DNA from: a virus
Length of the DNA: 37,013 nucleotides
Reading direction: 5' to 3' (one strand)
IMG/VR virus record: IMGVR_UViG_3300041809_000603
Coordinates: 1-37,013 of that record
A program made the translations under genes and the position numbers. Numbering within the stretch: the stretch's first letter is position 1; each line of letters opens with the position of its first letter. Under the pieces are notes generated by a model, which saw nothing but the letters and a program-made list of their open reading frames with translations, did not search any database and had not been told where the DNA came from. Shown here in pieces: positions 1 through 37,013 of the stretch.

Positions 1-151
1 GGCGCCCGTTGACGATCTTATTGATGATCGTCTCGTCGTCGGATGAAAGACCCAAATACTTCCACACCAGCCGAGACAACTCTCGCTGCTTGATGCCCAT
101 GGCGTCAACTGCGGAGCGAACCCACTCTTGCGCTGGGGTTAATTTACCCAT
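1..151 (-). CDS. Phage repressor, CI-like (partial, N-terminal part)
   Basis: The leftward reading frame starts at ATG 151-149 and runs off the left edge, so only about 50 N-terminal residues are visible. They begin MGKLTPAQEWVRSAV and form an amphipathic helical segment with an N-terminal helix-turn-helix character (an IKQRELSRLV helix, then a polar recognition-helix candidate ending near KIVNGR). The divergent position opposite a Cro-like gene, across an operator-rich gap, is that of the maintenance repressor of a temperate phage. Such repressors usually carry a C-terminal S24/LexA-like autoprotease domain, which would lie outside the window and cannot be confirmed. No clear Shine-Dalgarno sequence precedes the ATG, so the message may be leaderless. 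Confidence 0.65.
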   Translation of the reverse strand, partial: MGKLTPAQEWVRSAVDAMGIKQRELSRLVWKYLGLSSDDETIINKIVNGR

Positions 152-158
152 GGAAAAC

Positions 159-179
159 GCGTAGCTTTTTACGCTACGC
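159..179. promoter_or_regulatory. Operator-like inverted repeat 1
   Basis: GCGTAGC (159-165) and GCTACGC (173-179) form a perfect 7-bp inverted repeat with a 7-bp spacer. It lies 7 bp upstream of the leftward repressor start, where binding would block repressor transcription or translation. It shares the half-site CGTAGC with the dyad at 218-236, which argues for one DNA-binding protein (repressor and/or Cro). Confidence 0.6.
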
Positions 180-195
180 CCGTCTGTGGTGGAAA

Positions 196-236
196 TCGCT
201 ACGAAGGGGCTTGCAATCGTAGCGAATATCGCTACG
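196..236. promoter_or_regulatory. Operator-like inverted repeats 2 and 3
   Basis: CGTAGCGA (218-225) and TCGCTACG (229-236) form a perfect 8-bp inverted repeat with a 3-bp spacer, ending 12 bp before the preferred cro ATG at 249. A further half-site TCGCTACGA (196-204) is the exact complement of TCGTAGCGA (217-225), so a second, wider dyad is possible. With the dyad at 159-179 this gives about five half-sites in 78 bp, a lambdoid-style operator layout between repressor and cro. I could not place convincing -35/-10 boxes. Confidence 0.6.
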
Positions 237-248
237 GTGCTGCCCCGC

Positions 249-512
249 ATGGAACCCGCACAGACAATCATCAAGAAATTTGGGGGGCCGACCGCGCTCG
301 CGGAGCTCCTTGGTCTGCACCGAACTCGCGTCTCAGCTTGGCAGCGATCGCGCAATTCCGGCGGTACTGACGGCCGTATCCCGCAAGGGCATCACGACCG
401 GCTCATGAAACTTGCCGTCGAGCGGGGTTTCCCATTGCAGCCCGCCGACTTTTATCCGCAGCCGCGGGCCAGTGCAGGGCGCCCAAGGGCCGGCAAAAAG
501 CGAGCCGCCTAG
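249..512 (+). CDS. Cro-like helix-turn-helix regulator
   Basis: This 87-residue protein starts at ATG 249. The same frame is open back to an earlier possible start at 186, but that would run through the operator repeats, so 249 is preferred. An early helix-turn-helix is visible at residues 10-35 (FGGPTALAELLGLHRTRVSAW), followed by a linker and the segment RIPQGHHDRLMKLA. This arrangement is typical of small Cro-like/YdaS-like phage regulators that bind operators and open the lytic pathway. The C-terminus is basic (PRAGKKRAA). It is the first rightward gene and faces the repressor, which supports the assignment; the exact role is inferred from position and fold. Confidence 0.7.
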   Translation: MEPAQTIIKKFGGPTALAELLGLHRTRVSAWQRSRNSGGTDGRIPQGHHDRLMKLAVERGFPLQPADFYPQPRASAGRPRAGKKRAA

Positions 513-528
513 CCATGCTCGCCCGCTC

Positions 529-624
529 TCACCATCCGAACAACGGCGCGCCCGTAAAGGCGATCGCGGCGCCTGCAAAGAAGGCCAGGCCCACAAGGAC
601 TCTGAATTTTCGACGTGTTGTCAT
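529..624 (-). CDS. Possible 31-residue membrane peptide, leftward
   Basis: A short leftward frame lies in the gap between the cro-like gene and the next regulator. It encodes three basic residues (MTTRRKF), then one hydrophobic stretch (RVLVGLAFFAGAAIAFTG), and ends in LFGW. The pattern suits a single-span inner-membrane peptide with a cytoplasmic N-terminus. No good ribosome-binding site is visible, and the strand opposes all neighbours except the repressor. It may be a chance frame. Confidence 0.28.
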   Translation of the reverse strand: MTTRRKFRVLVGLAFFAGAAIAFTGAPLFGW

Positions 625-654
625 GATGCGGCACCACGGAGAAGTTGTTGCGTC

Positions 655-939
655 ATGCGTCAGCCAATCGGCACTAACGGGCACGCGTCAAAGCCTTCCG
701 GCGAACAAAACGGCGGATTTTCCGGCTTTAGAACAAAGGTGCATGGGCACGTTCGCCATCACCTGTCGGCCTTCGGCCGCGCTGTGCGCGCCGTCTGGCC
801 CGTCAAGCCGGCGTTGCATCTTTCGCAGGTTGCCGACTGCTCCGAGCGGTCCGCGCAATATCAGATCGACGGCGAGCGCAAGCCCACAGCGCGCGCCATC
901 CTGGCCGTCAACGAGGCGATGCTCAGCGACGATCAGTGA
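655..939 (+). CDS. Small helix-turn-helix regulator (second early regulator)
   Basis: This 94-residue protein starts at ATG 655, preceded by GGAGAA about 11 bp upstream. The frame continues further upstream but there lacks protein-like composition. The C-terminal half contains a helix-turn-helix-like segment (LHLSQVADCSERSAQYQIDGERKPT) in which a short recognition helix is followed by a DGER turn. A final helix follows (ARAILAVNEAML). Its position after cro matches a CII-like or accessory early regulator. No partner domain is visible, so it probably acts as a dimeric DNA binder; the target is unknown. Confidence 0.55.
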   Translation: MRQPIGTNGHASKPSGEQNGGFSGFRTKVHGHVRHHLSAFGRAVRAVWPVKPALHLSQVADCSERSAQYQIDGERKPTARAILAVNEAMLSDDQ

Positions 940-987
940 ACCCCGCTTCATTCCTAGTTCGTTTCAGCCGGCGGCATTCGTACCTGA

Positions 988-1017
988 CGGCGGCTGATCT
1001 GACGCCGCCGGGCTTTT
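988..1017 (+). terminator. Terminator-like hairpin after the second regulator
   Basis: CGGCGGC (988-994) pairs with GCCGCCG (1004-1010) around a 9-nt loop and is followed by GGCTTTT. The 7-bp all-GC stem with a short T-run resembles a weak intrinsic terminator. It sits 49 bp after the stop of the regulator at 655-939 and could end or attenuate the first early transcript. Confidence 0.45.
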
Positions 1018-1099
1018 CGCCCTAGTTGGCCCGGCGGCGAAAGCTTTGTGTCTGCGTGCGTTTTTCCTCGCCGATTCACGTGAAACGGGACACGCTCGC

Positions 1100-1342
1100 A
1101 TGAGCTTCGCCAATCCATTTCCTCCACCACGACCGCGGCTGACCGGCGCGCCATCGCGCCCAACACGCCAATGGCGCGCAGCGGTGCTCGATCATGATGC
1201 AGCTCGCGCCGAACTGGGGAGTCCGGCGGGAGGCGAGGGCGGCCGAAGCTCTGGCGAGCGGCCCGGCCGCCCTCGCTTAGCCCCTCAGCTTGGGCTGCGT
1301 CCGATCCCGTTAAGCGAACGAGAACGGGAGGTTTCTCTATGA
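1100..1342 (+). CDS. Possible small protein, unknown function
   Basis: This 80-residue frame begins MSFANPFPPPRPR. It is rich in Pro, Arg and Gly and contains the protein-like segment RQWRAAVLDHDAARAEL. Its stop overlaps the ATG of the next gene (ATGA at 1339-1342), a sign of translational coupling. Against it, third codon positions are less GC-biased than in neighbouring genes, and a 13-bp perfect inverted repeat lies inside. If it is not a gene, the 399 bases from 940 to 1338 hold only hairpins. Confidence 0.35.
   Translation: MSFANPFPPPRPRLTGAPSRPTRQWRAAVLDHDAARAELGSPAGGEGGRSSGERPGRPRLAPQLGLRPIPLSEREREVSL
1233..1276. repeat. Long perfect inverted repeat (13-bp stem)
   Basis: GCGAGGGCGGCCG (1233-1245) is perfectly complementary to CGGCCGCCCTCGC (1264-1276) across an 18-nt loop, and the stem can extend with a G-T and an A-T pair. 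No T-run follows, so it is not a textbook intrinsic terminator. It lies 62 bp upstream of the small membrane-protein gene at 1339 and would form a very stable structure in the early transcript. Confidence 0.6.
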
Positions 1343-1455
1343 GAGAAGCCGCCACAGCAGCCACGCTTTCAATCGTAGCCGCGGCTTTGGCGCTCGCGGG
1401 GGTTTGCTTGGCGGGAGCGTTTCTGCCGGCCCTGGGGCGGATTTTGGGGCCGTGA
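1339..1455 (+). CDS. 38-residue single-span membrane peptide
   Basis: A strong ribosome-binding site (GGGAGG at 1325-1330) precedes ATG 1339. The peptide begins MREAATAATLSIVAAALALA. It has one hydrophobic segment (about residues 9-32) with a short polar N-terminus and ends in GRILGP. The stop overlaps the next gene's start (TGATG at 1453-1457), so it is likely co-translated with the GapR-like protein. The function is unknown. Size and position would also suit a small early membrane effector such as a superinfection-exclusion peptide, but nothing in the sequence proves that. Confidence 0.55.
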   Translation: MREAATAATLSIVAAALALAGVCLAGAFLPALGRILGP

Positions 1456-1934
1456 TGAGCAAAACTCCGCGCACCATCACCCGCATCCAGGTCGCCGACG
1501 CGATCGACGATCTCGATGACCAATTGGCGGATCTGCAGGAGATCAAAAAGACGGTCTATCAGAACTACCGCGGCGTGCTCGCCTCGCGTGGTTTCAGCAA
1601 GGAAGCGATCAAGGCTGAGGCCTCAACGCTCAAGCTCGCCATCCGCCAGCGCCGCAACATCGAGAAAGACCCCGCCAAGGCCAAGGAACGCCGCGGGCTG
1701 TTCGACGAGATCCTGACCGAAATCACAGCCGTTCCCTCGCGCGCACGCGCGCGAGAGGGAAGTGCGGGCGACGACCGGCCGCTGTATGCCGACATTGCCG
1801 CTGCTGCCGCAACGGCGGCAAAGCTCGCCGAAGAAGACGAAGCCACGCCGGAAGATCGGCGCAAGGCGCACATCAAGGCCGCGGCCGATCGCGCCGAGGC
1901 GCGTTCGAAAAGCGCCGGTCCCAGGACGCATTGA
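1455..1934 (+). CDS. GapR-like (DUF2312-like) coiled-coil DNA-binding protein
   Basis: This 159-residue protein begins MSKTPRTITRIQVADAIDDL. Residues about 15-100 form a long charged coiled coil followed by a basic helix (KLAIRQRRNIEKDPAKAKERRGLFDEIL). It matches the order seen in alphaproteobacterial GapR: a heptad helix, a KxVYxxxxxxGF-like turn (here KTVYQNYRGVLASRGFSKEAIK), then an RxRxxDP-like helix. GapR binds overtwisted AT-rich DNA and supports replication and transcription, so a phage copy could act on phage or host DNA. The C-terminal third (Ala-rich, about residues 108-155) is extra relative to a typical 80-90 residue GapR. An imperfect GC-rich palindrome near 1733-1761 encodes the linker between the two parts. 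The assignment is by pattern, not by search. Confidence 0.55.
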   Translation: MSKTPRTITRIQVADAIDDLDDQLADLQEIKKTVYQNYRGVLASRGFSKEAIKAEASTLKLAIRQRRNIEKDPAKAKERRGLFDEILTEITAVPSRARAREGSAGDDRPLYADIAAAAATAAKLAEEDEATPEDRRKAHIKAAADRAEARSKSAGPRTH

Positions 1935-1943
1935 GGAGCTTCA

Positions 1944-2120
1944 ATGAGCATGGACGAACAGACACGGCGCCCGCATGCGCCAATTCTTCTCCGCGATGAG
2001 GCAGTTGAAGCTCGACGCAGGCGTTGCGCCAAGCTCGCAGCCGAAGCCGACGCCCTCTTCGACGCTCAGAAGAAAGCCGAAGAGGCGATCACGCTTGCCG
2101 AGCTGCACGAGCAGCAGTGA
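1944..2120 (+). CDS. Small charged coiled-coil protein
   Basis: This 58-residue protein starts at ATG 1944 with GAGGAG 8-9 bases upstream. It begins MSMDEQTRRPHAPILLRDEA and continues as one long Arg/Ala/Glu-rich helix (EARRRRCAKLAAEADALFDAQ). Its stop overlaps the GTG start of the methyltransferase gene (GTGA at 2117-2120), so it is part of the same operon. I do not recognise a family. Confidence 0.6.
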   Translation: MSMDEQTRRPHAPILLRDEAVEARRRRCAKLAAEADALFDAQKKAEEAITLAELHEQQ

Positions 2121-2737
2121 AGATCCGCACCCCACGGACGCGCGCGCCAGGAAACGTCAAGGGCAACCGGCAGCTCTGGCGCCGCGATCCAAACGACTTT
2201 TATATCGAACCTTTTTGGTGCGGTGAGCGCCTCTTCGCGGTCGAGAAGTTCGACGGGCCGATTTGGGATCCGGCCGCCGGCATCGGGCGCATCATCAACG
2301 CCGCGCTCAAGGCTGGCCACGCCACGAGCGCCACCGATCTGATCGCCCGGCCCAAAACGATCTGGCCTATCAAGAAGCTCGATTTTTTGAAGACGCGAAA
2401 GATCGCGCGCGGCGAAAACATCGTCTGCAACCCGCCATTCAAGATCGCCGACGCCTTCGTGAAACACGCGCTCAAGCTCGGTGCTGCAAAGATCGCCATG
2501 CTCATGCCGGCTGGCTGGATCCACGGCGACGAGCGATCGCGCTGGCTCGAGAAAACGCCGCTCCGCTGCATTTATTTCCTGGCGCCGCGGCCGAGCATGC
2601 CGCCCGGGCGCGTCATCCTGGCCGGGATTGCGCCCGGCAACGGCACCACGAATTTCGCCTGGTTCGTTTGGGAACGCGGCTATCGCGGGCCTTGGAATGC
2701 GGCGGTGCTTCGGCGGGAGGCTGCAGCATGCCGGTAG
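2117..2737 (+). CDS. DNA (adenine/cytosine N) methyltransferase
   Basis: This 206-residue protein has an SAM-binding motif I at about residues 51-59 (DPAAGIGRI), an acidic motif II-like position (ATDL, 72-75) and the catalytic tetrapeptide NPPF at 105-108. It is therefore an amino-methyltransferase of the (D/N)PP(Y/F) class, most often N6-adenine specific. It is close to a single-domain catalytic core, and no separate target-recognition domain is obvious. No restriction endonuclease gene accompanies it, so it looks like an orphan phage methylase, used to evade restriction or mark DNA in replication or packaging. The GTG start at 2117 overlaps the preceding stop; an upstream extension of the frame would overlap that gene entirely. 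Confidence 0.75.
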   Translation: MKIRTPRTRAPGNVKGNRQLWRRDPNDFYIEPFWCGERLFAVEKFDGPIWDPAAGIGRIINAALKAGHATSATDLIARPKTIWPIKKLDFLKTRKIARGENIVCNPPFKIADAFVKHALKLGAAKIAMLMPAGWIHGDERSRWLEKTPLRCIYFLAPRPSMPPGRVILAGIAPGNGTTNFAWFVWERGYRGPWNAAVLRREAAACR

Positions 2738-3450
2738 ATGTTGCCACGCTCAAGAAACTCGCTGCGGCGGGCGCGACTGCCGACATGGTAATCGCGGCGC
2801 TCGAGGGACAGATCGCCCCCGATGCGGAAAAGCGCCGGAAGGCGCGTGACCGTCAGGCCAAGCGTCGTGCTCGTGTGACATCGCGTGACTCAGCGTTACC
2901 GAGCGTGACATCGCGTGACACGACTCAAGATGTTGAGGCCGTGGCCGGGGAAGGATCGCAAGGGAATGTGGCCGCGGCGGAAATTCAGAAGCCATCCGAA
3001 ACCGACCTAAAAGAAAGATCCCCCACACCCCCTAAAGAAAATACTACTACCTCGAATCCTCTCCAATTGGATTTACTCAGAGAAGAAAAAGATTCGAGGA
3101 ACGCGCGCGCGCGAGGCAAGCAGCGTGCGACGCGATTGCCCGACGGCTGGATGCCATCGCTCGACGACCTCAACTTCGCCCGCGATCTTTTCCCGGAAGC
3201 CAAAATCAACCTCGAACGCGAGAAGTTTCGCGATTACTGGCATGCGCGCGCCGGTCCGAAAGCCGTCAAAGCGGACTGGTCGGCGACCTGGCGCAATTGG
3301 CTTAGGCAAGCTTTGGAACGAAGCGACGGAGGTGAAAATGGAGAGCATCGGAACACTAGCGGCAACGGCTCTGGAGCGAATTCAGGAAAGCGAACGCTTG
3401 CCGTCATCGCCATCGAATCTGCCCGCCGCGCAGGCCAAGCGCGATCATGA
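2728..3450 (+). CDS. Replication initiator / DnaT-like protein
   Basis: This 240-residue protein starts at ATG 2728, overlapping the methylase gene by 10 nt. It has three parts. An N-terminal helical segment with a basic stretch (EKRRKARDRQAKRRARV) spans about 1-52. A low-complexity linker (about 53-125) contains a VTSRD repeat. The C-terminal domain (about 130-212) has FRDYWHARAGPKAVKADWSATWRNWL, the signature of DnaT-like C-terminal domains, which bind single-stranded DNA and help load helicase. The linker is encoded by regularly spaced GYGTGAC repeats followed by an AT-rich stretch, as in lambda O where the origin lies inside the gene. I infer a phage initiator acting with host helicase; no phage helicase or polymerase gene is seen in the window. 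Confidence 0.65.
   Translation: MPVDVATLKKLAAAGATADMVIAALEGQIAPDAEKRRKARDRQAKRRARVTSRDSALPSVTSRDTTQDVEAVAGEGSQGNVAAAEIQKPSETDLKERSPTPPKENTTTSNPLQLDLLREEKDSRNARARGKQRATRLPDGWMPSLDDLNFARDLFPEAKINLEREKFRDYWHARAGPKAVKADWSATWRNWLRQALERSDGGENGEHRNTSGNGSGANSGKRTLAVIAIESARRAGQARS
2844..3099. other. Candidate replication origin: iterons plus AT-rich DNA
   Basis: GCGTGAC occurs at 2844, 2883, 2903 and 2913, with the variant GTGTGAC at 2873. The last four fall on multiples of 10 bp, and the 15-mer GTGACATCGCGTGAC is repeated exactly at 2875-2889 and 2905-2919. Downstream, 3001-3095 is AT-rich for this genome (56 of 95 by hand count). It holds the 10-bp palindrome TCCAATTGGA (3062-3071) and a 9-bp inverted repeat CCTCGAATC/GATTCGAGG (3050-3058, 3091-3099). 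Phased direct repeats next to an AT-rich unwinding region inside the initiator gene are the lambda-type origin plan. Confidence 0.5.
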
Positions 3451-4063
3451 CGGCCTCCCGGTTTTATTTGATCGCCAGTGCGACCTGGAAATTCCAGACG
3501 CCGTCGTTTCCGATCGTGACATCGCCGGCAACGTGCGGGCGTTGCGCCGCGATCTGACCATCGTTGAGCGCGCGGTGATCGAGGCGCGTGCGGCGGCGCT
3601 GCACGACGCGCTGGCGCCGTTTGCACGTTCCGAGCGCGATCAATTGAGCGCCGATCTAGCTGCGATGCTGAGCGGCTTCCGGTTTATGCGGCAGGCGGAT
3701 GAAGCGGCGGATTCGATGCTCGAGGTCACGCTCGCCGTCCTGCGTGATTTTCCTGCGTGGGCGATCAGTAGGGCGTGCGCGCAAATGATCCGCAGCCGCG
3801 CCGAACGGCGTTTCCCTCCAAACGATACCGAGATTTTCGATGCAGCCCGCGAGGAGGTCCGGCTGCATCGCAAGTGGCTTGCCCAGGCGCAAAGGCTTCT
3901 GGAGGCGCCGGCTGAAACGAGGCGCCCACTGTCCGACGCTTGTCCGACGGCTGTCGGACACCCACCGTCAGGCCAATTGGCGCCGATCAAGCCCTGGCCG
4001 CCAAGCCCTGACGTGCTCGCCGAACTCGAAGCCCGAAAAGCCCGCAACGCCGCCCGCCAATGA
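3338..4063 (+). CDS. Replication-associated protein, possible helicase loader
   Basis: This 241-residue protein starts at ATG 3338 behind a strong GGAGGTG ribosome-binding site. It overlaps the initiator gene by 113 nt in another frame, an unusually long overlap. Residues about 60-200 are helical and end in PAWAISRACAQMIRSRAE followed by RFPPNDTEIFDAAREEV. This resembles a segment common in alphaproteobacterial phage replication proteins, of the form PxWAxxxAxxxxxRG...PxxxEIxxxA. The C-terminal 50 residues are Pro-rich. Its place after an O/DnaT-like gene suggests lambda P-like helicase loading. No Walker motifs are visible, so it is not a DnaC-type ATPase. A 20-bp palindrome lies inside the 3' part of the gene. 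Confidence 0.5.
   Translation: MESIGTLAATALERIQESERLPSSPSNLPAAQAKRDHDGLPVLFDRQCDLEIPDAVVSDRDIAGNVRALRRDLTIVERAVIEARAAALHDALAPFARSERDQLSADLAAMLSGFRFMRQADEAADSMLEVTLAVLRDFPAWAISRACAQMIRSRAERRFPPNDTEIFDAAREEVRLHRKWLAQAQRLLEAPAETRRPLSDACPTAVGHPPSGQLAPIKPWPPSPDVLAELEARKARNAARQ
3930..3960. repeat. TGTCCGAC palindromic element, copy 1
   Basis: TGTCCGACGGCTGTCGGACA (3941-3960) is an inverted repeat with 8-bp arms and a 4-bp centre. An extra half-copy, TGTCCGACGCT, sits directly before it at 3930-3940. A copy differing at one central base occurs at 7177-7196 upstream of the integrase. Here it lies in coding sequence for the Pro-rich tail of the replication protein. Confidence 0.75.
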
Positions 4064-4152
4064 TGCTCGAAGGCCTGGCTGACCTTGTGCTCGCCGGCAT
4101 CATCGCGCTGATCGTTTATGCGGCGCTGCGCACGGCCGGGATCGTGCGATGA
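4060..4152 (+). CDS. 30-residue single-span membrane peptide
   Basis: The start ATG at 4060 (or 4063) overlaps the preceding stop, and the stop overlaps the next ATG (ATGA at 4149-4152), so the frame is locked between two genes. It begins MMLEGLADLVLAGIIALIVY and ends AALRTAGIVR, a single hydrophobic helix with a positively charged end. The tight coupling on both sides is the main evidence that it is translated. The function is unknown. Confidence 0.5.
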   Translation: MMLEGLADLVLAGIIALIVYAALRTAGIVR

Positions 4153-4523
4153 AACGGATCGGGGTGCGGATCTCCGACGGGCTGCACGCCGACCTGCTGG
4201 CGTATTGCGAGCGCACCGGCTGCACACTGACCGATGCCGTCGAGACACACCTGCGCAATTCGCTCGATTCCAAGGGCTCCGATCGGCTGCTGCTGTTGCG
4301 CTTCGATGAAGGCCTTTGGGCCTGGTTTAAGGCTTACGTCACCGGGTGGGGGTTATGGGGATCGCGGGAGGAGACGGCGATCTTCATGATCCGCAGCGAG
4401 ATCATCGCGGTGCATCAGCAACCCCACATCTTGCGGGCGATCTATCCGCACCTGCCTGAGAGCATCCAAGCGGCCGTTGCCAAAATGCCACTTTTCAAGC
4501 CCCCGCCGTCAAACGATCACTAG
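4149..4523 (+). CDS. Ribbon-helix-helix-like protein
   Basis: This 124-residue protein begins with MKRIGVRISDGLHADLLAY and then CERTGCTLTDAVETHLRNSL. That is a beta strand plus two helices in the order expected of CopG/Arc-type ribbon-helix-helix DNA-binding proteins (residues about 1-40). The remaining 84 residues (LLLLRFDEGLWAWFKAYVTGWGLWG onward) are an uncharacterised Trp-rich helical domain. It may be a small transcriptional regulator of the early operon; the partner domain and target are unknown. Confidence 0.5.
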   Translation: MKRIGVRISDGLHADLLAYCERTGCTLTDAVETHLRNSLDSKGSDRLLLLRFDEGLWAWFKAYVTGWGLWGSREETAIFMIRSEIIAVHQQPHILRAIYPHLPESIQAAVAKMPLFKPPPSNDH

Positions 4524-4524
4524 C

Positions 4525-4761
4525 ATGAGCCTGCACCGCGACGAGATCGCCGGCCAGCTCGGCGGCGTCGAGCTCATCTCACGCCATCTGACCTGGGTGA
4601 TGGCCCACAAGGTCGCGGCGATCGTCGAGATCCGGCCCGATGGACCTACGCGCCTGCATTTCGACGGCGGCGGCCACATCGATATGTGCGGGCCAGCCGA
4701 GCATTGGCGCACCGAGCTCGCCATCCTGCGCGAGAAGCGGCTCGATCGACGCGCCGGCTGA
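4525..4761 (+). CDS. Hypothetical protein (78 aa)
   Basis: It starts at ATG 4525, one base after the previous stop. It is a small alpha/beta protein beginning MSLHRDEIAGQLGGVELISR, with a beta-rich centre (AAIVEIRPDGPTRLHFDGGGHIDM) and a C-terminal helix. I do not recognise the family. It belongs to the early operon by spacing. After its stop there is a gap of 172 bases (4762-4933) that holds only a tandem 9-bp repeat GGTGACGCT (4773-4790). Confidence 0.5.
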   Translation: MSLHRDEIAGQLGGVELISRHLTWVMAHKVAAIVEIRPDGPTRLHFDGGGHIDMCGPAEHWRTELAILREKRLDRRAG

Positions 4762-4933
4762 TTTGTTTGTTCGGTGACGCTGGTGACGCTGATCTTGAGA
4801 GAAGCATGTGAAATTTATTCGCGACATTAACTTTGACCGCCGTTTTAGATCGACGCCACAGCGCCTTGATCTACCATAGCTTTTCGATCTGTCCCCGCTA
4901 TGCTCCATCCCGATTCGTTCCGGGTGAGGCTGA

Positions 4934-5134
4934 ATGGACGATGCCGAGGCGCGTTCTCTCAAGTTGGACGACCTTGTCACGGTTACCGGCCGTTTCCGCC
5001 ATCGAACGGATCCAGGCACCGGCAACCTGCAGCTGACGCTATGGGTCGATGACCCAAAGAGCCGTGACGGCTGGCGCCAGATAACGGTCGGCGCGCACGC
5101 TTGCGAGAGGAAAGCCGGCGAAGGCCCTGACTGA
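4934..5134 (+). CDS. Hypothetical protein (66 aa)
   Basis: It starts at ATG 4934 with GGGTGAGG just upstream. The sequence begins MDDAEARSLKLDDLVTVTGR and contains a strand-rich core (VTVTGRFRHRTDPGTGNLQLTLWVDDP) that could be a small OB-like barrel. It is the first gene after a 172-bp gap, so it may have its own promoter, but I could not identify one confidently. The function is unknown. Confidence 0.45.
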   Translation: MDDAEARSLKLDDLVTVTGRFRHRTDPGTGNLQLTLWVDDPKSRDGWRQITVGAHACERKAGEGPD

Positions 5135-5177
5135 CGTAGCAAAACCTTTAGGTGTTTGTTGTTTATCGAACTTTCAG

Positions 5178-5561
5178 ATGCGTGGGATTCGCGTTCCTGA
5201 GTTCGGACCGCCGCCGGTGATGGGCGACCACCATGTGCGGTTCTCCTTCCAGCTGCCGCCGGCGCTGCTGTTGCTTGCACCGGTCGGGCGCTGGCCCAAG
5301 GCGCCGCGGGGCTGCTCGCTCTGCGTCGACGACGATGGCAGTGTGGTGGTGACCTCGATCGATGGATCCCAAGCCTACGCGCACGACCAGGTCATGCAGC
5401 TCACGATGACCTTCCTCAAAAGTCTTCGGGCCATCACGCCGCACGTGATAACCGGCACGATGTCGGCGCCGTACTGCCGGGAGCGGCCGGAGGTCTATTC
5501 CATCAGTTTTGGGGCCCGCGTGTCGATCGCGCGGACGCGGGATAGGCCGATGGTGGCGTGA
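5178..5561 (+). CDS. Hypothetical protein (127 aa)
   Basis: The frame begins MRGIRVPEFGPPPVMGDHHV. ATG 5220 (MGDHHVRFSF) is an alternative start, and neither has a strong ribosome-binding site. The protein is beta-rich in the middle (CSLCVDDDGSVVVTSIDGS) and ends in a basic tail. No catalytic motif is visible. The stop overlaps the start region of the following small membrane protein, so the two are likely co-expressed. Confidence 0.45.
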   Translation: MRGIRVPEFGPPPVMGDHHVRFSFQLPPALLLLAPVGRWPKAPRGCSLCVDDDGSVVVTSIDGSQAYAHDQVMQLTMTFLKSLRAITPHVITGTMSAPYCRERPEVYSISFGARVSIARTRDRPMVA

Positions 5562-5740
5562 TGCGCTTGGCTGATGCTGTCGCATCCGGCTTGGTTGCGA
5601 TTGCCGTTTGGGCTTTTGCTGATTGGCTTGTCCCGCCGGCGTGCGGCGGCGGACTGCAATCCTTGCATTTCTATTTTGCCATCGGCTGCTCTGCCGGAGC
5701 CGGCTGCTGGAGCGGCCAGCGTTGGCGGCAGAAGACCTGA
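5561..5740 (+). CDS. Small membrane protein (59 aa)
   Basis: The start ATG at 5561 shares a base with the preceding stop (TGATG); a GTG at 5558 is an alternative. The N-terminal half is a hydrophobic helix (VASGLVAIAVWAFADWLVP). A second, weaker hydrophobic stretch (LHFYFAIGCSAGAGCW) follows, and the end is basic. It would fit a two-span inner-membrane protein. It lies far from any recognisable endolysin, so I do not call it a holin. Confidence 0.45.
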   Translation: MRLADAVASGLVAIAVWAFADWLVPPACGGGLQSLHFYFAIGCSAGAGCWSGQRWRQKT

Positions 5741-5800
5741 TTAACCGCAGATTCGCGTGACCCCTATCCAGCACGGAGCATTTCGGCAAAATCCTCCGCC

Positions 5801-6451
5801 GTGGCGTGGGGAATGCTGGCGGTGGCGCGTAAGGATCGTGACGGTCGTTACGATCTAACCAACGCGCGCGATCCCGGGCAGCGCGGTGAGCCTGTCCGGC
5901 ACGCGGTCAAGGCTGGCAACATATCTCCCGGCCTTGCAGCGGTGATCGCACCCGTCGATCCGTTCGACCTAAACGTCGCCACCACCACCAAGAAGAAGAA
6001 AAAGGGCAACGAGCCCGGCAATATCCTCGCCACCGTCAACCGAAAGGTTGATCTGCTCGAATGGGAGTTGTCCCATCGCTGGATTACGCACGCCGCTTAC
6101 AGCGAGGGCCGCATTATTCAAGGGCTTTTTGAGCGTGCCGGGCTGTCGGGCGGCTCAACCTGGTCGGATTCAAGCCGGGTCGACGCTGTGACCGCCAAGG
6201 AAAACGCCGCCTGCAAACGGCTGGTCGACGGAAACGTCATTCGGATCTTAATGGCCGAGCTGCGCTCAATCCTAGGAGCAAAAAATATCGACGTTGCGAT
6301 CGTCCGCCAGGTGCTCGGCGAAAATCGCGCCTATGTCGACGTCGAGATACCGCAGCGCCCACCGATCGAAACACGCAGGGACGTCGCCTATGTCGCGCAA
6401 CGATTCCGCGATGCACTGGAGCTGCTCGCGCGCGAGCGCGGCCAGCGCTGA
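5801..6451 (+). CDS. Hypothetical early/middle phage protein (216 aa)
   Basis: It starts at GTG 5801, with ATG 5813 a possible alternative. After a variable N-terminus with a lysine run (TTKKKKKGNE, about residues 62-72) comes a helical domain. That domain includes VDLLEWELSHRWITHAAYSEGR, then LVDGNVIRILMAELRSILG, and ends in a long amphipathic helix (VAYVAQRFRDALELLARER). The pattern loosely recalls the alphaproteobacterial DUF6456-type domain seen in phage regulators, with an entry region, a central helix pair and a terminal regulatory helix. I rate that match weak. It lies just before a terminator-like hairpin, where a late regulator or antiterminator would be expected. Confidence 0.5.
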   Translation: MAWGMLAVARKDRDGRYDLTNARDPGQRGEPVRHAVKAGNISPGLAAVIAPVDPFDLNVATTTKKKKKGNEPGNILATVNRKVDLLEWELSHRWITHAAYSEGRIIQGLFERAGLSGGSTWSDSSRVDAVTAKENAACKRLVDGNVIRILMAELRSILGAKNIDVAIVRQVLGENRAYVDVEIPQRPPIETRRDVAYVAQRFRDALELLARERGQR

Positions 6452-6552
6452 AAGTTTTAACTAAAAGTCGTCGTCAGATCTTGCTGGTCCTGCAAACCTC
6501 GATAGATTGCCAAGCGCGAACGCTTCAATTTTTTCCCCCCTCTGTGTTGGCG

Positions 6553-6586
6553 AGCGCCCGATCCCCGTCGGGCGCTTCGTCATTTT
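6553..6586 (+). terminator. Terminator-like hairpin before the integrase region
   Basis: AGCGCCCGA (6553-6561) pairs with TCGGGCGCT (6568-6576) around a 6-nt loop and is followed by TCGTCATTTT. A poly-pyrimidine tract (TTTTTTCCCCCC, about 6532-6543) precedes it. The hairpin lies in a 146-bp intergenic stretch (6452-6597), 21 bp before the next ATG. It would end the early transcript or act as an attenuator. Confidence 0.55.
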
Positions 6587-6597
6587 GGGGAACGCGA

Positions 6598-6861
6598 ATG
6601 CCGGCAGCCAAACTCATGCGCCGCATGGCGCGCATCCGCGCCGAGCTGCTCGAGCACTACCGCGATGGCAAGTCGGCCGCCTGGTCGGCGACGCTGGTGC
6701 GATGCGATCACCGGATTGCGCAGAGATTTTTTGCTGACTTCGAACTCGCCGGCATCGAGCGGCCACCGGTGCGCAACAAGCCATGTCCACCGCGGTCGCG
6801 CATGGTGGACTATGACGGGCCGGAGCTGATCGGCTTCTCGGCTGACGTGCTGCCGTCATGA
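6598..6861 (+). CDS. Hypothetical helix-turn-helix-like protein (87 aa)
   Basis: It starts at ATG 6598 with GGGGA eight bases upstream. The frame is open earlier but crosses the hairpin, so the later start is preferred. The protein begins MPAAKLMRRMARIRAELLEH and includes a helical segment (YRDGKSAAWSATLVRCDHRIAQRFFADFELAGI) that may bind nucleic acid. Its stop overlaps the next ATG (ATGA, 6858-6861). The function is unknown. Confidence 0.5.
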   Translation: MPAAKLMRRMARIRAELLEHYRDGKSAAWSATLVRCDHRIAQRFFADFELAGIERPPVRNKPCPPRSRMVDYDGPELIGFSADVLPS

Positions 6862-7103
6862 GCAACACCTACAGGCATTTCGCCGACGTTGAGATCGAGC
6901 GGCTGTTGCCGCTCATCGCCGCCTCCCGGTACGGTGATGTCACCAAGGTCGCCCACGAGCTCGGCCGCAACAGACATTCCGTCTATCGAAAGCTCAAGGA
7001 GCTGCGCCAACGCGGCTTGAGCTTCGGTCAGCGCCGGCGCCTTTCCGATCTCGCCAGGGACGCTCAATTGCCGACCGACTGGATCGGCAAACGCTGCACC
7101 TGA
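6858..7103 (+). CDS. Small helix-turn-helix DNA-binding protein
   Basis: This 81-residue protein is translationally coupled to the preceding gene. The central segment DVTKVAHELGRNRHSVYRKLKELRQRG (about residues 27-53) is a clear helix-turn-helix: first helix, Gly turn, then a basic recognition helix. The gene lies directly upstream of the integrase region and its two dyads, so a role as excisionase or local regulator is possible. That role is inferred from position only. Confidence 0.6.
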   Translation: MSNTYRHFADVEIERLLPLIAASRYGDVTKVAHELGRNRHSVYRKLKELRQRGLSFGQRRRLSDLARDAQLPTDWIGKRCT

Positions 7104-7129
7104 GTACGGTAACCCCCCTTATCGTACTC
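7102..7129. repeat. Imperfect palindrome with C6 loop, upstream of integrase
   Basis: GAGTACGGTAA (7102-7112) can pair with TTATCGTACTC (7119-7129), an 11-bp stem with one G-T pair, around a loop of six C residues. The stem starts inside the stop codon of the preceding gene. Without a T-run it is not a classic terminator. Its place in the 191-bp gap before the integrase start also fits a protein- or recombinase-binding site. Confidence 0.55.
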
Positions 7130-7176
7130 CGGCCGAGGTTCGATAATTCTCCGCTTTTTGCCAGCGCAGGGCGCGG

Positions 7177-7196
7177 TGTCCGACGCCTGTCGGACA
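7177..7196. repeat. TGTCCGAC palindromic element, copy 2
   Basis: TGTCCGACGCCTGTCGGACA is an inverted repeat with 8-bp arms and a 4-bp centre. It differs at one central base from the copy at 3941-3960. It lies 98 bp upstream of the integrase ATG, in sequence without another gene. Confidence 0.75.
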
Positions 7197-7294
7197 TGTC
7201 AATGGGCCAAACGTGTCCTAAAAACATGTAGCAATTTCAGCGGCTTGCGGCAGTAGTGGGCTAGTTTCGGGTCAATTTGGGTAAAATCGTCCAC

Positions 7295-8245
7295 ATGGCC
7301 AACGATCTCGTTCCCACGGACGGCGCCGGAGCGCTCGCCAAGAGCATCGAAGCGGCCGCCGGCTATGCCAAAAACAGCAAAGCCCCAAACACGCTGAAAG
7401 CATATCGGTCGGACTGGCGGCACTTTTCGATCTGGTGCGCGGCGGTTCGATGCAAGCCTCTTCCCGCGCACCCGGGCCAGGTCGCCGCGTATCTCGGCGC
7501 TCTGGCCAGCGCCGACATGCGGACCAACACGATCCAGCGCCGCATTGCGGCAATCCGCCATTTTCACCGGGCTGCAGGGCACGAGAATCCCTGTGAGCAT
7601 CCCGGCATCGCCGATACCCTTGCGGGGATCCGGCGCAGCCTCGGCAGTGCGCCACGCAAGAAAACCGCGCTAACGGCCGAGCTGCTGTCCCGGGCTCTCC
7701 GCAAGCTGCCTGACACGCTGCGCGGCAAGCGCGATCGCGCGCTGCTGCTCATCGGTTTCGCCGGTGCGCTGCGCCGATCTGAGCTTGTTGACTTAAAAGT
7801 CAACGATCTGGCGGCCCATCCCAAGGGCATCATTCTGACGCTGCGGCGATCAAAAACCGACCAAGTCGGCGCCGGCACCGTGAAGGCGATTCCACACGGT
7901 CACCGGCTCAAAGCCGTAGCGGCGCTCGAGGACTGGCTGCGCATATCGCAAATTTGCGATGGGCCGATCTTCCGCGGGGTCATCGGCAAACGCGTGCTCG
8001 ATGGCGCGCTGTGCGAGCATCAGGTCGCAAAAATCGTGAAAAATGCCCTGCGCGCGATCGGGCTCGACGCGAGGGAGTTTTCCGGCCATTCGCTCCGGTC
8101 AGGCTTTATCACTAGTGCGGCCAATTCCGGCGCTGACCTGACGACAATCGCGAAGCACGCAGGACATGCGCGCGTTGACACAACATTAGGCTATGTGCAG
8201 GTCAATGACGCCTTCCGCGATCACGCCGGAAGGAAATTCCTCTAA
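7295..8245 (+). CDS. int: Tyrosine recombinase (phage integrase)
   Basis: This 316-residue protein starts at ATG 7295; a TTG at 7277 would add six residues. The N-terminal SAM-like core-binding domain begins near NTLKAYRSDWRHF. The catalytic domain shows the full set of active-site residues, numbered from this start: Arg160 (GALRRSEL), Lys187 (RRSKTD), His265 and Arg268 (HSLRSG), His291 (HAGH) and nucleophile Tyr300 (LGYVQ). It should be an active integrase, catalysing strand exchange between attP and attB. The single compact form without an N-terminal arm-binding domain is closer to XerC-like or plasmid/transposon integrases than to lambda Int. The gene lies downstream of the replication genes and not next to the repressor. 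Confidence 0.9.
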   Translation: MANDLVPTDGAGALAKSIEAAAGYAKNSKAPNTLKAYRSDWRHFSIWCAAVRCKPLPAHPGQVAAYLGALASADMRTNTIQRRIAAIRHFHRAAGHENPCEHPGIADTLAGIRRSLGSAPRKKTALTAELLSRALRKLPDTLRGKRDRALLLIGFAGALRRSELVDLKVNDLAAHPKGIILTLRRSKTDQVGAGTVKAIPHGHRLKAVAALEDWLRISQICDGPIFRGVIGKRVLDGALCEHQVAKIVKNALRAIGLDAREFSGHSLRSGFITSAANSGADLTTIAKHAGHARVDTTLGYVQVNDAFRDHAGRKFL

Positions 8246-8250
8246 TCGCG

Positions 8251-8919
8251 ATGTGGGTATTACCCAGCTTGAATCGCGCGCCTCGGGTTCTTTTACTTCT
8301 CGATGCGATGCGCGCCACGGGTCTATCGACACCGGGCATCGTCATCCTTGGATCAGATCAACATGGCGATCTTACTTCGCTGTCGCTGCCGCACGGATGG
8401 TCGGCCTGTTGCCGACCTCGCGACGATAATTGTCTCACACAGGTTCTCAACCGCTTCCTTCGCGAACATCCTGAGCTTCCGTGGTACGGGCTGATCTGCG
8501 ATGACAATTGGCCCATAACGGATGAATGGGACATTAAACTGATCGCTGCCGCTATGCAGTCCGGGATTTCGTCCTGCGATGATGGATGGCAGGCGCCGAA
8601 GCGCATGCACAGTGCTACAGTTTGGCGCGGCGACGTCTTGCATTGCGCCGGCTTCTGGAACCCGCCGATAACACGACATTTTTGCGGCGATGATTTATGG
8701 GAGGACATCGGCCGTCGGTTTGGATTGTGGACTTGCCTGATGAATGTCCGCGTCGAGCATCGCCATCCGAGAAGTCCGAGCAAGGACCGTTGGGAGCTGG
8801 ATTCGACCAATAGGAGTCAATCCGAATGGGCCGCTGATGACGTGGCGAAGTTCAAGGCTTGGAAGGCTGGAAAGGAATACGCCGCACTGATCGAACGCTT
8901 TTCAGCGCGCGGCCAGTGA
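8251..8919 (+). CDS. Glycosyltransferase-like protein, GT-A / family 2 type
   Basis: This 222-residue protein starts five bases after the integrase stop. It has the outline of a GT-A nucleotide-sugar transferase: an N-terminal alpha/beta part (RVLLLLDAMRATG, then TPGIVILGSDQHG), an acidic metal-site-like motif (GLICDDNWPI, about residues 80-89) and, later, HFCGDDLWEDIGRRFG followed by a VRVEHRHP strand. The DD pairs and the His-containing end match family-2-like enzymes. No membrane span is visible, so it would act in the cytoplasm. Position next to the integrase and beside a second glycosyltransferase suggests modification of host surface sugar or of phage parts. Donor and acceptor are unknown. 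Confidence 0.6.
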   Translation: MWVLPSLNRAPRVLLLLDAMRATGLSTPGIVILGSDQHGDLTSLSLPHGWSACCRPRDDNCLTQVLNRFLREHPELPWYGLICDDNWPITDEWDIKLIAAAMQSGISSCDDGWQAPKRMHSATVWRGDVLHCAGFWNPPITRHFCGDDLWEDIGRRFGLWTCLMNVRVEHRHPRSPSKDRWELDSTNRSQSEWAADDVAKFKAWKAGKEYAALIERFSARGQ

Positions 8920-9542
8920 ATCCAATCGTCGCTTGCGTGCTGCGAACCGGCGGCGACTTTCGACCGGAGCATGTCGCAATGCTTCGCGATGGCGTGGCGA
9001 TGCACTTGCCCCACGCGCGTTTCATCTGCCTCTCTGACGTTGAAGTCCAATGCGAACGGATAGCGCTTTTACATAATTGGCCCGGCTGGTGGAGCAAGCT
9101 CGAATTTTGCCGACCGGACATTGCCGGCGATTTGCTGACGCTAGATTTGGATACGCGAATCGTCGGCGATATGAGGGATATTGCAGGCATCGGGCGGTTG
9201 GCGCTGTTGAGCGACTTTTACCGTCTGTCGCAGGCGCAATCAGGCATCATGTTTTTGCCTGAGATCGACAGACGTGCCACCTGGCGGGTCTGGATGATGA
9301 ATCCAGCCCAACACATGCAACGCTGCGGTGCCTCTGGCGACGGCATGTTCTTTCGGGAAGTTTTGGGAGCGCGCGCGGCGCGCTGGCAAGACGCTTTGCC
9401 AGGTCAAATTATCTCCTACAAAGTTCACGTCAGAGCCGCCCAAATTCTAGGGCAAGAGTTCGGCAATGGAAGCGTGCCGGAAGGCGCGAGAGTGATCTGC
9501 TTTCATGGCAAGCCGCGACCATGGGAAGTTGCAAATGTCTGA
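8916..9542 (+). CDS. Glycosyltransferase-like protein with DxD motif
   Basis: This 208-residue protein starts at GTG 8916, overlapping the previous stop (GTGA). An upstream extension of the frame would overlap the neighbour by 60 bases. The sequence has the order typical of GT8-like/bacteriophage glycosyltransferases: an N-terminal strand (IVACVLRTGG), WWSKLEFCRPD, then the metal-binding LDLDTRIVGD (DxD, around residues 78-87), and a C-terminal VICFHGKPRPWEV. A cytoplasmic enzyme using a nucleotide sugar is likely. Tight coupling with the upstream family-2-like gene implies they work on one product. Confidence 0.65.
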   Translation: MNPIVACVLRTGGDFRPEHVAMLRDGVAMHLPHARFICLSDVEVQCERIALLHNWPGWWSKLEFCRPDIAGDLLTLDLDTRIVGDMRDIAGIGRLALLSDFYRLSQAQSGIMFLPEIDRRATWRVWMMNPAQHMQRCGASGDGMFFREVLGARAARWQDALPGQIISYKVHVRAAQILGQEFGNGSVPEGARVICFHGKPRPWEVANV

Positions 9543-9801
9543 GCGTTTCTATTGCAAACGCGCGACGTGTCGCGCCGCACGACGCAACGCAACCCTACGC
9601 GGTGAGGTCAAAGGCATTTGGCGCGGCGCCAATGCCAAGATGTTCGTCCATGACGCCGTTCGGCCGAACAAGCGCGATCGATCACCATTTGCCGAGACAA
9701 TGCGCATCGGCAAACGCGCAACGGCCGGCATGAACAAGCTGAGCGCCGTCACCTCAATAATGCGGCGCCAGTTCGGCCGCGTTGCCGCGCGGGGCCGATA
9801 G
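9535..9801 (+). CDS. Small basic protein, unknown function
   Basis: The ATG at 9535 has GGGAAG six bases upstream and overlaps the glycosyltransferase end by 8 nt. The product of 88 residues is strongly basic (many Arg/Lys), with CKRATC near the N-terminus and a long basic C-terminal half (SIMRRQFGRVAARGR). It could bind nucleic acid. Its stop overlaps the next start by one base, which supports it as a real member of the operon. Confidence 0.45.
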   Translation: MSERFYCKRATCRAARRNATLRGEVKGIWRGANAKMFVHDAVRPNKRDRSPFAETMRIGKRATAGMNKLSAVTSIMRRQFGRVAARGR

Positions 9802-9992
9802 TGTCGCTGGGTGATCACCTGCTCAATCGCACCTTGGAGCTGATGGCGCGGATCACCATGCCAACGGAGACGCCTTTCGTCTGCGTTCACATCGGCAACG
9901 GTCAATGGAAGCTGATGACGTGGGGCTTGCTGCGTCAGTCGCTCAAGGTTGTCTCCATCAATGGCGCGACGGCGCCGCAAGCTGGGAGCTAA
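9801..9992 (+). CDS. Hypothetical protein (63 aa)
   Basis: It starts at GTG 9801, sharing one base with the preceding TAG. It begins with a short helix (SLGDHLLNRTLELMARI), then a strand-rich stretch (FVCVHIGNGQWKLMTWGLL). I see no recognisable motif. Continuity of the operon and the 1-bp overlap are the evidence for translation. Confidence 0.4.
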   Translation: MSLGDHLLNRTLELMARITMPTETPFVCVHIGNGQWKLMTWGLLRQSLKVVSINGATAPQAGS

Positions 9993-9998
9993 ATCACC

Positions 9999-10298
9999 AT
10001 GGCCACCGCGCCCATCATGACGACCAAGCCACTGCCGACGGCGCCGGCGGCGCCGCCGCCACCTGACGCAGCCGACATTGCGAAGGCTAATGCGATTGCG
10101 GCGCTCAACGCCATCATCAACACGTCGCACGCTGCGCCGGCGACTGCTGCGCTCGTCGCGCAGGTGGCCTCACTGACGGCGACGCTGCGCACCGCGCAGA
10201 CCAACCTCACCGCGGCGCAGCAAAAGCTCACCGCGGCTGAGGGCCCGGCGGTGCAAAAGGCGAAACGCCAGCTCGCCGCGCTGCAGCGGACAGCGTGA
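9999..10298 (+). CDS. Ala-rich coiled-coil protein
   Basis: This 99-residue protein has a Pro-rich N-terminus (APAAPPPPD), followed by a long Ala/Leu/Gln helix with heptad spacing (LVAQVASLTATLRTAQTNLT, then AAQQKLTAAEGPAVQ). It precedes the packaging genes and overlaps the next frame (GTGA at 10295-10298). I do not recognise a family; an oligomeric structural or assembly helper is possible. Confidence 0.5.
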   Translation: MATAPIMTTKPLPTAPAAPPPPDAADIAKANAIAALNAIINTSHAAPATAALVAQVASLTATLRTAQTNLTAAQQKLTAAEGPAVQKAKRQLAALQRTA

Positions 10299-10471
10299 GC
10301 GTCGACGACGACGACGCCTGCGTTGCCTGCGCCGAGTGTGGCGTTGAGCTCCTCCGTGGAGAAAAGCTGCTCATGCTGCCGACCAATCACGGCATCATCG
10401 TCGTATGTATGACCTGCGCCGAGCGGCTGTTCGACAAGGTCATGGCCGAGGACTTCCCCACCTCACAATGA
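10295..10471 (+). CDS. Small zinc-ribbon-like protein
   Basis: This 58-residue protein starts at GTG 10295, overlapping the previous stop, and its own stop overlaps the HNH gene's start (ATGA, 10468-10471). It has five or more cysteines, as CVACAEC near the N-terminus and CMTC near residues 39-42, a CxxC...CxxC arrangement that could bind zinc. Such small zinc proteins often sit beside HNH nuclease and terminase genes in phages. The role here, perhaps DNA binding at packaging or regulation, is inferred from context. Confidence 0.55.
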   Translation: MSVDDDDACVACAECGVELLRGEKLLMLPTNHGIIVVCMTCAERLFDKVMAEDFPTSQ

Positions 10472-10812
10472 AGCGACCACCGCTCGCCAAGCTCGCACCG
10501 CGGCTCGCCGCGGCGCAGCTCCTCACCGCTCCGCCGGCGCCCAAGCGCGCCGACCCGGAGCTGCTCACCACCGATCACCGCGCCTGGCGCGCGGCGGTCA
10601 TCCAACGCGCCGGTTTCCGGTGCGAAGCGGTCGACGACGGTATGCGCTGCACGCAGAGCGCAGCCCGCGGTGCCGTCCTGTATGCCGACCACATCAAAGA
10701 GCGGCGCGATGGCGGCGAGCTGCTCGCTCTGAGCAATGGACAATGCCTGTGCGCATCACACCACGTCAAAAAAACGCTGCAGGCGCGCAATCGCAGGGCG
10801 GGATGGGGGTAA
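10468..10812 (+). CDS. HNH endonuclease, packaging-associated
   Basis: This 114-residue protein has a C-terminal HNH fold: zinc-type cysteines (FRCEAVDDGMRC), the catalytic DH pair in YADHIKERRDGGE, the Asn in LLALSNGQCLC, and the final His of CASHH. The N-terminus is Pro/Ala-rich and probably disordered. HNH nucleases directly before small and large terminase genes are required for cos-end cutting in HK97-like phages, so this gene probably works with the terminase holoenzyme. The order supports cos-type packaging here. Confidence 0.85.
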   Translation: MKRPPLAKLAPRLAAAQLLTAPPAPKRADPELLTTDHRAWRAAVIQRAGFRCEAVDDGMRCTQSAARGAVLYADHIKERRDGGELLALSNGQCLCASHHVKKTLQARNRRAGWG

Positions 10813-10953
10813 AAATCCTTGAAGACTTCGCCGCTGCAACCGCCGTCCCCCCCACGCGCGGAATTTTTTTGGCCGATTTGAATTTTTGAAAAACTTTCAG
10901 ACCACCGCGGCGTCTGAAAAACAATCAAAGAAACCACACCCGGAGCGCTTTAG
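10813..10953. other. Candidate cos-region gap with inverted repeat
   Basis: This 141-bp gap between the HNH and small terminase genes is locally AT-rich. It contains TTTCAGAC (10895-10902) and its exact complement GTCTGAAA (10912-10919) around CACCGCGGC. In HNH/cos phages the cohesive-end site usually lies close to these genes. No end sequence can be proved from the window; a small-terminase operator is an alternative. Confidence 0.35.
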
Positions 10954-11268
10954 ATGCCACGAGGCGGAGCGCGCCCAGGCGCGGGCCGAAAGAAAGGCGG
11001 CAAGAACGAGCGCAAGCTCGAAGCGCCGTCGCCCGAAGGTGAGACCGCACTGCAATATCTGCACCGGCTCATGCGAGATCCCAACATCGACCCAATTCGC
11101 CGCGATTGGGCGGCCAAGATGGCCGTGCGCTTCGAACAGAGGGCGGCTGCCGCAGCTGCCGCCGGCCAGCCGGGCAAGAAAGCCGCGGCCGAGCAAGCCG
11201 CGCAAACTGCCGGACAGGGTAGCGAATGGGGCGACGATCTCGATACGTCGAGCTCGTCGGTTAATTAG
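10954..11268 (+). CDS. terS: Terminase small subunit
   Basis: This 104-residue protein begins MPRGGARPGAGRKKGGKNER, the basic Gly/Pro/Arg N-terminus common to many phage small terminases. It continues with a helical segment (TALQYLHRLMRDPNIDPIRRDWAAKMA) that mediates DNA recognition and oligomerisation in this family. The C-terminal third is Ala/Gln-rich and low complexity. It lies directly before the large subunit. It should recognise the packaging site and regulate the large subunit's ATPase and nuclease. Confidence 0.8.
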   Translation: MPRGGARPGAGRKKGGKNERKLEAPSPEGETALQYLHRLMRDPNIDPIRRDWAAKMAVRFEQRAAAAAAAGQPGKKAAAEQAAQTAGQGSEWGDDLDTSSSSVN

Positions 11269-11270
11269 CG

Positions 11271-13019
11271 GTGCCCGGCTGGTGCACGGCGCTGCCGGAT
11301 TGGGAGGAGCGCATCCTCGCCGGCGCGCCGCTCGTTCCCGACCTGCCGCTCATCAAGAGCGAGGCCGACAAGGCGCTGCGCGTGTTCAAGCGGCTGCGGC
11401 TTTGGGACGTGCGCGACAATCCGACGATGGCGGAGGCCTGCGGCGCCTGGTTCCTGCCGATCGTCGCGGCGCTGTTCGGGTCATACGATCCGCACGACGA
11501 CGTGCGGCACATTCAGGAGTATTTTCAGCTCATCCCGAAAGGGAACAGCAAGAGCTCAAACGGCGGCATGGTCATGGTCGTCGCGCTGATCGTCAACCGG
11601 CGCCCGGGCGCCGAGTTTGTGCTGATCGCGCCGACCAAGGAAATCGCCGACATTGCCTTCAGGCAAGCGTCCGGCACCATCCGGCTCGATCCGGAGCTCG
11701 CCAAGCTCTTTCACCTGCAGCGGCATCTGCGGCTGATAACGCACCGCAAGACCGCCGCCACGCTCAAGATCAAAGCGGCCGACACCGACGTCATCACCGG
11801 GTCCAAAGCGACCGGGACGATGATCGATGAGACGCACGTCTTCGCCGAGAAATCGCACGCGGCCGACATTTTCGTCGAGCTGCGCGGCGCGCTCGGCAAA
11901 CGGCCAGACGGTTTTTTGTTTCAGACGACGACGCAGAGCAAGACGCCGCCGGCGGGAGTGTTCGCCCAAGAGCTCATGATGGCGCGCCGCGTGCGCGACG
12001 GCAAAATCGCGCTGCCGCTGCTGCCGATCCTTTACGAGCTGCCCAACCGATTATCGAAGGATAACGGCTGGAAAAACAAAACGTATTGGCCCCGCGTCAA
12101 TCCGAACCTTAATCGCTCGATCACGCTCGACTACCTCGAGCGCGAGCTGAAAAAGGCTGAGGAGACGGCAAACCCGTCGACGCTGGCGCTGTTCGCCTCG
12201 CAACATCTCAACGTCGAGATCGGCCTGGCGCTGGCGATCGATAGTTGGGTCGGCGCGCAGTTTTGGCAGCAGAATTCGGAGGCGGCGCTTTCGCTGCAGG
12301 ATTTGCTTGATCGATGTGAGGTCGCGGTCGTCGGCATCGACGGCGGTGGCTTAGACGACCTGTTGGGCTTTGCCGTCATCGGCAGAGAACGGACGGCGGC
12401 CGCCGGCGGCAGCTTAGCCAGCACGGCCAATGGCGAGCCGCCGCCTGCAAATGCGACGCGATGGCTGCATTGGGGCCACGCTTGGGCGCATCAGAGTGTT
12501 CTCGATCGACGCAAGGAAATCGCGCCGCGGCTGCTCGACTTTGAAAGCGACGGCGATCTGACGGTTGTCGAGCGCAACAATGACGACGTGATCGCGGTCG
12601 CCGACCTGGTCGATCAGGTGCGGCAGTCAGGCAAAATGCCGCTGCAGCGCGCGATCGGCGTCGACCAGGCCGGCATCGGCGCGATCGTCGACGAGCTGCA
12701 GGCGCGCGGGATCGATCCGTCGCCGGACGCCGGCATCATCCTCGGCGTGCCGCAGGGCTGGAAGATGATGAACTCGATCAAGACCGTCGAGCGCAAGCTC
12801 GCCGGCGGCGAGTTTGTTCACGGCGGAACGCGCCTCATGGCGTGGTGCGTCGGCAACGCAAAAGTCGAGCCGCGGGGAAACGCCATCCTGATAACGAAAC
12901 AGGCCTCCGGCTTTGCCAAGATCGATCCGCTGATGGCGCTATTCGACGCGGCCGTGTTGATGGCGATGAACCCTGACGTTGGGATTGGTCAGGGCATCCT
13001 GTGGCTCGATAGCGTCTAA
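11271..13019 (+). CDS. terL: Terminase large subunit
   Basis: This 582-residue protein starts at GTG 11271, two bases after the small-subunit stop. The ATPase domain has a Walker A-like PKGNSKSS (residues 89-96) and Walker B MIDETH (184-189, Asp186/Glu187). The QTTTQS segment just after it fits a coupling motif. The nuclease half begins with VVGIDGGGLDD (about 353-363), giving an acidic metal site. A further acidic element is VDQAGIG. Length and motif order are those of HK97/lambdoid Terminase_1 proteins. It is the motor that pumps DNA into the prohead and cuts at the packaging site. Confidence 0.92.
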   Translation: MPGWCTALPDWEERILAGAPLVPDLPLIKSEADKALRVFKRLRLWDVRDNPTMAEACGAWFLPIVAALFGSYDPHDDVRHIQEYFQLIPKGNSKSSNGGMVMVVALIVNRRPGAEFVLIAPTKEIADIAFRQASGTIRLDPELAKLFHLQRHLRLITHRKTAATLKIKAADTDVITGSKATGTMIDETHVFAEKSHAADIFVELRGALGKRPDGFLFQTTTQSKTPPAGVFAQELMMARRVRDGKIALPLLPILYELPNRLSKDNGWKNKTYWPRVNPNLNRSITLDYLERELKKAEETANPSTLALFASQHLNVEIGLALAIDSWVGAQFWQQNSEAALSLQDLLDRCEVAVVGIDGGGLDDLLGFAVIGRERTAAAGGSLASTANGEPPPANATRWLHWGHAWAHQSVLDRRKEIAPRLLDFESDGDLTVVERNNDDVIAVADLVDQVRQSGKMPLQRAIGVDQAGIGAIVDELQARGIDPSPDAGIILGVPQGWKMMNSIKTVERKLAGGEFVHGGTRLMAWCVGNAKVEPRGNAILITKQASGFAKIDPLMALFDAAVLMAMNPDVGIGQGILWLDSV

Positions 13020-13037
13020 TTCAATCGCGAGGCTGGC

Positions 13038-13250
13038 ATGAAACGATTGGCAAACGGCCTGCTCGTCGCGATTTCGCTCGCGGTCAAGCAATTGCCGGAT
13101 TTTCTGCGCGACGCGCTCGGCGTTGTCGGCGCTGGTCTTATCGCTTATGGCGCCTGGTTGATCTCGCCGGCGTGCGGCTACATCGTTGGAGGCATCCTTC
13201 TACTGATCGGCTCGATCCTGTCCGCGCTGGCGCCGACTGATCGGAAATAA
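13038..13250 (+). CDS. Two-span small membrane protein
   Basis: This 70-residue protein begins MKRLANGLLVAISLAVKQLP. Its hydrophobic segments are at about residues 28-44 (GVVGAGLIAYGAWLISP) and 46-65 (CGYIVGGILLLIGSILSALA), ending in a basic tail. It is squeezed between terminase and portal genes. Small membrane proteins are known at this place in other phages, with unclear roles. It could be a holin-like or superinfection protein, but there is no lysis gene nearby. Confidence 0.6.
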   Translation: MKRLANGLLVAISLAVKQLPDFLRDALGVVGAGLIAYGAWLISPACGYIVGGILLLIGSILSALAPTDRK

Positions 13251-13253
13251 CCG

Positions 13254-14615
13254 ATGCGTGGTCTTTTCGGTGCGATCGCGCAGGGCGGCGCACGGCTCGG
13301 CGGCGGCGGCTCGCGATTAACGCGCTCGACCGACACCACCGCTGACGCGCTATTGTGGGGCGACCAGCTCTGGAGCGTAGCGAGCTCCGCCGGCGTCGAG
13401 ATCAATCAGCAAACGTCGTTGGGCGCGGCCTCGATCATGGCCTGCGTTCAAATGCTGACGGAAGACGTGGCCAAGCTGCCCGTTAGTCTGATCCGCATGC
13501 GCGCTGACGGCGGCACCGAGCCGGTCACCAATCTTCCGCTTGCCGAGCTGCTGGAGCAGCCGAACGAATGGCAAGATTGGCTCGAATTTGCGGAAATGGT
13601 GCAGGTCGGCCTCGTCCTGCGCGGCAACGGTTACGCGGTCATCATCCGCGACGGCCACGGTCGACCGACAAAACTCGTTCCGATCAATCCGGACCGCGTC
13701 GCGCTTTGGGAAGCGCCGACCGGCGAGCTGTTCTATCGCATCACGCCGTTCGGCCTTCACGAGATGGCCGAGCTGCGCGACATGCCTTATCTGATCCCGT
13801 TCTCTGAGGTGTTCCACCTGCGCGGCCTGTCCGTGAACGGGCTCATGGGCATGTCGCGGATCGCGGTGGCGCGCGACGCGATCGGCCTGGCGCTCGGCCA
13901 GGAACGCATCGCCGCACAATGGATCGGGCTCGGATCGAAACCGTCAGGCACGCTCTCCACCGAGCAGAAGCTCGACAAGGTCACTTTCGAGCGGCTCAAG
14001 GGCAATTGGAAAGAGCTCAACGCCGGCCTGGCAAACTCCGGCCGCACCGCGATCCTCGAGGCGGGCCTCAAATGGACGCCGCTACAGCTTTCCTCGCAGG
14101 AAATGGAGTTTATCGCCGGGCGTGCGTTCCAACTGCAGGAAATCGCCCGCATGTTCCGGATCCCCCCGCACATGATCGGGGATCTGTCGCGCTCGACGAA
14201 CAACAATATCGTTCAGCAGTCGCAAGAGTACGTGAACTACACGATCAGCGGATATACGCGCCGCTGGCGATCGAAAATGCGGATGGCTTTTGGGCTGCGC
14301 ACCGCAAGCGACGACGTGCAGGTTCATTTCGATCTGAGCGAGCTGACGCGCGCTGATGCGACCGCGCGCTACAACAATTACCGCATCAACATCATGAGCG
14401 GCTGGATGACGCGCAACGAGGCGCGCATCGATGACGGGCGCAACCCGATCAAGGGCCTCGACGCGCCCTGGCAGCCAGTGAACGTCGCGGCGGCAGGCAG
14501 TGACTCGAGCGGCACGCAGCCGGACGGCGGCGGCCGGCCGGAAGACGACACCGTTAAGGCTTCGTTGGGGCCGGCCGGTTATCGATGGCGCAATCTGCTT
14601 TGGGTGCCCGATTGA
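13254..14615 (+). CDS. Portal protein, HK97 family
   Basis: This 453-residue protein shows the typical portal pattern. It has TSLGAASIMACVQMLTEDVAKLPVSL near the N-terminus, the strand LVLRGNGYAVIIRDGHGRP, the KLVPINPDRV segment, EVFHLRG, and the stem/clip region with FQLQEIARMFRIPPHMIGDL followed by NNNIVQQSQEYVNYTI. These are the conserved blocks of HK97-type portals. Twelve copies form the DNA entry ring at one capsid vertex and dock the terminase. The C-terminal 50 residues are Gly/Ser-rich and likely disordered. Confidence 0.93.
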   Translation: MRGLFGAIAQGGARLGGGGSRLTRSTDTTADALLWGDQLWSVASSAGVEINQQTSLGAASIMACVQMLTEDVAKLPVSLIRMRADGGTEPVTNLPLAELLEQPNEWQDWLEFAEMVQVGLVLRGNGYAVIIRDGHGRPTKLVPINPDRVALWEAPTGELFYRITPFGLHEMAELRDMPYLIPFSEVFHLRGLSVNGLMGMSRIAVARDAIGLALGQERIAAQWIGLGSKPSGTLSTEQKLDKVTFERLKGNWKELNAGLANSGRTAILEAGLKWTPLQLSSQEMEFIAGRAFQLQEIARMFRIPPHMIGDLSRSTNNNIVQQSQEYVNYTISGYTRRWRSKMRMAFGLRTASDDVQVHFDLSELTRADATARYNNYRINIMSGWMTRNEARIDDGRNPIKGLDAPWQPVNVAAAGSDSSGTQPDGGGRPEDDTVKASLGPAGYRWRNLLWVPD

Positions 14616-14905
14616 CCGAACGCCACGTCGCCGCGCTGCGGATTCCGCTCGAAATCGTTGCCGAGCTGCTCGGCCTGCCGCCCGGTGCCAGGATTATCGG
14701 CTACCGGCCTGACGAATTTGGCCGCTGCCTGATTATGGGCGTAGAGCACGCGGATCTGCCGGAGCAATTGCCCGGCTGCATGCCGCCGGAGGTGTCGCTG
14801 ACCTACAGCCAGGTCGAGGGCAAGCTGCGCGGCGCCTGGTCGATCGATCCTGAGAGAACATGGCCGATCGAGACGCCCCTGACCCTTATGAAATCCTCGG
14901 CGTAA
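14585..14905 (+). CDS. Hypothetical protein between portal and J-domain genes
   Basis: This 106-residue protein overlaps the portal gene by 31 nt and the next gene by 46 nt. A TTG at 14612, overlapping the portal stop, is an alternative start that would leave 97 residues. It has a helical opening (LTERHVAALRIPLEIVAELLG), then PPGARIIGYRPDEFGRCLIMGV, and acidic and Pro-rich stretches. I recognise no family. The tight overlaps suggest translational coupling with portal and J-domain genes. Confidence 0.55.
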   Translation: MAQSALGARLTERHVAALRIPLEIVAELLGLPPGARIIGYRPDEFGRCLIMGVEHADLPEQLPGCMPPEVSLTYSQVEGKLRGAWSIDPERTWPIETPLTLMKSSA

Positions 14906-15507
14906 GCCGGGACGCGACGGGTGAGGAGATCGACGCGGCGTTCAAGCGCAACGTCAAGCGCGATCATCCGGACGTTCCCGGGGGCAGCAAGGAAAAATTC
15001 GTCGAACTCAAGCGGGCGCAGCTTGTGCACCGCGATCCGGAGCTGCGCGAGCGCTTCGATCGCACCGGGCATTATGCCAAGGGCGTCGAGCCGGACAATC
15101 AACACGTCCCGGCGATGCAGGAGCTCGCGCGGATCCTGGGCCTAGCGCTCCAGTCCGGAAACGATCTCAGTCACGAGCCGCTTATCGACGCCATGCGGAT
15201 GCAGCTGCGGGCCGAGGTCGACGCGATCACGGCTGACCTGGTGAAGCTGCGCAAGCTCAAGGACGACGCCTTAAAAGTCGGAAAGCGGTTTAAGCACCGC
15301 GGCCGCAAGCGCGGGCCGAACTGGCTGCGTGAGCTCACCAAAGGAATCGCCGATCAGGCCGACCAGGCGATTGCGAAAGCGGAGCGCATCGCTAAGCCGA
15401 AGATCGACGCGATCGCGCTGCTCGACGACTACGATTTCGAGATGGATCAGTTGATGCCGTTAGGCATGGTGTCGTGGGGTCTATATGGCAGCGGGGCATC
15501 GTCATGA
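14860..15507 (+). CDS. J-domain (DnaJ-like) co-chaperone
   Basis: This 215-residue protein has a complete N-terminal J domain (about residues 8-70): DPYEILGVSRDATGEEIDAA (helix I), a basic helix II (FKRNVKRD), the invariant HPD at 36-38, and helices III/IV (EKFVELKRAQLVHRDPELRERFDRTG). The Gly/Phe and zinc domains of bacterial DnaJ are absent. They are replaced by about 140 residues of basic coiled helix (VKLRKLKDDALKVGKRFKHR). HPD-bearing J domains stimulate DnaK ATPase, so this protein likely recruits host DnaK to head assembly. Its place between portal and protease supports a role in prohead folding; direct proof is lacking. Confidence 0.8.
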   Translation: MADRDAPDPYEILGVSRDATGEEIDAAFKRNVKRDHPDVPGGSKEKFVELKRAQLVHRDPELRERFDRTGHYAKGVEPDNQHVPAMQELARILGLALQSGNDLSHEPLIDAMRMQLRAEVDAITADLVKLRKLKDDALKVGKRFKHRGRKRGPNWLRELTKGIADQADQAIAKAERIAKPKIDAIALLDDYDFEMDQLMPLGMVSWGLYGSGASS

Positions 15508-17068
15508 CGGCGAGCGCGCCGCGTCGGCCTTAGCCGACAAATATCTCGACACCGCGGCGCCGGTCGTTGCCGCCTGCACGGTCGATCGAAGCTATGACGT
15601 GCCTTGGCTCGCCAATCGCACGCGTGACCTGAAAACCGTTTGGGTCGATCGCCGCGTTCCAAAAATCCTCAAGTGCGGCATCAACACTGACGAGTCGCTG
15701 CCCTGGCACGAGCTGCCGGAAGGGCAAGCGATGGACGACGGCATGCCCTACGACGAGGGCGATCCGAACGCGCATTGCGACGTGGCAACACCGCTGGAGC
15801 GCCGCAACGTCGAGAGCCAGAAGCCGGACGATCCGGAGATCTGGAAAAAATACACCGACGAAATGGACGGCTTTATCCGCGCCGTCGACGACGAGACGAT
15901 CGAGCGCGTGCCGCTCGACATGGACCTGCGCGTCTTCGCCGATGACGACCGGGCGCTGCTCGAAAAGATCATGGCCAAGCAGGCCGAGGAAAAATCGGCG
16001 AGGAGATTCCGCATGCCGTCACGATTGATTACGCCGCTCGACATGATGGCGGCCGTCAAGGGCCTCAACGTCAAGGATCCGCAGATTGTCGAGCAGCTCG
16101 AAACCAGCATGCGCAATCTGTTCTACGACGGCGGCGGCCACCGCATTGCCAAGGCGGTCGGCATTTCCGCGAGCGTCGTGCCGAGCGAAGTCGGCGAACG
16201 CGCCGTCGATTTCACGATCTCGACCACCGGACTCGATCGCTACAATTCGACGATCGACGCGAAGGGATGGCAGCTCGACAACTACGGCAAGAATTCCGTG
16301 GTGCTTTGGGCCCACGATGACAGCATCCCGGCGATCGCCCGCGGTGAGAACACGCGCATCGACGGCGAATCCGTGCGCTCGCGCGCGGTGTTTGCCAGCC
16401 GGGACGTGCATCCGCTCGCCGACACGATCCACGGCCTGATCCGCGGCAATTTCATCAGCGCCGCATCGGTGGGCTGGATCCCGCTCAAATGGCAGTTCGT
16501 CGAGGAGGAGGGCCGCGGCTTCGGCGTCGACTACCTCGAGCAAGAGCTGCTCGAATGGTCGGTCGTCAATATCCCGGCGAACCCGGAGTGCCTGGTCGAC
16601 GCGCGATCGATGGGCATCGATACCAAGCCGCTCATGACGTGGGCCTCACGCACGCTCGATCTCGGCGGGCTCACCGCGATCCCGCGCGAGGAGCTGGAGA
16701 AGCTGCGCAAGATGGCGGGCACCGGGACAGCGACCGGCTTCCGCGCGCCGGCGACCGATCGCTTCAAAGAGCTTTTCACGGAAGCGATCGTAGAGCTCTG
16801 CGGCGAGAAGCGTAGCGGCAAGGTGTTGTCGGCTGAGAACAAGAAGAAGCTGGAGGCCTGCGTCGGGCATCTCAGCTCGATGAAAGACCATTGCTCTGCC
16901 GCAATGGATCACTGCAGCGCGATTCTTGAGTCCTGCCGTGACGCCGAAGACGGCGATCCTGACGACGGCGGCGACGGCGGCGGCGAAGCGGCCGCAGCTG
17001 ACGCCGAGCAGCGCGCACGTCGCGTGCGCGTGTTGAAACTCCGCGCTCCGGCTCCGTCAGAAGAATAA
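15485..17068 (+). CDS. Prohead protease with extra N-terminal domain
   Basis: This 527-residue protein is much longer than HK97-type proteases (about 200 aa) and has two parts. The C-terminal part is a U35/S78-type prohead serine protease. Catalytic His277 lies in VVLWAHDDS and Ser328 in NFISAASVGWIP, followed by LLEWSVVNIPANPECLV. It cleaves the capsid protein's N-terminal scaffold. The N-terminal part (about residues 1-175) reads SYDVPWLANRTRDLKTVWVDR, then WHELPEG (His75, Glu76, Glu79), and AHCDVATPLERR with His97. It resembles a phage DVPY..VYIDR family whose HExxE/H pattern suggests a metallopeptidase-like fold. The final 50 residues are acidic and Gly-rich, then basic. ATG 15485 overlaps the J-domain gene by 23 nt. 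Confidence 0.85.
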   Translation: MAAGHRHDGERAASALADKYLDTAAPVVAACTVDRSYDVPWLANRTRDLKTVWVDRRVPKILKCGINTDESLPWHELPEGQAMDDGMPYDEGDPNAHCDVATPLERRNVESQKPDDPEIWKKYTDEMDGFIRAVDDETIERVPLDMDLRVFADDDRALLEKIMAKQAEEKSARRFRMPSRLITPLDMMAAVKGLNVKDPQIVEQLETSMRNLFYDGGGHRIAKAVGISASVVPSEVGERAVDFTISTTGLDRYNSTIDAKGWQLDNYGKNSVVLWAHDDSIPAIARGENTRIDGESVRSRAVFASRDVHPLADTIHGLIRGNFISAASVGWIPLKWQFVEEEGRGFGVDYLEQELLEWSVVNIPANPECLVDARSMGIDTKPLMTWASRTLDLGGLTAIPREELEKLRKMAGTGTATGFRAPATDRFKELFTEAIVELCGEKRSGKVLSAENKKKLEACVGHLSSMKDHCSAAMDHCSAILESCRDAEDGDPDDGGDGGGEAAAADAEQRARRVRVLKLRAPAPSEE

Positions 17069-17174
17069 CGGCGCGCCTTTCTCCCCAAACTTTCTACCCC
17101 CACCCCGAAAATCCGGTCCGCCTGGCGCAGTGCCTTGAGCGGTGATCCGGCGTTGCGTCCAAAGGAGTAAAATC

Positions 17175-18572
17175 ATGGACAAGTTGATCGAGCTGCGCCA
17201 GGCGCGAGCCGCGGCGTGCGATGAGCTGGAAAACCTCATCGGCGACAAGGCAAAATTCGAGGCGAAGGAAGCCGAGATCGCGGACTTCGACGGCCAGATC
17301 CAGCGGCTTGAGTTCGCCCGCAAGGCCGCGGCCGACCGCGCGCAGCGAAGCGAACAGAACAACGCCGGCGGCGAAACGGCGAGCTCTCAGCCCATTCTCA
17401 TCAACAACGACGTTGAGCTGAGCTTTTCCGGGCGCCCGGTGCGCAAGGCGCCGGATTTCGATCACTACCTGCGCCGCGCCCGCGCGCAGTTGCGCGAACA
17501 GAACGTGCCGCTTCTGGCGCCCGGCCAGCAAAACGCGTTCGGATCGCTTGGCGAGCAGCTCATCGCCGTTGCCAAGTATGCGCTCTCCCACGGTGGCGAG
17601 CGCGATCCGCGATTGATCCGCGCCCCCACCGGCGCCGGCGAAATCGATCCGTCCGCCGGCGGCTTTTTGGTGCAGACCGACTTTTCGACCGCGGTGTTCA
17701 TGCGGTCCTACGAGCTCGGCATTCTGCTCGGCATGGCAGAGAAGCTCTCGCTCTCGACCAACGCCAACTCGATCAAAATTCCGGCCGTCGACGAAACCAG
17801 CCGCGCGACCGGAAGCCGTTGGGGCGGTGTGCAGTCGTATTGGGTCGGTGAAGGCTCCAATCCGGCGACCAACACCAAGCCGCGTTTCCGCCTGATCGAA
17901 CTCGATCTGAAAAAGCTGCTCTCGCTCATGTATGTGACCGACGAGCTGCTCGCCGACCAGTCGGTGCTCACCTCGATCGCCGGCAAAGCGTTCTCGGAAG
18001 AATTGATGTTCATGACCGAGGACGCGATGTTCGAAGGCGACGGCGCCGGCAAGCCGCTCGGCGTCATGAACTCACCTTGCCTGGTGACGGTGCCGGAGGA
18101 AGTCGGCCAAGCCACCAAGACGATCGTTTACGAGAACATCCTGAAAATGTGGCAGCGGTGTTGGGCGCGCTCGCGTTCTAATGCCGTCTGGACCATCAAT
18201 CAGGACAACGAAGCTCAGTTGTATTCGATGAGCCAGGTCATCGGCACCGCCGGCGTCCCGGTTTATCTGCCTGCAAACGGGATCTCTGGATCGCCCTACG
18301 GCACTTTGTTTGGTCGTCCGGTCATCACGCTCGAATACAACAACACCGTCGGCACCACCGGCGACATTCTGCTCGGCGACTGGTCGCAATACGTGCTCGC
18401 GGATAAAGGCGGCATGCAAGCCGCATCGTCAATGCATGTGGCCTTCCTGACCGATGAGATGGTGTTCCGTTTCATCTACCGCGTTGACGGCGAACCGATC
18501 TGGAACGCTCCGTTGCAGCCTTTCAAGGGATCAAACACGCTCTCGCCATTCGTGGCGCTGGCGTCGCGTTAA
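17175..18572 (+). CDS. Major capsid protein, HK97 fold
   Basis: This 465-residue protein starts at ATG 17175 behind AAAGGAGT. An upstream GTG in the same frame lacks a ribosome-binding site. Residues 1-60 form a charged coiled coil (the delta/scaffold domain). The capsid domain has the family pattern: GGFLVQTDFSTAVF, VQSYWVGEGSNPATNTKPRFRLI, and LEYNNTVGTTGDILLGDWSQYVLADKGGMQAA. Removal of the delta domain by the upstream protease is expected; the exact cut site is not determined (between about 60 and 130). A strong terminator follows, as usual for a highly expressed capsid gene. Confidence 0.93.
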   Translation: MDKLIELRQARAAACDELENLIGDKAKFEAKEAEIADFDGQIQRLEFARKAAADRAQRSEQNNAGGETASSQPILINNDVELSFSGRPVRKAPDFDHYLRRARAQLREQNVPLLAPGQQNAFGSLGEQLIAVAKYALSHGGERDPRLIRAPTGAGEIDPSAGGFLVQTDFSTAVFMRSYELGILLGMAEKLSLSTNANSIKIPAVDETSRATGSRWGGVQSYWVGEGSNPATNTKPRFRLIELDLKKLLSLMYVTDELLADQSVLTSIAGKAFSEELMFMTEDAMFEGDGAGKPLGVMNSPCLVTVPEEVGQATKTIVYENILKMWQRCWARSRSNAVWTINQDNEAQLYSMSQVIGTAGVPVYLPANGISGSPYGTLFGRPVITLEYNNTVGTTGDILLGDWSQYVLADKGGMQAASSMHVAFLTDEMVFRFIYRVDGEPIWNAPLQPFKGSNTLSPFVALASR

Positions 18573-18595
18573 TCCGTTCACTGCACCAGCCGGAA

Positions 18596-18625
18596 CTAAA
18601 AAGGCACTTTTTAGTGCCTTTTTAG
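18596..18625 (+). terminator. Strong intrinsic terminator after the capsid gene
   Basis: CTAAAAAGGCACT (18596-18608) and AGTGCCTTTTTAG (18613-18625) form a perfect 13-bp stem with a TTTT loop. The T-run inside the 3' arm gives termination on the plus strand, and the symmetric A-run would do the same for minus-strand transcription. It separates the capsid gene from the accessory head genes and should raise capsid mRNA over downstream message. Confidence 0.85.
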
Positions 18626-18656
18626 TCCGCGCGCTCATCAAAGGAATCCGCAGCAA

Positions 18657-18890
18657 ATGGCCGACAAGAAACTCTCAGCCGTTGAGGAGCTCACCGAAGC
18701 GCACCGTCTCGGCATCGCCAGGCGCAAGCGCGCGCTCGAAGAAGCAATGAATGATCTCAACGCGGCCGAGCAGATGGTCAAAGACGCCAAGCTGACGATC
18801 GCGCAGATCCAGCAGGCCAATCTGACCGCAAGCCTGGCCTACGACGACCAGGTCGCCGCGCTGCGGAATGCGCCCAACAAGGCGGCCTGA
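18657..18890 (+). CDS. Small coiled-coil protein after the capsid gene
   Basis: This 77-residue protein starts at ATG 18657 with AAAGGAAT upstream. Nearly the whole length is one heptad-patterned helix (GIARRKRALEEAMNDLNAAEQ, then MVKDAKLTIAQIQQANL). No motif is visible. Position between capsid and decoration-like genes suggests an internal scaffold or virion component, but no function can be read from the sequence. Confidence 0.6.
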   Translation: MADKKLSAVEELTEAHRLGIARRKRALEEAMNDLNAAEQMVKDAKLTIAQIQQANLTASLAYDDQVAALRNAPNKAA

Positions 18891-18942
18891 CGGTCAGCCG
18901 CTTCAACCCCCCGACCGATCCCCTAACCGCAGGAGGAGCCTC

Positions 18943-19434
18943 ATGGCCCGCCAGTTTTCGCTTTGTGAGATCATTCCGCCCGTCGGAATGCTGAAACCCG
19001 CTGCCGACTCTGCCGGCCGCACGTCGCAATATGTTTTCGTCGGCCTCGCCGATAAACTCTACCTGGTTTGCTACATCAACCAAGGCAACGCCGCGACGGT
19101 GGCCTTGACGCCGCTGCAGGCGACGAGCGTCGCCGGCGCCGGCTCCAAAGGCCTCACGGCCGCTTGCAATATCTGGTTCTGTGAGGACGAGGAATCGTCC
19201 GACCAGTTCGTCAAGCAGACGGCGGCGACGAGCTTCACCACCGACGCCGGCACGCAGTCGAAAATCGTGGTGTTCGAAATCTCGCCGCAAGACTGCATGG
19301 ACATGGTCAACGGCTTCAACTGCATCGCGATCGAAACCGGCGCATCGAACGCTGCCAACATCACGTCCGCGCAGGCATTGCCGCTGCACCGTTACCAGCA
19401 GGCGACGCCGCCCTCGATCCTGTCAGAGCCCTAA
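18943..19434 (+). CDS. Capsid decoration-like protein
   Basis: This 163-residue protein starts at ATG 18943 with an ideal AGGAGGAG upstream; an earlier GTG in frame has none. The product begins MARQFSLCEIIPPVGMLKPA and is beta-rich, with SKIVVFEISPQDCMDMVNGF and TGASNAANI near the C-terminus. The strong translation signal and place right after the capsid gene suit an abundant virion protein such as a cement or decoration protein. I know no named family for it. Confidence 0.55.
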   Translation: MARQFSLCEIIPPVGMLKPAADSAGRTSQYVFVGLADKLYLVCYINQGNAATVALTPLQATSVAGAGSKGLTAACNIWFCEDEESSDQFVKQTAATSFTTDAGTQSKIVVFEISPQDCMDMVNGFNCIAIETGASNAANITSAQALPLHRYQQATPPSILSEP

Positions 19435-19455
19435 GCGGCTTCGACGGCTTAACCG

Positions 19456-19511
19456 GCGCGGGCGTTCGCACGCCCGCGCTCTCCCTCACGTTCACGCCGG
19501 CGCGCGCCGGC
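19456..19511 (+). terminator. GC hairpin and 16-bp palindrome before LamG-like gene
   Basis: GCGCGGGCGT (19456-19465) pairs perfectly with ACGCCCGCGC (19470-19479) around TCGC, a very stable 10-bp stem. Seventeen bases later comes the perfect 16-bp palindrome GCCGGCGCGCGCCGGC (19496-19511), ending one base before CAGGAG, the ribosome-binding site of the next gene. No strong T-run follows, so these may stabilise or attenuate the message more than end it. Confidence 0.45.
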
Positions 19512-19524
19512 CAGGAGAACGCCT

Positions 19525-20298
19525 ATGTCTGATAACGCCCGCGTTCACGGCAAGCTCAGCGCCGCAAACGTGATGGAATTCTACGACCGCAGCACCTACG
19601 AGCGCGTCGACGTGCTCACCAACATCGTCTTCAAAGACGATTTCATCGGCGCCGGCGGCGGCATCATCCCCGCAGCCGGCTCTCCGGTCGACGGTTTTCC
19701 GTGGGTCAAGAAGCTCGTCGACACGCATGGCTCGCCGACCGTTGGCGCCGTCGCCAATGCCGGCGGCGGCCAGGTGCAGCTGCTCATCGACACCACGTCG
19801 GAAAAGCAGGAGGCCACGCTCTACGGCAACGACAGCCTGTGGACTGACGTGACCAAGGGCCTGATTTTCGAGGCGCGCGTGAAATTGACCACCTTGCCGA
19901 GCGCCACCGGCGTCGAGGCGGTGTGGGGCGTGTCGTCAGCCTGGACCGACGGGCCTGACAACGCGTCTGAGTACGTGGAATTCGGCATCAGCGGCGCCGG
20001 CGGTGCGATCAACATGCGATCGCAAGACGGCGTCACGCAGAATGCCGTGGCGTCCGGCTTCACCGCCGACACCGCCTTCCACGTCTATCGGTTCGACTGT
20101 TACGCGCCGGCAGCGATCCTTTTTTACGTCGACGGCGTGCTGCAGAACGGCACCGGCGGCGCGACGATCGGCTTCGCCGCCACCGGATCGAGCGCGATCC
20201 TGCAGCCGTATCTGTCTTGCTACAAGCCGAGCGGTGCCGGTCACGCGGTCATGGTCGTCGACTATGTGCGCGCCTGGATGACCAGTCGCGAAGCATAA
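19525..20298 (+). CDS. LamG/concanavalin-like virion protein
   Basis: This 257-residue protein starts at ATG 19525 with CAGGAG upstream. After an N-terminal strand (DFIGAGGGIIPAAGSP) it shows a jelly-roll lectin pattern: GLIFEARVKLTTLPSATGVEAVWGVSS, then YVEFGISG, INMRSQDG, and the diagnostic FHVYRFDCYAPAAILFYVDGVLQ followed by LQPYLSCYK. This is the LamG/glucanase-like sandwich, which binds carbohydrate or protein surfaces. Next to the capsid and collagen-like genes it is probably displayed on the head; glycan binding is inferred. Confidence 0.65.
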   Translation: MSDNARVHGKLSAANVMEFYDRSTYERVDVLTNIVFKDDFIGAGGGIIPAAGSPVDGFPWVKKLVDTHGSPTVGAVANAGGGQVQLLIDTTSEKQEATLYGNDSLWTDVTKGLIFEARVKLTTLPSATGVEAVWGVSSAWTDGPDNASEYVEFGISGAGGAINMRSQDGVTQNAVASGFTADTAFHVYRFDCYAPAAILFYVDGVLQNGTGGATIGFAATGSSAILQPYLSCYKPSGAGHAVMVVDYVRAWMTSREA

Positions 20299-20370
20299 AA
20301 ATGGTCCCCCGATTGAGGGGCGACATGCGCGCCCGGGCCGGCGACTACCTCACCACAAGCGGAGAAGACG

Positions 20371-20799
20371 ATGGCGGACGGATCCAGCGGGCCGACGGGC
20401 CCGACCGGCGCAACCGGCGAGACGGCGGCGACCGGAGCAAGCGGCGAAACCGGAGCGACCGGGGCACCGATCGGGGCGAGCGGCGCGACGGGTGAAACCG
20501 GCGCGACCGGCGCCGTCGCGGCGATCGAGGCCGCGCAGACCGAGCCGGTCGATCAACCGGCGCCGGCGCCGACGCCTCCCCCGCCGCCCGCGCATCATCC
20601 GGCGCCGCCGCACCGCAGCCTTTTCGAGCTGCACCTGCGCCACCGCGACGGCCGTATCGGCCGCCTCTGCGGCATCAGGCACAAGGGCCGCGCCATCATC
20701 GCGGTGCAACTGCAGCTGCCGCCAAAGCGCAATGCCAGGCGCGGCGAGCTCACCGAATGGCTGCAGCCGGACGATCTGACCGAGCACGAGCTGGACTAA
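20371..20799 (+). CDS. Collagen-like phage protein
   Basis: This 142-residue protein has three parts. Residues about 5-48 are collagen-type Gly-X-Y triplets (GPTGPTGATGETAATGASGE...), with one interruption near GAPIGA. A Pro/Ala-rich hinge (PAPAPTPPPPPAHHPAPP) follows, and then a compact C-terminal domain of about 60 residues (FELHLRHRDGRIGRLCGIRH onward). Collagen-like repeats form triple-helical stalks in many phage fibres. Here the gene sits among head genes, so a trimeric head fibre is likely. The C-terminal domain could be the trimer base or the binding tip. Confidence 0.7.
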   Translation: MADGSSGPTGPTGATGETAATGASGETGATGAPIGASGATGETGATGAVAAIEAAQTEPVDQPAPAPTPPPPPAHHPAPPHRSLFELHLRHRDGRIGRLCGIRHKGRAIIAVQLQLPPKRNARRGELTEWLQPDDLTEHELD

Positions 20800-20833
20800 A
20801 AGCCGTCGAGCTTCGATCTAGTGGAGTAGCGTC

Positions 20834-21223
20834 ATGGCCGGATCGATCGGCGTCACCGTCACTGACATTGGCAACGGCCTGACCAAATACTCGATCGCCT
20901 GGACCTCGAGCAGCGGCGGAGCCGTCAGCGGCGCATCCTTTCAAATGAAGACCGGACACGTCGAGCAGATCCGTTATGTGCCCGGTAGCGGCGTCTCGGC
21001 CGATTATGCGGCGTCGCTGCTCGATGCCGACGGCATTGATTTGTTCGCCGCCACCGGATCGAGCCTCGCGGCGACAGCGAGCGTTGTTGTTCCGGTGATT
21101 TCGTCGAACAGTCCCATTCTCAACGACGCCACGCTCGGCAGTCCGCCGGGCTCGGTGACGCCGACGCTTTCGGCCGCCGGCAATGCGAAATCGGGCCGCA
21201 TCGACGTCATCGTCGGACCGTAG
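20834..21223 (+). CDS. Beta-rich virion protein, paralog A
   Basis: This 129-residue protein with alternating strands begins MAGSIGVTVTDIGNGLTKYS. It shares a clear block pattern with the next gene: IxYSxxWTxxxGG, F(Q)xxTGHxxQI, YxAxLxDADGxDLFA, NDxTLGSPPGxVT and SGRIDxIxGP. The two are therefore tandem duplicates. The fold is unknown to me. Head or connector decoration is likely from position. Confidence 0.6.
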   Translation: MAGSIGVTVTDIGNGLTKYSIAWTSSSGGAVSGASFQMKTGHVEQIRYVPGSGVSADYAASLLDADGIDLFAATGSSLAATASVVVPVISSNSPILNDATLGSPPGSVTPTLSAAGNAKSGRIDVIVGP

Positions 21224-21226
21224 GCC

Positions 21227-21661
21227 ATGCTCGCGTTTGCCGCTCTCGCAGAGGTTGGGCTCGCCGCCGAGCCGGACGAGAGCACCGCGCCGGTCTCGTT
21301 CGCGGTCAGTTTCAGCAACGTCAATGCCGGCCTCATCAAATATTCCCTGCTGTGGACGACGGACGGCGGCGGCGACCTCACGGCCACGTTTCAAATACCG
21401 ACCGGGCATCTGCAGCAGATCGTTTTCGGCGGCGGCTATGGCGGCTATTCGGCGACGTTGGAAGACGCCGACGGCGTCGACCTGTTCGCCGGCCTCGGCG
21501 ACAGTCTTTCAACGGACGAAGCCGTGGTGCCCGTCGTTTCATCGCTGCGGCCGATGCTCAATGACGGCACGCTCGGCAGTCCGCCAGGCACGGTGACGCT
21601 AACGATCAGCTCGGTCGAAGGCGGCGACTCGGGACGGATCGACATTATTCTTGGGCCGTAG
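21227..21661 (+). CDS. Beta-rich virion protein, paralog B
   Basis: This 144-residue protein starts at ATG 21227, three bases after paralog A's stop, and shares all its conserved blocks. It differs at the N-terminus, where it has an extra 20 residues beginning MLAFAALAEVGLAAEP. That segment is nearly repeated at the start of the large tail gene at 32604 (MLGFGAIAEVGLADEP). Paralog A lacks this segment. The function is unknown; it is a probable virion part. Confidence 0.6.
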   Translation: MLAFAALAEVGLAAEPDESTAPVSFAVSFSNVNAGLIKYSLLWTTDGGGDLTATFQIPTGHLQQIVFGGGYGGYSATLEDADGVDLFAGLGDSLSTDEAVVPVVSSLRPMLNDGTLGSPPGTVTLTISSVEGGDSGRIDIILGP

Positions 21662-21675
21662 GGCGGGGGCAGGCA

Positions 21676-22707
21676 ATGGAGCTCGTCACCGTCAGTACGG
21701 TGCTGGTGCCGGCGGTGCCGGCCTATTCCGGCCAAGGAGCCTACGACCTGGTCGCGCTCGACGCGATCACGCAAGAGCTGCGCGATTGCAACACGCGGCT
21801 TTATCCGGCGATCCTGAGCTGGATCACGCAGGCCTCGGCCGCCTGTATCAAATTCATCGATCGCGTTCCGCAGATCGAGACGGTGCAAGACCTGTTCTAT
21901 CCGCCGCGGGATTATTGGCCGGCGCCGACAGTCATTGGCGGCCTGCGCCCGCTGCAGTTGACGCGCTACCCGATCGCGTGCTCGCCGTCACCGGCCGGAA
22001 CGCCGCCGCCGCTCGCGCCGGTGCTGTCCTATGTGCCAGGCGGCGCGCTCGCCAAGGCGACCTACTACGTGAAGATCACCTACGTCACACCGACGGGTGA
22101 GACGGCGACCTCATTGGAGGCGACGCTCGTCGTGCCGGCGAACAATCTTCTTGTGGTCGCGGGCCCGATCGCTGACGGCGAGCAAATTGCGGTCGGCTGG
22201 AATTGCTACATCGGCACGGCGAGTTGGGGCGAGACGCTGCAGAATTCCGATCCTCTGCAGGTCGGCTCGGCCTTCACGCTGCCGAGCGGCGGCCTGGTCG
22301 ACGGCGCCGCCATGCCGAATTACATTTTGGTCGTCGAGAACAACAATCCGCTGGCCGAAGGCCAGGATCTCGACTTCATCGTCAAAAAGGCTGAGGGCCA
22401 GCTCATCCGGCTTGACAGCAACGGTTATCCGCGGCGCTGGCCGGCCTACATCGATCAAATTCAATATCCGAGCGGCTTCGATGTGACGCTGCCGATCTTT
22501 CAGGATCTCGCCGACGCGGTGACGCGCATGGTGCGCGATCGCTATTTCGCGCGCGATCGCGACGGCCGGCTGCGCTCGGAGAACACGGTCGGCGTTTACG
22601 AAGCGACGTACTGGTTCGGCTCCGGACCTGGCGCTGAGGTCAAGAACCTGGCGCCTGACGTGCAGGCGATCCTCGAAATGTATCGCGTCCCGGTGTGCGG
22701 CGCTTGA
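21676..22707 (+). CDS. Head-tail connector with inserted fn3/Ig-like domain
   Basis: This 343-residue protein has the ends of a connector/adaptor (gp6-like). An N-terminal helical part (LDAITQELRDCNTRLYPAILSWI...CIKFIDR) leads to RPLQLTRYPI. The C-terminal part contains DLDFIVKKAEGQLIRLDSNG, YPSGFDVTLPIFQDLADAVTRMV and LAPDVQAILEMYRVP. Residues about 110-212, between these, form an extra domain (ATYYVKITYVTPTGETATS... VGWNCYIGTASW) with fn3/Ig-like strand pattern. Adaptor rings sit below the portal. The inserted domain would point outward and could decorate the neck. Confidence 0.7.
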   Translation: MELVTVSTVLVPAVPAYSGQGAYDLVALDAITQELRDCNTRLYPAILSWITQASAACIKFIDRVPQIETVQDLFYPPRDYWPAPTVIGGLRPLQLTRYPIACSPSPAGTPPPLAPVLSYVPGGALAKATYYVKITYVTPTGETATSLEATLVVPANNLLVVAGPIADGEQIAVGWNCYIGTASWGETLQNSDPLQVGSAFTLPSGGLVDGAAMPNYILVVENNNPLAEGQDLDFIVKKAEGQLIRLDSNGYPRRWPAYIDQIQYPSGFDVTLPIFQDLADAVTRMVRDRYFARDRDGRLRSENTVGVYEATYWFGSGPGAEVKNLAPDVQAILEMYRVPVCGA

Positions 22708-22708
22708 A

Positions 22709-23098
22709 ATGTCGCGCATCGACGAGAACGCGAAAGCAGCCTTCCGCCGCGCGCTGCACAAGACCGGCGTGCGCGTGATCTTCCGCCGCATCAGCGGCCA
22801 GGCCGGCGTCGGCTCCGGCGTGACGACACGCGACTGCCCGGTGACGGCGATCTTCCGCAGCTACATGGCGGCGACGCCGATCGGCGGCTCGCTGGCACCG
22901 GATTCCATCACGGAAGGCGATCGGCAGTTCATGGTGCTTGAGGACGATTTGCTCGACGGCGGCTTCCCGGTGCCGCTGCTCAAGAACGATCGCATCGTCT
23001 TTTCCGAAAGCTCCAATGAGACGTTCAACATCGTCGATATTGACTACGGCACAAGGCGCGCAGCCGGCGTGATCGAGGGCCGCGCAAGAGGCGCTTGA
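22709..23098 (+). CDS. Head-closure / head-tail joining protein
   Basis: This 129-residue protein begins MSRIDENAKAAFRRALHKTG, then VRVIFRRISGQAGVGSGV and a strand-rich remainder (DRQFMVLEDDLLDGGFPVPLLKNDRIVF). Size, order after the connector and the start-helix/beta layout match head-closure (stopper) proteins of siphoviruses. It starts one base after the connector stop. No invariant motif proves it. Confidence 0.55.
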   Translation: MSRIDENAKAAFRRALHKTGVRVIFRRISGQAGVGSGVTTRDCPVTAIFRSYMAATPIGGSLAPDSITEGDRQFMVLEDDLLDGGFPVPLLKNDRIVFSESSNETFNIVDIDYGTRRAAGVIEGRARGA

Positions 23099-23628
23099 TG
23101 CTTGGCATCGTGCTCGGTGGCGCTCTGTCGGTTTGGGCGGAATATGACGAGACGCGCGCGATGTGCGAACGCGCCGGCGTCAAGCACATGGCTTTCGCCG
23201 TCAATGACATGATCCCGGCTTTCCCTGGGCTGTGTCATGCGGTGACGCTGCATCCGGAGACAAAGCTGCCGGCGTGGCTCGAGGCCCGGGAAACGAAGGG
23301 TCATCCACGGCCGGTCGAGGTTTGGTCGAAGCGCCGGGACGGCCTCAAGCTGGTGACGCGAACCTGCCGAAACTGGCTCGGCTCATCCGGCATGTTCGCG
23401 ATCGACGCTGCGCTCGCCTGGGATTGCTCGGCCGTCGTGTTGTGCGGCGTGCCGATGGCGGAATGGGGCGGCCACTTTCTCCGCGGCACGGCCTGGAGTG
23501 AGGTCAACGATTTTTGGCCCGCCTGGATCGTGCGGCGCGCCGAGCTGGCGCCGGCGGTCCGCAGCTGCTCCGGCCGCACCGCCGAACTGTTCGGCCTGCC
23601 GACCGATGATTTCATTCGAGGGCTGTGA
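23098..23628 (+). CDS. DUF115/sialyltransferase-fold-like protein, paralog 1
   Basis: This 176-residue protein starts at ATG 23098, sharing one base with the preceding stop. It begins MLGIVLGGALSVWAEYDE, a Rossmann-like first strand, and has FAVNDMIPAFPGLCHAVTLH, then GSSGMFAIDAALAWDCSAVVLCGVPM. The last resembles the SG..A...A...G...IyL.G.D pattern of DUF115 (Maf-flagellin) and CST-type sialyltransferases. It ends in SGRTAELFGLPTDDFI. The next gene is a tandem paralog. Glycan transfer or nucleotide-sugar binding is inferred from that one motif; no virion role is proven. Confidence 0.5.
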   Translation: MLGIVLGGALSVWAEYDETRAMCERAGVKHMAFAVNDMIPAFPGLCHAVTLHPETKLPAWLEARETKGHPRPVEVWSKRRDGLKLVTRTCRNWLGSSGMFAIDAALAWDCSAVVLCGVPMAEWGGHFLRGTAWSEVNDFWPAWIVRRAELAPAVRSCSGRTAELFGLPTDDFIRGL

Positions 23629-24155
23629 TGATCGGCGTTGTGCTCGGCGGTGCGCGATCGGTCGACGCTGAATTCGAGCTGGCCAAAGCGATGTGCGCGC
23701 GCACCGGCGTCGAGCCCGTCGTGTTCGCGATCAACGACAAGATTCCGGAATATCCCGGGCGCTGCCATGCGGTGACGCTGCATTTCGACAAACTGCCGGC
23801 CTGGCTCGGTGAGCGCCGCGCTAACGGATTCCCTGATCCGCTCGAGGTGTGGGCGGCGAGTTGGGACACTCATCGGCCACTGGTGACGCGCGGCGCTGAG
23901 GAGCGGCGCGGCTCCTCGGGCATGCTCGCGATCGAGGCCGCGCGCGCTGCCGGCTGCGGCAAGGTCTTGTTGTGCGGCGTGCCGATGGTCGCCGGCGAGG
24001 GCCATTTCAAACGCGGCATGCCGTGGGACGACGTTGTCAGCTATCAGACGGCATGGACGCTCCGGCGCGAACTCCTGGCGCCGATCGTGCGCAGTTTCTC
24101 CGGCTGGACCGCGCACCTGTTCGGCGCGCCGACTGACGAATTCATAAGCAAGTGA
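23628..24155 (+). CDS. DUF115/sialyltransferase-fold-like protein, paralog 2
   Basis: This 175-residue protein starts at ATG 23628, sharing one base with the stop of paralog 1. The conserved blocks are VLGGARSV, FAINDKIPEYPGRCHAVTLH, LPAWLGERR, GSSGMLAIEAARAAGCGKVL followed by LCGVPM, GHFKRGMPWDDV and SGWTAHLFGAPTDEFI. Co-linear similarity over the full length shows an old tandem duplication, now well diverged. Function as for paralog 1: possibly a nucleotide-sugar-binding or glycosyltransferase-like enzyme within the head-tail module. Confidence 0.5.
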   Translation: MIGVVLGGARSVDAEFELAKAMCARTGVEPVVFAINDKIPEYPGRCHAVTLHFDKLPAWLGERRANGFPDPLEVWAASWDTHRPLVTRGAEERRGSSGMLAIEAARAAGCGKVLLCGVPMVAGEGHFKRGMPWDDVVSYQTAWTLRRELLAPIVRSFSGWTAHLFGAPTDEFISK

Positions 24156-24164
24156 GGGCGTCGG

Positions 24165-24353
24165 ATGCCGAAAGAGCGCGACGCCTATGTGCGGGTGATG
24201 TTTCCGAGCGGCGGGTCGTTCTGCGTGCGTGCGGATCGTTCCGGCATCGTCTTCAACGCCGATGGCGTGTGGATCGATGAAGAGCTCGCTGCGAACATGC
24301 TTTTCATCAAAATCTGGAAGCTGGAGCTCGCCGAGCCGGCCGGCCGCTGCTGA
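24165..24353 (+). CDS. Hypothetical protein (62 aa)
   Basis: It starts at ATG 24165. The product is strand-rich (AYVRVMFPSGGSFCVRADRS, then GIVFNADGVWIDEE). Its stop shares one base with the next start (TGATG at 24351-24355). I see no motif. Its place between the paralog pair and the tail-completion gene suggests a minor structural or regulatory role. Confidence 0.45.
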   Translation: MPKERDAYVRVMFPSGGSFCVRADRSGIVFNADGVWIDEELAANMLFIKIWKLELAEPAGRC

Positions 24354-24832
24354 TGCCGGACGTCAACGTCAAGGTCATCGACGGGCCGGCCGAGCTCACG
24401 CTCGAAAAGCTGCCTGACGACATAAAGGCCGAGCTGTTCAAATCCGCGAGCCAATGGGCGGACGTGCTCGCCTACACGATGACCGCGAAGGCGAGCGGCG
24501 ACGTTACCAAAATCCGCACCGGCAAGCTCGCCGGCAGCTTCAAGACCAGCAAGAAAGCGGACGAGCGCATCAAGGCGTCAGCCTACAGCCGCGATCCGGT
24601 GCTCAACATTCTGGAGCACGGCGGCGATATTCCGCCGCATCTCATCAGGCCTGACAAAAAGCGCGCGCTGCATTTTCTCGGCACGTCCGGCGAGACGTTT
24701 GCAGCGGTAACGCATTTCAAGGGCGCGCGCATCCCGCCGCACTCAATCGTGCAGTCGACCTTCGACGAGAAAAAGCAGGAGATCGTCGAGGATATGACCG
24801 GGATCATCGCCAAGGCCAGCGACGCGCCATGA
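24353..24832 (+). CDS. Tail-completion / neck protein (HK97 gp10-like)
   Basis: This 159-residue protein is patterned as in HK97 gp10-like neck proteins. It has a helical N-terminus (LPDDIKAELFKSASQWADVLAYTMTAKA), then TGKLAGSFKTSKKADERIKASAYSRD, and the typical NILEHGGDIPPHLI. The stop overlaps the next start by the ATGA pattern (24829-24832). It should join the tail tube to the closed head. The assignment rests on the pattern and on the genes either side. Confidence 0.65.
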   Translation: MPDVNVKVIDGPAELTLEKLPDDIKAELFKSASQWADVLAYTMTAKASGDVTKIRTGKLAGSFKTSKKADERIKASAYSRDPVLNILEHGGDIPPHLIRPDKKRALHFLGTSGETFAAVTHFKGARIPPHSIVQSTFDEKKQEIVEDMTGIIAKASDAP

Positions 24833-25296
24833 GCGTATCGCGTGAGGACGTTATGGGCGCCCTGCAGACGGCGCTCACCGGCCTGTCGATCACGCTGCCT
24901 GAAAACCAAGGCGGCGCGACCTTCACCCTGAAATTCGTCGCGCGCCGCGTGCGCGATCCTGAGAACGTCGATAGCTCCGACCGACCGTGCATCTATTTGG
25001 TCGAACACATCGACAATTGGGAATCGCAAGCGCTCGACGTTCCGTCCGTCCGCATCATGAACGTGTGGGCGCTGCTCTACATCGACACCGGGACCAATGA
25101 GAACCTGGTGCCGATGACGCAGGTCAATCTTTTCATCGAGCAGATGGAAGCGACCTTCGATCCGGATAACGGCTCCGGCGCGACACTCGCCGGTTACGTG
25201 CGGTCGGTGAAGCTCGCCGGTGAAGGCGTGCGCGCCGCCGGCGACACCACCGGAAAAATGTTCGCGGCGATCCCGATCAACATCGTGATTCCGTAA
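24829..25296 (+). CDS. Tail terminator protein
   Basis: This 155-residue protein has an N-terminal helix (REDVMGALQTALTGL), then a strand-rich centre (DRPCIYLVEHIDNWE, RIMNVWALLYIDTGTNE) and LFIEQMEATFDP, and a C-terminal strand block (MFAAIPINIVIP). This is the layout of siphovirus tail terminators (lambda gpU/HK97 gp... type). Place directly before the major tail protein supports this. It caps the tail tube and meets the head. Confidence 0.65.
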   Translation: MSVSREDVMGALQTALTGLSITLPENQGGATFTLKFVARRVRDPENVDSSDRPCIYLVEHIDNWESQALDVPSVRIMNVWALLYIDTGTNENLVPMTQVNLFIEQMEATFDPDNGSGATLAGYVRSVKLAGEGVRAAGDTTGKMFAAIPINIVIP

Positions 25297-25367
25297 GTCT
25301 TCTACACCGGCGCGGCTGGCAGCGCCTTTCTCCTCACCCTCCCTGAAAACTTGAAAGGCGGTCTGTC

Positions 25368-26267
25368 ATGGCTGGAGTTGGAGCGGGCATCCTGTCCCCG
25401 TCGCTGCTCAATCTGTTCGTCGGCAAAGCGTTCGTCACGTTTCAACGGCAATATCCGGTGGCGATCGCCGACGCCGCGCCGGTGCACCTTGGGCTCCTAA
25501 GCGACATTGATTACACGCCGGACATTCCGATCATCCGGTATGTCAACGAAACCGGCGGCATCGCCTACGTCGCGCAAGCGCAGCCGCAGATGTACGGCGG
25601 CAAGGCCAAGATCACGCTCAACGAGTTGACGATCTACAATCTCGGCCTGTTGCTGCAGGGCAATCCGGACTATTCGACGCCGTCGGCGCCGAAGCTGCTC
25701 ATCTACGGGCTGCAGGCGGCGCTGACCGGCCAGCTCATCATCACGATGACCAACGGCACCGGGCCGCGGCATCAGCTCACCATCACCAACGCGCTGCTCA
25801 CGCCGGCGGAAGCGTTCAAGCCGGTGAGCAAGGAATACGGCAACCTGGTGCTCAACATGGAGCACCTCGCCGATCAAAACGGCGAGTTTGGCACCTCGAT
25901 CCTACTGCCGGACGTGAACTCGATCGTGCCCACCAACATCACGGCGCCGTTCATCACGACCGCGGTCGCGTCGACGAGCCCGAAGGTGCCCGCCGGCGGA
26001 ACGCCGGCCGCTGCCACAGTCGGAATCCCTTGCAATTGCAACAGCGGTCAGTGGACCTACGGCGTTGGGGGAAACTTTACCTTCCAGTGGTACACGAACA
26101 CGACCGCCGCCAACACCGGCGGCACCATCATCTCCGGCGCCACCAAGCAGAATTTCACGCCGGTTTCGGGCGACATTGGCAAATATCTCTACTGTGTTGT
26201 CACGGTCACCAATACGGTCGGACCGACCAGCACGCCGAGCGGCGTAACGCAGACGGTCGCTTCGTAA
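25368..26267 (+). CDS. Major tail protein with C-terminal Ig-like domain
   Basis: This 299-residue protein starts at ATG 25368 behind GAAAGGCGG. The tube domain (residues 1-190) has strands and ALLTPAEAFKPVSKEYGNLVLNMEHLAD, ending TSILLPD, as expected for a siphovirus tube subunit. A linker leads to a C-terminal Ig-like domain (about 195-299) with FTFQWYTNTTAANTGGTIISG and FTPVSGDIGKYLYCVVTVTN. The W...Y.C.V.V.N spacing is typical of bacterial Ig-like domains. The Ig domain would stud the tail surface and could bind host surface sugars. The gene lies 71 bp after the terminator gene, so it may have its own promoter. Confidence 0.8.
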   Translation: MAGVGAGILSPSLLNLFVGKAFVTFQRQYPVAIADAAPVHLGLLSDIDYTPDIPIIRYVNETGGIAYVAQAQPQMYGGKAKITLNELTIYNLGLLLQGNPDYSTPSAPKLLIYGLQAALTGQLIITMTNGTGPRHQLTITNALLTPAEAFKPVSKEYGNLVLNMEHLADQNGEFGTSILLPDVNSIVPTNITAPFITTAVASTSPKVPAGGTPAAATVGIPCNCNSGQWTYGVGGNFTFQWYTNTTAANTGGTIISGATKQNFTPVSGDIGKYLYCVVTVTNTVGPTSTPSGVTQTVAS

Positions 26268-26283
26268 CGCATAGGAGTAAAAC

Positions 26284-26742
26284 TTGGACTTCCTCACGAT
26301 CGCGCCCGCGGCGCCGACGAAAGTCGACGTCGAGGGCGGCTCTGTCGAGGTCCGCGGAATTGGCTTGCGCGACGCAGCAAATTTGCTGCGTCGCTTTCCG
26401 CTTCTTCTGGACCTGTTTTCAGATCAACCAACGACCGTCGGCGGCTTGATACAGTCGGCGCCGGACGCGTGCGCGGCGATCTTCGCGATCGGCGCGGGCA
26501 AAGGCGGCGACGCCGCCGTCGAAGCCGTCTTCGATCAGCTCTCGCTGGAATCCCAACTCGACGTGCTTGAGGCGATCGTCAAGCGCACGGTGCCGAAGGG
26601 ATGGGCACCTTTTTTCGAAAAGCTGTCGGTCCTGTGGAGCTCCCCGGCGCGGCCGCCAGCTGGTTCGCCGGAAGCGGCAGCGATCGAGCGCGACCTGGGC
26701 GGAATGCCACAAAGCTATGTGGAGCCGCCATCGAGCTCCTAA
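26284..26742 (+). CDS. Tail assembly chaperone, zero-frame product (G-like)
   Basis: This 152-residue protein starts at TTG 26284 with AGGAGT seven bases upstream. It is helical, with the first helix DFLTIAPAA region, IGLRDAANLLRRFPLLLDLF and later LDVLEAIVKRTVPKGWAPFFEKL. Size and place between major tail protein and tape measure fit lambda gpG. A slippery TTTTTTC at 26610-26616 lets some ribosomes shift into the -1 frame and make a longer fusion. The normal-frame C-terminus (SPARPPAGSPEAAAIERDLGG) is Pro/Ala-rich. Confidence 0.7.
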   Translation: MDFLTIAPAAPTKVDVEGGSVEVRGIGLRDAANLLRRFPLLLDLFSDQPTTVGGLIQSAPDACAAIFAIGAGKGGDAAVEAVFDQLSLESQLDVLEAIVKRTVPKGWAPFFEKLSVLWSSPARPPAGSPEAAAIERDLGGMPQSYVEPPSSS

Positions 26743-26951
26743 AGGCCGAGCACAAGGTGAGCGAGGCCGAGATTTTCAGTTACACGCCGCTGCAGCTGTT
26801 CGCCTACGTCGAGCTCGTCAACGCGCGGCTCAATCGCATGTATGCCGCGGACCTTTACGACCGCGCGGTCGCTGCGCAGGGCGGCTTGAGCGAGATCAAT
26901 TCGCGCATCCGCACTTACGCGCGGTTAGGCGAGCCCCATGCCAAAAGTTGA
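26284..26951 (+). CDS. Tail assembly chaperone, -1 frameshift fusion (GT-like)
   Basis: If ribosomes slip back one base on T_TTT_TTC (26610-26616), translation continues in the -1 frame to the stop at 26951. This gives about 222 residues: 111 from the first frame and 111 from the second. The second part ends with a clear helical segment (AIELLKAEHKVSEAEIFSYT, LQLFAYVELVNARLNRMYAADLYDR) typical of the T part. This frame also has a local ATG at 26601, so separate expression is an alternative. In lambda, HK97 and most long-tailed phages such fusions guide tape measure assembly. Confidence 0.6.
26610..26616 (+). other. Slippery heptamer for -1 frameshift
   Basis: T TTT TTC (codons CCT TTT TTC in frame zero) is a classic X XXY YYZ heptamer, allowing tRNA re-pairing one base back (TTT TTT). 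It lies in the 26284 gene, well before its stop at 26740-26742, and the -1 frame is open from before this point to 26951. I did not find a clear stimulatory pseudoknot. Confidence 0.6.
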
Positions 26952-29900
26952 AATTCTCATCAACGTCATCGACGCTGACGCGGTGCGCAAGCTGCGGGCG
27001 CTGCGGCAGACGGCCCGCGATTCCTTCCAGGGCGTTCGCACCGCCGGCAAGGAAGCGCATTTCGAGCCGCCGGAAGGCGTCAACAAATTCCGCGAGAGCC
27101 TGCACGTCCTGCGCCCGCTGTTGCACAGTTTCGGCGTTGAGGTCGGCGGCCTGCGTGAATACGGCGCCGTCGCCGGCGCCGGAATGCTCGCGCTGGCCGG
27201 CGTGCTCGGTGTCACGCTCGCGGCCGCGCTGGAGAAAGTCGCCGAAGGCGCCGCCAAGGCCAAACGCGCGCTCGCCGACATTGGCGTCTCTCCGGAGGGC
27301 GTCGAGAAATCGGCGAAGGAGCTCAACGAGACGCTCGAAACCGTCGGCGGCCGCGTCGGCAAGCTGCGTGAGGCAACGCAGCCCAAAGAGTCCATCGTCG
27401 GACCTAATCAGGTCTATCACCCGACCGCGGGCATGGCACCGGAGGAGCTGCCGGCCGCTGAGAAGCAGCTCGAAAAAGTCTTTCGCGTCGGCTCGCCGGA
27501 TGAGACGACTGCCGGCAAGGAGCTCGACAAATTTCTTGAGCCCTTCACAAAAGAAAAGGGCCTGACACCTGAAATCGCACGCGCGCTGCCCGCCGGCGTC
27601 GCCAAGACATTCGGCGAGGCGGTCGGCGTCAAGATCGACGAGAAAAGCCGGCTGTCTCCGCAAAAGCAGCTCGCGCGCAGTGTCGAATCCAAGGGCGTCG
27701 ACTTTGCGAACCAACAGATCGGGTTCGGCGCCAAGCCGGAGCAATTCAATCAGCTCGTCAAGGAAGGCGCGTATATTCCCGGCGCCGAGCTGCTGCGCGG
27801 CATCCAGCAGCCGAAAAACGCAGCCGGAACTGACAAGCAATATGCCGAGCTGCAGGCCAAGGGCGTGCAATCGCTCGACGACGCGGTCGGCCACGTCAAG
27901 GCGTCGCTGACGAGCCTCGCCGAAGCGATCGGCGGCGTTCCAATCAAAGACGCCGTCCAAGGCCTCGCCGACGCGATTAAAGGCGCGGCCGAAGCAATCA
28001 CCGGCAATCCGCTTTTCCAGTTTCTCACCGGCCGCAATGACAAGGGTGAGAAGCTAAAGCCCGGCGAGCAGTCGACCGCGCCTGACCGCGTCAGACAATC
28101 GGTCGTCGATTATCTGAAACCGCAAGTGCCGGGCAGCTTCGCCGACAAGGCGTTCACCCCTGTCATTGAGTCGCTGTTCGGTCCTGAAAAACCCGGATCG
28201 ACCAGTCCGCTCGCGGCGACCGTGCCGACGAGCGAGGTGCCGGGCACTCCAGCCTATAAGGCGATCGCGCAAGCGCAAGCGCCGTCGACGCCGCCACCGA
28301 GCGGCCCGGCCCTGCCGTCACCGCTCGCCGCAGCGCTCGCGAACCGCACCGCGATCGCGCCGGAAGCCGGCACCGGCACCGCGCCAGGCTCCGGACCGGC
28401 GCCGGCTGCAGCGCAGACGACATTCGGTCCCGCGGAGCCAGGAAAACCGGCACTGGCGACAATCCCGCTGCTGCCGGCTGGTCAAACGGCCTCCTCATCA
28501 TCACCGGCAACGGCGACCGATCGCGTCGCCGCGCTGGATCCTCAGAACCGTGCGGTTTTTGCGACATTGCCGCGCGCCGATCTCCTCGCGCGCGGCTTCA
28601 CGCCAGCGGAAGCTGACGAGCTCGCACGGTCCGCGCCGGCAACCCCGTCACCGGCCTCAGCTTCGCCGTCGGCGCCCTCATCATCACCGGCGCCAGCTGC
28701 GCCACCGGCGACGCCGGCGGCATCAGAGCCCGCGCCAACGGCCTTCCCATCACCGGCAGCGACGGTCCCATCACCACCGGCCGCAGCACCACCGGCCGCA
28801 GTGCCGGCGCCCGCGGAAGCGCGCGGCGAGGATTTTTACCGGCAGCGCATCCGCGAAAATTGGCTGCGCACGCATCCCGGCGAGCCATTGCCGGCGGGAT
28901 ATGCCGAAGGCGGCGAAGTCACAGGCGACACGCTCGACTGGACCTCAGTCAAGGCTGCGGCCGCAGACGGCGGAGAGATTGCGGAAAAAACCCCGCAATT
29001 TTCCGGCGGTGGTACTGCCGGCGATACTGAGGCCGCGCAGGCGGCCGAGATGGTCCGCGTCGACATGGCCCGCGGCAAGGAAGCGGCCGAGACGGCCAAG
29101 CATGCCGCGCACGGCTATGACGCCGGCGGCGAAATCGCTGACGCAAGCGCGCCTTCGAAACTTGCGAGCGTCGAGACAACGGCTGCGCCGGCTGCGCCCG
29201 GCTTCGCTGACGGCGGCGCGATCGGATTGCCCGGCTTTGCTGACGGCGATCAAATCGACGGCGATGATCCGATCAGCCGGGCCTCGAGATCCGCCGCGGC
29301 CGCGGCGGCAGCGCCAGGCGCCATCGGCGCCGCGGAGACAGTGGCCAAGGTGCCGGTGCAGGGCGGCCAATCGGTCGCCGAGCGCTTCGGTGTTGTCGGC
29401 TCTCGCGCCGGCACACTCGACGAGCTCAAAGCCGAAGCGGCAAAATCTCGATCGCCGACGTTGAACACCGCGCCGGCGAACCTGGAGAGCGCTTATCCGC
29501 GCCAGGCGCAGCCGCCGGGCGATCCTTCAACGACGGAGAAGCAAAAAGAGACGGCCGCGGCCGAGCGGGCCGAGCAGCAACACCAGCAGCGCCGCATCGA
29601 GCGGTGGACCTCTTTTCTCCAGGGCCATTTCGCCGGCGCCGGGCCGTTCAATCCCAAAGCGTCGAATCTCGGCGCGCAAATGTTCGTCGATCGGTCGCAA
29701 CTGATCGGCGGCTTGCGCCAGGCGCGCGCGGCGTTCTCCAATGCTTTCGGCGCTGGTCGGCGCTGGTCGCCGGCGGGCGGCGGCACCTGGTCGGAAGGCA
29801 CGAGCTTTGCGCGCGGCGGTCCGATCCGCGGGCCCGGCACCAGCACCAGCGATTCCATCGTCGGCGAATTCGAGCGCGGCGGCTTCATTCTCAAAGCGAG

Positions 29901-30297
29901 CGCCGCGCTCCGCGCCGGACGCTCGAAACTCGATCATCTCCACTCGCTCGCCGGCATGGCGAGCGGCGGCAAGATCATGCTGCGCGTGTCGAACGGCGAG
30001 GAGCATTTCACCAGTTTCGAGACGCAGCGCATCGGGCTCGCGAACCTGCAGACGCTCAATCGCGCCGACGGTGGTCCGGTCAGTCTCACCGACGAGATCC
30101 CGTCGCCGGTGCCGTTTCCCGGCAAGGGCGACGACAGTCCCGCGACGCGAGAGTCCGGCTACGAGCTGCATCTTCACATGCCGGGGGGCCAGGCGGTGCC
30201 GGTTTCCACCGATCGGGATTCGCTGCAGCGTGTGGAGCGCGCGGCCGTGTTTGATCGTCTGCTCAACATCGTTCCCAATCCGGACTCGGTGCGCTAA
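26938..30297 (+). CDS. Tape measure protein
   Basis: This 1119-residue protein starts at ATG 26938, overlapping the chaperone frame by 14 nt. It has an N-terminal helical segment, a hydrophobic stretch (about 75-98; GAVAGAGMLALAGVLGVTLA) that could insert into host membrane, and helical regions to about 400. Residues 420-630 are Pro/Ala/Ser/Thr-rich (long runs such as SPASASPSAPSSSPAPAAPP) and likely disordered. The C-terminal third has ADGGEI/AEGGEV-type Gly repeats and the tape-measure ending FARGGPIRGPGTSTSDSIVG...FERGGFIL. Its length suggests a tail of roughly 170 nm if the usual 0.15 nm per residue holds; the disordered part makes that uncertain. Confidence 0.85.
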   Translation: MPKVEILINVIDADAVRKLRALRQTARDSFQGVRTAGKEAHFEPPEGVNKFRESLHVLRPLLHSFGVEVGGLREYGAVAGAGMLALAGVLGVTLAAALEKVAEGAAKAKRALADIGVSPEGVEKSAKELNETLETVGGRVGKLREATQPKESIVGPNQVYHPTAGMAPEELPAAEKQLEKVFRVGSPDETTAGKELDKFLEPFTKEKGLTPEIARALPAGVAKTFGEAVGVKIDEKSRLSPQKQLARSVESKGVDFANQQIGFGAKPEQFNQLVKEGAYIPGAELLRGIQQPKNAAGTDKQYAELQAKGVQSLDDAVGHVKASLTSLAEAIGGVPIKDAVQGLADAIKGAAEAITGNPLFQFLTGRNDKGEKLKPGEQSTAPDRVRQSVVDYLKPQVPGSFADKAFTPVIESLFGPEKPGSTSPLAATVPTSEVPGTPAYKAIAQAQAPSTPPPSGPALPSPLAAALANRTAIAPEAGTGTAPGSGPAPAAAQTTFGPAEPGKPALATIPLLPAGQTASSSSPATATDRVAALDPQNRAVFATLPRADLLARGFTPAEADELARSAPATPSPASASPSAPSSSPAPAAPPATPAASEPAPTAFPSPAATVPSPPAAAPPAAVPAPAEARGEDFYRQRIRENWLRTHPGEPLPAGYAEGGEVTGDTLDWTSVKAAAADGGEIAEKTPQFSGGGTAGDTEAAQAAEMVRVDMARGKEAAETAKHAAHGYDAGGEIADASAPSKLASVETTAAPAAPGFADGGAIGLPGFADGDQIDGDDPISRASRSAAAAAAAPGAIGAAETVAKVPVQGGQSVAERFGVVGSRAGTLDELKAEAAKSRSPTLNTAPANLESAYPRQAQPPGDPSTTEKQKETAAAERAEQQHQQRRIERWTSFLQGHFAGAGPFNPKASNLGAQMFVDRSQLIGGLRQARAAFSNAFGAGRRWSPAGGGTWSEGTSFARGGPIRGPGTSTSDSIVGEFERGGFILKASAALRAGRSKLDHLHSLAGMASGGKIMLRVSNGEEHFTSFETQRIGLANLQTLNRADGGPVSLTDEIPSPVPFPGKGDDSPATRESGYELHLHMPGGQAVPVSTDRDSLQRVERAAVFDRLLNIVPNPDSVR

Positions 30298-30779
30298 TGC
30301 CCGCGATCCTGTGGCCGCTCGAAACCGGGACGCAGCTTTCGATCACGCCGATCACGCCGGCGACGGCGTCATTCGGCATCCAGTATTTCAGCGGCCGCAG
30401 AATCAAACAATCGCTCGACGAGATTGCGCCGGTGTCGCCGGAGGCGACGCTGCAGCGATCGGGCAACGGCAACTTCATCAATTTCTCACGGCCGCAATTC
30501 CAGAAGCTCCGCAGCGTCGTGACCTACAACGATTTGCGGAGCGTGCTGCTCAACGGCAGCTGGCGCGGCTCAACCGTGCTCGTGAATTGCGCGATCTATC
30601 GCTGGCGTTCGTCGACGCAGACCGCTGATCGGCCGATTGTGCCGGGCTCGACCACGCGATCGGGCGCCAACGGCGAAGTCGGATTCCTTCCGCAGCTGAC
30701 CATGACCGTCAAAGACGCGACCTGCATCTTCGACGAATGGCTCAACACCTATCGCGGAACGATCATCATGGAGGAATAG
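30297..30779 (+). CDS. Minor tail protein (160 aa)
   Basis: It starts at ATG 30297, sharing one base with the tape measure stop (TAATG). It begins MPAILWPLETGTQLSITPIT, is strand-rich, and has RPQFQKLRSVVTYNDLRSV and TTRSGANGEVGFLPQLTMTV. Position right after the tape measure gene is that of distal tail or minor tail proteins, but I recognise no family signature. Confidence 0.5.
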   Translation: MPAILWPLETGTQLSITPITPATASFGIQYFSGRRIKQSLDEIAPVSPEATLQRSGNGNFINFSRPQFQKLRSVVTYNDLRSVLLNGSWRGSTVLVNCAIYRWRSSTQTADRPIVPGSTTRSGANGEVGFLPQLTMTVKDATCIFDEWLNTYRGTIIMEE

Positions 30780-30783
30780 TCGC

Positions 30784-31422
30784 GTGACCATCCAGCAATC
30801 CACGCAGGTGCGCAACGATCGCAACGACTCGTGGCAGCTCGGCTCGATCAACGGCTGTTACGGGCTTGGGATGACGGTGTGGTCGACCGGCTTGGTCGTC
30901 ACCGAATGGACCTCATGGGTTCAGAACGGCAACAATATTTATCTGTGCATCGGCTCCGGCACGACGTCGTCAAGTCCCGGCGGCCCGACCGGGACGACCG
31001 CCGGCGCGCCGATCACCGACAACACCGCGACCTGGCTCTGGATCGGCCGGCAGGGCATGGGCAACGCTGCGGGCCTGCTGCTGCAGCTTTACACCGGCGC
31101 GCAGCCAGCGAATTGCGCCGCCACCGAAACCGGCACGCTGCTCGCGACCTTCACCCTGCCGGTCGACTGGTCGGCACCATCGTCAAGCGGCATCAAGAGC
31201 GTGAACGGCTTACCTGGCGCCGGATGGGCGACGGTGACCGCGGGCGCCACCGGCATCGCCGCGCATTACCGCATCTATGACGTGACGGGCACGACCTGCC
31301 ACGAGCAGGGCTCGGTGACCGCGACCGGCGGCGGCGGCGACGCCACGATCGACAACACCTCGCTCACGGCCACGCAGACGACGACGCTGACGTCCTTCTC
31401 GCGCACCGCATGGGGAGCCTAA
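30784..31422 (+). CDS. Tail protein with TDG-W module
   Basis: This 212-residue protein starts at ATG 30784. Residues about 35-90 contain YLCIGSGTTSSSPGGPTGTT followed by ITDNTATWLWIGRQ, a short beta module. Related copies occur three times in the large tail protein at 32604. The rest is Gly/Thr-rich beta sequence (TATGGGGDATIDNTSLTATQ). It is probably a minor tail-tip protein exposed to the environment, though no receptor or enzyme motif is seen. Confidence 0.5.
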   Translation: MTIQQSTQVRNDRNDSWQLGSINGCYGLGMTVWSTGLVVTEWTSWVQNGNNIYLCIGSGTTSSSPGGPTGTTAGAPITDNTATWLWIGRQGMGNAAGLLLQLYTGAQPANCAATETGTLLATFTLPVDWSAPSSSGIKSVNGLPGAGWATVTAGATGIAAHYRIYDVTGTTCHEQGSVTATGGGGDATIDNTSLTATQTTTLTSFSRTAWGA

Positions 31423-31426
31423 GACT

Positions 31427-32581
31427 ATGTCGCTCGCTGATGGCGTTAGTTTCATTGCCGCGTCCGCCGGGACCGGAACCTTCGTTCTCGGAACCTCGCG
31501 TAACAGCTTTTTGGACCTGACCGACGCCGTCACCGACGACGAGTTGGTTGACGGCCAACAGGTTTCCTATCTCGCCTTCGATTCGCCGACGACGCCTACG
31601 CAACGCGAATGGGGCCACGGTACGTTTTCCGCCGGCTCAAACTCGATCTCACGCGACACGGTGCTCGGCGGGACAGCCGGTCCCGGCACGCCGGTCGATT
31701 TTTCCGTCGCGCCCTATGTGTCGCTGTGCGTGCTGGCAGAGGACTTTCTGTTCGCCGATCTGCTCGACACGGCGATTTCGTCGCCGACGACGGGCCAGGT
31801 TCCGGTGTGGAATGGGAGCGCGTGGGCGAACACGACACTCAATTATTTCGTGCCCGGCTGCATCTACGGCTTGGGCATTACCTATCAGCTCAGCAGCAGG
31901 CTCCTTATCGCAATCGGTAGCTGCGCCGATTCAACGGGCGCCGTTCTCATCAACGCGCTTAGCGCCCTGCAGAAAACGACCGGCGGCGCCTGGACCGCCG
32001 GCAACAACGTCGGCGGCATGGGCAACGGGCTCACGATCGCAGCGTCGACCTGGTACTACGTCTTCGCAATCAACGTCACCGGCTTCAACCCGGATTTCTA
32101 TTTCGACACCAGTCCCACGGCCGCGAACGCGCCGACGGGAACGACGGCCTTCCGTCGCATCGGCGCCTTCAAAACTGACGGCTCGTCGAACATCCTGCCG
32201 TTCTATCAGAATGAAGACGACTTCACCTGGGCGACGCCGATCACCGAAATCAATAACACGACCGTCAGCGCCACGACCTCGCACAACATCACGCTGGCCG
32301 GCGCACCGCCGAGCATCGATACCAGGTCGCGATTCTGGATCACCGGCGCCTATGTCAGCGGGACAGACACGATTTATGTCAGCAGCGGCGGCCTGGCTGC
32401 GCAGGCTACGAGCGCCCCCTACGGCTTCAAGGTCAACGCGACCGGCGGACCGCTCGCCTATCACGCCGAGTTTCCGACGCCGCAAGCGAACCTGCTCATT
32501 TGCACCGCGAACGCCAATTGCGATGTGACGTTGGTCACCGAGGGTTACACGGATTACCGCGGCCGCTTCGGAAACCCCTAA
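31427..32581 (+). CDS. Tail fibre-like protein (384 aa)
   Basis: It starts at ATG 31427, four bases after the previous stop. The N-terminal part (EWGHGTFSAGSNSISRDTVLGG, about residues 62-83) resembles the base of many phage side-tail proteins, in which a REWGxGTY...RxxV motif precedes a fibre. The rest is strand-rich and Gly/Asn/Thr-rich (YYVFAINVTGFNPDFYFDTS, GGLAAQATSAPYG). A trimeric receptor-binding or tip protein is likely; the receptor is unknown. Confidence 0.65.
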   Translation: MSLADGVSFIAASAGTGTFVLGTSRNSFLDLTDAVTDDELVDGQQVSYLAFDSPTTPTQREWGHGTFSAGSNSISRDTVLGGTAGPGTPVDFSVAPYVSLCVLAEDFLFADLLDTAISSPTTGQVPVWNGSAWANTTLNYFVPGCIYGLGITYQLSSRLLIAIGSCADSTGAVLINALSALQKTTGGAWTAGNNVGGMGNGLTIAASTWYYVFAINVTGFNPDFYFDTSPTAANAPTGTTAFRRIGAFKTDGSSNILPFYQNEDDFTWATPITEINNTTVSATTSHNITLAGAPPSIDTRSRFWITGAYVSGTDTIYVSSGGLAAQATSAPYGFKVNATGGPLAYHAEFPTPQANLLICTANANCDVTLVTEGYTDYRGRFGNP

Positions 32582-32603
32582 ATCTTGGCGAAGGAATTAA
32601 GCC

Positions 32604-35570
32604 TTGCTCGGATTTGGGGCGATCGCAGAGGTCGGGCTCGCCGACGAACCGAATGACGGCGCCGGCGGGAACGATCTCATCATCGTCGGCACCGAGCCGG
32701 CGGATTCGACGACGATCACATTCGCTCGCATCGCGTCGCTTTCGATCCGCGCCGCCGAGCCGGCCGACTCGAGCGCAATTTCGTTCTCGGTGCCGCCGTC
32801 GGACGGCGGCGGTCCCGGTATCGGCAACCCGGTCAACCTGACGATCACCGGCACCGAGCCGGCCGATCAGTCGACAATCGTTTTCAACGGCGCCGCCACC
32901 AACGGCGCGACCGTAGGACCGCACTACGTCGCGCTCGTCACCGCGACCGACACGACGTTCGGCGTGCCGATGCAGCGCTACGATCTGAATTTCACACGCG
33001 CGCGCTATCGCCACAAGGAAGGGCAAAAAAGCTCGCTCGAAATCGACGTGCTCAACCCCGGGGTCGGCCTCCTCAGCCTTAATCAGTGGATTTGGTGGAG
33101 TTGGGTCGACACCGAAGGCACGATGACACCGTACAACTCGGAGCCGGCGGGCACGGTCTATCCGATCTTCTACGGCCACATTCTCGCGATCCCTGACACG
33201 CCGATCGGCGAAAAGGTCACGCTGGTTTATGTCGGTGAGCCGAACGACGCGATCTTCCAGCTGCAGCAGGTCGCGCAGACGCTCAAGACCGCAGGTCTTT
33301 ACGATCCTGTGTGGCTCTCGCCGACTGAGCGCGACAGTCCGGAAAAGATCATCGCGCCCTACACGCGCAGCTACTACTATCCGCGCCTGGCATTGCCGAA
33401 TTCCGTCTCGACGTCCGACTGGATCAACGGCGAAGACGGCAACATCAGCTTTCTCTGCTCGGATGGCACGACGACGCCGGGCGATGTTCCTTACATTTCG
33501 CTGGTGTGGCGCGTCGCCAAGTCGCCGTTGATTGCCGCGCGCATCGAGGCGGACGTCGCCTGGCGCCAGATTTGGACCGACGTCATCGACTTCGGCACCA
33601 ATCAATTCGTCACCTACATGGACGGCCTCTACAATCAGTGGCCGAAGGTCGGACAGCAGCTCGGCTACGGCTATAGCTGTTGGGCAGGCCTCGCCGTCGA
33701 CGTGTTCATGGTGCACGAGACGGTCACCGTCAGCACCCAATTCAATTATCGCAATCAGCAGACCGTCCATACCGACGGCGACACCATGTCGATCTCGGCC
33801 TCGATGAGCTGGCCGCTCACATCGGGCCCGACGCAGAAATATACCATCACCGACATTTCTGTCGGCCACGAGCTCGATCCGGTCGACGGCATCAACACGC
33901 CGACCACCGCGGACATTACCTATGCCTACGTTCCTGAGTGGACGATCAACACCTCGCTGCAGCTGCTCACCGCGGTCAATCGGCTGCGCAAGGAGACTTT
34001 CGGCTCGACGGTCACCGCCAACGTGCAGCCGGTGCTCGGCCGCACCGCGTCGACGCCGCTGGCGCAGCTCGACACGCTGACGATCCCGACCAAGCACGGC
34101 GCCGACGTTGGCCAGCCGTTGATTTATCCGCTCTACTGGACCTCGCTCGCCGGCAAGGTCGTGCGCCGCGGCACGGTCATGTTCCCGAACGCCCTGCAGA
34201 TGCCGGGCGGCATGTCGTTCCAGATCGCGCTCAATGACGGGGGCACCGCCGGCACCACGATCCCGGCTTCATTCTCCGACGTGGTCGGCCAGACCACCAC
34301 GGACGGCTCGGTGGTTTGGTGCAGCCTTGGCGCCAATCCGCTGCTCACCGCGATCAACTGGACGGCCTCGACCTCAGTGCCGAAGGGCCAGGTCATTTGC
34401 CCGACGCTGCCGCAGTATGTCGACTACGAGGATCTCGTCGCCTTCGGCCTGTCCCAGGATCCGCCGATCGGCACTGACGTTGCGCTTTATCAGATCGTTT
34501 ATTACGCCGGCACCTACTACCAGTGCTCGCTTGAGGGCACGACCAGCGAAGGCACGGTCAGTTCAAGCGGCGCTTTCACGCCACCGTCGCCGACGCCGGC
34601 GTTCAATGCCACGCCTGGCGCGCAGACGACCGACGGCGATCTCATCTGGACGGCGATCGGGCCGAACCTGCCCAACGGCACGAATTTCTACATCGCGCTC
34701 GCCGGCGGGCTCACCGCCGATTTCATGCCGAATTTCTCGACAACGTCCGGCGCCACGTTCGCTGACGGCGGCGTCACTTGGCTTTGCCTTGGCGTGTGCC
34801 CCGGTTATCTGCCGGCGCCGGTCGGCGGCACGCCGGGCCGCATCACGAGCCCGACATTCTTCGGCACGACCTACGGCCAGACGATCTCGACGCCCTACCT
34901 CGAGGCGCTGCCGCGCGCGGCGCTGGTTTACGCGGCGCGCGTGTTTGAGGCTGAGTGGGACTGCATTTGGGAAAAGGCGCTCCTCTCGACGCTGCGCATG
35001 ACGGCGACAATCGGCGACCAGCGCATCCCGGGCGGCACCGCGACCGGCAAGATCACCGAAATGGAGATCGTGGTCGACGGCAACGATCCCAAATATCAGT
35101 GGGGCCATATCAAGATCGACGCGCCGGTCGGTTACGGCGGCTCGCCGACGACGCCGGCCGGCTATTCGTTGATGCCGACCGAAGATTTCAGTTTCCAGAT
35201 CCCGGTGTGGGTGCCGAACGATGACGGCCTGACGGCGCCGCTTTCGGCCGCGGCCGTCACCGTCAATAATGTCACCCACGGCAACACGACTGTGCAGCTC
35301 GCCGCCTTGGGCACCGCGATGGCCTATGAGGCTAAGCTCGCGCAACTGATCGCGGTGGCGTCCTACTACGGCCAATCGATCAGCATCGACGAGCAGGTCG
35401 CGGCGGCGCGCACGCCGTTCACCGTCGATCGCATGATGAAGGGCTTGGACATTTGGCTACAGCTCGATCTCAAGCCGCTGACCGGCTCGACGTTCACGGA
35501 AGATTTCCAGATCATGACGACACCGCTGGAGATCGACATGGGCGTGAATCTCGCTGCAGCGAGCAACTAG
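32604..35570 (+). CDS. Large tail-tip / baseplate protein (988 aa)
   Basis: It starts at TTG 32604, with AAGGAA ten bases upstream. The N-terminus MLGFGAIAEVGLADEP repeats the start of the virion protein at 21227. Then comes a triple repeat TEPADSTTITF, AEPADSSAISF and TEPADQSTIVF (residues 30-40, 51-61, 84-94). A central domain (about 105-560) has RYDLNFTRARYRHKEG and a YPIFYGHI strand like baseplate hubs. Three W modules follow, marked by TTDGSVVWCSLG, TTDGDLIWTAIG and FADGGVTWLCLG at 565, 675 and 719. It ends in a beta-rich part. It is probably the main tip protein that meets the cell. Confidence 0.7.
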   Translation: MLGFGAIAEVGLADEPNDGAGGNDLIIVGTEPADSTTITFARIASLSIRAAEPADSSAISFSVPPSDGGGPGIGNPVNLTITGTEPADQSTIVFNGAATNGATVGPHYVALVTATDTTFGVPMQRYDLNFTRARYRHKEGQKSSLEIDVLNPGVGLLSLNQWIWWSWVDTEGTMTPYNSEPAGTVYPIFYGHILAIPDTPIGEKVTLVYVGEPNDAIFQLQQVAQTLKTAGLYDPVWLSPTERDSPEKIIAPYTRSYYYPRLALPNSVSTSDWINGEDGNISFLCSDGTTTPGDVPYISLVWRVAKSPLIAARIEADVAWRQIWTDVIDFGTNQFVTYMDGLYNQWPKVGQQLGYGYSCWAGLAVDVFMVHETVTVSTQFNYRNQQTVHTDGDTMSISASMSWPLTSGPTQKYTITDISVGHELDPVDGINTPTTADITYAYVPEWTINTSLQLLTAVNRLRKETFGSTVTANVQPVLGRTASTPLAQLDTLTIPTKHGADVGQPLIYPLYWTSLAGKVVRRGTVMFPNALQMPGGMSFQIALNDGGTAGTTIPASFSDVVGQTTTDGSVVWCSLGANPLLTAINWTASTSVPKGQVICPTLPQYVDYEDLVAFGLSQDPPIGTDVALYQIVYYAGTYYQCSLEGTTSEGTVSSSGAFTPPSPTPAFNATPGAQTTDGDLIWTAIGPNLPNGTNFYIALAGGLTADFMPNFSTTSGATFADGGVTWLCLGVCPGYLPAPVGGTPGRITSPTFFGTTYGQTISTPYLEALPRAALVYAARVFEAEWDCIWEKALLSTLRMTATIGDQRIPGGTATGKITEMEIVVDGNDPKYQWGHIKIDAPVGYGGSPTTPAGYSLMPTEDFSFQIPVWVPNDDGLTAPLSAAAVTVNNVTHGNTTVQLAALGTAMAYEAKLAQLIAVASYYGQSISIDEQVAAARTPFTVDRMMKGLDIWLQLDLKPLTGSTFTEDFQIMTTPLEIDMGVNLAAASN

Positions 35571-35768
35571 ATGGCAATCGAGCAGGTCGTCCGCCCGTTC
35601 CAATCGCCGACGGCGATGGGGGTCAACACGCCGGAAGCGGTGCAGGAGCCGCAAATCCTTCGCCTGCATATCGGCCGCAACGGCTCGGTGCCGCGTTTCG
35701 CCGGCAGCATGCACCTGGTCGTCACGTTCTATCTGACGCGCTATCCGACTGAGGTCATCAGCAGCTAA
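35571..35768 (+). CDS. Small tail protein (65 aa)
   Basis: It starts at ATG 35571, immediately after the stop of the large tail protein, and begins MAIEQVVRPFQSPTAMGVNT. It has LRLHIGRNGSVPRFAGSMHLVV and ends in YPTEVISS. It is small and strand-rich, with no recognised motif. It lies within the tail-tip operon and is a likely minor structural part. Confidence 0.5.
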   Translation: MAIEQVVRPFQSPTAMGVNTPEAVQEPQILRLHIGRNGSVPRFAGSMHLVVTFYLTRYPTEVISS

Positions 35769-35786
35769 GGGGGGCGGTGCTGAGAA

Positions 35787-36512
35787 ATGCCGGTCCTCTA
35801 CGTTCCGCCTGACGCCGGGTCGCAGCCGGCCTATGCCGGCTTCATCCCGCCGGCGGGCACCTATTTCACGCTTTTCAACCGACTCTACTACTCGCTCGCG
35901 ATCAACAATCCGAATGACGACAGCATGCCGCCGGTGCTCATCCCGAGCCTGGTGGCCTGCAAAATCCGCGATCCGCTGGATCCGGCTGCGCCTGGCCAAG
36001 ATCGATGGATGAGGTTCGATCCGGTCGACGATCCGACGCAGCGCCAGGTGCACGTCGTCACCGTTTACAACACCGGCGATCTCGACTTCGGCGGCGACAA
36101 CTCCAACGCCGATCCGACGCAGACGCTCGACGTTGAGCGCGTCGACATTTGGCAGAATTTCGATCCGAACGCCGCGAGTGGCTTCCAGTCAGCCGGCAGC
36201 AAGGATCAAAACGTCGGCTACTACAATTCGATGATGACCTATGCGGCCTTCGACAACGTCACCGGCGAGGGCTCAACCGACACGCCGGCGAATTTCCAGC
36301 ATTGGGTGACGCACCTGGCGCGCTGGTTCCAGAGCGACGGCGCCGGCAACGTCACTGATCCGACGGTGTTCGTCGACGTGCAGTACATCGACTGGCTCAA
36401 AAACTCCTACGCGGGCCGGACCTATAACTACCGCTTCTCGCTCGGCTGGTTCGGCGACTACACCAGCGGGCAGAATCCGCAGCCGATGGGCATTTCGTGG
36501 AGCGCGCCGTAG
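35787..36512 (+). CDS. Tail-tip protein, unknown family (241 aa)
   Basis: It starts at ATG 35787 with GGGGCGG upstream and begins MPVLYVPPDAGSQPAYAGFI. It is beta-rich with many Asp/Asn/Tyr (TGDLDFGGDNSNADPTQTLD, DIWQNFDPNAASGFQSAG) and a C-terminal block YAGRTYNYRFSLGWFGDYTS. Such Asn/Tyr/Gly-rich sheets suit fibre or tip adhesins. I recognise no named domain. Confidence 0.5.
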   Translation: MPVLYVPPDAGSQPAYAGFIPPAGTYFTLFNRLYYSLAINNPNDDSMPPVLIPSLVACKIRDPLDPAAPGQDRWMRFDPVDDPTQRQVHVVTVYNTGDLDFGGDNSNADPTQTLDVERVDIWQNFDPNAASGFQSAGSKDQNVGYYNSMMTYAAFDNVTGEGSTDTPANFQHWVTHLARWFQSDGAGNVTDPTVFVDVQYIDWLKNSYAGRTYNYRFSLGWFGDYTSGQNPQPMGISWSAP

Positions 36513-36515
36513 CCG

Positions 36516-37013
36516 ATGGCCGTTCGGACAGATCCACTCAGCAACATCGTCAACGTCAGCTGGGGCAGCGGCCTCGGTCCGTGGCTCCGCTTGGAGCTGC
36601 TCTATAGCTCCCCCGAGGGCACGTTCTGGAATGACTGGCAGGCCTACGGCTGGAACGCGCGGACGCCGATCATTCCCGGCTTCGTCGTGGCGACGACGCT
36701 CGATGAAACCCTGCAGGTTCCGGCAAATGCCTACACGCTCAATCCCTGGCAGACGTTCGCGCAGACACAGGGAACGCTGAGCTACGTGCCGGAGATCATA
36801 AATCCCGGCAACACCGGATACGCCGGCACGGCGCTGTTCAATCTGAAAAAACTCGTCGGCTCCGATCCGACGACATACAACCTTGATTACGAATTTCTCG
36901 CCAATTTCGAGTGGGGTGCCAACAATCTCATCGGCGAGACGACCGCTTGGGTCATCTCGACGATTTCATATCCCGGCCCACTCTCGAAGCAGCACGGAGA
37001 ACACGGCTTGCCG
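36516..37013 (+). CDS. Tail-tip protein, partial (runs off right edge)
   Basis: It starts at ATG 36516, three bases after the previous stop, and remains open for 166 codons to the window end. It begins MAVRTDPLSNIVNVSWGSGL and contains GPWLRLELLYSSPEGTFWND and TGYAGTALFNLKKL. Trp/Tyr/Gly-rich beta sequence like its neighbour suggests another tail-tip part. The C-terminus is outside the window, so the family cannot be judged. Confidence 0.5.
   Translation, partial: MAVRTDPLSNIVNVSWGSGLGPWLRLELLYSSPEGTFWNDWQAYGWNARTPIIPGFVVATTLDETLQVPANAYTLNPWQTFAQTQGTLSYVPEIINPGNTGYAGTALFNLKKLVGSDPTTYNLDYEFLANFEWGANNLIGETTAWVISTISYPGPLSKQHGEHGLP

What the first reader, a model, noticed from the sequence alone, without database searches (positions are those of the whole stretch)
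2844..3099. Lambda-style origin inside the replication initiator gene
Seen: GYGTGAC at 2873, 2883, 2903 and 2913 (all on a 10-bp phase, plus 2844), an exact 15-bp repeat, then about 95 bp at roughly 59% AT by hand count in a GC-rich genome, with a palindrome and a 9-bp inverted repeat. Known: lambda O carries its origin as iterons plus an AT-rich region inside the gene. Inferred: this phage uses the same plan with a DnaT-like initiator, which I have not seen described.
Basis: partly seen in the sequence, partly recalled or inferred. Interest (0 to 1): 0.75.

Follow-up and report, generated by a model that had tools for sequence, protein, structure and literature searches.

The report
Phage replication origin inside initiator gene
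This phage very probably starts copying its DNA from a row of short repeats, spaced exactly one helical turn apart, hidden inside the gene for its own replication starter protein, and the same repeat 'word' turns up in the same place in many otherwise different phage starter genes.

Summary
About 80 bp downstream is the most AT-rich 95 bp of the whole 37 kb. Because 10 is not a multiple of 3, successive copies fall in different reading frames; 0 of 20,000 synonymous recodings of the gene reach five in-phase copies.

The gene (2728-3450) is a phage replication initiator by PHROGs. Its C-terminal domain has a DnaT-like ssDNA-binding fold.

Among viral contigs, such 10/11-bp arrays often sit mid-gene in diverse initiator families, in every frame and on both strands, usually followed by an AT-rich dip. 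The same motif at 9/12-bp spacing mostly marks peptide repeats.

Best reading: a lambda-O-style internal origin. That kind is known (lambda, P22, phage L, Bartonella ROR gene 4, repABC repC). New, as far as I could search, are the 7-bp one-turn iteron, an initiator without a recognised winged helix, and one iteron word shared across many initiator families. Origin activity and protein binding remain untested.

The parts
2728..3450 (+). Replication initiator gene, 240 aa (ATG 2728, Shine-Dalgarno-like GGGAGG just upstream)
   Evidence: PHROG 3992/1408/2447; RBS read from sequence
2830..2874 (+). Codons of the basic segment (residues 35-49, KRRKARDRQAKRRAR) within a predicted long helix (18-55); candidate DNA-reading part
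   Evidence: AlphaFold2 model; R42 and R47 are the only nearly invariant residues in 66 aligned array-bearing ORFs
2844..2850 (+). Outlying iteron copy GCGTGAC, 29 bp before the array
2873..2919 (+). Iteron array: GYGTKAC at 2873, 2883, 2893, 2903, 2913, exact 10-bp steps
2999..3093 (.). AT-rich tract (60% AT), most AT-rich 95 bp of the window; presumed unwinding element
3008..3042 (+). A/C-rich element (taaaagaaagatcccccacaccccctaaagaaaat) similar to one that follows the repeats in the Ensifer/Sinorhizobium relatives
3050..3099 (.). 9-bp inverted repeat (3050-3058/3091-3099) around palindrome TCCAATTGGA (3062-3071); not conserved in relatives
3118..3327 (+). Codons of the DnaT-like ssDNA-binding domain (residues 131-200)
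3338..4063 (+). Overlapping next gene, possible helicase loader (very weak Inhibitor_G39P hit, E 0.08; position like lambda P)

Best explanation
A theta-type phage replication origin embedded in its initiator gene, working like lambda ori/O. Initiator molecules bind the GYGTKAC iterons, one per helical turn on one face of the DNA, through the N-terminal/basic-helix part (inferred). The nucleoprotein complex melts the downstream AT-rich tract (inferred); the C-terminal DnaT-like domain holds the exposed single strand (inferred from fold); the replicative helicase is loaded there, perhaps helped by the product of the overlapping gene 3338-4063 (speculative). Shown here: DNA-level repeats, helical phasing, conservation in relatives, initiator identity, DnaT-like fold, AT-rich neighbour. 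Not shown: binding, melting, origin activity.
For: Array beyond chance and beyond coding constraint. Gene is an initiator by PHROGs; C-terminal domain has the DnaT ssDNA-binding fold. Relatives with the same N-terminus keep GTKAC repeats between the basic segment and the C-terminal domain: L169, L170, L174, L221, L229, L189/L137, L122; in the non-redundant C-terminal family 4 of 4 short-N members have a phased array versus 1 of 47 others. Same-orientation GTKAC pairs within 45 bp in these genes and three named phages are spaced only 10-11, 20-21, 29-31, 39-41 bp. In viral contigs, non-redundant arrays at 10/11 bp are in initiator-like genes 86 of 190 times, at 9/12 bp 13 of 198, in all frames and both orientations. 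AT content peaks (+0.15, SE 0.012) 40 bp 3' of the array over 53 genes. A member of the same C-terminal family sits at what I read as the Bartonella run-off replication locus next to a primase-helicase, where DNA amplification peaks (PMC2697382, PMC3610622).
Against: No experiment on this phage. In the window the AT-rich tract starts about 80 bp after the last iteron, not adjacent. Iteron orientation relative to the AT tract is inverted in most other families. Relatives of the window type have only 2-4 copies. GC skew shows no origin signature. The window type lacks the winged helix found in many GTGAC-array initiators, so how it reads the DNA is open.
Confidence: 0.8

Rival explanations
1. 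The array is a real DNA-level protein-binding site but for another protein (a host factor or phage regulator), for example an operator controlling the initiator/loader genes, rather than the initiator's own origin iterons.
For: The same GTKAC word occurs in genes whose N-terminal domains differ: winged helix (CRP-like) versus short helix plus basic helix, which would be simple if a common third protein read it.
Against: Arrays sit mid-gene, not at promoters; no sigma-70-like promoter site was found in 1-4200; an AT-rich peak follows the arrays; the phasing-specific association is with replication-initiation genes; a basic motif is encoded just upstream in 42 of 66 versus 18 of 239 background stretches.
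Confidence: 0.12
2. Coding repeats: the VTSRD peptide is repeated for protein reasons and the DNA repeat is a by-product.
For: VTSRD occurs twice, 10 codons apart; 9- and 12-bp arrays of the same DNA motif in other viral genes are such peptide repeats.
Against: The unit is 10 bp, so neighbouring copies encode different peptides; 0 of 20,000 synonymous recodings reproduce it; across phages arrays occur in all three frames and on either strand.
Confidence: 0.03
3. The array serves another cis function (partition, incompatibility, packaging, recombination hot spot) and the main lytic origin lies elsewhere.
For: Only sequence evidence exists; the array lies at the junction between exchangeable N- and C-terminal modules, as a recombination hub might.
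Against: Linked to replication initiator genes in many phages, followed by an AT-rich tract; the terminase gene is about 8 kb away; marker-frequency data for a C-terminal-family relative (Bartonella ROR) peak at this module (PMC2697382).
Confidence: 0.05

Closest known systems
Phage lambda ori within gene O
   Same: Iterons mid-gene, AT-rich tract beside them, next gene encodes the helicase loader (PMC7466680, PMC5043065).
   Different: Lambda has four about 19-bp inverted-repeat iterons bound by dimers; here five 7-bp direct units at 10 bp. No O-like PHROG match for this protein; C-terminal domain DnaT-like.
Phage L gene 18 / P22 gene 18
   Same: Repeats inside the initiator gene; L has six imprecise 11-bp repeats (TGTCCAACGGA), also about one helical turn, proposed as origin (PMC8022706).
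   Different: Different iteron sequence; I did not compare the proteins directly.
Bartonella run-off replication (ROR) gene 4
   Same: Same C-terminal domain family (about 44-46% identity over that domain), gene upstream of a primase-helicase, described as lambda-O-like with palindromes and a GC dip; amplification peaks there (PMC3610622, PMC2697382).
   Different: Different N-terminal domain, no phased GTGAC array.
E. coli/Salmonella DnaT (primosome)
   Same: C-terminal ssDNA-binding fold, Z 6.6 over 64-66 residues.
   Different: Window protein itself has no Pfam DnaT hit; different N-terminus; internal origin.
repABC plasmid repC
   Same: Alphaproteobacterial replicon with oriV and AT-rich region inside the initiator gene (PMC3155836).
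   Different: No iterons in repC according to that paper; I did not test protein homology.
Francisella phage KIRK ORF43
   Same: Proposed lambda-like origin with repeats within a phage replication gene of 240 aa, next to a G39P-inhibitor-like gene (PMC7924643).
   Different: Low-GC phage; annotated Phg_2220_C; proposal by sequence only.

Membership tests
Lambda-O-style internal origin (functional class) | Tandem initiator-binding repeats inside the initiator coding region | tested here: inconclusive
   Repeats inside the gene are met; that the initiator binds them was not testable
Lambda-O-style internal origin (functional class) | AT-rich tract next to the repeats | tested here: met
   Most AT-rich 95 bp of the genome at 2999-3093, though about 80 bp away; general peak at +40 bp in 53 genes
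Lambda-O-style internal origin (functional class) | Origin activity / replication start here | not testable with these tools
   Needs marker-frequency sequencing or a plasmid assay
Lambda-O-style internal origin (functional class) | Helicase loader encoded next | tested here: inconclusive
   3338-4063 has only a weak Inhibitor_G39P match, E 0.08
Lambda O protein family (homology) | Sequence match to O-like families | tested here: not met
   PHROG scan to E 1 gives 3992, 1408, 2447 and weaker replication families but none of the O-like PHROGs
DnaT protein family (PF17948) | Pfam DnaT DNA-binding domain match above cut-off | tested here: not met
   No match for the window protein at E 10; 15 of 43 relatives match, best 6.8e-7
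DnaT ssDNA-binding fold | Three-helix ssDNA-binding domain fold | tested here: met
   Best structural matches 4ou6 and 6aeq, Z 6.6, rmsd 3.3-3.4, 64-66 residues; moderate Z, supported by relatives' Pfam hits
PHROG replication initiation / primosomal proteins | Significant profile match | tested here: met
   phrog_3992 E 2e-17, phrog_1408 E 1.9e-16
Winged-helix phage replisome organisers | N-terminal winged helix | tested here: inconclusive
   Model of the window protein shows helix 5-13 and a long helix 18-55, no winged helix, from a shallow alignment in that region

The most novel reading that the evidence does not exclude
GYGTKAC at one-helical-turn spacing is a shared origin 'word' used by many unrelated-looking phage initiator families, read not by the varied N-terminal winged helices but by a common basic helix (R-x4-R-x-R/K, somewhat like a bZIP basic region) encoded just upstream of the array. 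Initiator genes would then be built around a fixed DNA hub, iterons plus AT tract, around which different helicase-recruiting C-terminal domains (DnaT-like, DnaD-like and others) are swapped.
Probability: 0.3. Interest if true: 0.75.

Novelty: new variant of a known kind. Interest (0 to 1): 0.58.

Why it matters
Origins of most temperate phages are unmapped. A phased, DNA-level iteron signature inside the initiator gene would let origins be called from sequence in many phages and prophages, and makes a sharp question testable: which part of these modular initiators reads a word that stays constant while the protein domains on both sides change.

Tried and rejected
(1) GC skew: no inflection near 2.9 kb, uninformative. 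Part of the reference set came from the 10-bp scan, so I also give the protein-selected references alone: 45/94, 18/96, 8/96 and 4/102 for 10, 11, 12 and 9 bp. (3) Unbiased lag test in 51 relatives with any iteron: weak, no single lag stands out. (4) N-terminal 49 aa as query: no relatives. (5) PDB sequence profile: only meaningless hits near 0.035; Foldseek PDB alone had no significant hit. (6) Next gene as a loader: no homologue found beside the relatives' initiators. (7) Nine-bp inverted repeat: not conserved. (8) Association of the basic motif with GTKAC arrays in the protein-selected set: 4 of 5 versus 5 of 46, p 0.002, but those four are one related group, so not independent. (9) Literature: searching GTCACG with iteron and phage returned one lambda paper only; the library lacks most subscription journals.

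Full report
WHAT IS THERE. The window is an IMG/VR virus record of 37,013 bases. Gene 2728-3450 (240 aa, RBS-like GGGAGG) carries GYGTKAC at 2873, 2883, 2893, 2903 and 2913, exactly 10 bp apart, plus GCGTGAC at 2844. Since 10 is not divisible by 3, consecutive copies are read in different frames (CGT GTG ACA TCG CGT GAC TCA GCG TTA CCG AGC GTG ACA TCG CGT GAC), so a peptide repeat cannot explain the unit. Given the protein sequence and the phage's codon usage, 0 of 20,000 synonymous recodings reach five in-phase copies and one reaches four; in 300 first-order Markov copies of the window no 10-bp chain of even two appears. The 95 bp at 2999-3093 (60% AT) is the most AT-rich stretch of the window, whose mean is 36.6%.

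THE PROTEIN. PHROGs names it primosomal / replication initiation protein (E 2e-17, 1.9e-16); Pfam sees nothing significant. An AlphaFold2 model from 43 sequences gives helix 5-13, a long helix 18-55 that includes the very basic KRRKARDRQAKRRAR, a low-confidence linker, and a confident three-helix C-terminal domain (pLDDT about 97). That domain's top structural matches are the DnaT ssDNA-binding domain (4ou6, 6aeq; Z 6.6), and 15 of 43 members match Pfam DnaT. Z of 6.6 is moderate, but the Pfam hits of relatives agree independently. So 'DnaT-like' holds for the C-terminal domain; the protein is not a DnaT.

'Repeats not conserved in relatives while the protein is' was the refutation condition. 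A genome scan returned prophage-type relatives. Those with the same short N-terminus and C-terminal domain (Ensifer L169, L221, L229; Rhizobiales L170; Sinorhizobium L174; Sphingomonas L189 = L137) have GTGAC/GTCAC repeats, at 10-11 bp in all but L170, in the same place, between the basic segment and the C-terminal domain; the Ensifer/Sinorhizobium group then shows an A/C-rich stretch GATAAAGAAAGGTCCCCCACACCCCCTAAAGAAATTAAC that resembles window 3008-3042. L170 keeps only one clear GTGAC and one GTCAC. In the non-redundant C-terminal family (51), phased chains occur in 4 of 4 short-N members and 1 of 47 others; 570-bp background segments have them in 2 of 548. Other members of the C-terminal family often carry a different repeat in the linker (for example TCGCGAG, GCGGACGCAAT), so the iteron follows the N-terminal part and not the C-terminal domain (inference).

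BEYOND THIS FAMILY. After removal of redundancy, 66 arrays lie in ORFs of 150 aa or more, mostly at 0.3-0.7 of the gene, in all three frames and both orientations. Of the 66 proteins aligned (65 array ORFs plus the window), 34 match phrog_3729 'replication initiation protein', 14 a DnaD-like helicase loader family, and others O-like, primosomal and replisome-organiser families. Controls: a permuted motif gave 31 stretches in all, 2 of 22 non-redundant in initiator-like genes. The same motif at 9 or 12 bp is also common, but mostly as VTP/GVT peptide repeats: initiator-like genes 4/102 and 9/96, against 54/94 at 10 bp and 32/96 at 11 bp (10+11 versus 9+12, p about 2e-19; p about 4e-12 with protein-selected references only). 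Further copies outside the selected core fall at plus or minus 10, 20, 30 bp, 27 at +10 against 0.2 expected. Averaged over 53 such genes, AT content peaks 40 bp 3' of the array in the coding direction, +0.149 with SE 0.012. Most of these arrays point opposite to the gene, so the AT tract follows the gene's direction rather than the iterons'. Named phages show the arrays too: Pseudomonas phage phi1, Escherichia phage Tritos and Aeromonas phage pAEv1818, each with a second phased set inside the N-terminal domain.

WHAT MAY READ IT. In the alignment of array-bearing ORFs the only nearly invariant residues are two arginines of the basic motif (R42, R47 in the window); the motif R-x4-R-x-[RK] lies within 45 aa upstream of the array in 42 of 66 cases against 18 of 239 other stretches. 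In a winged-helix representative (L060) the N-terminal domain resembles the CRP winged helix (Z up to 7.4) and the basic motif is a separate helix. Both the basic helix and, where present, the winged helix are therefore candidates; the window type has only the former in the model. This is a hypothesis.

MECHANISM. Most likely: initiator binds the array on one helical face, strains and melts the AT tract, holds single strand with the DnaT-like domain, and recruits helicase. Only the sequence anatomy is shown; the steps are inferred from lambda (PMC7466680, PMC5043065). [quoted passage not shown] That identification rests on gene order and my reading of the sequence.

KNOWN OR NEW. Origins inside initiator genes are known: lambda, P22, phage L with six 11-bp repeats (PMC8022706), a proposal for KIRK (PMC7924643), repC of repABC plasmids without iterons (PMC3155836). 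The variant here is the 7-bp one-turn iteron with a DnaT-like initiator, and the sharing of one iteron word among many initiator families, which I did not find described in the open-licence library. Absence there is not proof of novelty.

WEAK POINTS. The AT tract of the window starts about 80 bp after the last iteron, where 40 bp from the array centre is typical. Only sequence evidence exists for this phage. The next gene's loader role rests on position and an E 0.08 match.

Noticed in passing
L250 (Pseudomonas phage phi1) 237-268 of the ORF; L252 (Tritos) 129-160; L253 (pAEv1818) 201-232: A second set of 10-11-bp-phased GTCAC repeats lies inside the N-terminal domain codons (SASRNVTRGH.. motif), separate from the linker array.
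   Followed up: partly
L250 593-1597 (KT887557.1): The initiator ORF of Pseudomonas phage phi1 is not annotated in the public record; only a small overlapping ORF is.
   Followed up: no
downstream of arrays in 53 initiator genes: A C-run element (CCCC-n0-6-CCCC on the coding strand) occurs within 20-260 bp 3' of the array in 16 of 53 genes and in none at the same distance upstream; role unknown.
   Followed up: partly
window 2117-2737: Phage DNA methyltransferase-like gene (phrog_799, E 3.6e-43) overlaps the start of the initiator gene by 10 bp.
   Followed up: no
window 10842-10964: Second most AT-rich spot (0.589), with T and A runs, before the terminase gene.
   Followed up: no
window 29746-29770: Another 10-bp tandem repeat (TCGGCGCTGG twice and a bit) in a long ORF 26938-30297; looks like a simple duplication.
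   Followed up: partly
window 20380-20560: Collagen-like G-x-T coding repeats.
   Followed up: no
L002-L008, L133-L138: Initiators with the same C-terminal domain carry other short repeats in the same linker (GCGGACGCAAT, TCGCGAG, GGGGTAAAGACGTG, GGGAC/GTCCC), suggesting each N-terminal type has its own iteron.
   Followed up: partly
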